DNA of 64,000 bases. It comes from Campylobacter ureolyticus ACS-301-V-Sch3b (GTDB taxonomy: Bacteria > Campylobacterota > Campylobacteria > Campylobacterales > Campylobacteraceae). The translations under genes were made by a program, and so were the position numbers. The stretch covers positions 368,704 through 432,703 of the forward strand of contig NZ_KE340326.1 of the NCBI RefSeq assembly GCF_000413435.1. Reading direction: 5' to 3'. Under the pieces are notes generated by a model that ran no database searches, was not told the origin of the DNA, and saw nothing but the letters and a program-made list of their open reading frames with translations. Positions 1 to 64,000 of the stretch are shown piece after piece; the first letter of the stretch is position 1, and every line of letters begins with the position of its first letter.

Positions 1-35
1 ATCTAGCCTTAAATTTTATTTAACCTCATATTTTA

Positions 36-1097
36 TCAAAAAGTTACTAAAATTTCCCTAACATCTAAATATATTTTTGAAAAAGCTTCGATCTTTACCT
101 TTGCTGGGACTATTTTTTCAACTATGATAATTGGCGAAAAGCTACCTTTTTGACAAATTTTTTCTCTTAAATTTAGCTCTTCATTAACGCTTAGAGGTTT
201 TTTTAAAAGCTCATCAAAACTCTTAAAATTAAGCTTTGAAAGCTCTTTGAATTTATCAAAACTAAAAACTCTTATCTCATTTTTTACAAACTCATCACAC
301 TCATAATTTATGCCAAATTTCACTAAATTTCTCTCAAAATGAGAGTTAAATAAAAAATAGCTTTTTATAGCCTTTTCATCAAATTTAACTAACCCTCTTA
401 AAAGCCTATAATTTATAAAACTATCTTTTTGAAGCCTAAATTTGACCTTTTGCTCCTCCAAGGTTCTTAAATTTCTATAAAACAAAACTCTATCTTCTGG
501 TGAATTTGGCCAAATTTGGTGGTTTATAGCACTCATTAGTTCAAATTCCAAACTTGCTTTATTTTGCATTTTCATAGCATAGATACAGCCACAATAATTT
601 TGATGATATAAGTTATCTTTTTTTGCCAAATCAAACTGAGCTTTGCTTCCGCCATTTTTCCTAAAATCAGGTGCTACAAAATCAAGATTAAATCTAGCAC
701 AAATTTCAGATAGAGATTTTTGTAATTGGGCGTGGGATTTTTTAGGACTCATTAAAAGCGTTGTGGTTATTGAGTTTTCGCCTAATTTTTTGGCTAAAAT
801 AGCTGTTTTTTCCATCCTAAAATCAAAGCATTTTTGACAACGCTCACCTTTTTCAGGCTCATTTTCAAGCCCTCTTACAAACCTAAACCACTCATCAAGT
901 TCATAATCGCCCAAAATAACTTCAATTCCAAGAGTTTTTGCACTTCTTTTAACATCGTCATAACGAAGCAAAAACTCACTATATGGATGGATATTTGGAT
1001 CATAAAAATAGCCAATTATCCTAACGCCCGGATAAATCTCCTTTAACTTTCTTAAAAAATAGTGACTATCAACACTACAGCAAATTTGAACTAGCAA
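36..1097 (-). CDS. queH: Epoxyqueuosine reductase QueH
   Basis: This enzyme reduces epoxyqueuosine to queuosine in tRNA, the last step of queuosine synthesis, and stands in for QueG. The sequence shows the QueH signature: a Cys-Cys pair at residues 6-7, CQKC at 87-90, and YHQNYCGC ending at 171, which together would supply Fe-S and non-heme iron ligands. The catalytic core covers about residues 1-180. The remaining 170 residues form a lysine-rich C-terminal extension that I cannot assign. The stop codon lies close to the left edge, so the gene is complete. It is followed (upstream on this strand) by the peroxiredoxin gene with a 2-nt gap, so the two are probably co-transcribed. Confidence 0.9.
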   Translation of the reverse strand: MLVQICCSVDSHYFLRKLKEIYPGVRIIGYFYDPNIHPYSEFLLRYDDVKRSAKTLGIEVILGDYELDEWFRFVRGLENEPEKGERCQKCFDFRMEKTAILAKKLGENSITTTLLMSPKKSHAQLQKSLSEICARFNLDFVAPDFRKNGGSKAQFDLAKKDNLYHQNYCGCIYAMKMQNKASLEFELMSAINHQIWPNSPEDRVLFYRNLRTLEEQKVKFRLQKDSFINYRLLRGLVKFDEKAIKSYFLFNSHFERNLVKFGINYECDEFVKNEIRVFSFDKFKELSKLNFKSFDELLKKPLSVNEELNLREKICQKGSFSPIIIVEKIVPAKVKIEAFSKIYLDVREILVTF

Positions 1098-1099
1098 AT

Positions 1100-1606
1100 T
1101 TAGCCTAAATTTGAAGTTAAATCAGCTAAAACTTTTGCTGCGTGATCTTTTGCTTTTACACTTTTATAAACCTTTAAAATATCGCCTTTTTTATCAATCA
1201 CAAAAGTTGTTCTAACTATGCCTAAATACTCTCTACCATAATTTTTTTTAACTTGCCAAACGCCATAAAGCTTGCTTACATTTTTATCTTCATCACTTAG
1301 TAAAATGTGTTTTAAGTCATGTTTTTTTATAAAATTTTCGTGGCTTTTTACAGAATCTGGGCTAACGCCAATGATCACACTATCATTTGCTATAAACTCA
1401 TCATAATTTTGACTAAACTCACAAGCTTCTGTTGTGCAACCTGGAGTATTGTCTTTTGGATAAAAATATAAAATTACATTTTTACCTACAAAATCATTTA
1501 AATTTATCTCAACACCATCTTGATTTTTAAGGCTAAAATTTGGAGCCCTGTCTCCTTTTTGTAAAGTTACTTTTCTCTCTACATCTTCTTTTAAAAAATC
1601 ACTCAT
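1100..1606 (-). CDS. bcp: Thiol peroxidase, Bcp/PrxQ-type peroxiredoxin
   Basis: This thioredoxin-dependent cytoplasmic peroxidase reduces H2O2 and organic hydroperoxides. The motif NTPGCTTEACEF contains the peroxidatic Cys (about residue 57) and a second Cys five residues later (62), the atypical 2-Cys PrxQ arrangement. The frame stays open upstream to 1648, but the start chosen here (MSDFLKED) has an AAGGG Shine-Dalgarno just before it, and the extra 14 residues look non-conserved. The 168-residue length fits the family. The gene lies directly upstream of queH in the same orientation. Confidence 0.93.
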   Translation of the reverse strand: MSDFLKEDVERKVTLQKGDRAPNFSLKNQDGVEINLNDFVGKNVILYFYPKDNTPGCTTEACEFSQNYDEFIANDSVIIGVSPDSVKSHENFIKKHDLKHILLSDEDKNVSKLYGVWQVKKNYGREYLGIVRTTFVIDKKGDILKVYKSVKAKDHAAKVLADLTSNLG

Positions 1607-1687
1607 TTTTTTACCCTTTTTATTGAAATTTATATGGCGATTATACACAATTTTGTTTAACTAAATAAAAAGTTAAATAAATTTAGC

Positions 1688-1693
1688 TATAAT
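1688..1693 (+). promoter_or_regulatory. -10 box of the ilvE promoter
   Basis: TATAAT follows TTTAGC, the usual Campylobacter sigma-70 layout in which a T-rich stretch replaces a clear -35. It lies 33 nt before the ilvE start codon in the gap divergent from bcp. Confidence 0.6.
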
Positions 1694-1725
1694 TAAGACT
1701 TATATTTTTATCAAAGGTAAAATTC

Positions 1726-2652
1726 ATGGCAAAAGTAAAAGAAGCAAAAAATATCTGGCTAGATGGAAAATTAATCCCTTGGAATGAGGCAAATGTTCAT
1801 ATCCTATCACACTCACTTCACTACGGAAATGCCGTATTTGAAGGAGTTAGAGCCTATCAAACAAAAAAAGGCTTGGCAGTTTTTAGACTAGCTGAACATA
1901 CAAAAAGACTACTTGATTCAGCAAAAGCTTGCCTTATAAATGTGCCTTATAGCTATGATGAGCTTTTTAAAGCTCAAGTTGAACTTTTAAAATCAAATGA
2001 TTTTAAAGACACTGTTTATTTAAGACCGATTGTATTTTTAGGCTATGGCTCTATGGGTGTTTCACATCTTGGCTCACCTGTTCAAGTTGCACTTGCTGCT
2101 TGGGAATGGGGTGCTTATATGGGTGAAGATGCCATAGAAAAAGGCATAAAAGTTAAAATTTCATCTTGGGCTAAAAACTCACCAAATTCAATGATGAGTA
2201 AAGCAAAAGCAAGCGCAAACTACTTTAACTCACAAATGGCAAACCATGATGCTGTAACTTCAGGATATGATGAGGCTTTACTTTTAGATCAACAAGGTTT
2301 TATTGCCGAAGGTAGTGGAGAGTGCTTTTTTATAGTTAGAAATGGTGTTGTTATAACTCCACCAAATGACACAAGCCTAGAAAGTATTACTCAAAATACA
2401 GTTATTGAAATAGCTAAAGATCTAGGATATGAGGTAAAAAGAGAGAGAATTTCAAGAGATGAAGTTTATATTAGTGATGAAGCATTTTTTACCGGAACTG
2501 CAGCCGAAGTTACACCAATTACAAATGTAGATGGCAGGATTATAGGAAATGGTAAAATGGGAACAATTACAAAAAAACTTCAAAAAACTTATTTTGCCGC
2601 AGTTAGAGGTGAAAATGAGAAATATGAAAAATATCTAACATATATTAATTAA
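1726..2652 (+). CDS. ilvE: Branched-chain amino acid aminotransferase
   Basis: This PLP-dependent class IV aminotransferase interconverts branched-chain amino acids and their 2-keto acids with glutamate/2-oxoglutarate. The fold-type IV core is clear: HYGNAVFEGVRAY near residues 32-44, the probable PLP lysine in SKAKASANYFNS (about K161), and the EGSGECFF and TGTAAEVTPI motifs that bind phosphate and substrate. The 308-residue length is normal. The start has AAAGG upstream. It is followed after 8 nt by the SPFH gene, so the two probably share a transcript. Confidence 0.95.
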   Translation: MAKVKEAKNIWLDGKLIPWNEANVHILSHSLHYGNAVFEGVRAYQTKKGLAVFRLAEHTKRLLDSAKACLINVPYSYDELFKAQVELLKSNDFKDTVYLRPIVFLGYGSMGVSHLGSPVQVALAAWEWGAYMGEDAIEKGIKVKISSWAKNSPNSMMSKAKASANYFNSQMANHDAVTSGYDEALLLDQQGFIAEGSGECFFIVRNGVVITPPNDTSLESITQNTVIEIAKDLGYEVKRERISRDEVYISDEAFFTGTAAEVTPITNVDGRIIGNGKMGTITKKLQKTYFAAVRGENEKYEKYLTYIN

Positions 2653-2660
2653 GGAAAGAT

Positions 2661-3743
2661 ATGCCAGCAGATTTAAACGATTATTTTAACAAAAGAAAGA
2701 AAAATGACAATAACCAAGGTGGTGGAAATAAGCCAAATTTTGACTTTAAAATGCCTGATTTTAAAGGGTTTGGAAAGTTTTCGCCATTTATTTATGTAGG
2801 CTTAGCCATTATATTTATTTTAGTTTTAGCAAGACCTTTTGTAGCTATAAGCTCAGGCCATGTTGGAATTCGCTCAACTCTTGGAAAATATGATTTAAAG
2901 CCACTTGATCCAGGGTTTCATTTTTTTATGCCAGGACTTCAAAAGGTTTTTGTAGTTGATACAAGAGTTAGGATTATAAACTATACAAGCGGAGAAGATA
3001 GAGGCGAAGTTGCAAATGCTGCAAATTCGGGAATTATAAGAAAAAACTCAATCTCAGTTTTAGATGCTAGAAATTTACCAGTTAGTATTGATATTACAGT
3101 TCAATACAAACTAAACCAATCAACAGCTCCAACAACTATCGCAACTTATGGTTTTGCATGGGAAAATAAAATAATTGACCCTGTTGTTAGGGATGTTGTA
3201 AGAAGCGTTACAGGTCAATATACAGCAGAAGAATTGCCTTTAAAAAGAAATGAGATAGCTTCATCAATTGCAAATCAAATAAGAGAAGATATAGAATCAA
3301 TCAAAGGTCGCCCGGTTGATTTGCTAGCCGTGCAACTTAGAGAAATAATCTTGCCTGATAAAATAAAAGATCAAATAGAAAGAGTCCAAATTGCAAAGCA
3401 AGAGGCTGAAAGAACAAAATATGAAGTTGAAAGAGCAAATCAAGAAGCTCTTAAAAAAGCAGCTCTTGCAGAAGGAACAGCAAAAGCTATTATTATTGAA
3501 GCACAAGGTAGAGCAGATGCCGTAAAAGTTGAAGCTGATGCAGAGGCTTACGCAAATAAAGAGATTGCTAAAAGTCTTGATTCAAATATTTTAAGCTTAA
3601 AGCAAATTCAAACTCAAGCTAAATTTAACGAAGCACTTAAAGAAAATAAAGATGCTAAAATTTTCTTAACTCCTGGTGGAGCAGTGCCAAATATTTGGGT
3701 TGATACAAAAGACAAAGCAAAGCAAAGTGCTATATCAGAGTAA
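2661..3743 (+). CDS. SPFH/prohibitin-family membrane protein
   Basis: This is a band-7 (SPFH) domain protein. Relatives (prohibitins, HflK/C) form membrane-anchored ring scaffolds and modulate FtsH-type proteases; the role here is inferred only. A Gly/Lys/Asn-rich cytoplasmic N-terminus (about 1-40) is followed by one membrane helix (about 41-62), the SPFH domain (about 65-225), and an Ala/Glu/Lys-rich segment (about 230-300) predicted to be coiled coil. The 360-residue length suits the family. It sits between ilvE and hisIE with very short gaps. Two other membrane proteases or scaffolds could be partners but none is in the window. Confidence 0.85.
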   Translation: MPADLNDYFNKRKKNDNNQGGGNKPNFDFKMPDFKGFGKFSPFIYVGLAIIFILVLARPFVAISSGHVGIRSTLGKYDLKPLDPGFHFFMPGLQKVFVVDTRVRIINYTSGEDRGEVANAANSGIIRKNSISVLDARNLPVSIDITVQYKLNQSTAPTTIATYGFAWENKIIDPVVRDVVRSVTGQYTAEELPLKRNEIASSIANQIREDIESIKGRPVDLLAVQLREIILPDKIKDQIERVQIAKQEAERTKYEVERANQEALKKAALAEGTAKAIIIEAQGRADAVKVEADAEAYANKEIAKSLDSNILSLKQIQTQAKFNEALKENKDAKIFLTPGGAVPNIWVDTKDKAKQSAISE

Positions 3744-3746
3744 AAA

Positions 3747-4502
3747 ATGAATATTAAAAATATAAACTGGCAAAAATGCGGGGGACTTGTCCCCGCAATC
3801 ACACAAGACTTTGAGACAAATGAGGTTTTAATGCTTGGATATATGAATGAAGAATCTTTAAATTTAAGCCTTAAAACAGGTCTTGCACACTATTTTTCAC
3901 GCTCAAGAAATAGAATTTGGCAAAAAGGCGAAACTAGTGGAAACACGCAAGAAATTAAAGAAATTTTTCTTGATTGTGACGCGGATACAATTTTATTAAA
4001 AGTAAAACAAAACGGAGTAACTTGTCACACAGGCGAGAAAAGCTGTTTTTTTACAAAATTTGAGGGATTAAATTTAGTAAAACAAATCTCTAATAACACT
4101 CAAAAACCAAAATATGATATCTTAGATAATCTTTATCATACAATTGAAGATAGAAAACTAAATGCAAACCCAGAAAATTCACATGTTGCAAGACTTTTTG
4201 CAAAAGGCGAAAATGCCATACTAAAAAAAATATGTGAAGAAGCTGGTGAAGTTATGCTTGCCTGTAAAGATCAGAGCAAATTTGAAAAATATAAAGATTT
4301 AAATTTAGAGGAATTTGGCGAACATAAACCCGGCGATCCTAAATTTGACATAATTTATGAAGCGAGTGATTTGGTGTTTCACCTACTCGTTGCTTTAAAT
4401 GCCCACAATATCCATCCACAAGCTATTTTAGATGAGCTTGCAAGACGCAATGGAGTAAGTGGAATCGATGAAAAAAAATCAAGAAAAGATAAATTTCAAT
4501 AA
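3747..4502 (+). CDS. hisIE: Bifunctional phosphoribosyl-AMP cyclohydrolase / phosphoribosyl-ATP pyrophosphohydrolase
   Basis: It catalyses steps 2 and 3 of histidine synthesis. The N-terminal HisI domain (about 1-115) carries [19 protein letters not shown], the DCDADT metal site and CHTGEKSC, with zinc-binding cysteines. The C-terminal HisE domain (about 125-235) has the pyrophosphohydrolase helices with [14 protein letters not shown] and [14 protein letters not shown]. The 251-residue length is typical of the fusion. It begins 3 nt after the SPFH stop. A GC-rich hairpin lies inside the first 20 codons. hisF is at 32.5 kb, so the pathway genes are scattered. Confidence 0.94.
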
Positions 4503-4568
4503 AATTAAGCTAAATTCAAAGTTTTTATGATAAAATCAACACTTATCTTTAAATTTTAAAGGATTAGT

Positions 4569-4760
4569 ATGCCAAAAATGAAATCAGTCAGAGGTGCATC
4601 TAAGCGTTTTAAAGTTGGAAAAAACAAGATAAAAAGAGGCTCTGCTTTTAGAAGCCACATCTTGACTAAAAAGTCTCCAAAACGCAAAAGAAGCGCAAGA
4701 CAAGAACATTTTGTTCATAAAGCTGATGAAAAAGCTGTAAGAGGTATGCTTTACAAATAA
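4569..4760 (+). CDS. rpmI: 50S ribosomal protein L35
   Basis: This is a small basic large-subunit protein. [19 protein letters not shown] and [11 protein letters not shown] are the L35 signature, and 63 residues is the usual length. It is preceded by AAAGG. rplT follows 114 nt later, the standard L35-L20 pairing. infC, often upstream in other phyla, is not here. Confidence 0.97.
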
Positions 4761-4874
4761 AATTTGTATAAAGCATTTTGTTTTTGATTTTAAATCATTT
4801 AAATAAACTCCCCTAAATTTATAGAGATTTAAGGGCAAGATCCATTTTGGACGCCAATTTGTGAAAGGATAAAT
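4761..4874 (+). promoter_or_regulatory. Structured rpmI-rplT intergenic leader (candidate)
   Basis: This gap is unusually long for a two-gene ribosomal operon. Two possible hairpins can be seen: CCCCTAAAT pairing with ATTTAAGGG (one mismatch), and GGC/GCC enclosing TCC/GGA just before the rplT Shine-Dalgarno. In other bacteria L20 represses its own operon by binding an RNA mimic of its 23S site, so an autoregulatory element is conceivable. Base-pairing was judged by eye only. Confidence 0.25.
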
Positions 4875-5228
4875 ATGGCAAGAGTAAAAACAGGCGTAAT
4901 TAGAAGAAGACGCCATAAAAAAGTTTTAAAAGAAGCTCGTGGTTTTTATAGTGGAAGAAGAAAACACTTTAGAAAAGCAAAAGAGCAACTTGAAAGAAGT
5001 TTATGCTATGCATATAGAGATAGAAGAGCTAAAAAAAGAGATTTTAGACGTCTTTGGATAGTTAGGATAAATGCTGCTTGCAGACTAAACGACATAAGCT
5101 ATTCACAATTTATTCACGGTCTTAAAAATGCAGGCATTGAACTTGATAGAAAAATATTAGCAGATATGGCGATGAACGATGCACAAGCTTTCGCAAACAT
5201 CGCAGCAAAAGCAAAACAAGCTTTATAA
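4875..5228 (+). CDS. rplT: 50S ribosomal protein L20
   Basis: This is an rRNA-binding assembly protein of the large subunit. The start [16 protein letters not shown] and the [11 protein letters not shown] motif are diagnostic of L20. At 117 residues it has the expected length. GAAAGGA precedes the ATG. A strong bidirectional hairpin terminator follows within 10 nt. Confidence 0.97.
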
Positions 5229-5236
5229 TTATATAA

Positions 5237-5264
5237 AAAAGATACTCTTTTTGGAGTATCTTTT
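5237..5264 (+). terminator. Rho-independent terminator between rplT and purM
   Basis: An 11-bp stem, AAAAGATACTC paired with GAGTATCTTTT, encloses a 6-nt loop and ends in a T-run. Its A-rich left flank makes it usable in both directions, which suits the convergent rplT and purM genes. Confidence 0.85.
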
Positions 5265-5269
5265 ATCTT

Positions 5270-6259
5270 TTAAATAAATTCAACTTTTTTATCACCGCTT
5301 TTTATAACACCAATCTCATAAGCATCACTGTTAGAAATTATATTTTTAGCATTTTCCTTGCTAGCTATTACTATCATTCCAACACCGATATTAAATGTCC
5401 TTAACATCTCTTTTTTGCTTACATATTTTGAAATAAATTTAAATATTTCAAGTGTTTTTATTTTTTCTAAATTTATACAAGCTTTTAAGTTTTCAGGCAA
5501 TACCCTTGGTAAGTTTTCAACTATTCCTCCGCCTGTTATATGCGCTAAGGCATTTATATCGTTTTTAAATTTTAAAAACTCGCTAACATAAATTCTTGTT
5601 GGCTCAAGTAAAATATCTATTAAATTTTTATCACCAATCTTATCATCAAATTTCATATTTAATTCTTCAAAAAATAGTTTTCTAACCAAAGAGTATCCAT
5701 TTGAGTGAATTCCGCTACTTGGAAGTGCCAAAACCAAATCGCCATCTTTTACAAACTTGGTTCTATCTATTTCATCTTCTTCTGCCATACCAACGGCAAA
5801 TCCAGCTAAATCGAAATCATTTTTTTGATAAATTCCAGGCATTTCAGCTGTTTCACCACCAATTAAAGCTGAGTGTGAAATTTCACACCCCTTAGCAATT
5901 CCCTCAACCACTCTAACAGCAACTTCTCTTTTAAGTTTTGATGAGGCGTAATAATCAAGAAAAAATAGAGGTTTTGCAAAATTACAAATAAGATCATTTA
6001 CGCACATTGCAACTAAATCAATGCCAATAGTGTCATATTTTTTAGCATCGATTGCAAGCCTTAATTTTGTGCCAACACCATCTGTTGCACCTAAAAGTAC
6101 AGGTTTTTTATATCCTGTTGGAAGTCTAAAAGCTCCTGAAAACGAACCTATCCCGCCAAGCACAAACTCATTGTGAGTTTTTTTTACAAATGGTTTTATA
6201 TCATCAACAAATTTATTTCCAGCTTCTATATCAACGCCTGAGTCTTTGTAGCTTATCAT
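5270..6259 (-). CDS. purM: Phosphoribosylformylglycinamidine cyclo-ligase (AIR synthetase)
   Basis: It catalyses the ATP-dependent closure of FGAM to AIR, step 5 of purine synthesis. Visible motifs are GGIGSFSGAF, GATDGVGTKLR, the SHSALIGGETAEMPG loop and HITGGGIVENLPR. The start chosen is MISYKDSG, which is preceded by AAAGGT at proper spacing; a GTG/ATG six codons further upstream lacks one. The length of about 329 residues is normal. It is transcribed divergently from coaE. Confidence 0.95.
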   Translation of the reverse strand: MISYKDSGVDIEAGNKFVDDIKPFVKKTHNEFVLGGIGSFSGAFRLPTGYKKPVLLGATDGVGTKLRLAIDAKKYDTIGIDLVAMCVNDLICNFAKPLFFLDYYASSKLKREVAVRVVEGIAKGCEISHSALIGGETAEMPGIYQKNDFDLAGFAVGMAEEDEIDRTKFVKDGDLVLALPSSGIHSNGYSLVRKLFFEELNMKFDDKIGDKNLIDILLEPTRIYVSEFLKFKNDINALAHITGGGIVENLPRVLPENLKACINLEKIKTLEIFKFISKYVSKKEMLRTFNIGVGMIVIASKENAKNIISNSDAYEIGVIKSGDKKVEFI

Positions 6260-6337
6260 TTTTATACCTTTAAACAATTGAAATAAGTTACTATTTTAAC
6301 CAAATTTAGCTAAAATAACACTCAATATGGGGAAAAA

Positions 6338-6925
6338 ATGAAATTTAAAAATGCTATTGTAATAACTGGCGGCATTGCAACTGGAAAAAGTTTGGTTTGT
6401 GATATTTTAAAATCTAAAAATTTTAAAATAATTGATGCCGATGAGATAAGTCATCAAATTTTAGATACTTTAACAGATGAAATTTCAAAAATTTTTGGAA
6501 ACGAATTTATAAAAGATGGCAAAGTTGATAGAAAAAAACTTGGAAATCTAGTATTTAATGACAAGTCAAAACTTAAAGTTCTTGAAAGTCTGCTTCATCC
6601 AAAAATTAAAAATAAAATTTTAGAAAAAGCTGAAATTTTAGAAAAAGAGCAAAAACTTTATTTTGTGGATATTCCGCTTTATTTTGAAAGTAAAAATTAC
6701 TTTGAATTTGATAAAGTTTTACTAATTTATGCACCAAAAAATATAGCACTAAAAAGACTTATGAAAAGAAATAACCTAACAAAAAACGAAGCGTTAGTTA
6801 GAATAAACTCTCAAATTCCAATTGAAAAAAAGCGAAATTTAGCAAATTTTATAATTGACAATAGCTCAAGCTTAGATGATTTAAATAGCCAAATTGATGA
6901 ATTTTTAAAAACTTTAAAGGAATAA
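6338..6925 (+). CDS. coaE: Dephospho-CoA kinase
   Basis: It phosphorylates the ribose 3'-OH of dephospho-CoA, the last step of coenzyme A synthesis. The P-loop GGIATGKS is at residues 11-18, followed by the DADEISHQ substrate segment, HPKIKNKI, and the RLMKRNNLTKNEA lid region. At 195 residues it fits the family. TATGGGGAAAA provides the ribosome site. It is followed by dapF after one base. Confidence 0.94.
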   Translation: MKFKNAIVITGGIATGKSLVCDILKSKNFKIIDADEISHQILDTLTDEISKIFGNEFIKDGKVDRKKLGNLVFNDKSKLKVLESLLHPKIKNKILEKAEILEKEQKLYFVDIPLYFESKNYFEFDKVLLIYAPKNIALKRLMKRNNLTKNEALVRINSQIPIEKKRNLANFIIDNSSSLDDLNSQIDEFLKTLKE

Positions 6926-6926
6926 A

Positions 6927-7685
6927 ATGAAAATTTCAAAATATTGTGCAAGCGGAAATGACTTTGTGATAATAACTGCTTTTTCTAACAAAGATAGAAG
7001 CTTGTTAGCTAAAAAACTTTGCGATAGATTTAATGGTGTTGGAGCAGATGGGCTAATTGTAATTTTACCAGATGCTAATAATGACTTTAAATGGGAATTT
7101 TACAATAGTGATGGAAGTGTTGCAAAAATGTGTGGAAATGGTGCAAGAGCTGCTTTTATGTATGCTTATGAAAACAATCTAATTTCTAAAAAAGCTAAAT
7201 TTTTAAGTGGTGCTGGAGTCATAGATGGTGAGATATGCAGTTTTAAAAACAAAAATGCGGAAGTAAAAATCAAACTAACAAAACCTAAAGTTTGTTTGCC
7301 AAAATTTAATGAACTTGGCCTAGAATGGTGCTTTTATGATACAGGAGTTCCACATCTTGTTAGTTTTGTTAGTGATGTTTCAAAATTTAATTTAGATACT
7401 TGTAGAGTTATGCGAAAAAAATACAACGCAAATGTAAATTTTGCACAAATTTTAGATGATAAGATTTTAGTAAGAACCTTTGAAAGAGGTGTTGAAGCTG
7501 AAACTTTAGCTTGTGGAACAGGCATGGCAGCTTCATTTTACGCAGCTTTTAAAGAGGGTAAAATTCCTCCACAAATAAGCGTTTATCCAACAAGTGGTGA
7601 AAGATTAGAGCTTAGTTTAAAAGATGAAGAAATTTACTTTAAAGGTATTGTAAAACATAGTTTTGATGCTATTTTTTATGAATAA
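6927..7685 (+). CDS. dapF: Diaminopimelate epimerase
   Basis: It converts LL- to meso-diaminopimelate for lysine and peptidoglycan. The two catalytic cysteines are seen in MCGNGARAAF and ACGTGMAAS, one in each half of the pseudo-symmetric fold, together with CASGNDFVI at the N-terminus. At 252 residues it is close to the usual length. Its last 17 bp overlap the convergent lspA gene. Confidence 0.95.
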   Translation: MKISKYCASGNDFVIITAFSNKDRSLLAKKLCDRFNGVGADGLIVILPDANNDFKWEFYNSDGSVAKMCGNGARAAFMYAYENNLISKKAKFLSGAGVIDGEICSFKNKNAEVKIKLTKPKVCLPKFNELGLEWCFYDTGVPHLVSFVSDVSKFNLDTCRVMRKKYNANVNFAQILDDKILVRTFERGVEAETLACGTGMAASFYAAFKEGKIPPQISVYPTSGERLELSLKDEEIYFKGIVKHSFDAIFYE

Positions 7686-8109
7686 AAATTTGAATTAACA
7701 TTATAAAAACAGCTAAATTTATCATAACATCGGCAAAGTTAAATACAGCAAATTCAAAGTATTTATGCCAAAATACATAATCTACTACGCCCTCACGAAT
7801 AAATCTATCGATTAAATTTGAAACCCCGCCGCCAAAAAGCAAAGCAAAAGGCAAAGTGTGGGCTTTCAAAAGTTTTTTTTCGTATAGCAAATATCCAAAC
7901 AAAGCGACTAATAAAATAGTTTGCAACGCTTTTAAATGCTCGCCCAAAAAAGCAAACATAGAAAAAGCAACGCCCTTATTAAAGGTTAAAATGAGCGAGA
8001 AAAACTCTCCATCCCACCTAAAACCACTCAAAAAAACTTGTTTGATAGCCTGATCTATAATAACTATAGCTAAAAATATAGCTATAAATTTTACCCACAA
8101 CCTACTCAT
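7669..8109 (-). CDS. lspA: Lipoprotein signal peptidase (signal peptidase II)
   Basis: This inner-membrane aspartyl protease cleaves prolipoprotein signal peptides. Four hydrophobic helices are visible. The catalytic aspartates lie in [10 protein letters not shown] and FNFADVMIN. At 146 residues it is a typical LspA. The start overlaps the glmM stop by 8 bp, indicating translational coupling, and its 3' end overlaps dapF. Confidence 0.95.
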
Positions 8110-9442
8110 TTAAAGCTTTTATAAAGAAATTTTCAACCTCATCCATTTTTTCTTTTAATATCTTTTTATCTTTGCCCTCTATTAAAAGCCTTATGACTTT
8201 TTCAGTTCCTGAATATCTAAAAAGTGTTCTAATGCCACTATCTTCAAGGCTTTTTTTAAGCTCATTTAATCCTGCAATTTCATTTAAAGGCTTTTTTTCT
8301 TTTATTTTTAAATTTTTTAAAATTTGTGGACATGGAATAAAAGTTTTATTAAGCTCATTTGAAGTTTTATTTAAACTTAGCATGCAAGCACTAAACTGCA
8401 ATGCACTTGTTATGCCATCACCTGTTTTTGTATAATCACTAAAAATTATATGTCCACTTTGCTCACCACCAAAATTAGAGCCACTTTCTTTCATCATTTC
8501 TAGAACAAATTTATCTCCAACATTGCTTCTTAACAGCTTAATATTATTAGCTTTTAAAAGCTCATCAAGACCTTGATTACTCATAGAAGTTGCCACTATT
8601 TTATTATTTGCAAGTTTTTTTTGATTTTTTAGAAAAATTGCTAAAATTCCTATTAATGCATCGCCATGAACTACATTTCCCTCATTATCTACAACTACAA
8701 CCCTATCAGCATCGCCATCAAAAGCAAATCCAACATCTGCTCTAAGCCTTACAACTTCACTTGCAAGTTTTGCAGGATACAAGGCACCACAATTTTCGTT
8801 TATGTTTTGACCATTTGGTTCGTTATTTATCACAAAAATTTCAGCTCCAAGTTCTGAAAAAATTGTAGGAGCAACTTTATAGCTTGCACCGTTTGCAGTG
8901 TCTATTACTATTCTTAAAGAGCGCAAATTTAAACCTTTTGGAAAAGAGTTTTTTATATGAACGATATATCTTCCTATAACATCATCTACTCTTTTTGCAG
9001 CCCCTATTTCCATACACTGTTTTCTAGCCGCATGTATAAGCTCATCACTGTTTAAAATTTCTTCTATTTTTCTTTCTTCGCTCTCATCAAGTTTAAAACC
9101 TTGTGCATCAAAAAATTTAATTCCATTATCATAATAAGGATTATGTGAGGCACTTATCATAATTCCGGCATCACATCTCATATCTTCTGTTAAAAAAGCA
9201 ATTGCAGGTGTTGGCATAGGACCAACTTGTCTAACATTATAACCAATAGATGTAAGTCCTGCTACAATTGCTGTTTCTATCATATAGCCACTTCTTCTTG
9301 TATCTTTTCCAAGAAGTATCATATTTGTTTGGGAGTTTTTTCTAAAGTAAATTCCTGCTGCCATTGCTATTTTCATAGCAAGCTCTGCTGTTAATTCCTC
9401 TCCAGCCTTTCCCCTAACTCCATCAGTTCCAAAATATTTCAT
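8102..9442 (-). CDS. glmM: Phosphoglucosamine mutase
   Basis: It converts glucosamine-6-phosphate to glucosamine-1-phosphate for peptidoglycan and LPS. The phosphoserine loop [16 protein letters not shown], the Mg-binding FDGDADR, GGEQSGH and the C-terminal phosphate site [10 protein letters not shown] are all present, in the order of the alpha-D-phosphohexomutase superfamily. At 446 residues it is full length. It leads the glmM-lspA operon, divergent from rpsT. Confidence 0.96.
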
Positions 9443-9553
9443 AAATTAGCCTTAAATTCTTAAATTTTAAAAGCTCATTTTAGCATATATTTGTTATAAA
9501 TTATCTTAGAATTAAAAAGTGCTTAAATTAAGTCTAAATTAAAGATTTTTTTG

Positions 9554-9559
9554 TATAAT
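9554..9559 (+). promoter_or_regulatory. -10 box of the rpsT promoter
   Basis: TATAAT is preceded by TTTTTTTG, a strong Campylobacter-type promoter. It lies 39 nt before the S20 start in the gap divergent from glmM. Confidence 0.65.
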
Positions 9560-9597
9560 GCAACACTTAATTATATTGAATTTAAAAGGTATATAAA

Positions 9598-9870
9598 ATG
9601 GCAAATCACAAATCTGCTGAAAAAAGAGCAAGACAAACTGTTAAAAAAACAGAGAGAAATAGATTTTACCGCACAAGACTTAAAAACATTTCAAGAGCGG
9701 TAAGACAGGCTGTTGAGGCAAACGACAAAGAAGCTGCAAGTGCTGCTTTTAAAGTTGCAAATCAAGACATTCATAGTTTTGTAAGTAGAGGTTTTCTTAA
9801 AAAACAAACTGCTTCAAGAAGAGTTAGTCGCCTTGCAAAACTTGTAAATTCTATGGATAAAGCTGAATAA
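9598..9870 (+). CDS. rpsT: 30S ribosomal protein S20
   Basis: This is a small basic helical protein of the 30S subunit. [13 protein letters not shown] is the S20 signature and 90 residues is normal. AAAGGTATATAAA gives the ribosome site. prfA follows after 3 nt, an arrangement I recall from other Campylobacterota. Confidence 0.97.
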
Positions 9871-9873
9871 CTT

Positions 9874-10941
9874 ATGCTTGCTGATAAGCTTGAAAATTTT
9901 ATAAAAAGATATGACGAGATCTCAAATTTGCTCGTCAGTCAAGACATTATCAGCAATGTAGATGAAATGACTAAACTTGCTAAAGAGCAAAGCAGTCTTG
10001 AAGAAATTTACAAAGCATCAAAAGAATACTTTAGCACAATCGAAGGCATCGAAGATAACAAAAATTTACTAGAAGATCCAGAACTTGGTGAACTTGCAAA
10101 AGAGGAATTAAAACTCTTAGAAGACAAAAAATTATCTCTTGAAAATGAGATTAAAATACTTCTCATCCCAAAAGATCCAAACGATGATAGAAATATATTT
10201 TTAGAGCTTCGTGCTGGAACAGGTGGAGATGAGGCTGCACTTTTTGTTGGAGATTTAGTAAATGCATATATAAGATATGCTGAAATTAAAGGCTATAAAA
10301 CTGAAATCGTTTCTCAAAGCGAAGGAAGTGCCGGAGGTTTTAAAGAAATTATCCTACTTGTAAAAGGAAAAGGAGCTTATTCAAGACTTAAATTTGAAGG
10401 TGGAACCCACAGAGTTCAAAGAGTTCCTGAAACTGAAAGCCAAGGAAGAGTTCACACTAGCGCAATAACTGTTGCTATCATGCCAGAAGTTGATGATAAT
10501 GATATAATCATCAATCCAAGCGATCTTAAAATAGATGTTATGAGAAGCTCAGGACATGGCGGACAAAGCGTAAATACAACTGATAGTGCCGTTAGAGTTA
10601 CTCATATACCAACTGGACTTGTTGTAGTAAATCAAGATGGAAAAAGCCAACATAAAAATAAAGATGCTGCTTTAAAAGTTTTAAAAGCAAGGCTTTATGA
10701 GATGCAAGAGGCTAAACGTCTTGAAGAAGAGAGAGAAAAACGAAAAGAACAAGTTGGAACTGGCGATAGAAGCGGAAGGATAAGAACCTACAACTACCCA
10801 CAAAACAGAATCTCTGATCATCGTATAAATTTAACTCTTTATAGACTAGAAGCAATTATGTCAGCTGGACTTTTTGATGAGATAATAGATCCACTAATTG
10901 CCTATTATCAAGCAAAAGCGGTCTCAGGTGAAGAAGATTAA
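9874..10941 (+). CDS. prfA: Peptide chain release factor 1
   Basis: It recognises UAA and UAG and triggers peptide release. The GGQ catalytic loop appears as [10 protein letters not shown] (about residue 227). The RF1-type codon-recognition loop reads [13 protein letters not shown], with PET where E. coli has PAT. RF2's SPF is absent. At 355 residues it is full length. It is co-transcribed with rpsT. Confidence 0.96.
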
Positions 10942-10995
10942 CTTAAATTTCTAAAATAAAATTACATTAAGATTAAAAATTAAACTTACTTTTGC

Positions 10996-11001
10996 TATAA
11001 T
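10996..11001 (+). promoter_or_regulatory. -10 box of the universal stress protein promoter
   Basis: TATAAT within TTTTGCTATAATTAGC lies 29 nt before the GTG start of the Usp gene. The flanking TTTTGCTATA and TATAGCAAAA form a near-perfect inverted repeat across the start region, which could be an operator. Confidence 0.5.
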
Positions 11002-11029
11002 TAGCAAAATATAGCAAAAGGAGTAAGCT

Positions 11030-11857
11030 GTGAAAAAAATATTAGTTTGTGTTGATAATAATCCTTTAAATGGGGCTGTATGTAGCTATGGTCTAGAAAT
11101 GGCAAAAAAGCTAAACTTAGAAGTTATTTTTTTACATGTTATAAAAACACCACTTTTTACACCAAATTTCTTAGGCTTAGCAGCTGGCGGGCTTGTCGTA
11201 ACTCAAGGAAGTGATATGGTTTATGACCCTGAAGAGCTTAAACCTACAAAAGAGCAGATCGATGAAGCTGAGGATATGCTAAAAAAAGCTAAAAAAATGG
11301 CTGATGAGGCAGGCATTAAATCAAGTAGCGATTTACAATGTGGCGATATAATAGAAATTTTAATAAACTACAGTGATATTGCCGCAATAGTTGTATCAAT
11401 AAAAGATGAAACTGAAGATATCCAAAACAACATAATTGCACTTACAAGAGAGTCAAAAACACCAATTTTATTTGTAAATAAGGAGTTTTCTGAGATTAAA
11501 TCAGCCCTTGTTGCATTTGATGGTGGCGATGCGGCTATAAAAACTCTACATAGCATAAAAGATAGTAAAATTTTTGGTCAAGACTTAGAATATCATGTGC
11601 TAAACATAAATAAAGATGAAAAAAAATCAAAAGAAATTTTAGATATAGCAAGAGATATTTTAAAAAATGAAAATGCAAAATTTGTAAGCTTAAGTGGCGA
11701 AGTTGCAGATGAGCTAATATCATATAGAAGAGCAAATAACTTAGATCTTTTTGTAATGGGAAGCTTTAGTAAAGGTATTTTTGCTACACTATTTTTTGGA
11801 AGCACATCTAAAAATGTTGTCGAAAAAGCATTAGTTCCTGTTTTTGTTGCACAGTGA
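11030..11857 (+). CDS. Tandem-domain universal stress protein
   Basis: This is a UspA-superfamily protein with two Usp folds. Domain 1 (about 1-145) begins KILVCVDNNPLNGAVCSYG. Domain 2 (about 150-275) begins SALVAFDGGDAAIKTL and ends with the nucleotide-binding-like MGSFSKGIFATLFFGST. The second glycine of the usual G-x2-G motif is Ser here, so ATP binding is uncertain. Translation starts at GTG after AAAAGGAG. The stop overlaps the next small gene by 4 nt, suggesting coupling. The actual stress served is not evident. Confidence 0.88.
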   Translation: MKKILVCVDNNPLNGAVCSYGLEMAKKLNLEVIFLHVIKTPLFTPNFLGLAAGGLVVTQGSDMVYDPEELKPTKEQIDEAEDMLKKAKKMADEAGIKSSSDLQCGDIIEILINYSDIAAIVVSIKDETEDIQNNIIALTRESKTPILFVNKEFSEIKSALVAFDGGDAAIKTLHSIKDSKIFGQDLEYHVLNINKDEKKSKEILDIARDILKNENAKFVSLSGEVADELISYRRANNLDLFVMGSFSKGIFATLFFGSTSKNVVEKALVPVFVAQ

Positions 11858-12090
11858 GTAATATAAACTCGCTTGAAATCTATAAAAAAATTTTAGGCGA
11901 TAAAAAGGTTAGCGTTATAGAGTTTTTGGCTAAAAACCATGATAAAAATGGCTTTATAACGCTAAGCGTTAATGAAATTTGCACTCTGACAAACACAAGC
12001 AAGCCAACGGTTATCCAAACCTTAAAACTACTTGATGAAAAATTTGTTTTAAAAAAAATTAAAAATGGGGTTTATAAACTAAATTTATAA
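11854..12090 (+). CDS. Small winged-helix DNA-binding protein, RepL-like
   Basis: This 78-residue protein is almost entirely a winged helix. GFITLSVNEICTLTNTSKP holds the first helices, PTVIQTLKLLDEKFVLKK the recognition helix, and KIKNGVYKLNL the wing and terminal strand. The last part resembles the end of RepL-type plasmid replication proteins (the GVYxxN pattern). It starts at a GTG whose last two bases are shared with the Usp stop, so it is coupled to the stress protein. It is probably a transcriptional regulator; no plasmid features are nearby. Confidence 0.65.
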   Translation: MSNINSLEIYKKILGDKKVSVIEFLAKNHDKNGFITLSVNEICTLTNTSKPTVIQTLKLLDEKFVLKKIKNGVYKLNL

Positions 12091-12624
12091 AACCTCTAAA
12101 TGAGTAAGCAAAATTCTAGTACCTATAAAAATAAGTATTACTCCACCTAAAATCATAGCTTTACTTTCTAAATACTCCCCTACTTTTTTTCCGATAAAAC
12201 AGGCTAACAAACAAAGAATAAAACAAAGCGTGAAAATAACAAAAGTTGAATAACTCAAACTAACATAACTTAAGCCAAATGTTACACCAATAGCCATAGC
12301 ATCAATACTCGTAGCAACTCCACCAAACACTAACTCTTTGTTAGTTAGACTAACAACCTTTTCATCATTTGCCTCTTTTATCATTTTTACTCCTAAAAAA
12401 AGAAGTATGAAAAACGCTATAAAATGATCAATTTCACTTATAAATTTAGCAAAACCAATACCTAAAATATAACCTAAAACACACATTAATCCTTGAAAAA
12501 ATGCATAAACAAAAGCTATTTTTAAGGCTATTAAAAACTTCAAATTTGGATATTTTGCACCATTTGCTATACTTAAAGCTACACTATCCATACTAAGACC
12601 AAAAGCTATTAAAAAAACTTCCAT
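12085..12624 (-). CDS. mntP: Manganese efflux pump MntP
   Basis: This six-helix inner-membrane exporter (formerly DUF204) protects against excess Mn2+. The two internal repeats carry the characteristic acidic motifs GLSMDSVALSIANG near the N-terminus and GVATSIDAMAIGVTFG in the middle. At 179 residues it is full length, with AAAAGGA before the start. It overlaps the convergent winged-helix gene by 6 bp at the stops. Confidence 0.92.
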   Translation of the reverse strand: MEVFLIAFGLSMDSVALSIANGAKYPNLKFLIALKIAFVYAFFQGLMCVLGYILGIGFAKFISEIDHFIAFFILLFLGVKMIKEANDEKVVSLTNKELVFGGVATSIDAMAIGVTFGLSYVSLSYSTFVIFTLCFILCLLACFIGKKVGEYLESKAMILGGVILIFIGTRILLTHLEVL

Positions 12625-12693
12625 TAAAATCCTTTTATTTTGAGGCGCAATTATAACTAATTATGATAAAATACTAGAATTTAAAGGTAGATT

Positions 12694-13611
12694 ATGACAA
12701 ACACTCAAATAGCAAAAATTTCACTCATCACCATAGCAATTGCTTGGGGAGCGACATTTTTGCCGATACAATATATGCTTAAAAATATAAATGTCCCAAG
12801 CTTTTTATTTTTTAGATTTTTAATTTCTGCTATTTTACTTTGGATAATATCTTTTAAAATAGGCATAAAATTTGACAAAACATCAACTAAATTCGGTATT
12901 ATTTTAGGTGTTTTTATGTTTTTAGACTTTATGTTTCAAACTTATGGTCTAAACTATACTTTTAGCTCAACTGTTGCATTTATAATAGGATTAAATGTCG
13001 TAATAGTGCCATTTTTAATGTATTTTATATTTAAAATACATCTTAGCTTTAATGCAATTTTAGGAGCCGTAATGGCAGTTTTGGGACTGTTTTTACTAAG
13101 TGGAACAAGTGGTTTAAGGCTTGGGTTTGGCGAAGTATTAAGCCTTATTTCAGCTTTTGCTTATGCGCTTCATGTTGTTTACACAGGCAGGTTTGCTAAA
13201 GCTTGCAACATTTATATACTACTAATAACTCAATTTTTTACAATGAGTTTTTTAACGCTTATTTATGCTCTATTTTTTGCAACTCCTAGCAAAAACTCTT
13301 TAAATTTATTTGGAGGATTTGAAATTTGGCTAAGTGTAAATTTTGTATACATGATAATATTTACTGCTGTTTTTGCTACAGTAATTGCCTTTTTTGTGCA
13401 AACAAAAGCTCAAATCTATCTAACGCCAACACAAACTTCGCTAATTTTAATTTTAGAGCCAGTAAGTGCTGGATTTATTGGATACTTTATAGGAAATGAG
13501 CTTTTAAGCAAAGCTCAAATTTTTGGAGCAATTCTCATAATAACTGCAATTTTAATAAATGAGCTTAATCTAACCAAATTTATAAGAAAGTTCACTAGAC
13601 GAATTTTTTAA
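12694..13611 (+). CDS. EamA/DMT-family transporter
   Basis: This is a ten-helix drug/metabolite superfamily permease with two EamA repeats (about 8-140 and 150-290). The motif AIAWGATFLPIQYMLKN in helix 1 and the repeat-2 ending TPTQTSLILILEPV are typical. At 305 residues it is full length. The substrate cannot be deduced from the sequence. A -10-like TAAAAT lies about 25 nt upstream. Its last 4 bp overlap the convergent znuB gene. Confidence 0.87.
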   Translation: MTNTQIAKISLITIAIAWGATFLPIQYMLKNINVPSFLFFRFLISAILLWIISFKIGIKFDKTSTKFGIILGVFMFLDFMFQTYGLNYTFSSTVAFIIGLNVVIVPFLMYFIFKIHLSFNAILGAVMAVLGLFLLSGTSGLRLGFGEVLSLISAFAYALHVVYTGRFAKACNIYILLITQFFTMSFLTLIYALFFATPSKNSLNLFGGFEIWLSVNFVYMIIFTAVFATVIAFFVQTKAQIYLTPTQTSLILILEPVSAGFIGYFIGNELLSKAQIFGAILIITAILINELNLTKFIRKFTRRIF

Positions 13612-14417
13612 GATACTTTAGCTAGTTTTTTATAAATTGCTACACAAAAAAACACTAAAGATGCAATTATTATAATACTTGCACCACTTGTTAGATTAAA
13701 TTTATAACTAATTATTAGACCTATTGTGCATAGTAAAGATGAAATAATACTTGAAAATAACATCATCTCACCTAATCTTTTTGAAAAATTTTCAGCAATA
13801 TATGGAGGAATTGTAAGAAGTGCAATAACCAAGATAAGTCCCACGACTTGAATAGTAGAAACAACACAAAGTGCCATCAAAACAACTAAAAGATAATAAA
13901 TTAATTTTGTTTTTACACCTCTAAGTCCTGCAAATTCCATATCAAAACTTATCGCGCAAAATTGCCTGTAAAAAAGCACTATGAAAAATAGAATTGCTAA
14001 ATTTACAAATCCTATAAAAATTAAAGTATTTTTATCAATTGCCAAAATAGAGCCAAACAAATAACCCATTAAATCAACATTATATCCTGGAGTTAAATCA
14101 ATCAATATAATCCCTACAGCCATTCCAAATGCCCAAATAGCACCGATTATTGAATCAAATCTTTCTTTATCTTTTAAGCTCATAAAAGCAACTATTAAAG
14201 CTAAAACGATGCTAAATAATGTTGCTCCAAGAAGTGGTGAAAAGCCTAGAAAAAAAGCTAGTCCAATGCCACCGTATGCACCATGAGAAATTCCACCTGC
14301 TATAAAAGTCATTTTATTTATAACAACCAGTGAGCCAATTATTCCACATGCTATACTTACTAAAATTCCTCCTAAAAATGCATTTTGCATAAAAGTTAAA
14401 CTTAACATTTCTTGCAT
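13608..14417 (-). CDS. znuB: Zinc ABC transporter, permease
   Basis: This is the inner-membrane channel of an ABC-3 type metal importer with about eight helices. FIAGGISHGAYGGIGLA and the SFDMEFAGLRGVKT loop match ZnuB/MntB permeases. The start chosen (MQEMLSL) has AAAGGAG five bases upstream; a GTG two codons further upstream would overlap that site. It overlaps znuC by 16 bp, so translation is coupled. Zinc is inferred from the linked histidine-rich ZnuA. Confidence 0.92.
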   Translation of the reverse strand: MQEMLSLTFMQNAFLGGILVSIACGIIGSLVVINKMTFIAGGISHGAYGGIGLAFFLGFSPLLGATLFSIVLALIVAFMSLKDKERFDSIIGAIWAFGMAVGIILIDLTPGYNVDLMGYLFGSILAIDKNTLIFIGFVNLAILFFIVLFYRQFCAISFDMEFAGLRGVKTKLIYYLLVVLMALCVVSTIQVVGLILVIALLTIPPYIAENFSKRLGEMMLFSSIISSLLCTIGLIISYKFNLTSGASIIIIASLVFFCVAIYKKLAKVS

Positions 14418-15151
14418 GAACACTCCTTTAAAATCAGCTCAACATCACAAAAATGGCTATGATTTTGCTCTAAATGCTCTAAAAAGTCATTTCGTTTATC
14501 TGTACTTATATCATGCATTATGAGTTTTTTATTTACATAGGCTACCTTGTTTGCGTAATTTATAGAAGTATTTAAATCATGGCTTATCATCAAAATTCCA
14601 ACTCCATTTTCATGTATTTTTTTTAGAATTTCATAAATTTCGATTTGCCCTCTTATATCAATACTTGCAGTTGGCTCATCTAAAAATAACATTTTAGCAC
14701 CACTTACCAAAGCTCTTGCGATATAAACTCTTTGTCTTTGCCCACCGCTTAGTGCAAAAATTTTCTTTTTATAAAAATCTTGCATACCAACTATTTCAAG
14801 TGCTTTTAATGCTTTTTCTTTATCATCTTTTGAATAGAAGAAAAATTTTTTCTTATCTATTCTTCCCATTAAAACTACTTCTAAAACGCTTATTGGAAAA
14901 GATTTATTAAGTGGGATTAGTTGAGGAACATAGCCAATTTGTTTTGAAACCTCATTTGGATTTTTATCAAAAATTTTTATCTCACCAGAGTTTGGTTTTA
15001 AAAGCCCCAAAAGAAGCTTTAATAATGTGCTTTTTCCACCACCATTTGGACCAATTATACATAAAAAATCTTTCTCATCGTATGTAAAATTAATATTTTC
15101 TAAAACTAAATTTTCATCATAACCAAAATTTAAATTTTTAACTTTTATCAT
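14402..15151 (-). CDS. znuC: Zinc ABC transporter, ATP-binding protein
   Basis: This is the cytoplasmic ATPase driving the metal importer. It has Walker A GPNGGGKST (about 34-42), signature LSGGQRQRVYIARAL, Walker B MLFLDEPTASID and the switch His in MISHDLN. The C-terminus ends in a cysteine-rich tail (ECSCKKC) with histidines before it, possibly a metal-sensing or metal-delivery tail. Its start overlaps the end of the upstream fusion gene by 4 bp. Confidence 0.94.
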   Translation of the reverse strand: MIKVKNLNFGYDENLVLENINFTYDEKDFLCIIGPNGGGKSTLLKLLLGLLKPNSGEIKIFDKNPNEVSKQIGYVPQLIPLNKSFPISVLEVVLMGRIDKKKFFFYSKDDKEKALKALEIVGMQDFYKKKIFALSGGQRQRVYIARALVSGAKMLFLDEPTASIDIRGQIEIYEILKKIHENGVGILMISHDLNTSINYANKVAYVNKKLIMHDISTDKRNDFLEHLEQNHSHFCDVELILKECSCKKC

Positions 15152-16653
15152 AAAGACTCCAAACTCCCAGCTATTAAAAACATAAAAACACCAATAATTA
15201 ACATAAAAGCTAAACCTAAAAACTCGATATAAATTTTCAAATTTTCAAATTTTGAACTTGTAAATTTGTTTATTCCAGCTCCAAAAATAGCTGCTAAAAA
15301 AATAATAAAACTCATACCAAATCCCATAAAAAAAGCACTTAAAAAAGCTACTGCATAGCTTCCAACATTAAAGGCTAATAAAAAAACTAAAATTGTGCCA
15401 GGACATGGAATTATAGCTGAACTAAGTGCGATTAACCACTCTTCTTTTTTTGATTTTTTATTTTTTTTAAAATCTATTGGGTGAAATTTTAGAGTTGATA
15501 TATTTGAGTTGTTCAAATTTAAAGTGTTTAGATTAGAATTAAAAATTTCACTTTTTTTTGGGTTTTTGCTTTTACAACTTATACATCCACATTCTTTTGG
15601 GTGATTATTGTTTGCAAGAAATCTTATTTTTTGTATAAACATATAAATTGCAATTAAAATTATCATTAAAGATGAAATTTGTGTTGTTAGCTTAATAGTA
15701 TTTGACGATATGCTTCCTGCAACTATGTCTATTACAAACACAGTTATTAAAACGATTAAAAAAGCTCCAATTACATGAAAAAAACCTATTTTTAGAGCAA
15801 ATTTAAAACTTTTTAAATAATTTCCTCCATTTGCTAAAAAATAGCTAGTTGTTAAAACCTTTGCATGTCCTGGACCTGCTGCGTGAAAAAAACCATACAA
15901 AAACGATATAAAAATAACACTAATTATAAGCTTTAAACTTAACTCATTTGTGCTTTTTGTAAAAATAGCCTTTAATTTTTCAAGTGAATTTATAGCAGTT
16001 TTATCTATAAAATTTAGTTTTTTTGTATTGTTGTCTATCCCACTGTTATCAACAAGATCTTTTAAATTTTTTTGAATTTTTACAGGGACTTTTCCACTTT
16101 CAAAAAGAGCAAAATTTGCTCCTAAATTTGAGTTAAATTCAATATGCAAATCATCATTTACTCTAACTGCATCGCTATTTAAAAAAGTAAAGTTAAAATA
16201 ACCATTTTCATCATAAGCTGTTGTTTTAAAAACTCTATTTTTTTGAATTTTAACACCTATATTTTGCTTAAATTTAAAAACAATTCTTCCATCCTCCATT
16301 ACAGTTTTTGCATCACTAAAATTACCTTCTATTAAATTTGACTCACCATTTGGCATATCATACCACTGAAAATTCATCAAAAAGTTTTTATCACCTACAT
16401 AGTTAAGCATTGCAAAATTTACTTCATCGAGTTCATTTTTTTCAAGTTTTGAATTTTCGTTAAAGTCATATCCCTGAAGTGTAAGATCTGTAAAATTTTG
16501 AGAAAATATCCATGAAATTTCGATATTTTTAAGAGTGTCTTTTTCTGTATTAAAATTTAAAAAAACATGTGCAGTTGGTGTCATCAAGGCACACAACGCA
16601 CAAGCTAGAATTTGCGTCTTAACAAAAATTAAAAGTGTTACAAATATCCTCAT
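15148..16653 (-). CDS. ZevA-ZevB-like fusion: DUF1007 periplasmic domain plus NicO/RcnA-type permease
   Basis: A signal sequence (about 1-27) leads into a periplasmic DUF1007 domain (about 28-215), then a permease of six or seven helices (about 243-501). The permease carries the NicO/RcnA motif HAAGPGHAK (about 259-267) and IPCPGTILVFLLAF. A cytoplasmic loop between them holds a Cys pair (ECGCISC). In Haemophilus, DUF1007 and NicO-like proteins are separate (ZevA, ZevB) and are needed for zinc acquisition. Here they are one chain inside the znu operon, coupled to znuC by a 4-bp overlap. Nickel or cobalt export or import is an alternative because the window also encodes urease. Confidence 0.78.
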   Translation of the reverse strand: MRIFVTLLIFVKTQILACALCALMTPTAHVFLNFNTEKDTLKNIEISWIFSQNFTDLTLQGYDFNENSKLEKNELDEVNFAMLNYVGDKNFLMNFQWYDMPNGESNLIEGNFSDAKTVMEDGRIVFKFKQNIGVKIQKNRVFKTTAYDENGYFNFTFLNSDAVRVNDDLHIEFNSNLGANFALFESGKVPVKIQKNLKDLVDNSGIDNNTKKLNFIDKTAINSLEKLKAIFTKSTNELSLKLIISVIFISFLYGFFHAAGPGHAKVLTTSYFLANGGNYLKSFKFALKIGFFHVIGAFLIVLITVFVIDIVAGSISSNTIKLTTQISSLMIILIAIYMFIQKIRFLANNNHPKECGCISCKSKNPKKSEIFNSNLNTLNLNNSNISTLKFHPIDFKKNKKSKKEEWLIALSSAIIPCPGTILVFLLAFNVGSYAVAFLSAFFMGFGMSFIIFLAAIFGAGINKFTSSKFENLKIYIEFLGLAFMLIIGVFMFLIAGSLESL

Positions 16654-16698
16654 TTTAAACCTTTTGTTTTACGCATATTTTAAGTTTTTATTTTAAAT

Positions 16699-17601
16699 TT
16701 ATTTTAAAAATTTGGCAAAAATATCTACTGTTTTTTGCATTTCGCTAAGCCAATTTTCAGGCAATTGGTCTATTTCAACAACTTTTGCTCCGGTTTGTTT
16801 TGCTACCATATTTGCTGCTTTTTTAGAAAACTGAGGAGCAACAAAGATAACTTTTATCTCCTCATCTTTTGCTTTATTTATAAGCTCTTTTAAATCAGCT
16901 GGCTTTGGCTCTTTTCCCTCTATTTCTATAGGAATTTGAACAAGATTATAACGAGCTGCAAAATACCCCCAAGATGGGTGATAAACCATAAACTTATTTG
17001 ATTTTAAATTTTTTAATTTCTTGGCTGTATTTTTATCAAAACTATCTAAATCTTTGTTAAATTTATTTAAATTTGATTCAAAAAGCTCTTTGTTTTTAGG
17101 GTATTTTTTAATTAATGCATTTGCAATATTTACAGCTTGTTTTTTTACAAGTGATGGATCTAGCCAAATGTGTGGATCAACTCCACCGTGATCGTGAATT
17201 ACACCTTGATCATCATGGTGATTATGATCAGCATGACTTTCATGATCGTGTGAATCATGATCGTGATGATGATGAGCCATCATAGGAATTTTTTTTATAT
17301 TTTCATCTGTATTTATAACAACCAAATTTGGAAATTGTTTTTGTAGTCTTGGAAGCCAAATTTCATCAAATTCCATTCCTACAGCAAAATGAAGTTCGCT
17401 CTTTTCAACACTTTTCATTTGGTTTGGTTTTGGCTCGTAAGTATGCGGATCAGCTCCTTTTTCTACTAAACTTACAACTTCTAAACTATCTCCTGCGATA
17501 CGCTCAACAAAGTATTTTGTAGGCAAAATCGTAGTTGTAACTAAAGGCTTTGCAAAAGCTCCTAAACAACTGATTAAAGTGAAAAAAAATAATTTTTTCA
17601 T
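16699..17601 (-). CDS. znuA: Zinc ABC transporter, periplasmic binding protein
   Basis: This is the cluster A-I metal-binding protein that delivers zinc to ZnuB. An N-terminal signal peptide (about 1-17) is followed by the PTKYFVERIAG start of the fold. A histidine/aspartate-rich loop (about 109-138) with more than ten His is the ZnuA hallmark, followed by the ligand motif GGVDPHIWLDP and KFMVYHPSWGYFA. At 300 residues it is normal. It is the first gene of the znu operon and faces the zur-like gene across a gap with two dyad sites. Confidence 0.94.
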   Translation of the reverse strand: MKKLFFFTLISCLGAFAKPLVTTTILPTKYFVERIAGDSLEVVSLVEKGADPHTYEPKPNQMKSVEKSELHFAVGMEFDEIWLPRLQKQFPNLVVINTDENIKKIPMMAHHHHDHDSHDHESHADHNHHDDQGVIHDHGGVDPHIWLDPSLVKKQAVNIANALIKKYPKNKELFESNLNKFNKDLDSFDKNTAKKLKNLKSNKFMVYHPSWGYFAARYNLVQIPIEIEGKEPKPADLKELINKAKDEEIKVIFVAPQFSKKAANMVAKQTGAKVVEIDQLPENWLSEMQKTVDIFAKFLK

Positions 17602-17654
17602 ACTTTATCCTCTCCTTAATAAAAAATTTTGAAAAAGTATATCAAACACAACTT

Positions 17655-17686
17655 AGTTGCAACTTAAATTTACGCAACTAGGTTGC
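17655..17686. promoter_or_regulatory. Candidate Zur operator between znuA and the Fur-family gene
   Basis: Two adjacent dyads are seen: AGTTGCAACT at 17655-17664, a perfect palindrome, and GCAACTAGGTTGC at 17674-17686, with 5-bp arms. Their outer parts are also mirror images (TAGTTGC and GCAACTA). Both stand out as GC-containing repeats in an AT-rich divergent promoter region. A Fur-family repressor is encoded right beside them. Confidence 0.55.
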
Positions 17687-17743
17687 ATTTTTACTATTAT
17701 TTTATCAATTTTATGATATTATTATCAAATTAAGGATTTTAAA

Positions 17744-18097
17744 ATGGATGTAAAAAAATTTTTATTAAACCACGATATAAAACCAACAGCTTTTAGAAAT
17801 TCTCTTGTAAAAATTTTAAAAACCGCTAACAAACCTGTTAGTTATGATGAGATAGTAAATCTTACAAATGCTAATAAAACCACAGTTTATAGGAACTTAG
17901 ACCTACTTGAAGAAAAAGGAATTTTAATCTCAAGTATGGCTAACAACAAAAATTTTTATGAGTTAGCAGATCATGCGAAAGCTTATTTTGTTTGTGAAAA
18001 ATGTCATAAAATGGAAGAAATATCAATGCCAAATTTAAAATTTAAAAACGTTAAAAGTGTTGTTGTAAAAGGAACTTGTGATGAATGTTCAAAATAA
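17744..18097 (+). CDS. Short Fur-family regulator, probably Zur-like
   Basis: This metal-dependent repressor contains an N-terminal winged helix (about 1-75, with NANKTTVYRNLDLLEEKGI as the recognition region) and a brief zinc-binding part with two CxxC pairs, CEKC and CDEC. At 117 residues it is about 30-50 shorter than typical Fur, PerR or Zur, and most of the usual dimerisation domain is missing. Its place opposite znuA supports a zinc-sensing role, which is inference. The next gene starts inside its last codons. Confidence 0.8.
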   Translation: MDVKKFLLNHDIKPTAFRNSLVKILKTANKPVSYDEIVNLTNANKTTVYRNLDLLEEKGILISSMANNKNFYELADHAKAYFVCEKCHKMEEISMPNLKFKNVKSVVVKGTCDECSK

Positions 18098-18836
18098 AAA
18101 TAGCAATATAAAAAATAGTGAAATTTGGGATAAAAAAGCTAAAAGCTATAGTAAATTTGATGGAAATTTGACTGAGTTTCAAATAAGGTTTTTTAAAATT
18201 TTAAAAGATTTTGGTGTTAATTTTAAGAATAAAACTTTAGTTGATATAGGGTGTGGGACTGGGATTTATTCACTTTATTTAGCTGGAATTTGCAAAATGG
18301 TTTTGGGTGTAGATAGCTCAACAAAAATGCTCGAAGAGTTAAATTTTAAAAAAACTGAGTTTAAAATAAACAACTTTAAAACAATAAACTCTGATTTTAA
18401 AAATTTCCAAACCGCTGATAAATTTGATATCGCATTTTTAACTATGAGTCCAGCTTTACAAAGCGAGGATGATTTTAAAAAATTTATGAATTTAGGAAAT
18501 TTAAGAATTTATCTAAATTGGCAGGAATTTAAGATTTCTACGATGTTGGAGCCGTTTTATAAGCTTTACAATAGAAAAACAAAAGATAAAAATAAAGCTG
18601 TGATTTTAAAAAACTGGCTTGATGAAAATAAAATTGCTTACAAAACTGAGATTTTAGAAGAAGTTCGCATCTCAAATAGGACTTTTGATGAAGCATTTGA
18701 AAACACAATCTGGCATTTAGAAATAAGTGATGTCAAATTTGATAAAAATGAAATCAAAAACACTCTTTTAAAAATGCAAAAAGATGGCTTTATAAAAGAT
18801 GTGATAAAAAGCAAAATGAGAGTTTTAGTGTTTTAA
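18081..18836 (+). CDS. Class I SAM-dependent methyltransferase
   Basis: This is a Rossmann-fold methyltransferase. Motif I is LVDIGCGTGIYSLYL (about 47-61), with an acidic GVDSS strand after it. The substrate is unknown. The rest of the protein looks like small-molecule methyltransferases rather than DNA methylases: there is no NPPY-type motif. The start chosen is ATG at 18081, with AAGGA seven bases upstream inside the Fur-family gene; a GTG one codon earlier is also possible. The stop TAA directly abuts the ATG of the giant helicase gene, so three genes form one unit. Confidence 0.8.
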   Translation: MNVQNKNSNIKNSEIWDKKAKSYSKFDGNLTEFQIRFFKILKDFGVNFKNKTLVDIGCGTGIYSLYLAGICKMVLGVDSSTKMLEELNFKKTEFKINNFKTINSDFKNFQTADKFDIAFLTMSPALQSEDDFKKFMNLGNLRIYLNWQEFKISTMLEPFYKLYNRKTKDKNKAVILKNWLDENKIAYKTEILEEVRISNRTFDEAFENTIWHLEISDVKFDKNEIKNTLLKMQKDGFIKDVIKSKMRVLVF

Positions 18837-21800
18837 ATGAACGAAATAATCTTTATAGACACAGAAATTGGTAAAAATGACAAGAAGCTGTATGAATTTG
18901 GTGCTGTCTTTAAAGATGATTCTATAAAAACAAATGAGATTTTAAAAGCTGATTTTTTCTTAAAAAAGCATAGTTTTGAGTTTGTTTGTGGGCATAATTT
19001 TATAGATCATGATGGAATTTATTTATCATCAACTATTTTAAATGATAATTTAAAAGATAAATTTATCATTGATACACTTTTTCTTTCCATGCTTCTTTTT
19101 CCAAATAAAAAAACTCATAAATTATTAAAGCCATATAAAACCACATTAAATATACAAAATAACCCACTTGGAGATGCTTTCCAAACAAAAGCTCTTTTTG
19201 AATTATTGGATGCTAAATTTAATAGTCTAAACGATAAAATAAAGCAAATTTTTATAAATTTGCTTTATGAAAATAAATATTTTAATGGCTATTTTGTATA
19301 TAAAAATTTAGAACCTAAAGAAATTGACATTTATGAAATTATACAAAACGATGTAAAGTGCAAAGAAGATGATATCTTACTTCTTGCCGATACAATGCCT
19401 ATTGAGCTTGCTTTTATAATTTCATTTTTGCACACAGATAGAAAAGCTGCAATTTCACACATCATAATAAATAAATTTCCAAACATTTCTTGGATCATAA
19501 AAAATATATGTTTTGATTTAAAAAGCACCGATATTTCTAAATTTGCACTCAATGAGTTTGGTTTTAATACTTTTAAAGAATTTGAAAATATTAATGAGGG
19601 GTTATTTAAAATTTCACAAAAAGATATTATAAATTCTACTTTAAATGACAATTCTATTCTTGCAATTCTTCCAACGGGTGGTGGAAAAACTTTTACTTTT
19701 CAACTTCCAGCTTTAATTAAAGCACAAGCTTACAATGCCTTGACTGTTGTTATTTCACCACTTCAGGCTTTGATGAAAAATCATGTTGATAGCTTTAAAG
19801 AAAAAAATCAAAACTTTAGCGTAAAAGCAATAAGTGGCTATTTAAGCCCGGTTGAAAGATCTGATATAATAACTCAAATTTCAAACGGCACAGTTGATAT
19901 TTTGTATCTAGCACCAGAGGCATTAAGATCAAATTCTATTTTTAATGCATTAAAGTGTAGAATGATAGATAGATTTGTTATTGATGAGGCACACTGCTTT
20001 TCATCTTGGGGGCACGATTTTAGACACGATTATCACTATATCGCAACTTTCATAAATGAATTAAATCAAAGCTCAAATATGCAAGAAAATATACCCGTTT
20101 CTTGTTTTACAGCCACCGCTAAACCAGAGGTTATAAATGATATAAAAGAGTATTTTTTCAAAAATATGAAAATAGAATTTGATGAGTTTTTAGCTTCTTC
20201 AAAAAGAGAGAATTTAGAATATGAGGCAATAGAAGTAAAAGATGAGAATGAAAAATATGAAAAATTAATAAAAACAATTCAAAATTTAGGAAAAATACCA
20301 ACAATAATCTATCTTCCACAAAATGCAAAAGGCTGCAAAGAGTTAAGTCAAAAGCTAATAGAAGATGCAAGACTTGAGTATTTAAATTTAAGCATTGAAC
20401 CATTTTATGCAAAAATTGATGAAGAAATAGAACTAAAAACTAGAAAGGGAAGAAACAAAAGCGAAATTTTAAAGGATTTTATAGATGATAAAATAGACAT
20501 AGTAGTTGCAACAACAGCTTTTGGAATGGGAATTGATAAACCGAATATAAAAGCTGTAATTCATTACAGTCAATCAGATAGCCTTGAAGCATATTTGCAA
20601 GAATCAGGTCGTGGTGCAAGAAGTAGTGATATTGTAGCCAAATGCATAATCTTATATCAAAGAGATGATTTTGATAAAATTTTTCAAAAACTAAATTCAA
20701 ATAAAATTGATGCTGAAGAAATTCAATCAATAGTCAAAACTTTAAAAAATAAAAAAATAAATCCAGTCTACATATCGCCAAAAACACTTGCTAAGAACTC
20801 AGGAATAAATTTAGAACTTGATTATGAAAATATTGTAAAAACTGCACTTTTAGAGCTTGAAAGATGTGAAATTTTAAAACGAGATAGGGATAAATATACA
20901 ATTTGTGGTTCATCTTTAGTAGATAAAGAAAAAAGAAATATGAATTATATAAGAAATTTACTAGAAAGCAAAAAAGAAAAATATTTAACAATTTTTAATT
21001 ATATGATTATGATAATGCAAAATATCATACAAAAAAGCAAGACCGAGCCAGTCGAAATAGACACATTATCAAGCAATATTGGAATTAGCAATAAAGATAC
21101 TTTTGAGGCAATTTATGCACTTCAAAAAGAGAATTTAATAAATTATGATAATGATATTTCAGTTTTAATAAACAAAAAAGTAAAAAATGAATTTTTAAAT
21201 CATTTAAGGCTTGAAAATCAAATTTTTGACTACATATTAGAAAAGAAAAAATTTGATATACGAGACATTGAAAATAAAAATAGCAAAAAAATTATAAAAA
21301 TTAAAAAAATTATCCAAAGTTTTTCACATTTGTCAAAAATTCACAACCAAACTCTAAATGTTTATTTTTATAACTTTTTTGCCAATATAGAATTAGAAGA
21401 TGAAAAATCTTTTAAAATTTTATTAATACAAAGGCAAGAAATTTGCAAAACTATACTTTTTGAAATTTTAAATTTTTTAAAAGAAGATGAAAAAGAGATA
21501 GAGTTTGCATCTATGAAGCTTCAAAGCAAACTTGGCATAAAAACTGAATTTTTCCATCACTGCCTTGTTTATTTACATCAAATTTTAAAGAATTTTGAAC
21601 TTAGAAAAGGAAGATTAATTTATTATAAAGCTTATAAAATAGAGCTTTTAGATAAAATAAATGAAAATACTCCGTATCAAAAAAGAAGAGATTATAATCA
21701 AACTTTAGCAAAATACTATGAAAGAAAAATAGAAGCTGTGCACATACAGGCTAAATTTTTAGAGCTCTTAACTAACAAAGATAAAAGTGTTAGTGAGTTT

Positions 21801-23543
21801 ATAAAAGATTATTTTAGTCTAGAGTATGAAAAATTTAAGAAAAGATATAATTTTGATAAAAATATAAAACTTCCAATTACCAAAACTAAGTTAAATCAAA
21901 TTTTATCATCTTTAAGCATTGAACAAAAAGCAGTATTTGAAGATGATAAAAGCAATTCTATTATGGTTTTAGCAGGTCCTGGAAGCGGAAAGACTAAAAC
22001 ATTAGTCCATAAAATTGCTTCATTAATAACGAAGGAAGGCTTTAAGGCAGAATATTTTTTAATGCTTGCACACTCAAGAACTGCTGTTGATGAATTTAAA
22101 ACTAGGCTTAAAAATCTAATTGGCAATCAAATTTACAAGGTTAAAATTTATACTTTTCATGCGTTTGCCTTAAATCTATTATCTTATAAATACAGTGAGG
22201 ATGAGTTAAATAATGCCATTGCAAATGCTACAAAAGCCTTACAAAATAAAGATGTAGAGCTTCCTTTAATTCAAATGTTGGTTCTTGATGAGTATCAAGA
22301 CATAGGAATTAAAAGCTATGAGTTTATAAAAGAAATTTATAAAAACATGCCAAATGACAAAAAAATAATTGCAGTTGGAGATGATGATCAATGCATTATG
22401 GATTTTGGTGATAATAAAGCTGATATTAAATTTATTAACGAGTTTAAAAATGATTTTTCTACAAATTATAAAGCTTACAATCTACTAACAAATTATCGAA
22501 GTTGTTATAACCTAGTTAGTTTTTCTAATGCTTTTAGAAATGAGTTTAAAGAAAAATTAAAATATGAAAATTTAATCTCAAACTCTAAGAATATGGGAGA
22601 TATTGTATTACTACAAACAAATGATTATATAACTAACCTACTAACTAATTTAGATACTGACAAACAAAGTGCCATCATAGCAAAAACAAATAAAGAAGTG
22701 CTTGATATTTACTCTTTTTTACTCCAAAAAAATATAAAAGCAAAACTTTTAACAGATAAAAATGGTTTTAGGCTTGGAAATTTGATAGAATTGAGAGCTT
22801 TTTTGGAATATTTTTATGAATTTAGTTTTAAAACCGCTCTTGATAAATTTATAAAAAATTTTAATAACTCTTCAAATCTAGCACTTGCGCTCGAAGTAAT
22901 AGAAAAGTTTCAAAACGAATATGATATGAATGAAAATGAAAAATATCTTAAAAAAGCCTTTAAAGAATTTATAGAAGATATCGATTTTGATGAGTTTGAA
23001 AATACAAAATCAAATGTAACAATTTCTACTATGCATAAAGCCAAAGGTAAAGAATTTGACAGTGTTCATCTTTGCTTTAAAGATAAAATAGACAATGAAT
23101 ACGATAAAAGGCTTTTGTATGTTGCAGTAACAAGAGCAAAAAAATCACTTTTTATCTATTCTAAAAATGAAATTTTTCTAAAATATAAAAGTTATTTTAC
23201 TAAAATATTAGATTTTAAAAATAGCTTTTATACTCCTAAAAATATAACTTTAACAATGGGGTTAAGTGATGTCAATCTATCAGGATATGATTTATTTCTA
23301 AGAATCAAAAAGTTAAATTTACAAGCCGGTCAAGAAGTTAGAGTAGATGCCCAAGGAATTTTTAGCGGAGAATTTTGTATTGGAAAGTTTTCACAAAAAT
23401 TTAAAAAAGAGATAGAAAAATATGAAACTCAAGGTTATAAATTAAATCAAAAATCTAAAATACAATATATTGTAGTTTGGTATAGCAAGGAAAAAAATAG
23501 TGAATTTAGAATAGCTTTATGTAAACTAAAAATGAATTTATAA
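18837..23543 (+). CDS. Giant exonuclease-like / RecQ / UvrD helicase fusion
   Basis: This is a 1568-residue multidomain DNA enzyme. The N-terminus (about 1-130) resembles a DEDDh 3'-5' exonuclease: IIFIDTE gives the first two acids and HNFIDHD the next. In the last motif, NNPLGDA, the usual His seems replaced by Asn. The RecQ helicase follows (Walker A PTGGGKT about 279, VIDEAHCFSSWGHDFR about 382, QESGRGARSS about 589). A helical stretch leads to a UvrD/PcrA-like superfamily 1 helicase (Walker A AGPGSGKT about 1046, VLDEYQDIG about 1149, GDDDQCIM, TMHKAKGKEFD, LLYVAVTRAKKS about 1426). Fusions of this kind are rare. The role (repair or defence) is not known to me. Confidence 0.88.
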   Translation: MNEIIFIDTEIGKNDKKLYEFGAVFKDDSIKTNEILKADFFLKKHSFEFVCGHNFIDHDGIYLSSTILNDNLKDKFIIDTLFLSMLLFPNKKTHKLLKPYKTTLNIQNNPLGDAFQTKALFELLDAKFNSLNDKIKQIFINLLYENKYFNGYFVYKNLEPKEIDIYEIIQNDVKCKEDDILLLADTMPIELAFIISFLHTDRKAAISHIIINKFPNISWIIKNICFDLKSTDISKFALNEFGFNTFKEFENINEGLFKISQKDIINSTLNDNSILAILPTGGGKTFTFQLPALIKAQAYNALTVVISPLQALMKNHVDSFKEKNQNFSVKAISGYLSPVERSDIITQISNGTVDILYLAPEALRSNSIFNALKCRMIDRFVIDEAHCFSSWGHDFRHDYHYIATFINELNQSSNMQENIPVSCFTATAKPEVINDIKEYFFKNMKIEFDEFLASSKRENLEYEAIEVKDENEKYEKLIKTIQNLGKIPTIIYLPQNAKGCKELSQKLIEDARLEYLNLSIEPFYAKIDEEIELKTRKGRNKSEILKDFIDDKIDIVVATTAFGMGIDKPNIKAVIHYSQSDSLEAYLQESGRGARSSDIVAKCIILYQRDDFDKIFQKLNSNKIDAEEIQSIVKTLKNKKINPVYISPKTLAKNSGINLELDYENIVKTALLELERCEILKRDRDKYTICGSSLVDKEKRNMNYIRNLLESKKEKYLTIFNYMIMIMQNIIQKSKTEPVEIDTLSSNIGISNKDTFEAIYALQKENLINYDNDISVLINKKVKNEFLNHLRLENQIFDYILEKKKFDIRDIENKNSKKIIKIKKIIQSFSHLSKIHNQTLNVYFYNFFANIELEDEKSFKILLIQRQEICKTILFEILNFLKEDEKEIEFASMKLQSKLGIKTEFFHHCLVYLHQILKNFELRKGRLIYYKAYKIELLDKINENTPYQKRRDYNQTLAKYYERKIEAVHIQAKFLELLTNKDKSVSEFIKDYFSLEYEKFKKRYNFDKNIKLPITKTKLNQILSSLSIEQKAVFEDDKSNSIMVLAGPGSGKTKTLVHKIASLITKEGFKAEYFLMLAHSRTAVDEFKTRLKNLIGNQIYKVKIYTFHAFALNLLSYKYSEDELNNAIANATKALQNKDVELPLIQMLVLDEYQDIGIKSYEFIKEIYKNMPNDKKIIAVGDDDQCIMDFGDNKADIKFINEFKNDFSTNYKAYNLLTNYRSCYNLVSFSNAFRNEFKEKLKYENLISNSKNMGDIVLLQTNDYITNLLTNLDTDKQSAIIAKTNKEVLDIYSFLLQKNIKAKLLTDKNGFRLGNLIELRAFLEYFYEFSFKTALDKFIKNFNNSSNLALALEVIEKFQNEYDMNENEKYLKKAFKEFIEDIDFDEFENTKSNVTISTMHKAKGKEFDSVHLCFKDKIDNEYDKRLLYVAVTRAKKSLFIYSKNEIFLKYKSYFTKILDFKNSFYTPKNITLTMGLSDVNLSGYDLFLRIKKLNLQAGQEVRVDAQGIFSGEFCIGKFSQKFKKEIEKYETQGYKLNQKSKIQYIVVWYSKEKNSEFRIALCKLKMNL

Positions 23544-23716
23544 AATTTTAAACGAATTTTCAAGGATGGAATAAAGTAAATTATTTTATTGAAAGGATTT
23601 TAAAGACTAGCACTCTAAAGTGATATTTTAAACCAATTAAACTTAGAAAAAACTTGTAATTTTTCTTAATTTTAATATATAGTGTAGAAGGCCATGCAAA
23701 AGCATTTAATAAATAA

Positions 23717-23818
23717 AATTATGAAATTATTTACAAAGAAGGCGGTGAAGGATTTTTAGGTGCGATTGCTGTTATAGTCTTTATAGCGTTTTTCTTCTCT
23801 GTTATTGCTGGAAGTTAA
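23717..23818 (+). pseudogene. Start-less small hydrophobic ORF, possible decayed membrane peptide
   Basis: The 301-bp gap between the helicase fusion and the asparaginase gene holds a reading frame whose end encodes GGEGFLGAIAVIVFIAFF and a few more residues before a stop, a convincing single membrane helix. It has no ATG, GTG or TTG in frame after the preceding stop. An ATG at 23721 in the +1 frame reads MKLFTKK before stopping, so one frameshift would give a normal small membrane peptide. A terminator follows at once. Either a broken gene or a sequencing indel would explain this. No other feature is visible from 23544 to 23716. Confidence 0.35.
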
Positions 23819-23838
23819 AGGCGGAAAATTCCGCCTTT
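23817..23838 (+). terminator. Rho-independent terminator
   Basis: A 10-bp stem AAAGGCGGAA / TTCCGCCTTT with a 2-nt loop is followed by a T-run. It is GC-rich for this genome and overlaps the stop of the small hydrophobic ORF. It would end rightward transcription from the helicase region before the convergent asparaginase gene. Confidence 0.88.
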
Positions 23839-23844
23839 TTTATC

Positions 23845-24894
<1,050 letters not shown>

Positions 24895-24929
24895 TTACCT
24901 CCTTGTAAAGATTTTTTATTTTATGTATT

Positions 24930-25745
24930 TTATCCAAAAATTTTATAAATGTCTTCTAATAAGAAATATTTTGCCTCAACTTCATTTTTATAAAATGGAA
25001 CAAAGGTTTCATTAAATACCTTTCTAAAAAATCCTTGTTTGCTAAGTTTTACCATTTCATTATTTACAGCGTCTAAAAGCTCACTATTTCCTTTTTTAAC
25101 ACCAATACCTAAAAAACTATTAAAACCCAAATTTCGCATTCCTTTTGGGACAATATAGCTTCTATCAACTATACCATACGCCATAACAACTAAATTATCA
25201 TCTATATAAGCATCGGCTTTATTATCCTTTAATGTTCTATATGCCTCAATAGATCCTTTTGTTTTTATAACTTTTGCTCCAGGAATTTTTTTAACATAAT
25301 CTTCCATTGTGGTTCCTTCTTGAATAACAATGGTTTTGTAATTTAAGTCTTTTTCCAAATTTAAAGGCTTATCTTTACTACTTATAGCACCCATTGCCAC
25401 GGCAAAATATGGCAATGAAAAATCAACCTTTTTCTTTCTTTCATCGGTTTCAGTAAAACTTGCTATTACGATATCAACTTGGTTATTTTGCAAGAATTTA
25501 ATTCTTTCGTTTCCACTCTCAATACCAACTAAGGTTACTTTTCCACCATTTCCAACAATGTTTGAGCCAATAGCCTTTGCCATATTAACTTCGAAACCCT
25601 CAAACTCTCCTTGATCTAGACTTGAATAAGGAGGTTGATTTGTCCAAACACCAATTTTTATTTCGCCATTTTTGCGAATCTCATCTAGACTACTGCCAAA
25701 AGTAAACGTTGCTGCAAGTAAAAATAAAAATGTTATCTTTTTCAT
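24930..25745 (-). CDS. Family 3 amino-acid-binding protein (PEB1-like)
   Basis: This is the periplasmic substrate-binding component of a polar amino acid ABC importer. It has a signal peptide (about 1-18), then IRKNGEIKIGVWTNQPPYS and GEFEGFEVNMAKAIG, the start of the GlnH/PEB1 fold, and FTETDERKKKVDFSLPYF. The 271-residue length is normal. No permease or ATPase gene is adjacent, so it must use components encoded elsewhere. The link to asparaginase suggests aspartate, glutamate or asparagine as ligand; this is inference. Confidence 0.85.
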   Translation of the reverse strand: MKKITFLFLLAATFTFGSSLDEIRKNGEIKIGVWTNQPPYSSLDQGEFEGFEVNMAKAIGSNIVGNGGKVTLVGIESGNERIKFLQNNQVDIVIASFTETDERKKKVDFSLPYFAVAMGAISSKDKPLNLEKDLNYKTIVIQEGTTMEDYVKKIPGAKVIKTKGSIEAYRTLKDNKADAYIDDNLVVMAYGIVDRSYIVPKGMRNLGFNSFLGIGVKKGNSELLDAVNNEMVKLSKQGFFRKVFNETFVPFYKNEVEAKYFLLEDIYKIFG

Positions 25746-25831
25746 ATTTCTCTTTCTTTATTTTTTTCAAATAGATATTTATAAAAGCATATATATTTAA
25801 CACACTAAGACTAATAAACTATTCAAACCGA

Positions 25832-25867
25832 ATTATACTAATTTTTTAAGAATTTAGCAAGATTATA
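25832..25867 (-). promoter_or_regulatory. Two candidate -10 boxes for the binding protein-asparaginase operon
   Basis: On the minus strand TATAAT occurs at 25837-25832 and 25867-25862, about 85-120 nt before the binding protein start. The rest of the 274-bp gap (25746-26019) is plain AT-rich sequence in which I see no gene or RNA. Confidence 0.35.
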
Positions 25868-26019
25868 AGTGACTAATTAGAAAAATAATTTTATATTTGT
25901 TTCGACTAATAAAAATAATTATTAAAATATTAGAGATTTAGCTATACTTAAAATTTTTAAGCTATTAAAAATATACGAAATTTGCTAGATTAAAATATTG
26001 AATATTTTGATAAGATTTA

Positions 26020-26283
26020 CTATTTGATTTTTTTTGAAAATATACTTAAAAGTTTAGGCATAATAAATTTTTTGTCAATCAAATTTACTAGCGCCAGTGT
26101 AATTCTACCTCTGTTTATGAGCTGTAGTTCTTCGGAAATTTCCAAGCCCGGATCAGATTTTAAAAGTTTTAATTTTGCCATCTCTACTCTTAGCTTAGTG
26201 TCTTTTTTATCTACTACATAGCTTTTTCCATCAAGCATAGCAACTACTTCATTTAGTTTTTTTCTTACTTTTTTGTTTTCCAT
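26020..26283 (-). CDS. Small basic protein, YqjK-like position
   Basis: This 87-residue Lys/Leu-rich protein begins MENKKVRKKLNEVVAMLDG. The frame is open upstream to 26436, but that part is an out-of-frame shadow of the neighbouring membrane gene and the internal ATG at 26283 is the sensible start. It overlaps that gene by 19 bp. It is the third gene of a set matching E. coli yqjD-yqjE-yqjK in order. I recognise the position more than the sequence, and no function can be given. Confidence 0.6.
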   Translation of the reverse strand: MENKKVRKKLNEVVAMLDGKSYVVDKKDTKLRVEMAKLKLLKSDPGLEISEELQLINRGRITLALVNLIDKKFIMPKLLSIFSKKIK

Positions 26284-26549
26284 AAATACACCATATAAAT
26301 AATAAATGACAATAAAAAAGCCACACCAGAGGTTAGAAAATAAGCTCCAAGTTTGCCAACCCACATTTGAAAAGCTAAATTTAAACCAAGAAGTAAGAAA
26401 ATAAAACCCACAACTGCAATGATTGCAACGACGCACAAGGCTATGATATTTCCAGCACTTTTTACAAAAGAAGCTCTTATATCATCGGCTTGTGCCTCTA
26501 CTAGTTCGACAACTGAGATTAAAAACTCAGAAATGCTAAAACCAGCCAT
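26265..26549 (-). CDS. YqjE-like two-helix inner-membrane protein (DUF1469 type)
   Basis: This 94-residue protein has an amphipathic N-terminus (about 1-30) and two strong membrane helices (about 33-58 and 65-90), ending in a positively charged tail. The layout matches the holin-like YqjE family. It starts one base from the end of the DUF883-like gene upstream. Despite the resemblance to holins there are no phage genes around it. A membrane-stress or stationary-phase role would follow E. coli but is inferred. Confidence 0.65.
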   Translation of the reverse strand: MAGFSISEFLISVVELVEAQADDIRASFVKSAGNIIALCVVAIIAVVGFIFLLLGLNLAFQMWVGKLGAYFLTSGVAFLLSFIIYMVYLWKTKK

Positions 26550-26851
26550 TATTTCCTAAACAACCAACCAAGTACAAAACCAACAGCAAGGGTAATGCCA
26601 ACGCTCTTTAAAGGTTCGTCTTTAATGTTTTTGCTAACATAATCAACCCCATCTTTTCCCTTACTCTTTAGCTCATCAATTGCTTTTTCAATATCTTCGA
26701 TTGACATACTGCTGTCTATTTTATTTTTTGCATCTTTAAGAGCTTCCTTGCCAGAATCTTTGATTGATTTTGCCATATCTTTTAACTCTTGTTTTAAGCT
26801 ATCAATTTCTTTTTTCATAGCATTAACATCTACTGTTTCTTGTGCTGCCAT
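26549..26851 (-). CDS. ElaB/YqjD/DUF883-type membrane-anchored protein
   Basis: It has 100 residues. Residues 1-75 are a charged helical, probably coiled-coil, stretch rich in Lys, Asp and Glu (MKKEIDSLKQELKDMAKSIK). A single C-terminal helix ends GFVLGWLFRK, the characteristic tail of YqjD/ElaB, which anchor ribosomes to the membrane in stationary-phase E. coli. AAGGAG precedes the start. It leads the three-gene yqjDEK-like operon. Confidence 0.78.
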   Translation of the reverse strand: MAAQETVDVNAMKKEIDSLKQELKDMAKSIKDSGKEALKDAKNKIDSSMSIEDIEKAIDELKSKGKDGVDYVSKNIKDEPLKSVGITLAVGFVLGWLFRK

Positions 26852-26931
26852 TTTTTACTCCTTATAAAATATATCTATTGAATTACTTGACATTATAGGA
26901 CTTAATAGTAAATTGTTATAAAACAAAAATA

Positions 26932-27702
26932 TTAGTATCTAACACCATTTTGTTTTAGAAAATCTCTTAAATCATCATATTCTGAACTTGTTAAATATCT
27001 CCATTTTCCAGGCTTTAACATCCCCAAATCAACCCTTCCAAAACTAACTCTTTTTAGTTCCATAACTTCTAGATCAAAGCATCCAAAAAAGCGTCTTAGC
27101 TCTCTATTTTGACCCTCATTTATAATGACTTTTAGTTTTGTATAACCACCACTTGATCCAAGCACCGAGTAGGCCAAAAAAGGCTTAAATTCCATTGATT
27201 TGATCTGCGTTTTTTCATGTGCTCCTTTTGTAGCATCTTTGGCAAAAAAGCCCTCTCTCATCGCTGTTATAACATCATCAGTTACTTCGCCCTTTACCTT
27301 TAGATAATACATTCTTTCAATATCGCTTCTCATTAAAGCCTCAGCTATAGCAGGTGCATCAGTAAGCAGTAAAAGTCCTTCGCTAGCAAAGTCAAGTCTT
27401 CCAACACTTATAAACTTACTAAAACCTTTCGGCAAGGTATCGAATATTGTTTTTCTACCCCTATCATCACGTTTTGTAACTAACTCACCTTTTTGTTTGT
27501 TATAAACAATAACTGAAAACTCAGTTTTTTTCTTAACCAAACGTCCATTTATCTTGATTTTATCTTCATAGCTAACTTCTACAAAATCACTAACAACTCT
27601 TCCATTCACACTAACTTTTCCACTTTTTATAAACTCGTCTGCTTCACGGCGTGAGTAGCTTGTGTTGTGCGAAATGAACTTATTAATTCTCATTTTTTCC
27701 AT
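26932..27702 (-). CDS. rluB: 23S rRNA pseudouridine synthase, RluB/RsuA family
   Basis: It modifies a uridine in large-subunit rRNA. An S4-like RNA-binding domain (about 4-60, RINKFISHNTSYSRREADEFI) precedes the catalytic domain, with SVGRLDFASEGLLLLTD carrying the catalytic Asp, then EGQNRELRRFFG. At 256 residues it matches RluB better than RluE/F; the exact target is inferred. The start overlaps nothing but immediately follows the kdsD stop (TAA-ATG). Confidence 0.88.
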   Translation of the reverse strand: MEKMRINKFISHNTSYSRREADEFIKSGKVSVNGRVVSDFVEVSYEDKIKINGRLVKKKTEFSVIVYNKQKGELVTKRDDRGRKTIFDTLPKGFSKFISVGRLDFASEGLLLLTDAPAIAEALMRSDIERMYYLKVKGEVTDDVITAMREGFFAKDATKGAHEKTQIKSMEFKPFLAYSVLGSSGGYTKLKVIINEGQNRELRRFFGCFDLEVMELKRVSFGRVDLGMLKPGKWRYLTSSEYDDLRDFLKQNGVRY

Positions 27703-28665
27703 TTACAATCCTAAATTTGTCAAATCATGAATGTGTAAAGCCCCGATTGGAACTTTTTTGTCATTGACAATTACAAGTAGTTGAATTTTATATTTTTCTA
27801 TTATTTTAAGGGCAGTTGATGCTAACATTTCATCATCATCTATGATTTTTGGCTCTTTTGTTGCGTAGTTTAAGGCTTTATCATTTATATCAAAATCGTC
27901 TCTTTGTAGTGCTCTTCTTAAATCCCCATCACTTAAAATCGCCACTAACTTACCGCTTTTATCTGTTAGTAAAACAGCTCCAAGTTTTCCATGAGTCATC
28001 GTATCTATGGCAACTTTAAGACTAACATCACAACTAACAACTGGTAACTCGTTAGTTTTCATAACATCTTTTACCTTTAAAAAGAGTCTTTTTCCAAGGC
28101 TTCCACCTGGATGAAAATTTGCAAAATCCTCAACTTTAAAGTTTCTCATCTTCATAAGACAGATTGCCAAGGCATCACCCAAAGCCAAAGTTAGCGTAGT
28201 AGAAACTGTTGGCGCAGCACCTAATGGACAAGCCTCTTTTATGATATCAAGGCTTATTATTTCATCGCTAAATTTAGCCAAAGAGCTACCAAGCTTAGCA
28301 GTCATTGATATAATTTGAACGCCAAATCTTTTTAGGTGAGGCATTATTTTTATAAGTTCATCACTTTCACCACTAAAACTTATCGCTAGTATCACATCGC
28401 TTTTTTGCACCATTCCAAGATCTCCATGCAAAGCTTCAGTTGGATGTAAAAAAAAACTAGGAGTGCCAGTACTAGCCATTGTAGCTGCTATTTTTGCACC
28501 TATATGACCACTTTTTCCAACGCCCGTTACGATAACTTTTCCTTTGCAAGAATAAAGCAATTTTAAAGCATTTTCAAATTTATCATCAAGCAAGTTTGAG
28601 TGCCTTAAAAGCTCATTTCCCTCAAGCTCCAAAACTCTTTTTCCAATTTCTAAAATTTCACTCAT
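27703..28665 (-). CDS. kdsD: D-arabinose-5-phosphate isomerase (KpsF/GutQ family)
   Basis: It makes arabinose-5-phosphate from ribulose-5-phosphate for KDO in LPS. An N-terminal SIS domain (GVGKSGHIGAKIAATMAS; PTEALHGDLGM) is followed by two CBS domains (about 205-320). The start MSEILEIG is chosen because its ATG overlaps the TGA of the upstream HrgA-like gene in an ATGA junction; the longer frame is a shadow. At 320 residues it is full length. It is linked to rluB downstream. Confidence 0.92.
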   Translation of the reverse strand: MSEILEIGKRVLELEGNELLRHSNLLDDKFENALKLLYSCKGKVIVTGVGKSGHIGAKIAATMASTGTPSFFLHPTEALHGDLGMVQKSDVILAISFSGESDELIKIMPHLKRFGVQIISMTAKLGSSLAKFSDEIISLDIIKEACPLGAAPTVSTTLTLALGDALAICLMKMRNFKVEDFANFHPGGSLGKRLFLKVKDVMKTNELPVVSCDVSLKVAIDTMTHGKLGAVLLTDKSGKLVAILSDGDLRRALQRDDFDINDKALNYATKEPKIIDDDEMLASTALKIIEKYKIQLLVIVNDKKVPIGALHIHDLTNLGL

Positions 28666-29627
28666 TTTAGATCTTTTTTTATCTTTTTTTCTAACATATG
28701 TCTGTTGATTTCTTCGCCATCGCAAATTTCATCAAATTCATTTTTATATCTTGTTTCATTTTTAACATCATAGTCGTTTATTGTTTTTATAAAATTTTTG
28801 AAATCTTCATTTTTGTATGAAAGCTCATCAACTAGATTAAAATCTAAAATTTCCTTAAATTTTGCAGGGGCTATGATTTTGCTTTGCTCTATATTTTCAC
28901 TATCAAGACTTAAAACTCCAATACCAAAACTAAGTGCTGTTTTTGTTATCAGCTCTATTAACTCTTCATCGCTTTCGTCAATATCCAAAGCAACCAAATA
29001 TCCCTCATTTGCCCAACTTGAGTTACTAACAGCCTGAAAATAACACTTTCTAAAATCTGAAACAGTAAGTTTTATTTTTAATTCAAATGAATAAATTTTT
29101 ATAGGGAAATTTTTAAATTTTTCTAGAAATTTATATGTAGTGTCGCTGTTAAATTCCTCAAAACTAACAGCAACCATATCAGGATATAGCCATTTATTAA
29201 AACCTTTATCGTTTTTTGGGCCTTTTCTATGATTGATTGTTTTTGGTAAAGCGTTAAAATTTGGATTTGAGTTTATAAAATATGCAAGAATACAATGTAA
29301 ATCTCCCTCATTAAATTTAGTGGTTTGTGAATCATTATTTGAAGTTTTACTATTTTTCGAAGCCTGTATTTTTGCTTTAATATTAAAATGCTGATCTTTT
29401 AACATTATCAAAATTGGTCTTTCCTGCACTTTTTTAAAAATAGTATCTGAATTATTTTTTAAATCCATATAAATATATGCACCAAAAGTAGCCCATGGTG
29501 TTTTACCTTTGAAATTTAGCTCTTCTGTAAGCCCTAAATTTTCGGCTATTTTATACATTTGACTTGGATTTAATGGCCTTTGCTCTTTTTCTAAAATTTC
29601 CTTTGCAATCTTTATAACTTTATTCAT
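28662..29627 (-). CDS. HrgA-like protein with N-terminal HARE-HTH domain
   Basis: This 321-residue protein starts with a winged-helix HARE-HTH-type domain (about 1-75; MYKIAENLGL and WATFGAYIYMDLKN). The rest (about 105-300) contains ALPKTINHRKGPKNDKGF, LYPDMVAVSFEE and the KIYSFELKIKLTVSDFRKCYFQAVSNSSWANEGY region, with the D...E-x-K spacing of PD-(D/E)XK nucleases. In Helicobacter pylori, hrgA occupies the same locus as the HpyIII restriction enzyme in different strains, so a link to DNA restriction is likely but unproven. No methylase is beside it. It is translationally coupled to kdsD by ATGA. Confidence 0.75.
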   Translation of the reverse strand: MNKVIKIAKEILEKEQRPLNPSQMYKIAENLGLTEELNFKGKTPWATFGAYIYMDLKNNSDTIFKKVQERPILIMLKDQHFNIKAKIQASKNSKTSNNDSQTTKFNEGDLHCILAYFINSNPNFNALPKTINHRKGPKNDKGFNKWLYPDMVAVSFEEFNSDTTYKFLEKFKNFPIKIYSFELKIKLTVSDFRKCYFQAVSNSSWANEGYLVALDIDESDEELIELITKTALSFGIGVLSLDSENIEQSKIIAPAKFKEILDFNLVDELSYKNEDFKNFIKTINDYDVKNETRYKNEFDEICDGEEINRHMLEKKIKKDLK

Positions 29628-29638
29628 ATTAACTCCTT

Positions 29639-31654
29639 TTAAACTAGATAAATTACAGGAACAATTGTAGGATACTTTTTAAGACGTCTAAAGATATGCT
29701 TTCTTATGGCTTGTCTTATTTGATTTTCTAAAGCCCTTTGATCTCCTAAAAGCTCATTTTTTAAATTACTTAGAAACTGTATTAAAACAAGTTCCATATC
29801 TTTTGCAAAGGCTCTTTGTTCTTTTGCATTAACAACTCCATAAGTTATAACTCTTGTTTTTACAAGCTTTTTATTTGCTTGATCAACTTGAGCGATAACC
29901 ATTACAACACCAGCATCCGCTAAATTTTGACGATGTTTTACCATATCATCTGAGATTTCTTTGTTTATCTGATTGTCGACAAAAATTTTGCCAGTTTTTA
30001 CAGTTTTTACTCTTTTTATATATCCACTTGTAACCTCAACTTGATCACCATCACTCATCAAATAGATATTTCTCTCATCAACACCGCACTCAATGGCTGT
30101 TTTAGAGTGCTTTTCTATATGATTATACTCCCCATGAACAGGCAAGAAAAACTTAGGCTTTGTAAGACGAAGCATGAGCTTTTGTTCTTCTTGTGCAGCG
30201 TGACCTGAGACATGAATCTCACTAAAATCTTGATACGCAACTTTTGCACCACTTTTTAAAAGATAGTTTAAGATATTTGAAACACTCGCCTCATTTCCAG
30301 GGATTGCTTTAGCTGAGATAATAATTTGATCGCTTGGCTTTATCTTGATATATTTATGCTCATCCGTTGCCATTCTATATAGTGCACTCATAGTCTCGCC
30401 CTGACTTCCTGTTGTTACTATTAAAACCTCGTTATCAGGGTATTTTCCAACTTCGTTTGCATCTATAAAAATTTCCTTTGAAAGATCAATATATCCAAGC
30501 TCCATAGCAGTAAATAAATTTCTCTCCATTGATCTTCCAATAACACAAATTTTTCTATTGTGTTTTAGCCCATGTTCAATAGCTTGATAAATTCTATGGA
30601 CATTTGAGCTAAATGTGCTCATTATAACTCTTCCTTTTGACTTGGAAAATATCTCATCAAAGGTCTTTCCAACTGTTTTTTCACTCTTTGTAATGCCATC
30701 TCTATGAGAATTTGTGCTATCACTCATCAAAAGAAGCACCCCTTTTTCTCCATATTCTGCTAAGCGCCCTAAATCAGTCGGATAACCATCGATTGGTGTG
30801 TGATCTATCTTAAAATCCCCTGTGTGGATGATAGTGCCAGCTTCTGTTTTTATAGCAAGGGCTGAAGCATCAATTATGGAGTGAGTGATATGTATCCATT
30901 CGACATCAAAATCGCCTATTTTATAGACTTTTCTTTTTTCTACTGGTCTGAAAAGTGCTCTTTTTACCTTTAAGCCATGCTCTTCAAATTTATTTGATAT
31001 CATTCCAAGACAAAGTGGCGTAGCATAAATTGGATAGTCAAACTCTTTATAAAAATATGGCATTGCGCCGATGTGATCTTCATGCGCGTGAGTTATAATT
31101 ACAGCTTTAATTTTGTCTTTTATCTTTCTTATATAGTCAAAATCAGGTATTAAAATATCAACTCCAAGCATACTTTCATTTGGAAAACTCATACCAACAT
31201 CAACTATAATGGCACTTGTATTTGTCTCAAAAATAGTGATATTTCCACCTATTTCACCAAGACCACCAAGCGGAGTTATGCGGATCTTAGAATTTGATTT
31301 AAAAAATCTTAAAGGATTTAGCCTTTCATCGTGAACTTTTTTGTTTGCGATGATTGCTTTTTCCATCTCTTTTTGCCAATTTTCATTGCCGTTTAAACAT
31401 CTAGAAATATTTGATTTTTTTCGTCTTTTTGACTGAGTTTTTTTAGGAGTTTCTTTTTCGCCTATGCCTGATTCTTTTTGAAGATTTTTCTTTCGGTTTG
31501 CATAGCGATTTGTCTTTTTAAAACCGTTTTGCCTACTTGTTTGTTGATTTTGATTGTTTTCTTTTTTTACACCGTTATTGTTTTTGTTATTTGAATCATT
31601 TGGATAGCTGTTTTGGGTGCTTTTATTGTCTGCACTATTTTGATTTTTTTCCAT
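29639..31654 (-). CDS. rnj: Ribonuclease J
   Basis: This metallo-beta-lactamase/beta-CASP ribonuclease has 5'-exo- and endonuclease activity and is central to mRNA decay in Campylobacterota. A disordered Asn/Lys/Gln-rich N-terminal extension of about 125 residues, as in H. pylori RNase J, precedes the catalytic core with HAHEDHIGAMPYF (metal site), HTGDFKIDHTP, SDSTNSHRDG and HVSGHAAQEEQ. At 671 residues it is complete. Its start lies within the last codons of ksgA (20-bp overlap). Confidence 0.95.
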   Translation of the reverse strand: MEKNQNSADNKSTQNSYPNDSNNKNNNGVKKENNQNQQTSRQNGFKKTNRYANRKKNLQKESGIGEKETPKKTQSKRRKKSNISRCLNGNENWQKEMEKAIIANKKVHDERLNPLRFFKSNSKIRITPLGGLGEIGGNITIFETNTSAIIVDVGMSFPNESMLGVDILIPDFDYIRKIKDKIKAVIITHAHEDHIGAMPYFYKEFDYPIYATPLCLGMISNKFEEHGLKVKRALFRPVEKRKVYKIGDFDVEWIHITHSIIDASALAIKTEAGTIIHTGDFKIDHTPIDGYPTDLGRLAEYGEKGVLLLMSDSTNSHRDGITKSEKTVGKTFDEIFSKSKGRVIMSTFSSNVHRIYQAIEHGLKHNRKICVIGRSMERNLFTAMELGYIDLSKEIFIDANEVGKYPDNEVLIVTTGSQGETMSALYRMATDEHKYIKIKPSDQIIISAKAIPGNEASVSNILNYLLKSGAKVAYQDFSEIHVSGHAAQEEQKLMLRLTKPKFFLPVHGEYNHIEKHSKTAIECGVDERNIYLMSDGDQVEVTSGYIKRVKTVKTGKIFVDNQINKEISDDMVKHRQNLADAGVVMVIAQVDQANKKLVKTRVITYGVVNAKEQRAFAKDMELVLIQFLSNLKNELLGDQRALENQIRQAIRKHIFRRLKKYPTIVPVIYLV

Positions 31655-32444
31655 TTTTCACCTTTAAATAATTAAAAATTTTTACTATTAAGGTGTTATT
31701 TAATTGATGAGCTCTTAAATTTCTATCTAAATTCAACTCTTCAAAGCATTTTTCTAAAATCTCTTTATCAATCTCAGAGCTTAAATTTTTAAAAAGCGTT
31801 TTTCTAGGACTTAAAAAACAGGTTTTTAAAAAATCTTTATAAGATTCATAGTTGATTTTATCAAGCTCATTAAAATTATCAAATTTATTAAATTTTACAA
31901 CGCTTGACATAACCTTTGGTTCTGGTTCAAAGCTACTTGGAGGCACATCAAACAAAGTTTTTATCTCTCCGTTTAAGCCAGTTATTAAACTAAGCGAATT
32001 TGAACCACCAAAGCCACAAAATTTCAAGGCAACTTCACGCTGGATCATAACTATAAATCCTAAGCAATTTGGATCATCTATTGCTTTTAGCATGATATTT
32101 GTCGCCACATAATATGGCAAATTTGCAACTAAAAAATAGCTCTTACAACTTATTAAATTCCAATGATGCAAAGCATCGCCAAGCGTTAAGATCAATTTTT
32201 CTTCATCGATTTCTTTTTTAAAAGTTTGATTTAAAATTTTAAAAAGATCTTCATCAATTTCATAACTTTTAACTTTTGAAATTTCTAACAATTTCTTAGT
32301 TAAATCACCTAAGCCAGCCCCAATTTCGACCAAATCGCAATCTTTGGCACTAAAAATATCTTTGGGAATCGCTTGGATGATCTTATCAAGAACCACGCTA
32401 TCTTTTAGGAAATTTTGTCCGAATTTCTTTTTTGCCTTTATCAT
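31635..32444 (-). CDS. rsmA: 16S rRNA dimethyladenosine transferase
   Basis: It dimethylates two adjacent adenosines near the 3' end of 16S rRNA. KKFGQNFLKD, EIGAGLGDLTKKLL (SAM motif I), and NLPYYVATNIM (catalytic NLPY) are all in place. The start MIKAKKKFG is chosen over the longer frame because it matches the family N-terminus. At 269 residues it is normal. RNase J follows with a 20-bp overlap, the same pairing I recall from C. jejuni. Confidence 0.95.
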   Translation of the reverse strand: MIKAKKKFGQNFLKDSVVLDKIIQAIPKDIFSAKDCDLVEIGAGLGDLTKKLLEISKVKSYEIDEDLFKILNQTFKKEIDEEKLILTLGDALHHWNLISCKSYFLVANLPYYVATNIMLKAIDDPNCLGFIVMIQREVALKFCGFGGSNSLSLITGLNGEIKTLFDVPPSSFEPEPKVMSSVVKFNKFDNFNELDKINYESYKDFLKTCFLSPRKTLFKNLSSEIDKEILEKCFEELNLDRNLRAHQLNNTLIVKIFNYLKVKNGKKSK

Positions 32445-32498
32445 CAAAAGATTATAACTAAAAAAAACTAACAAAGCTACACATTAGAAAAATTTTGA

Positions 32499-32504
32499 TA
32501 AAAT
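32499..32504 (+). promoter_or_regulatory. Possible -10 box upstream of hisF
   Basis: TAAAAT in TTTTGATAAAATAAC lies 29 nt before hisF, in the gap divergent from ksgA. It is a one-mismatch -10 in a T-rich context. Confidence 0.4.
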
Positions 32505-32533
32505 AACACTCTATTTTAATACAAAGGCAAAAG

Positions 32534-33274
32534 ATGAAAAAGATAATTCCTTGTCTTGACACAAACAAAGGCAGAGTTGTAAAAGGTGTAAATTTTGTAA
32601 ATTTAGTCGATGTCGGAGATCCTGTAGAAATAGCTCAGTTTTATGAAAAAGAAGGCGCTGATGAGCTTTGCTTTTTAGATATAACTGCAACTAATGAAAA
32701 TAGAAAAACAACAGTCGAGCTTGCTAAAAAAGTAGCAAATTCTATAAAAATTCCACTAATTGTTGGCGGTGGAATAAAGACAATTGATGATATAAAAGCA
32801 CTTTTAGATGCTGGTGTAAGCAAGGTTAGCATAAACTCAGCAGCCATAAAAACACCTAGTTTAATCAATGAAGCAGCTAAGGAATTTAACTCATTAATTG
32901 TGGCAATAGATGTAAAAAAAGTAAATAATAATTACAATGTTTTTATAAATGGTGGCGAAGTTGATAGCGGCAAAGAGGCTTTAAAATGGGCTTTAGAAGT
33001 TCAAGATAGAGGTGCAGCAGAAATTCTTCCAACATCTATGGATAGAGATGGAGTAACTAACGGATATGATTTAGAAATAACAGGTTTGTTAGCAAAAGAG
33101 TTAAATATCCCAGTTATTGCAAGTGGTGGTGCTGGAAAAATGAGTGACTTTTTAGATGCTTTTAAGGTTGGAGTTGATTCGGCTTTGGCAGCTTCAGTAT
33201 TTCACTTTGGAACAATTCGCATAAATGAGTTGAAAAAATATCTTTTAGAAAATGGTATAAAGGTTAGAATTTAA
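32534..33274 (+). CDS. hisF: Imidazole glycerol phosphate synthase, cyclase subunit
   Basis: This (beta/alpha)8 barrel converts PRFAR and ammonia to imidazole glycerol phosphate and AICAR together with HisH. The catalytic aspartates are in PCLDTNKGRVVKG (about D9) and IVAIDVKK (about D128); IVGGGIKTIDD and ASGGAGKMSDF bind phosphate. At 246 residues it is full length. AAAGGCAAAAG precedes the ATG. hisH is not in the window. Confidence 0.95.
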   Translation: MKKIIPCLDTNKGRVVKGVNFVNLVDVGDPVEIAQFYEKEGADELCFLDITATNENRKTTVELAKKVANSIKIPLIVGGGIKTIDDIKALLDAGVSKVSINSAAIKTPSLINEAAKEFNSLIVAIDVKKVNNNYNVFINGGEVDSGKEALKWALEVQDRGAAEILPTSMDRDGVTNGYDLEITGLLAKELNIPVIASGGAGKMSDFLDAFKVGVDSALAASVFHFGTIRINELKKYLLENGIKVRI

Positions 33275-33846
33275 TGACTAACTTGTTAGTTTGTGCAGGA
33301 AAAAGTGAGAGCTTCGAATTTGCTCAAAGTATTGGAATTGGGCTAATACAAAGCGCTATAAAACTAACTAACATACTAACAAAAAAATCTATAGAAGACG
33401 ATTTACCAAAACAAATCGTCTTCGTTGGAACTGCTGGAATTTATAAAAAAGGTGAAATTTTAGAAATCTATGAAAGTTCTAAAGCTTCAAATTTAGAAAT
33501 TTCTAGGCTTTTAAATTTGTCGTATTCTCCTTTAAATTTAGAAAATCCACTAAATGTTTCACGTGAAACATCACTAACAAACAGTTCAAATATTGTTATA
33601 AACTCATCAAATTTCATAACACAAGATAAAAATTTAGCGGCAAAATTTTATGAAAATGGTTTTGATTTAGAAAATATGGAGTTTTATTCTGTTTTAAGTG
33701 TAGCAAATTTTTTTAAAATTAAGTGCAAAGCAGTAGTTTGTACTACAAATTTTTGTGATGAAAATGCTCATGAAATGTTTATAAAAAACCATGATGCAGC
33801 AAAAGAAAAATTAAAAATATATATGAAAGAAAAAGGGTTGATTTGA
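33274..33846 (+). CDS. Nucleosidase/phosphorylase-like protein, function unknown
   Basis: This 190-residue protein resembles the nucleoside phosphorylase/MTA-SAH nucleosidase fold: an N-terminal [11 protein letters not shown] strand, then [15 protein letters not shown], and a late [18 protein letters not shown] matching the substrate-binding MExxA segment. It is shorter than known members (about 230) and lacks parts of the middle. It sits between hisF and rlmN with overlaps at both ends, as does an uncharacterised gene next to ksgA and rlmN in C. jejuni, as I recall. A perfect parS sequence is embedded in codons for NVSRETS. Confidence 0.6.
33555..33570. other. parS: parS centromere site 1
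   Basis: TGTTTCACGTGAAACA is a perfect 16-bp palindrome and matches the ParB/Spo0J-binding parS consensus exactly. It lies inside the nucleosidase-like gene. A second copy is 1.8 kb away. ParB sites cluster near oriC in most bacteria. Confidence 0.88.
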
Positions 33847-34907
33847 AAAATTTACTTGATTTTACAAAAGATGAACTCGGTGAATTTGTAAAACCAGCTT
33901 TTAGAGCTAAACAAATTTATGAATGGATTTACAAAAAAAATGTTGATAGCTTTGATGAAATGTTAAATTTACCAAAAGATTTAAGGCAAGATTTAAGCCA
34001 AAATTTTTATTTTGATCCACTAAAAGTTGTAAAATCTGAAAAAAGTAAAGATGGAAGTATTAAATATCTTTTTGCATTAAAAGATGGAAAAACTATAGAA
34101 AGCGTTTTGCTTCCAATGAAAGATGAGGAAAGAGCTGATGATGGCAAAATTGTAAGTCATGCCAGATACACTGTCTGTGTTAGCTCGCAAGTCGGATGCA
34201 AAATGGGTTGTAGTTTTTGCCTAACGGCCAAAGGTGGGTTTGTCAGAAACTTGACTGCCGGTGAAATTGTAGAACAAGTTCATTTTATAAAAAAGATTAA
34301 TAAAATTCCATATGAAAGACGTGTAAATATTGTTTATATGGGAATGGGCGAACCTCTTAATAATCTTGAAAATGTTGCAAAAGCTATTAAAATTTTTACC
34401 GACAATGACGGACTTGCAATCTCGCCAAGAAGACAGACAGTAAGCACAAGTGGACTTAGCTCACAAATAAAAAAGCTTGGAGAGATGAATTTGGGAGTTT
34501 TATTGGCAATATCACTTCATGCAGTAAATGATGAGTTAAGACAAGAGCTTATGCCAATAAATAAGGCTTATAATATAGCTTCCATAATGGATGCCATAAG
34601 AGAGTTTCCTAGTGATATGAGAAAAAGAGTGATGTTTGAATATCTAATGATGCACAGCGTAAATGATAGTCTAAAAGATGCAAAAACTTTAGTAAAATTA
34701 CTTCATGGTATAAAGGCAAAGGTAAATTTAATCTATTTTAACCCACACGAAGGCAGCATTTATAAACGTCCGTTAAAAGAAAATATGGAAAAATTCCGTG
34801 ATTTTTTACAAAGCAAAAGTGTAACTTGCACTATAAGAGAGTCAAAAGGAATTGACATAAGTGCGGCTTGTGGACAACTAAAAGAACGAAGTGAAAATAA
34901 AATATAA
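33843..34907 (+). CDS. rlmN: Dual-specificity 23S rRNA/tRNA adenine-C2 methyltransferase RlmN
   Basis: This radical-SAM enzyme methylates A2503 of 23S rRNA and A37 of some tRNAs. The Fe-S motif is CKMGCSFC (about 118-125), [10 protein letters not shown] follows, and ISAACGQL near the C-terminus carries the methyl-accepting cysteine. At 354 residues it is complete. It starts at TTG, overlapping the previous stop (TTGA), with AAAGGG upstream. Confidence 0.95.
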
Positions 34908-34927
34908 AAAAATAAAAGGGAAAAAAA

Positions 34928-35032
34928 TTGACAAAATTAGATTTAATAGAGATTATTTTTATAACTATTGTTTTGATTTTAGGCTTTGGTCTTATGATTA
35001 AAGTGATATTATCTGAAAACAAAGATGAGTAA
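34928..35032 (+). CDS. Tiny single-helix membrane protein (34 residues)
   Basis: A TTG start with AAAAGGG seven bases upstream opens a 34-codon frame. Residues 6-26 are strongly hydrophobic (IEIIFITIVLILGFGLMI) and the tail is charged (SENKDE). I recall a similarly tiny gene after rlmN in C. jejuni, which supports it being real. Function unknown. It is followed at once by a hairpin. Confidence 0.6.
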   Translation: MTKLDLIEIIFITIVLILGFGLMIKVILSENKDE

Positions 35033-35058
35033 ATTTTACTAACAAAAGTTAGTAAAAT
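35033..35058 (+). terminator. Hairpin terminator after rlmN and the tiny membrane gene
   Basis: ATTTTACTAAC pairs perfectly with GTTAGTAAAAT across an AAAA loop, directly abutting the tiny gene's stop. There is no long T-run after it, so efficiency is uncertain. It separates this operon from the convergent RluA-family gene. Confidence 0.55.
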
Positions 35059-35145
35059 TGTATAAAATACAAACTTATTTTGATAGATATTGCTCAAAGT
35101 ATTCTAACAAAATAAATAGTTATTGTTACTTTACCATTTCCAAAT

Positions 35146-36042
35146 TTAATAAAATCCTATTAGTTTTTCAAATTCATTTTTTGCATCGAAATTACTTTTA
35201 ATATTATAAGTTTTTCCATTAAACTCAAATTCTAAACTTTCTGAGTGAAGTAAAAGTCTTTTGGCTCCAGTGATTTTTACCCTACTTTCAACACTTATTT
35301 TTTCATCTAAAAAATCACTAGCGAACTCATCACTAACTCCATAAAGTGCATCTCCAACTATTGGATGTTTCACGTGAAACAATTGCACTCGTATCTGGTG
35401 CTGACGCCCTGTTTTTGGGATACATTTTAAAAGCGTAAAGCCTATTTTTTCATAAATTTGAACTATTTCAAACTCGGTCTTTGCAAATTTTCCACTAGTT
35501 TGGACATACATTTTATTTTTTAAACTCGTGGCTGTTTTATCGGTATTTAAAAAATTTTCTACTGTAAAATTTTTTTCAACAATGCCTTTAACTATAGCAA
35601 AATATGTTTTTTTTATTTCTAAATTTTGAAATTTAAGTTTAAGTTCTTTTTCAATGGTTTTATTTTTAGCCACGAGTAAAACTCCACTTGTTTCTTTATC
35701 TAGTCTATGTGCCACACTTGCATCTCGCCCAAATTTTGACCAAATTTCATCATTCATAGAGTAGTTTGAGTTTCTTCCATTTGGATGAGTTAAAACTCCA
35801 CTTGGCTTATCAAATGCCACCAAAATTTCATCTTCAAAAATAGGCTCTAAACCCTTTGGCTCACACTCATAATCGATTAAAAAAACATCTCCATTTAAAA
35901 TTTGATTTTTAGATATAACAATTTCATCAAGGTTAAAAAGTCGCTTTTTATCTATAAGTTTTTGAGCTTGACTCATCTTATAACCTAAATTTAGTAAAAT
36001 TTGATAAGCTTTTTCACCATTGACAAAAGCTATTTTTTTCAT
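35146..36042 (-). CDS. RluA-family pseudouridine synthase
   Basis: It converts uridine to pseudouridine in rRNA or tRNA. An N-terminal S4-like part is followed by GVLTHPNGRNSNYSMND, the catalytic AHRLDKETSGVLLVAKN (Asp about 110), and GRQHQIRVQLFHVKHPIVGD. The start MKKIAFVNG is chosen; a TTG four codons upstream is less likely. At 298 residues it is normal. RluC/RluD-type specificity cannot be decided. A perfect parS lies in the codons for LFHVKH. Confidence 0.88.
   Translation of the reverse strand: MKKIAFVNGEKAYQILLNLGYKMSQAQKLIDKKRLFNLDEIVISKNQILNGDVFLIDYECEPKGLEPIFEDEILVAFDKPSGVLTHPNGRNSNYSMNDEIWSKFGRDASVAHRLDKETSGVLLVAKNKTIEKELKLKFQNLEIKKTYFAIVKGIVEKNFTVENFLNTDKTATSLKNKMYVQTSGKFAKTEFEIVQIYEKIGFTLLKCIPKTGRQHQIRVQLFHVKHPIVGDALYGVSDEFASDFLDEKISVESRVKITGAKRLLLHSESLEFEFNGKTYNIKSNFDAKNEFEKLIGFY
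35366..35381. other. parS: parS centromere site 2
   Basis: This is a second perfect TGTTTCACGTGAAACA, located in the RluA-family gene. It is fitted to the codons of a conserved motif (LFHVKHP), so both coding and ParB binding can be kept. Confidence 0.88.
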
Positions 36043-36124
36043 AATATAAGGCAATTTTTACCCTCTTTTTGCTAAAATGATAAATTATAACTTTATAAAA
36101 ATTTTGTTTAAAAGAAGGTAAAAG

Positions 36125-37453
36125 ATGGTAGAAAGATATGCTAGAAAACAGATGAGCGACAAATGGACAATAAAAGCAAAATATGATGCTTGGCTAAAAG
36201 TTGAGTTAGCAGCTGTGAAGGCTTGGAACAAACTTGGGCTTATAGATGATGAGTCATGCAAAAAAATTTGTGAAAATGCAAAATTCGATATAGATAGAAT
36301 AGATGAGATAGAAAAAGTCACAAAGCATGATGTTATAGCGTTTTTAACAAGCGTTAGCGAAAATTTAGGAAGTGAGAGTAGATTTTTACACTATGGCATG
36401 ACTTCAAGTGACTGCATAGATACAGCTGTTGGGCTTCAGATAAAAGAGAGCTTAGAACTAATTATAGAAGATGTTAAAAACTTAAAAGAGGCGATAAAAA
36501 TCCGTGCATTTGAGCATAAAAATACACTAATGGTTGGCAGAAGTCATGGAATTCATGGCGAGCCGATAACTTTTGGGCTTGTTTTGGCGATTTGGTATGA
36601 TGAGATAAATAGAAGCTTGGAGCTTTTAAATCATGCTAAAAAAGTAATTAGTGTTGGAAAAATAAGTGGAGCTATGGGAAATTTTGCTCACGCCCCGCTT
36701 GAACTTGAAGAGTTAGTTTGCGAGCATCTAGGCTTAAGTCCAGCACCAGCTAGCAACCAAGTAATACAAAGAGATCGCTACGCACAAGTTATCTCAGCTA
36801 TTGCAATTTTGGCATCAAGCTGCGAAAAAATAGCTGTTGCCATTCGCCACTACCAAAGAACAGAGGTTTATGAGTGCGAGGAGTATTTTAGTCCCGGACA
36901 AAAAGGAAGTTCTGCAATGCCTCATAAAAGAAACCCAGTTTTAAGTGAAAATGTAACCGGACTTTGCAGGGTTTTGCGAAGCTATACAATTCCTGCAATG
37001 GAAAATGTCGCCTTATGGCACGAAAGAGATATAAGCCATAGTTCAGTTGAGAGATTTATACTTCCAGATGCCTTTATAACAGCTGATTTTATGCTAAACC
37101 GCCTTACAAATTTGATTAAAAATTTAGTTGTTTATCCTGAAAATATGATGAAAAACCTAAATTTAACAGGTGGGCTTGTCTTTTCACAAAGAATTTTACT
37201 TGAACTTCCAAAAAAAGGAATTTCAAGAGAAGATGCCTATAAAATAGTTCAAAGAAATGCAATGAAAGTTTGGGCTGATTTGCAAAATGGCAAAAAAGCA
37301 ATCGATGAAAACAATCACAGCCTATTTTTACAAAACTTATTAAAAGATGAAGACTTAAAAGCAAATTTAAGCGATGAAGAGATAAAGCAGTGTTTTGACT
37401 ACTCATATTACACAAAAAATGTAGATCAAATTTTTAAAAGAGTCTTTGACTAG
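36125..37453 (+). CDS. purB: Adenylosuccinate lyase
   Basis: It catalyses two beta-eliminations in purine synthesis (SAICAR to AICAR and adenylosuccinate to AMP). Family motifs include HYGMTSSDCIDTA, GRSHGIHGEP and the signature loop GSSAMPHKRNPVLSEN. At 442 residues it is full length. AGAAGGTAAAAG gives the ribosome site. nrdA follows after about 64 nt. Confidence 0.96.
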   Translation: MVERYARKQMSDKWTIKAKYDAWLKVELAAVKAWNKLGLIDDESCKKICENAKFDIDRIDEIEKVTKHDVIAFLTSVSENLGSESRFLHYGMTSSDCIDTAVGLQIKESLELIIEDVKNLKEAIKIRAFEHKNTLMVGRSHGIHGEPITFGLVLAIWYDEINRSLELLNHAKKVISVGKISGAMGNFAHAPLELEELVCEHLGLSPAPASNQVIQRDRYAQVISAIAILASSCEKIAVAIRHYQRTEVYECEEYFSPGQKGSSAMPHKRNPVLSENVTGLCRVLRSYTIPAMENVALWHERDISHSSVERFILPDAFITADFMLNRLTNLIKNLVVYPENMMKNLNLTGGLVFSQRILLELPKKGISREDAYKIVQRNAMKVWADLQNGKKAIDENNHSLFLQNLLKDEDLKANLSDEEIKQCFDYSYYTKNVDQIFKRVFD

Positions 37454-37517
37454 TAAATAATATATTTAAATTAAATTGTTAGATTACAGTAGAAATAAGA
37501 AAGGTAAAAGAGAGCAG

Positions 37518-39893
37518 ATGAAAGTAATAAAAAGAAACGGCAGAACTGAAGAACTTGATATAAGCAAAATCAAAAAATATACAAAAGAGTCTGTTGAGGG
37601 GCTTGAAAATGTGAATTTAAGCGAGCTTGAAGTTGATGCAAAAATTCAATTTAGAGATATGATAACAACAGAAGAAATTCAACAAACTCTTATAAAAACA
37701 GCTGTTGATAAGATAGATATTGATCGCCCAAACTGGACTTTTGTAGCGGCGAGACTGTTTTTATATGATCTTTATCACAAAGTTACAGGATATACTGGAT
37801 ATCCACATTTACGTGAGTATTTTGAAAGAGGCGAAGAGGTTGGGCGAATTTTACTTGGACTAAAAGAAAAATATGATTTGGATGACCTAAATAGCTATAT
37901 TGACCCAAAACGCGACCTACAATTTACCTATCTTGGCATAAAAACACTTTATGATAGATATCTATTAAAAGATAAGAACGCCAATCCAATCGAACTTCCA
38001 CAACATATGTTTATGGCAATAGCTATGTTTTTAGCGCAAAATGAATTTGACTGCCAAAGTTGGGCTAAGAAATTTTATGATTTAATATCTAAATTTGAGG
38101 TTATGCCAGCAACCCCTACCCTATCTAACGCAAGAACAACACGCCACCAACTTTCATCTTGCTATATTGGCTCTACACCTGATAATATAGAAGGAATTTT
38201 TGATAGCTATAAAGAGATGGCGCTACTTTCTAAATTTGGCGGTGGGATCGGCTGGGACTGGAGCAAAGTAAGAGCTATGGGTGGCAGTATAGATGGGCAC
38301 AAAAACGCAGCTGGTGGAATAATACCATTTTTAAAAATAACAAATGATATTGCTGTTGCGGTTGATCAGCTAGGAACTAGAAAAGGAGCAATTGCTGTTT
38401 ATATTGAGCCTTGGCATATGGATGTGGGTGATTTTTTAGATCTTAGAAAAAACTCAGGTGAAGAAAGACGCAGAGCCCATGAAATTTTCCCAGCACTGTG
38501 GATAAATGATCTATTTATGAAAAGAGTTCAAAACAATGAAAAATGGACACTTTTTGATCCAGCTGACACGCAAAATTTAACAAATTTATATGGTGAAGAA
38601 TTTGAAAAAGAGTATGAAAAATATGAAAATAATCCAAACATTCCAAAAACAGTTATACTTGCAAAAGAGCTTTGGAAAAAGATTTTAACTTCATATTTTG
38701 AGACTGGAATGCCATTTTTAGCCTTTAAAGATAATGCAAATAAAAGAAACCCAAATTCTCACTCAGGCATAATAAGAAGCTCAAATTTATGTACTGAAAT
38801 TTTTCAAAATACAGAGCCTGATTATTACAAAATAAAAGTTATTTTTGAAGATGAAAGTGTTATGTTTTTTGATGAAGATGACATTGTAACAGTTGATAGT
38901 GGTATAACAAAACGAGCAAAAAAAATAACTTCGCTTGATTCTATGAATAATAAAAATATATTTATTGTTGAAAAGGAAAATATTCAAGGAAAAACCGCGG
39001 TTTGCAACCTTGCAAGTATAAATTTAAGCAAAATAAACACCAAAGAAGATATCCAAAGAGTTGTTCCAATAGCCATTAGAATGCTTGATAATGTGATTGA
39101 TCTAAATTTCTATCCACACGAAAAAGTAAAACATACAAATATTCACTCAAGAGCAATTGGACTCGGTGTTATGGGTGAAGCACAAATGCTTGCAACCAAA
39201 AAAATACCGTGGGGAAGCTACGAGCATTTTGAAAAAATAGATGAAATTATGGAAAACATAAGTTACAATGCCATATTAAGCTCATCAAATTTAGCCGTTG
39301 AAAAAGGCAAATATGCTGATTTTGAAGGCTCAAACTGGAGCAAAGGCATAATGCCAATTGATAATGCAAATGAGGAAGCTAAAAAACTTGTAAAAAGAGG
39401 TGGGCTTTTTGATGAGAATTCTTGCGATTGGGAAAGTTTAAGACAAAAAGTTAAACAAGATGGTATGAGAAATGGATATTTAATGGCAATAGCACCAACT
39501 TCTAGCATAAGTATTTTGGTTGGAACAACGCAAACAATTGAACCAGTTTATAAGAAAAAATGGTTTGAACACAATCTTAGTGGAATGATTCCAGTTGTTG
39601 TTCCAAATCTAACGCTTGATACATGGAATTTTTATACCTCAGCGTATGATCTAGAACAAACTCTACTTGTAAAAGCAGCAGCCGTTAGACAAAAATGGAT
39701 AGATCAAGGACAAAGTTTAAATATATTTATAAGTCTTGACAAGGCTTCGGGTGGGTTACTAAACAGCATTTACACACTTGCTTGGAAACTTGGAGTAAAA
39801 TCAACTTATTATCTAAGAAGCCAAAGCCCTGATACTGTGGCTGCTGAAAAAGCCGCAATGGATAGAAGCATAGAGTGTGAAGGTTGTCAGTAA
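37518..39893 (+). CDS. nrdA: Class Ia ribonucleoside-diphosphate reductase, alpha subunit
   Basis: It reduces ribonucleotides to deoxyribonucleotides with the NrdB radical. An ATP-cone (about 1-90) precedes the barrel. The redox Cys is in LSSCYIGST (about 214), the thiyl radical site in SSNLCTEIF (about 422), its partner in TAVCNLASINL (about 492), the tyrosine pathway near the end, and the C-terminal cysteine pair in ECEGCQ. The roughly 70 residues between the last two barrel motifs are far longer than in E. coli (about 20). The start MKVIKRNGR is chosen over an upstream frame of 14 extra residues. Confidence 0.95.
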   Translation: MKVIKRNGRTEELDISKIKKYTKESVEGLENVNLSELEVDAKIQFRDMITTEEIQQTLIKTAVDKIDIDRPNWTFVAARLFLYDLYHKVTGYTGYPHLREYFERGEEVGRILLGLKEKYDLDDLNSYIDPKRDLQFTYLGIKTLYDRYLLKDKNANPIELPQHMFMAIAMFLAQNEFDCQSWAKKFYDLISKFEVMPATPTLSNARTTRHQLSSCYIGSTPDNIEGIFDSYKEMALLSKFGGGIGWDWSKVRAMGGSIDGHKNAAGGIIPFLKITNDIAVAVDQLGTRKGAIAVYIEPWHMDVGDFLDLRKNSGEERRRAHEIFPALWINDLFMKRVQNNEKWTLFDPADTQNLTNLYGEEFEKEYEKYENNPNIPKTVILAKELWKKILTSYFETGMPFLAFKDNANKRNPNSHSGIIRSSNLCTEIFQNTEPDYYKIKVIFEDESVMFFDEDDIVTVDSGITKRAKKITSLDSMNNKNIFIVEKENIQGKTAVCNLASINLSKINTKEDIQRVVPIAIRMLDNVIDLNFYPHEKVKHTNIHSRAIGLGVMGEAQMLATKKIPWGSYEHFEKIDEIMENISYNAILSSSNLAVEKGKYADFEGSNWSKGIMPIDNANEEAKKLVKRGGLFDENSCDWESLRQKVKQDGMRNGYLMAIAPTSSISILVGTTQTIEPVYKKKWFEHNLSGMIPVVVPNLTLDTWNFYTSAYDLEQTLLVKAAAVRQKWIDQGQSLNIFISLDKASGGLLNSIYTLAWKLGVKSTYYLRSQSPDTVAAEKAAMDRSIECEGCQ

Positions 39894-39909
39894 AAATATC
39901 TTTAAAAAT

Positions 39910-39940
39910 TAGGAAGTTTTAATGAAATTAAAGCTTCCTA
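39910..39940 (+). terminator. Hairpin after nrdA
   Basis: TAGGAAG pairs with CTTCCTA, extended by a G-U pair and TTTAAT/ATTAAA, around a GAA loop: a 14-bp stem just after the nrdA stop. The tail is A-rich rather than T-rich, so it may act as a processing or weak termination signal. Confidence 0.55.
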
Positions 39941-40007
39941 TAAAAATATTAAAAATCAAATTTTATAAACTAATACATAAAAAATAAATTACTGCCTTAT
40001 CCTAAAA

Positions 40008-40520
40008 TCATTTTATAATTTTTGCTTTTGCGCTCATAGAAATTATTTCAAATTTATAGATATTTGTTCTTTCTAAGCTTGCACTTATAGCCAAGTCAAA
40101 TGCTTTCATGTATTTAGGAGTGTATTTTTCACACAACAACCTTAACGCCCTAACCTTTTCATCGCTGTCTAAAACCTCATAAGCTAATGTTTTTAAAACT
40201 GCACTTTTATACTCTGTTGTAAAAACATTACTTCCTAAGCTTTTTGGATTTTGCATGAATTTATTAAGTTCATCATCGCCTAAATTTGGTACTTTTACAT
40301 AACTTACACAAACTATCGTAACCTCTTTTGCATTTTGGAAAAGCCTTTTTTTACTTCCAGCAGGTGCTCCGTGAATATAGATAAAATTTCCACTCCTAAC
40401 AACAGATAAAGGGATACTAAAAACTTCATTTTCATCCATTGTAGAAAATGTCGCATACTCACAGTTATCTACTATTTTATAAGCGCTTTCATCGCTTAGT
40501 TTTCTATCAATTCTACGCAT
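40008..40520 (-). CDS. NimA-like pyridoxamine 5'-phosphate oxidase family flavoprotein
   Basis: This split-barrel flavoprotein has 170 residues. The N-terminal YATFSTMDENEVFSIPLSVV and IYIHGAPAGSKKRLFQNA correspond to the FMN-binding strands of NimA/NimC, which reduce 5-nitroimidazoles. Heme or small-molecule reduction are other roles in the family. It is divergent from nrdD across a 205-bp gap that contains a perfect dyad. Resistance to nitroimidazoles must not be assumed from sequence alone. Confidence 0.75.
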   Translation of the reverse strand: MRRIDRKLSDESAYKIVDNCEYATFSTMDENEVFSIPLSVVRSGNFIYIHGAPAGSKKRLFQNAKEVTIVCVSYVKVPNLGDDELNKFMQNPKSLGSNVFTTEYKSAVLKTLAYEVLDSDEKVRALRLLCEKYTPKYMKAFDLAISASLERTNIYKFEIISMSAKAKIIK

Positions 40521-40625
40521 ATTTTTTCCTAAAAAATTGTTTTATTTATTATATAAATATTAGCTGAAAATAGCCTTTAAATGGAACTTAGAGTTATTTT
40601 TAAAAAACAAATTTATAAATTTAAT

Positions 40626-40646
40626 TTATGATACTTAATATCATAA
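40626..40646. promoter_or_regulatory. Candidate operator upstream of nrdD
   Basis: This is a perfect dyad: TTATGATA and TATCATAA separated by five bases. It lies 40-60 nt upstream of a TATAAT (40686), the position of an activator site for nrdD, and also in front of the divergent NimA-like gene. A redox or anaerobic regulator is a reasonable guess. It does not fit the classic FNR spacing. Confidence 0.45.
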
Positions 40647-40685
40647 ATAATAGTAAAATTTATGCTATTTTTAAGAGTGCTTAGT

Positions 40686-40691
40686 TATAAT
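40686..40691 (+). promoter_or_regulatory. -10 box of the nrdD promoter
   Basis: TATAAT lies 35 nt before the TTG start of nrdD, downstream of the dyad at 40626. Confidence 0.5.
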
Positions 40692-40725
40692 ATTTTATTA
40701 AATTTCAAATATTTCAGGATAAAAA

Positions 40726-42822
40726 TTGACACAAAAAGAGATTTTAAAAAGAGATGGAAGTAAAGAGGAGTTTTTACCATACAAAATTGAAGATGCTATA
40801 AAAAAGGCATTTAAAAGCGAAAATAAGCCTTATGATAAAAGCATCTTTGATGCAGTTATGGATGAAATAACTTTTAAAAAAATAGTTGCTGTTGAAGACA
40901 TTCAAGATATTATTGAAAAAGCGCTTTTTAAGGCAGGTTATTTTGATGAACTAAAAAGTTTTATGCTCTATCGTCACACCCACAAAATGCAAAGAGAACA
41001 AATTCTAGGGTTAAATGACGATACGACATACATTAACTCAACACAAACAATAAATGAGTATATTAATGGAACTGATTGGCGAATAAGTGCAAACTCAAAT
41101 ACGAGTTATTCAAACGCTGGTCTTATAAACAACACAGCAGGAAAAGTTATCGCAAACTATTGGCTAGATGCTGTTTACAGTAAAGAAGAGGGTTTAGCAC
41201 ATAGAAATGGTGATTATCACATTCACGATTTAGATTGCTTAACTGGATATTGTGCTGGATGGAGCTTAAGAGCACTTTTAAATGAAGGATTTAACGGAGT
41301 TAGAGGCAGAGTTGAAAGCCGTCCTCCAAAGCACTTTCGTGAAGCTCTTTATCAAATGGCAAATTTCTTAGGAATATTACAAAGCGAATGGGCTGGAGCA
41401 CAGGCTTTTTCAAGTTTTGATACATATTTAGCACCTTATGTTTTTAGAGATAAACTAAGCTACTCTGAGATGAAAAAAGCCATTACAAATTTTATATTCA
41501 ACCTAAATGTGCCTGCAAGATGGGGTCAAAGTCCTTTTACAAATATAACTATTGACTTAACTCCGCCAAGTGATTTAAAAGACCAAATTCCAACTCATGA
41601 TGATAAGCATCTTTTTAGAGACTTAGAAGATGATAAAGAGCTTTTAGAGCTGGCAAACAAGCGAGGTAAAAAGCATTTAATCGACATGACTTATGGCGAT
41701 TTTCAGCCTGAAATGGATGCTATAAATAAAGCATTTTATGAGGTAATGACAAAAGGCGATCGCCTAGGACAGCCTTTTACTTTTCCAATTCCTACTGTAA
41801 ATATAACTGAAGATTTTAACTGGGATAGCGAAGTAGCTGATGCATTGTTTGAAAATACAGCAAAAATAGGCTCAAGCTATTTTCAAAATTTCATAGGAAG
41901 CCAATATATAAAAGATGAAAATGGAAATTTAGTTGAAAATCCAAAAGCCTACAAGCCAGGTCATGTAAGAAGCATGTGTTGTAGGCTACAACTTGATTTA
42001 AGAGAACTTTTAAAAAGAGGTGGCGGACTTTTTGGAAGTGCTGAAATGACTGGAAGCATCGGTGTTGTGACTATAAATTTGGCCCGTCTTGGATATTTAT
42101 ATAAAAATGACAAAAAAGCACTTTTTCAAAGACTTGACTATCTTTGCGAGCTTGCCAAAAGCACACTTGAAAAAAAGAGAAAATTTATCCAAGAAATGTA
42201 TAATCGAGGGCTTTATCCATACACCGCAAGATATCTACCTGGGTTTAAAAATCACTTCTCAACTATCGGTATAAACGGCGCAAATGAGATGATAAGAAAT
42301 TTCACAAACGATAAAGAAAACATTACAACTAAATTTGGAAGGGAATTTTCACTTGAAATAATAGAACATTTAAGAGAAAAAATTAAAACTTTTCAACAAG
42401 TTACTGGAAATTTATATAATCTTGAAGCAACGCCAGCAGAAGGCACAACATACCGCTTCGCAAAAGAAGATATAAAAAGATACCCGGATATAATCCAAGC
42501 AGGAACTAAAGAAAATAACTACTACACAAACTCAACACAACTTCCTGCAAATTTTGGAGATGATCCATTTGAAGCACTTGATTTACAAGATGAACTGCAA
42601 AGCAACTATACAGGCGGAACAGTGTTTCACCTGTATATGAAAGAACGAATTAGCTCAAAAGAGGCGTGCAAAAACCTAGTAAAAAATATAGTTACAAATT
42701 ACAAACTTCCATATATTACAATCACGCCTGTTTTTAGTGTATGTAAAATTCACGGATATATAGCAGGCGAGCATGAGTTTTGCCCATATTGTGATGAAGA
42801 AATTTTAAAACAAGCAAATTAA
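40726..42822 (+). CDS. nrdD: Anaerobic (class III) ribonucleoside-triphosphate reductase, large polypeptide lacking the glycyl-radical tail
   Basis: This is an oxygen-sensitive reductase used in anaerobic growth. An ATP-cone (about 1-90) is followed by the barrel (HRNGDYHIHDLDCLTGYC; SMCCRLQLDLRELL; the GSAEMTGSIGVV loop). The C-terminus ends with the zinc-site part CKIHGYIAGEHEFCPYC and then stops. The conserved glycyl-radical segment that normally follows is absent from this chain and is encoded by the next ORF. It starts at TTG with AGGA nearby. The length is 698 residues. Confidence 0.94.
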   Translation: MTQKEILKRDGSKEEFLPYKIEDAIKKAFKSENKPYDKSIFDAVMDEITFKKIVAVEDIQDIIEKALFKAGYFDELKSFMLYRHTHKMQREQILGLNDDTTYINSTQTINEYINGTDWRISANSNTSYSNAGLINNTAGKVIANYWLDAVYSKEEGLAHRNGDYHIHDLDCLTGYCAGWSLRALLNEGFNGVRGRVESRPPKHFREALYQMANFLGILQSEWAGAQAFSSFDTYLAPYVFRDKLSYSEMKKAITNFIFNLNVPARWGQSPFTNITIDLTPPSDLKDQIPTHDDKHLFRDLEDDKELLELANKRGKKHLIDMTYGDFQPEMDAINKAFYEVMTKGDRLGQPFTFPIPTVNITEDFNWDSEVADALFENTAKIGSSYFQNFIGSQYIKDENGNLVENPKAYKPGHVRSMCCRLQLDLRELLKRGGGLFGSAEMTGSIGVVTINLARLGYLYKNDKKALFQRLDYLCELAKSTLEKKRKFIQEMYNRGLYPYTARYLPGFKNHFSTIGINGANEMIRNFTNDKENITTKFGREFSLEIIEHLREKIKTFQQVTGNLYNLEATPAEGTTYRFAKEDIKRYPDIIQAGTKENNYYTNSTQLPANFGDDPFEALDLQDELQSNYTGGTVFHLYMKERISSKEACKNLVKNIVTNYKLPYITITPVFSVCKIHGYIAGEHEFCPYCDEEILKQAN

Positions 42823-42834
42823 AAGGAGAATAAA

Positions 42835-43008
42835 ATGAGTAGAGATGAAATTTTAAATGCAAACAAAGACAAAAGAACAAAATGCGTTGTTTATACAAGG
42901 GTTATGGGTTATCACAGACCAGTTGAGAGTTTTAATATTGGTAAAATTGGCGAACACAATGAAAGAGTTAAATTTTGTGAGAATCCCAAAAAAGTAAAAT
43001 CGGCCTAA
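42835..43008 (+). CDS. Separately encoded glycyl-radical C-terminal module of NrdD
   Basis: This 57-residue protein starts MSRDEILNANKDK and contains TKCVVYTRVMGYHRPVESFN, which corresponds to the end of normal NrdD proteins. The RVxGY motif, with radical glycine about residue 25, and the IGKIGEHNERVKF tail are the glycyl-radical domain. It has its own ideal AAGGAG site and is in the same reading frame as nrdD, 12 nt beyond its TAA. A Cys at residue 17 would add to the zinc site completed by the main chain. It must dock with NrdD, much as GrcA/YfiD docks with pyruvate formate-lyase. nrdG follows after 2 nt. Confidence 0.85.
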   Translation: MSRDEILNANKDKRTKCVVYTRVMGYHRPVESFNIGKIGEHNERVKFCENPKKVKSA

Positions 43009-43010
43009 AA

Positions 43011-43685
43011 ATGGCACTGATTTATTCTATAACGCCATTTACAATGCTTGATTATCCTGATAAACTAGCGTGCATCGTTTGGTTTTCAGGGTGTAATATG
43101 CGTTGTATTTACTGCTATAACACTGAAATTGTAAAAAGCAGTGGCGTTATAGAAAATAGTGAGTTTTTACACTTTTTAGATGAGCGCATAGACAAACTCG
43201 AAGCCGTTGTTTTTAGCGGCGGAGAATGCACATTAAATAAAGATTTTTTATATCTAGCAAAAGAGGTTAAAAAAAGAAATTTTAGCCTTAAAATAGACAC
43301 AAACGGTTCAAATTTAGAAATTTTAAAAAAAGCTATAAAGCTAAATTTAATTGATTATATTGCACTTGATTTTAAAGCATTAAAAGAAAATTATTTTTTA
43401 GTAACAAATTCTAATTTATATGAAAAATTTATAAAAACTTTAAAATATCTAATAAGTTTAAACTTTCCTTTTGAAGTTAGAACTACAATTCACGCTGATA
43501 TTTTTACAGAAAATGATATTTCAAAAATGGCTGAAATGCTAGAAAAATTTGGCTATAAAGGAGTTTATTATTTGCAAAATTTTCTAGAAACTGGTGAGAA
43601 TTTCGGAGTTTTACAAAACCCAACAAATAGTTTTGATCCAAAAAAAATTAAATCCAATTTAAAAATAGAGTTAAGAAATTTTTAA
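43011..43685 (+). CDS. nrdG: Anaerobic ribonucleotide reductase activating enzyme
   Basis: This radical-SAM activase generates the glycyl radical. The Fe-S motif CNMRCIYC (about 29-36) is CxxxCxxC, followed by VVFSGGECTL. It begins MALIYSITPFTMLDYPDK, typical of NrdG/PflA-like activases in this phylum. At 224 residues it is normal. It follows the glycyl-radical module gene by 2 nt, so the activase and its direct substrate peptide are translated next to each other. Confidence 0.93.
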   Translation: MALIYSITPFTMLDYPDKLACIVWFSGCNMRCIYCYNTEIVKSSGVIENSEFLHFLDERIDKLEAVVFSGGECTLNKDFLYLAKEVKKRNFSLKIDTNGSNLEILKKAIKLNLIDYIALDFKALKENYFLVTNSNLYEKFIKTLKYLISLNFPFEVRTTIHADIFTENDISKMAEMLEKFGYKGVYYLQNFLETGENFGVLQNPTNSFDPKKIKSNLKIELRNF

Positions 43686-43766
43686 TTGCTTACTATTTTC
43701 ATTTTCTTTAAAGCCTTATTTGGATAAAATTATTTAAATATTACAAATTTAAGGAATAAAAATAAA

Positions 43767-44795
43767 ATGACAATTGATAAGAAAAAAATTTATAATCCAG
43801 AGTCCAATGAAACACTTGGCAATAGAAAAGTTTTTGGTGGAAATCCACACGGAATTTTAAATTTCACAAAAGCTAAATATCAGTGGGCTTTAAAGCTTTG
43901 GGATTTAATGGAAGCAAATACTTGGTTTCCTAAAGAAGTCGATACAACCGATGATGTAAGAGACTACAACTTTAACTTAACACAGGCTGAAAAAAGAATG
44001 TATGATTTAGTTTGGAGCCAACTTATCTCAATGGATAGCTTTCAAACAAACAACTTAGCTGATAATATTAATCCTTATATCACCGCTCCTGAAATAAATG
44101 CCATTTTAGTTCGTCAAGCCTATGAAGAAGCAAACCACTCTAAAAGTTACGCTGTAATGGTTGAGGCAATATGTGAAAATACAGATTTAATATACGAAAT
44201 GGAAAAACATGATGCAGTTTTGAAAAAAAAGAATGATTATATTTCAAGCGTTTATGAAGATCTTGCTGGCGATGTAACAGAAGAAAAGTTGGTTTTAGCA
44301 ATGATTGCAAATCAAATTTTAGAAGGAATTTATTTTTACAGTGGATTTACTGCGATTTATGCATTAGCAAGAGCTGGAAAGATGCTAGGATCAGCTCAAA
44401 TGATAAGATTTATCCAAAGAGATGAAATAACTCATCTTTTACTCTTTCAAAACATGATAAATACAGTAAAAAAAGAAAGACCTGATCTATTTAGTGAAAA
44501 AATTATAAATAAAATCTATGAAATGTTTGAAAAAGCTGGAGAACTTGAAATAGAATGGGGAAAATACATCACTCAAAACCAAATTATGGGCTTTACAGAT
44601 GATATTATAACTGATTATATTCATTATTTAGTCGATCAGCGATTAACTGCAATTGGCTTAAAGAAAAAATATGGTGTAAAACATCCAATAAAATGGGTTG
44701 ATGACTTTGCTAAATTTAATGATCAAAAATCAAATTTCTTTGAAAGTAAAGTTACAAATTACAGCAAAGGTAGCTTAACTTTTGATGATTTTTAA
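43767..44795 (+). CDS. nrdB: Class Ia ribonucleoside-diphosphate reductase, beta subunit
   Basis: It houses the di-iron tyrosyl radical. The iron ligands and radical tyrosine are in the canonical EEANHSKSY (ExxHxxxY, Tyr about 129), with a second ExxH in QRDEITHLL. The C-terminal tail ending LTFDDF is the NrdA-binding peptide. At 342 residues it is normal. It lies after the class III genes instead of beside nrdA. Confidence 0.95.
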
Positions 44796-44804
44796 AGTAG
44801 GATT

Positions 44805-45446
44805 ATGGAAAATTTTGAAATTTTAAAATGCCAAAAACTAGCTGATGAGATAGCAAACTCATTAAATCTAACACCAGCTTTATATGAGGCGTTTTGCAAG
44901 GTGCCAAGAAGTATTTTTGTACCAATAAGTGCTTACGCTTATGAGCTAAACCCACAGCCCATTTTAGGTGGTCAGTGGATAAGCTCGCCTTTGACAGTTG
45001 CTAAGATGAGTTTAGCCTTAGAACTTGATGGGGTTGATAAAGTCTTAGAAATTGGCTGTGGAAGTGGGTATCAAGCAGCTATTTTAAGTAAAATCATAAG
45101 GCGAGTTTTTACAATCGAAAGAATTGAAAAACTTGTAAATGAGGCTAAAAAAAACTTTGAAAGCCTAAATATTACAAATATTCATTTAAGATATGATGAT
45201 GGCAATGCTGGCTGGAAAAAGTATGCTCCTTATGAGAGAATTTTACTCTCAGCCGCAGCAAAAGAGATAGATAAAAGACTTTTGGATCAGCTTGAAGTTG
45301 GGGGAGTTTTAGTTGCACCACTTTATAAAGACGGCTGTCAAAAAATAGTAAAAATAAGAAAAATTAGTGAATTAGATTTTAACCAAGAAATAATTGATGA
45401 GTGTGAGTTTGTCCCACTTTTAAAAGGAGTTGAGCAATGCAAATAG
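44805..45446 (+). CDS. pcm: Protein-L-isoaspartate O-methyltransferase
   Basis: It repairs isoaspartyl damage in proteins. GGQWISSPLTVAKM is the PCMT substrate-site motif and VLEIGCGSGYQAAILS is SAM motif I. At 213 residues it is full length. It begins 9 nt after nrdB and overlaps the next gene by 10 bp. Confidence 0.93.
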   Translation: MENFEILKCQKLADEIANSLNLTPALYEAFCKVPRSIFVPISAYAYELNPQPILGGQWISSPLTVAKMSLALELDGVDKVLEIGCGSGYQAAILSKIIRRVFTIERIEKLVNEAKKNFESLNITNIHLRYDDGNAGWKKYAPYERILLSAAAKEIDKRLLDQLEVGGVLVAPLYKDGCQKIVKIRKISELDFNQEIIDECEFVPLLKGVEQCK

Positions 45447-47221
45447 AAGTTGCAATGGATCTTTTTTTAGAAAAAAGTAGTCCTATAAATTTAAAAAAAG
45501 AGGTTACAAAAGTAGTTGACCTACTTCAAAATCTTAAAGCAAATGTTTTAAGTTTTAGTCAAAACGAAAATGACTTTTTGCAAAATTCATACATTGAGTT
45601 TTGCGGTAGTGATGAAACTGGAATATTAAATTTAAGTTCTAGGTACCCAAAAGCGGGATATTTTTTCATAAATAGATTTTTTGAAAACAATATGGAAAAT
45701 TTTTATAGAAATTTTGCACTAAAAGATAAAATTTCATCTTGCAAAGAGGTTTTTGAAAATAATCAAAACTCGGCAGTTGAAGATGTTATCAAGGGTGAAA
45801 GTGCAAATTGCGTTTCTTTATATATTTTTATGGAAAATATCGCTAGAAAATATGAAAAATATACTGAAGATAGAGAACTTAAAATAGGATTTAAGAAAAA
45901 AATTATAAATTTTTATGATCAACTCTATAAAATTTTTGAAATTTTAAGTCCAAATTTAGCCCAAAAGTATTTTGATATAGTTTTTCACAACCATCCAATG
46001 ATGTTAATAGAACTTATTAAAAACTCTCTTTCATCAAACTCTATTCAAAGTGTTGTAACTACTTTTAGCGAAGAAAATAAAATAAATGCTGGTTTTAAAG
46101 ATAAAAATGAGTTTCACATACTTGATCAAAATAGTTTAACTGAGTTTATATCTATTGTTTTTATAGAAAATAACAATTTACACTCTTTTATCTATAATCA
46201 AAACAATCTTAAAATTTTATCAAGCACATTTGCTAAAAAAATTGAAAATTTAGATGACTTTACAAAACTTTGCACTGAATTTGCTTCTAAATTTAAACCA
46301 TACCCTGTTGATGAGGTAGAGTTTAGCGAACAATGTATTTATTATGAGCTATTTTTTAAATTTATTCTTAGCTATGGAAGTAGTTCAGTATCGAAAAATA
46401 CACTATTTATTGGCTCTTTTGGTGTTGAAAAAAATAAAACTGCAAGAGAGATTTTAAATATAAAAAATATCCCTATAAATAGATATTGTGTTATCTCGAT
46501 GCATGAAAGTTACACATACGAAGATTTTATGGATGGCTTTGTAAATGGTGAGTTTATAAACGGGGAGTTTAAAGAAATTTGTAAAAAAGCAATCAATGAT
46601 AAAGAAAACGACTACTATGTGATTATAAATGATATAAATAGTTGTAATATAGCCTCTATATTTGGCGAAAGTGCGGAGCTGTTAGAAAACAGATATTCAG
46701 ACAAAAATCCTGCATTTATAAGGACTAAAAACTCAAGAATAATTGATAAATTTGATAATATTAGTGATTTTAGCGTAGTTGAAGAAGAAGGAAAATCCTA
46801 TTTTGCAATACCTGAAAATTTATTTATCATAGCTACACTTGATACAAATTTAGGCTATAAAAACACTCCTCCAAGCTTTTTGAAAAGATTTAAGAAAAAT
46901 TATATAAAATGCAACTATCAAGCTATAGTTTCGGCTCTTGAAGGCATAGAAAATGTAAATAACTACATAAAAACTTGCGAGAGAATAAATGAAATTTTAG
47001 CAGATAAAACACTTGATGATGAGATAGAAATCGGACATTTTGTCTTTATTGACATAAAAAATTACATAAAAGATGGTGAAATTTCTCAAAAATCATTAAA
47101 AGATTTTTATGAAAATGAGTTAAAATCCATCCTAAAAAGTATATTTGCAAAAACACTTTCTCAAAAAGAAGCAGATGATGCGCTAAGTACTATAAAAAAT
47201 GCTTTAAGGCAAGGTTATTAA
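45437..47221 (+). CDS. McrB-like AAA protein with degenerate ATPase motifs
   Basis: This 594-residue protein is unknown over about 1-310. The region 320-520 follows the McrB GTPase/AAA layout: a Walker-A-like place (IGSFGVEKNKTAREIL) without the GxxGxGKT sequence; MHESYTYEDFMDG, matching McrB SYEDF; a Walker-B-like YYVIINDINSCNIASIFGE, where the DE is replaced by ND; and LFIIATLDTNLG in place of the TMNTADRS sensor. The frame is intact. Since all nucleotide-binding motifs are altered, it may be a non-hydrolysing relative. No McrC nuclease gene is adjacent. It is coupled to pcm. Confidence 0.6.
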   Translation: MQIEVAMDLFLEKSSPINLKKEVTKVVDLLQNLKANVLSFSQNENDFLQNSYIEFCGSDETGILNLSSRYPKAGYFFINRFFENNMENFYRNFALKDKISSCKEVFENNQNSAVEDVIKGESANCVSLYIFMENIARKYEKYTEDRELKIGFKKKIINFYDQLYKIFEILSPNLAQKYFDIVFHNHPMMLIELIKNSLSSNSIQSVVTTFSEENKINAGFKDKNEFHILDQNSLTEFISIVFIENNNLHSFIYNQNNLKILSSTFAKKIENLDDFTKLCTEFASKFKPYPVDEVEFSEQCIYYELFFKFILSYGSSSVSKNTLFIGSFGVEKNKTAREILNIKNIPINRYCVISMHESYTYEDFMDGFVNGEFINGEFKEICKKAINDKENDYYVIINDINSCNIASIFGESAELLENRYSDKNPAFIRTKNSRIIDKFDNISDFSVVEEEGKSYFAIPENLFIIATLDTNLGYKNTPPSFLKRFKKNYIKCNYQAIVSALEGIENVNNYIKTCERINEILADKTLDDEIEIGHFVFIDIKNYIKDGEISQKSLKDFYENELKSILKSIFAKTLSQKEADDALSTIKNALRQGY

Positions 47222-47225
47222 TTAA

Positions 47226-47255
47226 GTTTAGCCAAAATTTAATTTTTGGCTAAAC
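47226..47255. terminator. Inverted repeat between the convergent McrB-like and recJ genes
   Basis: GTTTAGCCAAAA pairs perfectly with TTTTGGCTAAAC over a 6-nt loop. The dyad overlaps the last codons of recJ. It sits between convergent genes and probably acts as a shared terminator, although a clear T-run is missing. Confidence 0.55.
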
Positions 47256-48822
47256 AAAGTTCTTTTATAACAAACTCAGGTGTTATGGTATTTCTAAAAG
47301 AGTTTTTTATAACAGAGGCTATCAAGTCCACTCTATCACCCTCTTTTGGCATAAAATCATAATTAAAATAAAGGGCTTCTTTGTAGACATTATTTTTTTC
47401 AATTGTGATTTTTATATGATTTTTCTCTTTTCCAATCATTCTAATATTACTTACTACCGCATTTTTTATTTTAAAAATTGGTTTTGGGTTTTTTTGCCCA
47501 TAAGGTTCGAAAAATTCCAAAATGTCTAAAAGCTCTAAATCAAGTTCTTTTATATCAATTTCACCTAAAATTTCATCAGCATAAGGCGAAATTCCATCTA
47601 AATCCTGTAAAAAACAACTTGAGTTAATTGCCTCTTTAAATTTAGGTAAATTTTTACTTTCTATGACAATTCCAGCTGCGCCTTTATGCCCACCAAAGCT
47701 AAGTAAAAGCTCTTTTTGAGAGGCAATTAGCTTTAAAATATCAAATTTATTAACACTTCTTGCACTTCCTTTTGCACGGTGCTCATCTACGCTAAAAACA
47801 ATTGCTGGTTTTTTATAATGTTTGCAAAGCCTTGAAGCAACGATACCAATGACACCTTCATGCCAATTTTTTCCCCAAGCTACGATTATTTCATCATCTT
47901 TACTGACAAGAGCCTTAGAGCTTTCATAAAGCGTTTTTTCTTCATCTTTTCGTGATTCGTTTAAATCAACAATTTTATCTAAAAAATATTTTGCACTTTT
48001 ATAATTCTTTGCTCTTAAAAACTTATATGAAAGACTTGCATCATCCATTCTACCAGTTGAGTTTATAAGTGGAGCTATTAAAAAACTAATATCGTCAAAT
48101 TCAAATTTATCTTTTGAATATAGATTTTTTATCGCAAAAAATGCTGGTCTTTTTGATGAGTTAAGCTTTTTTATACCAAGCTTTACAAGCACTCTATTCA
48201 TATCTCTTAGCTCCATCATATCAGCAATTATAGCAATTACTAATAAGTCAAGATCATTTGACATATCGTACTCAACACCGCAAACATCTTTTAAAGCCCC
48301 AACTAAATACCACGCAACCTCAGCTCCACAAATTTCAACATTTGGAAACGGACAATCACTTTGTTTTGGGTTGATTATCGCGTAAGCTTTTGGTAAAACT
48401 GGTGGTGGCATATGATGATCTGTTATGATTAGATCAATTCCCTTTTTTTTGCAAATTTCAGCCGCTTCAACTGCACTAATTCCATTATCGACTGTGATTA
48501 TTAGCTTCACACCACTAATTTCTTCTAAAATTTTAGGATTTAGTCCATATCCATCACTAAATCTATTTGGAATTTTTACAAAAAAATCAACCCCTAAAAG
48601 ATCGAAAAAATCAGCTAAAATCACACTACTTACAATGCCATCAACATCATAATCCCCCACAATTGCAATTTTTTCATTATTTTCAATTGCAGTTCTTATG
48701 CGACCTGCTGCTTTGTAGTTGTCTTTTAGACTTGATGGAAGTGGAATTTCTGAAACTTTAGTATGGATATCTTTTTCAAACCTAGTTTCTAAAATTTCCT
48801 TTATCTTTTTTTTATCTAACAT
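47239..48822 (-). CDS. recJ: Single-stranded-DNA-specific exonuclease RecJ
   Basis: This 5'-3' ssDNA exonuclease acts in recombination and mismatch repair. DHH-superfamily motifs are visible: IVGDYDVDGIVSS, IITDHHMPPP, LIAPLINSTGRM and the DHHA1 motif SFGGHKGAAG. At 527 residues it is complete. It is downstream of pyrG with a 15-nt gap, so probably co-transcribed. Confidence 0.95.
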   Translation of the reverse strand: MLDKKKIKEILETRFEKDIHTKVSEIPLPSSLKDNYKAAGRIRTAIENNEKIAIVGDYDVDGIVSSVILADFFDLLGVDFFVKIPNRFSDGYGLNPKILEEISGVKLIITVDNGISAVEAAEICKKKGIDLIITDHHMPPPVLPKAYAIINPKQSDCPFPNVEICGAEVAWYLVGALKDVCGVEYDMSNDLDLLVIAIIADMMELRDMNRVLVKLGIKKLNSSKRPAFFAIKNLYSKDKFEFDDISFLIAPLINSTGRMDDASLSYKFLRAKNYKSAKYFLDKIVDLNESRKDEEKTLYESSKALVSKDDEIIVAWGKNWHEGVIGIVASRLCKHYKKPAIVFSVDEHRAKGSARSVNKFDILKLIASQKELLLSFGGHKGAAGIVIESKNLPKFKEAINSSCFLQDLDGISPYADEILGEIDIKELDLELLDILEFFEPYGQKNPKPIFKIKNAVVSNIRMIGKEKNHIKITIEKNNVYKEALYFNYDFMPKEGDRVDLIASVIKNSFRNTITPEFVIKELCLAKN

Positions 48823-48837
48823 TTTTTGCCTAACATT

Positions 48838-50520
<1,683 letters not shown>

Positions 50521-50663
50521 TTATACTTGGTAAAATTTATAAAATTTAAAATATTTTTTAATAAAACTAGAAAATATTTTTTAAAATTTGATAATAAAAT
50601 TCTCTTGATAAATTTAAGTCATTATAAAGTTGTTTTAACTTTTCTTGTGTTAAAATTAAACTT

Positions 50664-50873
50664 ATGAAAACTTTAAAAAATATATTTAATTTTTATATAG
50701 ATGGTTTTAAAAATATGAAGCTTGGAAAAACTCTTTGGCTTGTAGTTTTTGTAAAACTTTTTATAATTATTTTTATATTGAAAATGCTTATTTTTGACAA
50801 AAATATTCATACTGAGTTTCAAACCGATAAAGAAAAGATAAATTTTATATATCAAAATTTAAAAAAGGATTAA
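50664..50873 (+). CDS. DUF4492 protein of the cytochrome bd operon
   Basis: This 69-residue protein has an amphipathic start (IFNFYIDGFKNMKLGKTLW) and one membrane helix (about 25-42), then a charged tail. It ends one base before cydA. DUF4492 genes regularly precede cydAB in Bacteroidetes and Campylobacterota, so an assembly or accessory role is inferred. Confidence 0.78.
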   Translation: MKTLKNIFNFYIDGFKNMKLGKTLWLVVFVKLFIIIFILKMLIFDKNIHTEFQTDKEKINFIYQNLKKD

Positions 50874-50874
50874 A

Positions 50875-52395
50875 ATGGAGGATTTAATAAGTACGGTAGA
50901 TTGGTCAAGAGCACAATTTGCCTTAACTGCGCTTTACCATTTTTTATTTGTTCCGCTAACTTTAGGGCTTTCATTTATGCTTGCATTTATGGAGACTTTA
51001 TATGTAAAAACTGGCAACCCAGAATGGAAAAGAATAACTAAATTTTGGCTTAGACTTTTTGCTGTAAATTTTGCAATTGGTGTTGCAACTGGCATAATAA
51101 TGGAATTTGAATTTGGAACAAACTGGGCAAATTACTCATGGTTTGTTGGAGATATTTTTGGAGCTCCTTTGGCAATTGAAGGGCTTTTTGCATTTTTCCT
51201 AGAAGCTACATTTTTCGCTGTTATGTTTTTTGGCTGGGATAGAGTTAGTAAAAAATTTCACCTTTTCTCAACATGGATGGTAGCACTTGGTTCAAATTTA
51301 AGCGCTTTTTGGATTTTAGTTGCAAATGGCTGGATGCAGCATCCCGTTGGCACAGTTTTTAACCACGAAACCTTAAGAAATGAGATGATAAATTTCGCAG
51401 AAGTTGCACTCTCACCAGTTGGAATAAGTAAATTCTTGCACACAGTTGGTGGCGGATATATAACATCAGCCTTATTTGTTTTAGGAATTTCAGCATATTT
51501 TATGCTTAAAAACAAACATTTTCAAATGGCTAAAAAAAGCTTTATAGTTGCTGCAAGTTTTGGCTTTTTAAGTTCAATTTTTGTTCTATTTAGCGGCGAT
51601 GAAAGTGCATACCAAGTAGCACAAAAGCAACCCATGAAACTTGCTGCAATGGAAGGGCTTTACAAAGGTGAAGTAAATGCTGGAATCGTTGCAATGGGAA
51701 TTTTAACACCAGATAAAAAACCAGGCGATGAAAAAGAGCCTTTTATTGTAGAAATTCAAGCACCTTATTTGCTAGGACTTATGGCAACAAGAGGAATAAA
51801 TAATTTTACCCCTGGAATTGATGATTTAGTTTATGGAAATGAAAAATTTAATATCCCATCTGCTCAAAGCAAAATCGATAGTGGAAAAATTGCCTTAAAT
51901 GCACTGGAAAATATTAAATTAGCAAGTGATAAAAATGATGAAAAAAGCATTTTAGAAAATAGAAAAATTTTAGATGAAAATATGCATAATTTTGGATATG
52001 GATATTTAGATAAGCCAGAAGATATTGTTCCACCTGTTGGGCTTACATTTTATAGTTTTCACGTAATGGTCGCACTTGGAAGTTATTTTATAGTACTATT
52101 TTTGACAACTCTTTATTTAAGCATGGCAAATAGAATTGAAAAATATAAAAAACTTCTTTGGGCGTGCGTGTTTAGCATACCGCTTGGATATGTAGCGTGT
52201 GAGGCTGGGTGGATAGTAGCAGAAGTTGGGCGACAACCTTGGGCAATACAAGATTTAATGCCTGTTGGAATTGCTGCTACAAATTTAGCAAGTGTAAATG
52301 TTAAATTATCATTTTTACTATTTGTTGTTTTATTTACAGCTTTATTTATAGCTGAGATAAAAATCATGCTTAAGCAAATTAAGATAGGATTTTAA
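50875..52395 (+). CDS. cydA: Cytochrome bd quinol oxidase subunit I
   Basis: This is the membrane oxidase subunit with hemes b558, b595 and d. SRAQFALTALYHFLFVPLTLG holds the first heme His; EFGTNWANYSWFVGDIFGAP, the GWMQHPVG segment and the periplasmic Q-loop (short form, about residues 250-370) are present; near the end EVGRQPWAIQ is diagnostic. At 506 residues it is normal. In microaerophiles this high-affinity oxidase is often cyanide-insensitive (CioA); the two names cannot be separated here. Confidence 0.95.
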   Translation: MEDLISTVDWSRAQFALTALYHFLFVPLTLGLSFMLAFMETLYVKTGNPEWKRITKFWLRLFAVNFAIGVATGIIMEFEFGTNWANYSWFVGDIFGAPLAIEGLFAFFLEATFFAVMFFGWDRVSKKFHLFSTWMVALGSNLSAFWILVANGWMQHPVGTVFNHETLRNEMINFAEVALSPVGISKFLHTVGGGYITSALFVLGISAYFMLKNKHFQMAKKSFIVAASFGFLSSIFVLFSGDESAYQVAQKQPMKLAAMEGLYKGEVNAGIVAMGILTPDKKPGDEKEPFIVEIQAPYLLGLMATRGINNFTPGIDDLVYGNEKFNIPSAQSKIDSGKIALNALENIKLASDKNDEKSILENRKILDENMHNFGYGYLDKPEDIVPPVGLTFYSFHVMVALGSYFIVLFLTTLYLSMANRIEKYKKLLWACVFSIPLGYVACEAGWIVAEVGRQPWAIQDLMPVGIAATNLASVNVKLSFLLFVVLFTALFIAEIKIMLKQIKIGF

Positions 52396-52396
52396 G

Positions 52397-53491
52397 ATGT
52401 ATGAATATTTACAAATTTATTGGTGGATTGTAGTTTCGCTAATTGGCGGACTTTTTGTTTTTATGATGTTTGTTCAAGGTGGACAAACTTTGGTTAAAAA
52501 AATAGCCAAAGATGAAGCACAAAAAGATCTTTTTTTAAACTCAGTTGGAAAAAAATGGGAACTTACTTTTACAACTTTAGTTATGTTTGGAGGAGCTTGT
52601 TTTGCAGCTTTTCCACTATTTTATGCAACTAGCTTTGGTGGAGCTTACTGGGTTTGGCTTGGAATACTTTTTTGTTTTATTATCCAAGCAGTTGCATATG
52701 AGTATAGAAAAAAACCAAATAACTTTTTAGGGCAAAAAACTTATGAAAATTTCCTTTATATAAATGGCTCTTTAGGGGTTATTTTAATAGGCATTGCAGT
52801 ATCAACTTTTTTTAGTGGAAGTAGTTTTGTTTTAGATGGCAATAATTTTGTTGATTGGCAAAGCAAATTTAGAGGACTTGAGGCTTTAAAAAATCCATTT
52901 AACTATATTCTTGGAATTGCTCTTTTTTTCCAAGCAAGAGTTGGTGGGGCAATGTATCTTATAAACAATATAAACGATGATAAAATAAGAGAAAATTTAA
53001 AGAAAAATCTAAAATTTGATGCTTTAATATTTGTTGCTTTTCTAGTGGCATTTTTACTATTTTTAGTTTTGAAAAGCGGATATGATGTTAATGAAAACGG
53101 TATTGTAGAAATGGTTAGATTTAAATATGGTTTAAACTATTTAGAGATGCCAATTGTTTTGATTATGCTCTTAATTGGACTAATTTTAGCTCTTTTTGGA
53201 CTTTATAAAGCTATCTTTACATCTAGCATAAAAGGAATTTTCCCATACGGTCTTGGTGTTGTTTTAGTTGTAATGAGTGTATTTTTGGTAGCTGGACTAA
53301 ACTCTACAGCATTTTATCCATCACACTTTGACTTACAAAGTTCACTTACTATAAAAAACGCTAGTTCTAGTTTTTATACTTTAAAAGTTATGGCAATAGT
53401 TTCACTTTGGGCACCTGTTTTATTGGGCTATATTGCTTATGTTTGGAAACTTATGGATGCTAAAAAACTCACAAAAGATGAGATAGAATAA
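52397..53491 (+). CDS. cydB: Cytochrome bd quinol oxidase subunit II
   Basis: This is the partner of CydA, with about eight membrane helices. MYEYLQIYWWIVVSLIGGLF and the KKWELTFTTLVMFGGACFAAFP region match CydB in this group. At 364 residues it is complete. It begins 1 nt after the cydA stop and is followed by a tiny membrane gene. Confidence 0.93.
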   Translation: MYEYLQIYWWIVVSLIGGLFVFMMFVQGGQTLVKKIAKDEAQKDLFLNSVGKKWELTFTTLVMFGGACFAAFPLFYATSFGGAYWVWLGILFCFIIQAVAYEYRKKPNNFLGQKTYENFLYINGSLGVILIGIAVSTFFSGSSFVLDGNNFVDWQSKFRGLEALKNPFNYILGIALFFQARVGGAMYLINNINDDKIRENLKKNLKFDALIFVAFLVAFLLFLVLKSGYDVNENGIVEMVRFKYGLNYLEMPIVLIMLLIGLILALFGLYKAIFTSSIKGIFPYGLGVVLVVMSVFLVAGLNSTAFYPSHFDLQSSLTIKNASSSFYTLKVMAIVSLWAPVLLGYIAYVWKLMDAKKLTKDEIE

Positions 53492-53501
53492 GGAAAATAA
53501 A

Positions 53502-53621
53502 ATGATAAAGTCAATTATATTTATAATTATTTGGTTTATTTTAATCTTTGCAAGTTATAAATTTATAAAACTAAATATAAATCAAGTTGAGGAAAACGAA
53601 GAGAGATATTTTAAAAAATAA
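53502..53621 (+). CDS. CydX-like 39-residue membrane peptide
   Basis: The frame starts with ATG after AAGGAAAATAAA. It encodes MIKSIIFIIIWFILIFASYK, a single helix, and a hydrophilic tail rich in Glu and Lys. Its position 10 nt after cydB is where cydX or cydH lies in other bacteria; these small subunits stabilise hemes of the bd oxidase. The sequence is not close to E. coli CydX. Function inferred from context. Confidence 0.62.
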   Translation: MIKSIIFIIIWFILIFASYKFIKLNINQVEENEERYFKK

Positions 53622-53667
53622 ATTTAATCTTTTGAGATACAATACCAACAAATTTAAGGGGCAAGTT

Positions 53668-53910
53668 TTGTCCAAAAACATTTACTATAAATAAAAAAAG
53701 TTTCTTAAAAACTGGCGCAATTGCTACAAGTTTAGCTGCAACTCCAAGTATTATTTTAGCAAAAGGTGAAAAACCTCTGCTAAAAATATGCAAAAACATC
53801 ATTTTTATGATGCTACCTTAACTCGCGCATTATTTGCTTTTTGGCTCATCATTTGGAGCATTCTTGATGCAATCACCACAACTGGCTATAAAGGTGAGTT
53901 TATAGAATAA
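53668..53910 (+). pseudogene. Remnant of a Tat-exported protein gene
   Basis: A TTG preceded by AAGGGG opens LSKNIYYK and then stops. The adjoining frame continues as KKSFLKTGAIATSLAATPSI and ILAKGEK, which is clearly the rest of a twin-arginine signal peptide, and stops again. A third stretch (HHFYDATLTRALFAFW and on to GEFIE) ends at 53910. At least two frameshifts split what looks like the 5' end of a molybdo- or Fe-S oxidoreductase-type gene; the family cannot be named. It occupies most of the 394-bp gap after cydB and the cydX-like gene; 53911-54015 is AT-rich with a -10-like TAAAAT before the MBOAT gene. Confidence 0.55.
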
Positions 53911-54015
53911 ATTTAAATTAATCATCTCCTAAAAATATTGAAATTTCGCAAAAGAAAATTTAAGTACTAATAAAATGTAAATATGATAAAATGAAACAAA
54001 ATTTGTTGGAGTTTC

Positions 54016-55344
54016 ATGAGCCTTTTTAGTGTTGAGTTTATCTTTTGTTTTTTAATTTTTTGGCTAATTTATTATATTTTTAAATTTAGCATTTTTATAC
54101 AAAAACTCCTTATTTTAGGCTTTTCATATCTATTTTTATTTGCTATAAATCCTATTTTTTTATTAATTAATTTTATTTTTACTCTTATAATTTATCTTTT
54201 TTCACGCCTTATTTTAAAATTTAATTTTGCATTTGTCTTAAGCATAATTTTTATAATTTTTAACTTGGTTTTTTTTAAATACAAAGGTTATTTTGGTTTT
54301 GAGTTTAAAAATGAGTTTTTAAATACAAATATTTTTCCACTAGGTCTTTCATTTTATTCATTTATGGCGATAACTTACCTTTATAGCGTAAAAATAGGTG
54401 AATTAAAACCCAAATTTATAGATAGTTTTGTTTTTTTAAGCTTTTTTATCACAATAGTTTCAGGCCCTATTCTAAGAGCAAAAGAGTTTTTTAAAACGCT
54501 AAATGAAAAGAAAACATTTGAATATTCAAATTTAATTTTTACTCTTATTTTAATGGCATTTTTTAAAAAACTTATTCTTGCAAACCACCTTTTTAACTAT
54601 CTTACGCCTATTTTTAATAACATAAACAGTTATAATTTTTTAGAGCTTTTTTCATCACTTTATCTATATTCTTTGCTGCTTTATTTTGATTTTAGTTCTT
54701 ATGTTGATTTTATTTTAGCGCTTGGATTAATGTGTGGTTTTAAACTTCCAAAAAACTTCAATAGACCTTTTTTAGCCACTGATTTAAAAGAGTTTTGGAG
54801 AAGATGGCATATTAGTTTGATGAGTTTTTTTAAGGATTATATTTATATCAAACTTGGCGGAAGTAGATGTGGAAATTTAAAAACTCAAAGAAATATTTTA
54901 ATAGTTTTTATGCTTTCTGGTATTTGGCACGGTGGAGGTCTTTCATTTTTTATATGGGGGTTTTTACACGGAGTTTGCGTAGTGTTTTTAAATTTGAAAA
55001 AGAACTTTGATATTTTAAAATTTGATATTTTAAAAAGATTTATAACTTTTAGTTTTTTAAGTTTTATTTGGGTATTTTTTATATTTAAATTTGATGATTC
55101 TATTGGTTTTATAACAAATTTATCCGAACTTAAAGAATTTGAAATTTTATATTTTTTAGCTTTTATTTTTATGATATTTGTCTTTTTATATCTGTATGAA
55201 AAAATAAATTTTTATGAAATTTTGATGTTTATTTTTGATAGTTTAAATATATTTTTTATAATTATTTTTCTTTTTATATCATTTTTATCAATATATTTTT
55301 TAATGCCTAGCGGAATGCCTGAGTTTATTTATCAAGGATTTTAA
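54016..55344 (+). CDS. patA: MBOAT O-acyltransferase, PatA/AlgI type
   Basis: This membrane-bound O-acyltransferase has about ten helices over 442 residues. The AlgI/PatA signature appears as FNRPFLATDLKEFWRRWHISL with the catalytic His in IWHGGGLSFFIWG. It would carry acetyl groups across the inner membrane to a periplasmic transferase. Peptidoglycan is the likely acceptor because the next gene is a PatB-like SGNH protein; alginate or other polysaccharide is less likely. TTGGAG precedes the ATG. Its stop overlaps the next start (TAATG). Confidence 0.82.
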   Translation: MSLFSVEFIFCFLIFWLIYYIFKFSIFIQKLLILGFSYLFLFAINPIFLLINFIFTLIIYLFSRLILKFNFAFVLSIIFIIFNLVFFKYKGYFGFEFKNEFLNTNIFPLGLSFYSFMAITYLYSVKIGELKPKFIDSFVFLSFFITIVSGPILRAKEFFKTLNEKKTFEYSNLIFTLILMAFFKKLILANHLFNYLTPIFNNINSYNFLELFSSLYLYSLLLYFDFSSYVDFILALGLMCGFKLPKNFNRPFLATDLKEFWRRWHISLMSFFKDYIYIKLGGSRCGNLKTQRNILIVFMLSGIWHGGGLSFFIWGFLHGVCVVFLNLKKNFDILKFDILKRFITFSFLSFIWVFFIFKFDDSIGFITNLSELKEFEILYFLAFIFMIFVFLYLYEKINFYEILMFIFDSLNIFFIIIFLFISFLSIYFLMPSGMPEFIYQGF

Positions 55345-56339
55345 TGAGAGCTTTTGTTGTTTTATCATCTGTTTTTTCACTACTTTTTTCCTTGCTTTTA
55401 TACCCATTTTGCAACTATTTTGAAGCAAAATATCAAAAATTTTTCTTTTTATATGACACAAAAATTTATAATATAAGTAAAGAAATTTTTGCAAAAAAAG
55501 AATTTATCTATAGTGAAAGCGCAAATAAAAATTTCAACAAAGACATTGAGGCTGTATTAAAAAAATATGATGATGAGTTAAAATTTTTGAAAATAAAAGA
55601 AAAAAATCAAAAAATTTTAAAAGAAAACATTGCAAAAGCTTTAGAGAAAAAATATAGACAAGATAAGATAAAAAAAGAGGAAAACCTTAAGAGCTTAGCA
55701 AAATATATAAACTCAAAAAAAGTTGTTTTTGATGAAAATCTAAGTGTTATTTTAATAGGAGATTCTATCATGCACGGCATTGGGTGGGGATTTTCTAATA
55801 AAAAAGTAAAAGTTGAAAATATAGCTAAATCAAGCACTGGTTTAGTTAATAAAAAGTTTTTTAACTGGAATGATAAACTTAGCCAAGTGCTACAAAATGC
55901 ACCTAAAAATAGCATTATAATTGCTCATTTTGGTACAAATGATGGATACTCTATAAATTATAATGGGCAAAGGCTTAAATTTGGAAGTAGCCAGTGGAGT
56001 GAGTTTTACAAATCAAGGGTTACTGAAATTTATACCATATCTAAAAAATATGATAAAAATATTTTTTGGCTTGAAATTCCTTGTATGAAAAAATCGAATT
56101 TTGATAAAAATATGAAAATTATAAATAAAATTTTAAAAGCCTCAGCCAAAGAAAATCACGCTAAATTTATAGAAATAAATGAAGCTATTTGTAAAAATGA
56201 TGAGTACTTACAAAGCAAGATAATAGGCAATAAAAAGAGAATTTTAAGATCTGATGATGGAATTCATCTAAGTACATTTGGAGCAAAAGTTGTGGTTGAG
56301 CTCATCATAGAAGAGATTGAAAAAAATCCCTTTAACTAA
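55344..56339 (+). CDS. patB: Periplasmic SGNH acetyltransferase, PatB-like
   Basis: This 331-residue protein starts with a membrane anchor (about 5-25) and a helical, lysine-rich region, then a GDSL/SGNH domain (about 125-325): VILIGDSIMHG (nucleophile Ser), HFGTNDGYS (block III Asn), and DDGIHLSTFGAKVV (Asp-His). It probably transfers acetyl from PatA to N-acetylmuramic acid. It is coupled to patA by a TAATG junction and overlaps the convergent DUF3137 gene by 8 bp. Confidence 0.8.
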   Translation: MRAFVVLSSVFSLLFSLLLYPFCNYFEAKYQKFFFLYDTKIYNISKEIFAKKEFIYSESANKNFNKDIEAVLKKYDDELKFLKIKEKNQKILKENIAKALEKKYRQDKIKKEENLKSLAKYINSKKVVFDENLSVILIGDSIMHGIGWGFSNKKVKVENIAKSSTGLVNKKFFNWNDKLSQVLQNAPKNSIIIAHFGTNDGYSINYNGQRLKFGSSQWSEFYKSRVTEIYTISKKYDKNIFWLEIPCMKKSNFDKNMKIINKILKASAKENHAKFIEINEAICKNDEYLQSKIIGNKKRILRSDDGIHLSTFGAKVVVELIIEEIEKNPFN

Positions 56340-57135
56340 GCCTTAAAAATTTAATAAGCTTTTCAAAACTTTGTATTTGATCTGTAAATTCTTGCGTATC
56401 TAAAGAGGTAATTTTTTTAAATAAATTTGGCTCTAAAGAGTCAATTTTATTATCTAGAATGATTAAAATCTCATCTTTATAAAGTAAAATATCAGCTTTT
56501 TTATCACCAACCAAGCTTTCAAGTCTTTCTATAAAAACAGGATTTAAAATATAAAAAGCTTTTGTCAAATCAGAGCTAAAAACTTTGAAATTTTGGCTAA
56601 ATTTAACACTATCAAGCTTTATTTCTTTTAAGTTTTTAGCTGAAATTATCCCTAAATTTGTTATTAAAACTTTAGAATCAAACTCTTTTTTAAGTCTTGC
56701 GTTAAAAATTTTACCTTTAAATTTCACTGCTCCAAACCAAAGCTCTCCATCGCAAATTTTAAACCAAACACCGCTTAAAATCCCGCTAAACTCATCATTT
56801 GTTATTAAAAAACCACTCTTTGGTTTTGAAAAGTTTAAAACGGCTTTTTTTAATTTTCGCGAATTTCTTGAAAATTTTATATCTTTTATGCCAATAGCTT
56901 TAAAAATAGTTTCGTTAAGCTCTTTTATAAAAGAATTTTTAATGCCAAATTTAAGACTTAAAATAACAAAAATGTAGATAAAAAATAAAAATAAAAGCGG
57001 CGTTACTCTTGAGCTTATCGTAGGATTTTCAACAAGCTTAAAAACGCCAAATAAAAAAACTAAGCTAAAACTCCCACCAGTTATAAAAAGCTTATTTAAT
57101 AACTTTTTTCTTTTGTTTTCAAGCTCATTTATCAT
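56332..57135 (-). CDS. DUF3137 protein, paralogue 1
   Basis: This 267-residue protein has two membrane helices near the N-terminus (about 15-35 and 45-62) and a cytoplasmic DUF3137 domain (about 110-265). The core FKVFSSDLTKAFYILNPVFI is shared with the two paralogues at 62.2 and 63.1 kb. It is the most divergent of the three. It lies downstream of ureD in the same orientation, with 69 nt between. Function unknown. Confidence 0.72.
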   Translation of the reverse strand: MINELENKRKKLLNKLFITGGSFSLVFLFGVFKLVENPTISSRVTPLLFLFFIYIFVILSLKFGIKNSFIKELNETIFKAIGIKDIKFSRNSRKLKKAVLNFSKPKSGFLITNDEFSGILSGVWFKICDGELWFGAVKFKGKIFNARLKKEFDSKVLITNLGIISAKNLKEIKLDSVKFSQNFKVFSSDLTKAFYILNPVFIERLESLVGDKKADILLYKDEILIILDNKIDSLEPNLFKKITSLDTQEFTDQIQSFEKLIKFLRLS

Positions 57136-57204
57136 CTTTTATAAAATCCGTTTCTAAAACTTAAATTTTTCTTTGTTATCATATTTTTAGTTTTTAAATT
57201 ATAA

Positions 57205-57942
57205 CTATTTAGAGTAATTATTTATTTGTTCTTTTACTTTGTCTAACTCTTTTAATGCTTTAAATTCGCTATTGCAAAGCACTCTAAAAACTAAAATTTC
57301 ATCATTAATACGCGAACTTGTCATAATAAAATCATCACTTATAATATCATCAAATTTAGGCGTTTTAAAGCCGTAAATTAACATAAAAAAGTTAAATTTA
57401 AACTCTTTATAAAGTCCAAAACTTTTAACTTTATCATCTAAAATTGTCTTATCACTAAAAATTAGCTTATCATCAACAAAAAAGTTATTTGCTAAAAAAA
57501 GTTTATTAAATTTAAAATCATCGCCGCTTTTACTATATCCACTACTTACGCCATCAATGTAAATAAGCTTTGAGTTTTTTTTCAAATAAAAATCCATAAT
57601 TTGCTTAAATTTAGCATTTTCATACGCGATTAGGCTTAAATTATCATAGTCTAAAAAGGCATTTTTGCCTAAAATTATTTTAGAGCTAAAAACAGAGTAT
57701 TTATCATCTTGGGCTTTAAAGACTTTTTGATTTGATTGGGGCAAGATATTTATTTTTACATCATTTTCAAGGATAATTTTTTGGTTGTATGTTTCACCAC
57801 TTATGAGTCCACCACCCAAAGTTACAAGATATATAAACTCATCATCTAAAATTCGGCTTGCTTTCATGCAGCCTTTGTTTTTATACTCTTTTAAAACAGT
57901 TTTATCGCCTTTTTTAGCAAAAACTAAACTTAAATCATTCAT
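57205..57942 (-). CDS. ureD: Urease accessory protein UreD/UreH
   Basis: This is the scaffold that binds apo-urease together with UreF and UreG for nickel insertion. [18 protein letters not shown] and the VFKAQDDKY segment match the UreD fold; the protein is 245 residues. It overlaps ureG by 4 bp (ATGA) and is the last gene of the urease operon. Confidence 0.9.
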
Positions 57943-58553
57943 CTTAAATCTTCAAATAAACACTCTTTTTTAATCCAATTAATAACATCACTTAAGCCTT
58001 CATCTTTTTTTAAATTTGTAAAGAAAAATGGCTTATTTCCTCTAAAATTTAAAGTGTCACTTCTCATTACATCTAAATTTGCTCCAACAAATGGCGCAAG
58101 ATCTGTTTTATTTATAACAAATAAATCTGATTTTATCATACCAGCACCAGCTTTTCTAGGGATTTTTTCACCTTGCGCAACGTCTATTATATAAATACTA
58201 AAATCAACTAAATCAGGACTAAAAGTTGCAGCTAAATTATCACCACCACTTTCTAGAAAAATAAGATCTAAATTTGGAAATTTTTGATTTAACTCCTCAA
58301 TTGCTGAGTAATTCATCGATGCGTCTTCTCTAATTGCAGTATGAGGGCATCCACCTGTTTCAACGCCAATTATTCTACTTTCATCTAAAACACTATTTTT
58401 AGCTAAAAATTTAGCATCTTCTTTTGTGTAAATATCGTTTGTTATAACACCTATTTCATAAGTTTTACTTAAAACTCTACTAAGTCTTTCAACAAGCAGT
58501 GTTTTTCCTGCTCCAACAGGACCACCAACACCTATAATTACAGGTTTTTTCAT
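57939..58553 (-). CDS. ureG: Urease accessory GTPase UreG
   Basis: It hydrolyses GTP to drive nickel delivery. The P-loop is [11 protein letters not shown]; the metal-binding motif with Cys-Pro-His appears in [32 protein letters not shown] and INKTDLAP (G4) follow. Two ATG codons stand in tandem; the second fits the AAGGA spacing better. At 204 residues it is normal. It is coupled to ureD. Confidence 0.96.
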
Positions 58554-58572
58554 CATTATTCCTTTTTAAAAA

Positions 58573-59241
58573 CTATGACATAAATAAACGAAAATTTAAG
58601 CTTTCATGCATTAAATTTCCAACTTCCAAAGCACAAAATCCAGCGCCCAAATACTCACTACCAAAACTGCTTAAATTTAAAGCGTTTTCATAAATTTCAT
58701 TAACTAAAAAATAGCTATTTTTTAAAATATTTTGTGTGTTTCTTTGTCCAAGAGGAATTGCTCTTGTGGCATTTGCGGCAAGATTTTTAATACTTGAAAA
58801 AATATAATTTTTTAAAACTTCTTTACTAAGTTCAAATTCTTTACAAAATAGTCCAAAAACTATGGCATTATGCCCATGGCATTTTTTTGATTTAATCAAA
58901 TTTTGATAATCTAAAAGCAAATTAGAGTTAAAAATTTCTAATGTTTTAAGGGAGTTTTGAGCCATAAATTTATTTGCATTTTTAATTTCTAGGCTTTGCG
59001 AACTTGCATTTAAAATTTCATCTAAATTTATAATATCAAAGCCATCGTATGTAAGACAAAAACCCAAAGCATCGTTATATAAAAAGCTTTTTTCTAAGTA
59101 AACCTCAAGCCATTTTAAAAAGCTTTTTTCATCATTTATCAAATTTAATCTTAGAAAACTCTCAAAGCCGAAGCTATGAGAGTATGCACCGTTTGGAAAA
59201 GCATTATCAAAAATTTGAGAAATTAAGAGAACTTTATCCAT
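58573..59241 (-). CDS. ureF: Urease accessory protein UreF
   Basis: This regulator of the UreG GTPase binds UreD. LLISQIFDNAFPNGAYSHSF matches the N-terminus of UreF, with LGQRNTQNIL in the C-terminal part. At 222 residues it is normal for the family, which is poorly conserved. It lies between ureE and ureG in the same orientation. Confidence 0.88.
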   Translation of the reverse strand: MDKVLLISQIFDNAFPNGAYSHSFGFESFLRLNLINDEKSFLKWLEVYLEKSFLYNDALGFCLTYDGFDIINLDEILNASSQSLEIKNANKFMAQNSLKTLEIFNSNLLLDYQNLIKSKKCHGHNAIVFGLFCKEFELSKEVLKNYIFSSIKNLAANATRAIPLGQRNTQNILKNSYFLVNEIYENALNLSSFGSEYLGAGFCALEVGNLMHESLNFRLFMS

Positions 59242-59253
59242 AATTTTACTTTT

Positions 59254-59691
59254 TTAATGACTGTGATTTGCATGCCTTAACGCTGTTTTTAAAACTCTTT
59301 TGGTCTTTTTAAAATCTACATTTTGGTTTTTTAAAAACTCTTCTATTAGGCTATCTGGCTCTATTATCATTAAATTTTCTTCAAAAATTGCTGGGGTGTG
59401 ACGATTTCCAATATTATGAGCGATAATTCCCATTTCTTTTAAATTTTTTGGGCTAATTTCTAAAACATCAGTTGGTAAAATTTTAACCGCTACAACACTA
59501 TCATCTAAAATAGCCAATATATCGCCATCTTTTAGCTCATCTTCAACATTTATTCCAATTTCAACGCCATTATTGCTTTTAACTCTTAAAATTTTTTTAA
59601 CTCTATCGTCATTTGAAATATTTGCAAAATCAACTTTTTTATCTTTTAAATCAAAATTATCTAAATTTCTTAAAATTTTATTTACTATCAA
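59254..59691 (-). CDS. ureE: Urease nickel chaperone UreE
   Basis: This dimeric nickel metallochaperone shows the HNIGNRHTPAIFEENLMI segment with the metal-binding His of the dimer interface, and a short C-terminal ALRHANHSH. The tail is far less His-rich than in Klebsiella. At 145 residues it is normal. It starts at TTG after AAGGG, at the ureC stop. Confidence 0.93.
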   Translation of the reverse strand: MIVNKILRNLDNFDLKDKKVDFANISNDDRVKKILRVKSNNGVEIGINVEDELKDGDILAILDDSVVAVKILPTDVLEISPKNLKEMGIIAHNIGNRHTPAIFEENLMIIEPDSLIEEFLKNQNVDFKKTKRVLKTALRHANHSH

Positions 59692-59700
59692 TTTTTTCCC

Positions 59701-61416
59701 TTAAAATAAAAAATATCTTTGTGTCATTGGCAATGTATCAAAAGGCTCTGTATATACAAACTCACCATCTACATAAACTTTATAAGTTTGAGGGTCAACG
59801 TTAATTTCTGGGGTTAAATTATTTAATTTTAGGTCTTTTTTTAAGACATTATTACAGTTTGATACAGGCAAAATAATTTTTGATAAATTATATTTTTTAC
59901 CGATATCAAGTTCATACGCACTTTTACTTACAAAACTAAAACAAGTTTTGTGAACAGCCTCACCAATGGCACCAAACATATATCTAAACTCATTTGGTTG
60001 AGGAGTTGGGATGCTTGCGTTACTATCGCCCATTTGAGCTAAAACTATCATACCACCTTTTAATACCATTTTTGGTTTTACACCAAAAAATCTAGGATCC
60101 CAAATAACTAAATCAGCAAATTTGCCAACCTCCACGCTTCCAACATATGAGCTTATACCAGTTGCAATAGCTGGGTTTATGGTGTATTTTGCAATATATC
60201 TTTTAATTCTTTCATTATCACAAAACTCACTATCTCCTTGCATAGTTCCTCTTTGAGCTTTCATTTTATGAGCACATTGCCAAGTTCTTAAAACCATCTC
60301 GCCAATTCGCCCCATTGCTTGAGAGTCACTACTCATAATAGATATTACTCCCATATCATGGAGTGCGTCTTCTGCTCCTATTGTCTCAGCTCTAATTCTA
60401 CTATCAGCAAAAGCAACATCTTCAGGAACATTTTTATCTAAATGGTGACATACCATAAGCATATCAAGATGCTCTTCAATCGTATTTTTTGTAAAAGGCA
60501 TAGTTGGGTTTGTACTTGCAGGAAGTACATTTTTAAGACCAGCTAATTTTATAATATCTGGCGCATGTCCTCCACCTGCTCCTTCTGTGTGAAAAGTGTG
60601 AATGGTTCTGCCATCTATTGCTTTTACAGTATCTTCCACAAAACCAAATTCGTTTAAAGTATCTGTATGAAGTCCAACGCTTACATCAAATTTTTGTGAA
60701 GCTTCTAGAGAAAAATTTAAAGCTGATTTTGTAGCACCCCAATCTTCATGGACTTTAAGACCTGCTGCTCCAGCTAAAATTTGAGCCTCGTTTACACCTA
60801 AATTTGCACCACTTCCTTTTCCATAAATTCCAATATTAATTGGTAAATTATCGATTCCTTGAAGCATTCTTTCTATATTAAAAGCTCCTGGAGTTACTGT
60901 TGTAGCTTTACTTCCATCAGCAGGACCAGTTCCACCACCAAATAAAGTTGTTACACCATTACAGAGTGCTTCTTTTACTTGATATGGATTTATAAGGTGT
61001 ATGTGGGTATCAATTCCACCAGCTGTTAAGATTAACCCCTCAGCACTAATTACTTCTGTGCTAACTCCAACAATAAAATCAACATCATCCATTGTGCTAT
61101 CGTTTCCACCATTTCCAATATAGGCAATTTTGCCATCTTTTATGCCAATATCAGCTTTATAAATTCCTGTATAATCGATTATTAAAGCATTTGTGATAAT
61201 TAAATCCACAACTTTTGGCTCCCCACGAAGCAAAATAGCGTTTTGTCCCATACCATCTCTTAGAGTTTTTCCACCACCAAATTTTGCCTCTTCTCCATAA
61301 GGAATTAAATTTTTTTCAACCTTTGCAAAAAGATTAGTATCTGCAAGTCTTACGCTATCGCCTGTTGTTATACCAAACATTGAGGCGTATCTTTTTCTTG
61401 AAATTTTAAAACTCAT
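59701..61416 (-). CDS. ureC: Urease alpha (catalytic) subunit
   Basis: It hydrolyses urea to ammonia and carbamate at a di-nickel site. [12 protein letters not shown] gives the first His ligands, GLKVHEDWG the carbamylated lysine, [15 protein letters not shown] further ligands, and [17 protein letters not shown] the catalytic His and flap. At 571 residues it is full length. In this cluster the gamma and beta subunits are separate genes, unlike the Helicobacter UreA fusion. Confidence 0.97.
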
Positions 61417-61423
61417 TTTTTCC

Positions 61424-61738
61424 TCACTTCTTATCTAAAAAACCATCAACTAGGTTGTTTAATCCATAAACTTCTCTTTTTCCACCAATGTCAATTAAAC
61501 TAACTTCTTTTTCAACTCCTGGCTCAAACCTAACAGCTGTGCCTGAAGCGATATCAAGCCTTTTTCCAAAAGATTTTTCTCTATCAAATTCTAAATATTC
61601 ATTTACTTCAAAAAAGTGATAGTGAGATCCAACTTGAATAGCCCTATCGCCTGTGTTTTTAACAACTAAAGTTATAGCATTTTTACCTTCATTGCAAGTA
61701 ATATTACCATCTGCAAAAATATATTCACCTATTTTCAA
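61424..61738 (-). CDS. ureB: Urease beta subunit
   Basis: This small structural subunit of the (UreA-UreB-UreC)3 complex contains [21 protein letters not shown] and the AVRFEPG motif, and has 104 residues. It starts at TTG with AAAAGGA in good position. It lies between ureA (12 nt) and ureC (8 nt). Confidence 0.96.
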
Positions 61739-61749
61739 AATTTATCCTT

Positions 61750-62052
61750 TTAAATAACTGGCCTATGAAGTGTTACAAGTTTTGTGCCATCATTAAAAGT
61801 AGCTTCAACCTGAACTTCTTGTATCATTTCAGCTACACCATCCATTAAATCTTCACTTTTTAAAACTTCTCTTCCACTTTGCATTAATTCTACAACACTT
61901 TTACCCTCTCTTGCACCTTCAAGGATAAAATCACTTAATATTGCCATTGCTTCTGGGTAGTTTAGTTTTAGTCCTTTGTCTTTTCGCTTTCTAGCTACAC
62001 ATGCTGCGTAACTTATGAGCAGTTTTTCATGCTCTCTTGGAGTAAAAATCAT
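61750..62052 (-). CDS. ureA: Urease gamma subunit
   Basis: This 100-residue subunit starts [20 protein letters not shown] and contains [22 protein letters not shown], the UreA signature. AAAGGACAAAT precedes the ATG. It is the first gene of the ureABCEFGD operon; a promoter and dyad lie directly upstream. Confidence 0.97.
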
Positions 62053-62069
62053 ATTTGTCCTTTAAAAAA

Positions 62070-62105
62070 TGTGATTAAAAAATAATATCAGCTTATTATA
62101 TCACA
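62070..62105. promoter_or_regulatory. Urease promoter with overlapping dyad
   Basis: On the minus strand TATAAT (62100-62095) is the -10 box. It overlaps an inverted repeat, ATAATA and TATTAT with a 6-nt centre, with further outer arms TGTGAT and ATCACA. A repressor bound here would block the polymerase. The pattern loosely recalls AT-rich NikR operators (for example in H. pylori), but NikR is not encoded in the window. Confidence 0.45.
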
Positions 62106-62150
62106 AATAAAATAAAAAGCTAGTTTTGTATAAGCTTTATTAAATATATA

Positions 62151-63146
62151 TCAAAATTTAAATATATTTTTATTCAAAGATAAAATTTCGACTATTTGCA
62201 GAATTGTGTTTAAGTCGTTTAGTATTTTTTTAGCTGGATTTTTTGTGATGAGATTTTCATCTAAATTTGGTTCAAAATTATCTTTATTAGTATCTATTGT
62301 AATATAAATTTTAGTTTCCAAAAAGCTTAAATTTAAAGGAACATTAAAACGATTTTTAATTTTTATTATACTTTCCATTAACGCAGGACTTAAAATATAC
62401 ATTGCATTTATAATATCATCAGTATAAATTTTAAAGTTTTTATTAAATTCATAATTATCAGTTAATACTTTTTTAAGTTTTATGCTTGACTTTGGTTTTC
62501 TGTTTGACATTATAAAAGTTTTTGAAGTTATTGTTTTATTAAAATCAGCCACGAAAAAAAGTCCTGTATATTTATGAAGCCTCCAATCTTCATAGCGAAA
62601 ATTTTTAGAATAAAACAAATAACTTAAACTATAATAAAACATAGAAATTCTACCTTCAACTTCTGGTGGTTCTATATAATCTTGCAAAATAATATCACTA
62701 AATTTAAACTTAACTCCATTGATTTCACCACTTATTAAATCATTTCCACCCTCATCATTAAACATCGGAAAAAGCCCACAATGTTCAATAATATCAGCTT
62801 TAATATGTCTTTTCATCTCATATTTAAAACCTTTTTTTTCGATAAAAGGCTTAAGATAAAATTCTTTAAAATTTTGTCTAAATTTAAGTGAAATAAGTCT
62901 TTTATAGCTTTTGCAATATCTTAAATATGTTAAAATTAAAATTATAAAAAATATAAAAATTATCATAAATTTTGAAAAATATGAAATTTTATACCAATCT
63001 TTAAAGGTAAAAAACATAACCGAACTTACAAAAGTAAGGTAAGTTGCACCAACTATACAAAAGGTTATAAAAAATAGATAAAATCTAGTAATAAGTCTTT
63101 TTTTAAGTATATTTTTTCGCTCTTTTTCTAGTTCTATTAATTTCAT
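62151..63146 (-). CDS. DUF3137 protein, paralogue 2
   Basis: This 331-residue protein has two membrane helices (about 20-45 and 57-80), a basic cytoplasmic linker, then the DUF3137 domain (about 130-330) with GNDLISGEINGVKFKFSDII and FKIYTDDIINAMYILSPALM. It overlaps the next gene (upstream on this strand) by 4 bp. It lies upstream of ureA, with about 98 nt between. Function unknown. Confidence 0.75.
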   Translation of the reverse strand: MKLIELEKERKNILKKRLITRFYLFFITFCIVGATYLTFVSSVMFFTFKDWYKISYFSKFMIIFIFFIILILTYLRYCKSYKRLISLKFRQNFKEFYLKPFIEKKGFKYEMKRHIKADIIEHCGLFPMFNDEGGNDLISGEINGVKFKFSDIILQDYIEPPEVEGRISMFYYSLSYLFYSKNFRYEDWRLHKYTGLFFVADFNKTITSKTFIMSNRKPKSSIKLKKVLTDNYEFNKNFKIYTDDIINAMYILSPALMESIIKIKNRFNVPLNLSFLETKIYITIDTNKDNFEPNLDENLITKNPAKKILNDLNTILQIVEILSLNKNIFKF

Positions 63147-64000
63147 AAATTATCCAAATTTGCCCATAAATTTTTATCAAGTGCTAAGACCTTAACAATA
63201 CCAAAAAGTGCGTTTAAATCATCTAAAATAACTTTTGCCGGGTCTTGCTTTACAATGGGCTTGTTAATATCAGCCTCAAAACTATCAAAGCCTTTGTTTA
63301 TGGCGATATAAATTTTAGTTTTTATGAAGCTAATATTAATTTCACAATTAAAAATATTTTGCAAATTTAAAACTCTTTCCATAAATGCTGGAGTTAAAAG
63401 ATAAAATGCGTTTTGAATGTCATCGCTAAAGACTTTGAATTTATCGTTAAATTTTGGATTATCAAGGGTTATTAGACTAAGCCCTTTTTTATCTCTTGGA
63501 GCGTGATGAGACATAATAAAAGTATTTGATTTGATGTTTTTATTAAAGTCAGCAATAAACAAAATGCCTGTAAAAAGGTGAGCTTTATCTCTTTCATAGC
63601 GGTAAGAAAAATAATTTATCAAAAAATTAATTGCCCAAAGGCGCATGTCATTCTCAAAAGTAATATCTTTTTTCTTTTCTAAAATCAAATCACTAAAACT
63701 AAATCTAATATCTTCTATTTCTCCCGTTATCATATCATTTCCTCTTTGGTGAGTAAATGGTTTAAAAAGCCTACTTCTAACAATATCTGTAGCATTGATA
63801 TAAGCATTCATTTTATAATTTATATTTTTATTTTTTAGATATGGAAAAAGGTATTTTTCTTTATATAAACTTCTAAAAACTCTTGCTCTTTTATCCATTA
63901 AATTTGAATATTCTCTTTTAAATCCATAAATTAAAAATATTAAAAATGGGATAAGTATAAATAATTTAGTTATAAAATTTAGTCTTGTAAGGTCTAAAAA
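63143..64000 (-). CDS. DUF3137 protein, paralogue 3 (5' end beyond the window)
   Basis: The frame remains open through the right edge: before the internal Met at 63898 it reads LTRLNFITKLFILIPFLIFL and continues into the DUF3137 body. That hydrophobic stretch is the second membrane helix seen in the paralogues, so the true start lies to the right of position 64000. The domain has GNDMITGEIEDIRFSFSDLI and FKVFSDDIQNAFYLLTPAFM. It is coupled to paralogue 2 by a 4-bp overlap. Confidence 0.78.
   Translation of the reverse strand, partial: FLDLTRLNFITKLFILIPFLIFLIYGFKREYSNLMDKRARVFRSLYKEKYLFPYLKNKNINYKMNAYINATDIVRSRLFKPFTHQRGNDMITGEIEDIRFSFSDLILEKKKDITFENDMRLWAINFLINYFSYRYERDKAHLFTGILFIADFNKNIKSNTFIMSHHAPRDKKGLSLITLDNPKFNDKFKVFSDDIQNAFYLLTPAFMERVLNLQNIFNCEINISFIKTKIYIAINKGFDSFEADINKPIVKQDPAKVILDDLNALFGIVKVLALDKNLWANLDNL

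Follow-up and report, generated by a model that had tools for sequence, protein, structure and literature searches.

Evidence for a two-polypeptide class III ribonucleotide reductase in Campylobacter ureolyticus, and free glycyl-radical modules among phage genes and in viral contigs

Introduction

Class III ribonucleotide reductases (RNRs), as described from T4, Thermotoga maritima and Prevotella copri, carry the glycyl-radical loop at the C-terminus of the same NrdD chain. The table of a 2015 review gives the storage radical of class III as 'Glycine in enzyme' and reserves a separate radical-bearing subunit for class I, where NrdA and NrdB are separate chains (PMC4390871). A two-chain reductase is also known from Pseudomonas aeruginosa, the split class II enzyme NrdJa/NrdJb (PMC4860495, PMC9669993), although it belongs to another class and its split probably does not put active site and stable storage radical on different chains. 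Autonomous glycyl radical cofactors, small free proteins that duplicate the C-terminus of a glycyl-radical enzyme, are known from E. coli (GrcA/YfiD) and phage T4 (Y06I). The 2021 paper on such spare parts states that YfiD and Y06I, both for pyruvate formate-lyase (PFL), are the only validated ones and asks about spare parts for other glycyl-radical enzymes (PMC8683613).

The locus described here shares with known class III enzymes the core profile, ATP-cone, barrel, zinc-site motif, adjacent NrdG and tail sequence, whereas its glycyl-radical loop is a separate protein. As in class I, the storage radical would thus be held by a separate subunit; the tyrosyl radical and metal centre of class I enzymes are made with oxygen, and their radical subunit is unrelated to the present module. 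No description of a split NrdD or of free NrdD modules was found in the literature searched, which covered subscription journals in part.

Results and Discussion

Organization of the locus

The window analysed is a stretch of 64,000 nucleotides from Campylobacter ureolyticus ACS-301-V-Sch3b (NCBI RefSeq assembly GCF_000413435.1, contig NZ_KE340326.1, positions 368,704 to 432,703 of the forward strand), and coordinates below refer to this window.

37476..39893, + strand: nrdA, class I catalytic subunit, upstream neighbour of nrdD (profile scan)
40726..42822, + strand: nrdD core, 698 aa, TTG start; Pfam ATP-cone at 5-87, NRDD profile positions 2-531 of 562
42742..42792, + strand: zinc-site motif CKIHGYIAGEHEFCPYC at the end of the nrdD core (sequence)
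42820..42822, + strand: TAA stop of the nrdD core (sequence)
42823..42828, + strand: ribosome-binding site (AAGGAG) of the small ORF, 6 nt upstream of its ATG
42835..43008, + strand: free glycyl-radical module, 57 aa; ATG at 42835, stop at 43006-43008; Pfam NRDD profile positions 532-562
42907..42909, + strand: codon of the presumed radical glycine, module G25 in RVMGY, invariant in alignments A1 and A3
43011..43685, + strand: nrdG, radical-SAM activase of the NrdG2 type, 224 aa; NCBIfam TIGR02495, 183.6 bits (cut-off 131.15)
43767..44795, + strand: ORF downstream of nrdG, which we take to be nrdB-like

The nrdD core combines an ATP-cone, a catalytic barrel and a zinc-site motif without a glycyl-radical tail. 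It was matched by the Pfam profiles expected of a class III RNR (NRDD, E 6.8e-162; ATP-cone, E 2.4e-17), and class III RNRs were its closest solved relatives among the chains listed by a structure search. The chain ends in CPYC-DEEILKQAN, its stop codon following nine residues past CPYC. Cysteines C673, C686 and C689 and histidine H676 were invariant in alignment A5, and CKIHGYIAGEHEFCPYC presumably forms the zinc site, as in the family. At residues 416-420 (window 41971-41985) the finger loop reads SMCCR, an adjacent cysteine pair that is shared with T. maritima NrdD (SCCR in the structural alignment).

The following small ORF lies in the nrdD frame, with 12 nt between TAA and ATG, and carries TKCVVYTRVMGYHRP including the glycine that we assume, from its role in the family, to be the radical site (G25; invariant in the 24 rows of A1 and the 37 rows of A3). 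Core and module divided the NRDD profile without overlap, the module scoring 27.3 bits against a cut-off of 26.2. The module is more than a chance ORF, since 1822 short proteins were found to be homologous at E <= 1e-3. Its stop is separated by a 2-nt gap from the start of nrdG, providing the dedicated activase of a class III RNR. The original prediction that NrdD ends right past CPYC, and that the next ORF, in the same frame 12 nt past a TAA, with its own AAGGAG and 2 nt from nrdG, encodes the missing NrdD tail, was borne out on each of these points. No second module was present within the window.

No glycyl-radical motif occurred at the C-terminus of the nrdD chain; it was found on a separate ORF, as in 137 of the 139 loci parsed in this study, and the locus is classed as a variant of class III RNR because of this separate chain. 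The locus very probably encodes a two-polypeptide class III RNR with a separate glycyl-radical subunit.

The module also differs from GrcA/YfiD in several respects. It is related to the NrdD tail and not to the PFL tail, has about 50 aa in comparison to about 14 kDa for GrcA, and serves a core that lacks its own tail, making it a needed part and not an extra. The Pfam family of the PFL C-terminus is Gly_radical; the small ORF showed no homology to this C-terminus, as only NRDD and a below-cut-off YdfZ match were obtained from Pfam at E <= 1. In two genomes with extra modules (G080 and G235, one core each), no full-length tailed core was found beside the extra module; their cores end at NRDD profile positions 532 and 534, and positions 530/531-562 fall to separate modules. 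In the nearest genome (G001), whose NrdD is 99% identical to the window NrdD, the NrdD row continues past the TAA, and profile positions 532-562 are matched by one additional module.

Evidence for a separate gene

We assembled 139 loci in which a module follows a core, keeping near-identical relatives and counting G001 twice, from 27 of the first loci (L001-L030), eight opened regions, 78 genome contigs, four plasmid records, 20 further Campylobacteria genomes and two viral contigs. Only two of these loci were fused. The module of the 137 split loci lay in frame 0 relative to nrdD in 51, +1 in 53 and +2 in 33, and TAA, TGA and TAG were all seen as nrdD stop codons. Since the split occurs in all three relative frames, read-through or frameshifting is excluded as a general mechanism. 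The best-placed module start was ATG in 129 of the 130 loci parsed for starts, and a ribosome-site match of at least four bases preceded the module in 128 of 130 split loci, with the start chosen to favour such a match. Gaps between nrdD and the module ranged from -49 to 173 nt across 130 loci (31 overlapping); we reject an intein or intron in the window, given its 12-nt gap, and likewise in these 130 loci, given this range. Free module lengths were 57 aa in the window, 66 aa in C. necator and 48 aa in Pseudomonas.

The module was close behind nrdD in 27 of the first 30 loci and was located elsewhere in G080, G263 and G195. In G080 and G195 the module and nrdG lie together around the 10-kb mark, with nrdD some 94 kb away in the former and 58 kb in the latter, and module-nrdG pairs in G202, G171 and G214 are likewise far from nrdD. 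Where other genes separate nrdD and module at one locus, the spacing reached about 1.6 kb. Genus g4 (L074, L076) carries a gene of 456 aa between the two, whose product presumably resembles nicotinamide phosphoribosyltransferase, and genera g52 and g64 (L078, L079, L070) carry two short genes of about 110 and 160 aa.

One remaining explanation, that a sequencing or assembly error, a recent pseudogene, or programmed read-through or frameshifting yields one chain, draws on the shared frame and 12-nt distance of the two window ORFs. The three relative frames and three stop codons, the range of gaps with ATG starts, intervening genes and modules located elsewhere in several genomes all speak against it, and together with the conservation described below they led us to reject it for the family, leaving it next to no probability.

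Conservation in Campylobacteria

A core search of 397 Campylobacteria genomes gave 207 matches at E <= 0.001. The 187 with a core at E < 1e-100 were counted as having the window-type NrdD, and 20 weaker matches were left out. A module search with alignment A1 matched 185 of the 397 genomes, and a recount from both search tables placed the free module in 184 of the 187 genomes possessing this NrdD subfamily. Three genomes are exceptions: the contig breaks off at the core in G356 and G332, and the core of G125 was matched only over residues 6-382. Conversely, G355 has the module and no core match. The Campylobacteria module matches listed all lie in open frames of 48-129 aa.

This statement of conservation is limited to this NrdD subfamily, because four of ten further Campylobacteria genomes checked (G012, G002, G255 and G261) possess another, fused type of NrdD, its tail being in frame, which also rejects the idea that Campylobacterota have no fused NrdD. 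The corresponding loci (L319-L322) indicate that a distant fused NrdD replaces the split enzyme in some Campylobacteria.

The median dN/dS among host modules was 0.082 and no pair reached 1. The claim of evolved fission and not damage is therefore supported by the survey of relatives that had been proposed as its check, by the three frames, by the distant module-nrdG pairs and by purifying selection. A continuous gene in related genomes had been named as the observation that would count against it; within this subfamily none was found among the Campylobacteria matches listed, and fused members do occur elsewhere (L183, L290, L312 and L314).

Spread beyond Campylobacteria

The split is confirmed and is wider than the original prediction held. 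A genome-contig scan with alignment A2, which required [VI][YW]TRVMGY and ranked contigs by likeness to a free viral module, gave at least 579 confirmed matches. In the best 80 of these the module was apart from an adjacent core in 77, fused in one (Maricaulis, L183) and without a core in two (L177, L178). Split hosts included Pseudomonas, Stutzerimonas, Thiobacillus, Chromatiaceae, Duganella, Massilia, Rhodospira, Desulfobulbaceae and Cupriavidus, so that a restriction of the split to Campylobacterota is rejected. Single MAG contigs with the module were assigned to Elusimicrobiota, Verrucomicrobia, Coriobacteriia and Zipacnadia. Plasmids yielded 28 records, and the eight that were opened included split loci (C. 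necator pHG1, Shinella and Sulfuricurvum), fused loci (Acidiphilium, Acidithiobacillus and Actinomyces), a Bradyrhizobium plasmid with a separate module and a core matched in part, and a C. metallidurans record that lacks a gene table. Plasmid annotations name both pieces reductase, with the gene name nrdD on the small one. The module of P. nitroreducens had 3377 homologues, including a 48-aa protein named from P. aeruginosa (P0127, by its database entry). One database entry for a 51-aa C-terminal module (P0027) is misannotated as 'N-terminal region'.

Phylogenetic analysis of 67 cores with five fused outgroups, thinned and excluding L186 (broken frame) and L191, placed 59 split and three fused rows in a single group with a support of 84, the fused rows being nested within it. 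Very long outgroup branches, reaching 10, were obtained. An earlier tree, unrooted and with 85 rows including the broken-frame L186, required three changes for its four fused rows; L312 stood apart from the other fused rows there, and three fused rows were joined in the 67-core tree. These trees can tentatively be interpreted as an old or ancestral split with some fused forms secondary, tentatively because of the long outgroup branches, the support of 84 and the thin sampling of fused members that results from the motif requirement and likeness ranking of the contig scan.

In a study of Cupriavidus, the statement on C. necator (eutrophus) H16 concerns nrdDG jointly and not the small ORF, and C. 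metallidurans NrdDG is given as Rmet_5137 and Rmet_5139, with one number skipped (PMC2864759). As the nrdDG locus of H16 is split, the split enzyme evidently works in vivo in this strain, judged for nrdDG jointly.

Extra modules among phage genes in host genomes

Two to three module matches were found in 18 of 185 Campylobacteria genomes. Intact extra modules were present in G001, G176, G080 (two), G214 (two), G235, G350, G116, G262, G213, G211 and G349 (two), and G225 carries a second module in a duplicated region. The remaining multi-match genomes had degenerate or partial modules (G127, G105, G092, G155), a tandem fragment (G365) or only one module (G133). The second module of G225 (L326) is like the nrdD-adjacent one and its region is not phage-like; this genome has two NrdD matches.

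A scan of 82 neighbour proteins from eleven extra-module loci, leaving out G262, G213 and the second G214 locus, identified terminase, tail, endolysin, integrase, Mu Gam and transposition families with one or two proteins each, among the 25 of 99 families listed. Single neighbour checks found a tail sheath (L061), a tail protein (L069) and a tail fibre (L325), with four of ten proteins lacking a match. Median dN/dS values were 0.117 for modules of the Campylobacterota-type phage set and 0.217 for other phage modules, with no pair reaching 1, values lowered by the conserved motif through which the viral sets were gathered. Valine after FN was found in 11 of 32 phage modules versus 3 of 41 host modules, a weak separation (Fisher p 0.006, ignoring kinship).

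Free modules in viral contigs and named viruses

Two IMG/VR scans, giving 53 loci and the best 80 of 141, revealed a free module in at least 118 distinct viral contigs; both required a YTRVMGY-type or HRPVESFN motif, and the invariance of the glycine in viral modules is partly due to this selection. Viral contigs were examined over up to about 20 kb each, nine of them having less than 500 nt upstream of the module. The NrdD core was absent from the examined DNA in 116 of 118 contigs, in 87 of 89 with at least 2.5 kb examined upstream and in 69 of 70 with 2.5 kb examined on both sides, the only contigs with a core being L092, which is probably host DNA, and L117. Neither core nor activase was found beside the module within the examined stretch in 142 of 144 viral loci. 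Viral modules lay in open frames of 26-362 aa, two of which were cut by a contig end. Neighbours at 30 viral loci (150 proteins) included portal, terminase, endolysin, tail and helicase families with one to four proteins each, among the 25 of 170 and 25 of 56 families listed.

In L129 (about 9992-10150) and L130 (about 9980-10120) the module frame stops in table 11 at a TGA situated at the conserved glycine after FN, and continues past it if TGA is read as Gly (code 25); such a code points to Absconditabacteria/Gracilibacteria as the likely hosts of these viruses. Perhaps L124, L127 and L128 likewise stop at this conserved Gly in table 11.

Among named viruses, the archaeal virus ANMV-1 (KP703175, L315:5680-6114) encodes a 144-aa protein with CHDC and CPKC motifs and a glycyl-radical tail. 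No NrdD core was detected in ANMV-1 by tblastn and no other reductase occurs among its annotated features; its protein resembles a free module cut one domain earlier, and no relatives of it were found among the viral contigs. A tblastn search of 50,697 INPHARED phage records with five modules gave no free module of a bacterial phage, two modules having no match and three matching only ANMV-1 and a fecal record. The latter (L335, MT835493, 5006-7435) was rejected as a free module, being a fused NrdD of the usual type that carries an additional C-terminal domain. This domain looks to us like a glutaredoxin. Named, sequenced phages thus seem to carry the free module rarely. Nine of ten modules scanned, drawn from the window, prophages, viral contigs and bacteria, matched the PHROGs family phrog_4132, which has no listed function, within positions 110-157 of 179 (E <= 0.01), and the ANMV-1 protein had no match; this suggests that phrog_4132 contains the NrdD glycyl-radical module.

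Proposed mechanism and alternative explanations

In the proposed mechanism, NrdG, encoded 2 nt downstream, would place the radical on G25 of the module, which may be docked on or near the NrdD core during this activation in trans. Once docked, the glycyl-radical loop would occupy the barrel close to the finger-loop cysteine and act as an ordinary NrdD tail. We infer docking on the core from a model built as one chain with read-through alignment rows, in which the covalent link helped docking; finger-loop residues 411-440 had pLDDT values of about 50 or below, and contact at the active site lies outside what the model shows. After oxygen cleavage a spent module might be exchanged. By analogy with GrcA and PFL, such repair is plausible, with chances about even, and the likeness to GrcA/YfiD drawn in the original prediction is strengthened by the free modules of viral contigs and those beside phage genes; for PFL, too, a phage carries such a protein (PMC8683613).

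Phage modules could be supplied subunits that use the host core and activase and sustain dNTPs during infection. For the viral copies we consider such supply the most likely role, at near one chance in two. The opposite role, that of inhibitors acting as decoys that occupy host NrdD or NrdG and halt host DNA precursor synthesis, would also account for the viral loci without adjacent core or activase, as the target is then probably the host enzyme. A pure decoy would not need the radical glycine, however, and RVMGY or a close variant is kept with its flanks in phage copies (partly through motif selection). Phages moreover need dNTPs, and a few neighbours do belong to nucleotide metabolism (phrog_355, a family of this category, in 3 of 82 extra-module neighbours; Thy1 in 1 of 150 neighbours of viral modules), and we regard the decoy role as improbable.

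A stronger, if still unlikely, alternative is neutral fission, in which the two chains associate permanently, the module is never exchanged and phage copies are hitch-hikers or gene-dosage carriers. The position of the module close behind nrdD at most parsed loci would fit a fixed stoichiometric subunit, and fused relatives lying inside the split group on both trees indicate that fusion is tolerated. A permanent partner would nevertheless not be expected to remain with nrdG far from nrdD in several genomes, to occur as intact extra copies among phage genes at the scanned loci, to be under purifying selection in those copies or to be carried freely by many viral contigs. A more far-reaching reading of the viral subunit of about 50 residues is that of an auxiliary metabolic gene, charged by host NrdG and docked by the host core so that anaerobic dNTP synthesis would be kept or restored, within an old two-subunit enzyme with an exchangeable radical subunit; arguments for and against this full reading appear to us evenly balanced.

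Implications

A split subfamily that crosses phyla breaks the rule that the class III radical resides in the enzyme chain, and it includes Cupriavidus and Pseudomonas species, genera with genetically studied nrdDG. Size filters can conceal free modules, and a family-wide survey dropped all sequences of less than 400 residues (PMC9531940). The extra module copies beside phage genes and the free modules of viral contigs are new here, and the module match offers a function for the phage family phrog_4132. The finding opens the question of further spare parts to testing: with the three components already encoded apart, module exchange, repair and trans activation can be measured without having to engineer a cut. 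If the proposed reading is true, the free modules would constitute a spare-part system for ribonucleotide reductase that is carried by viruses of bacteria and archaea.
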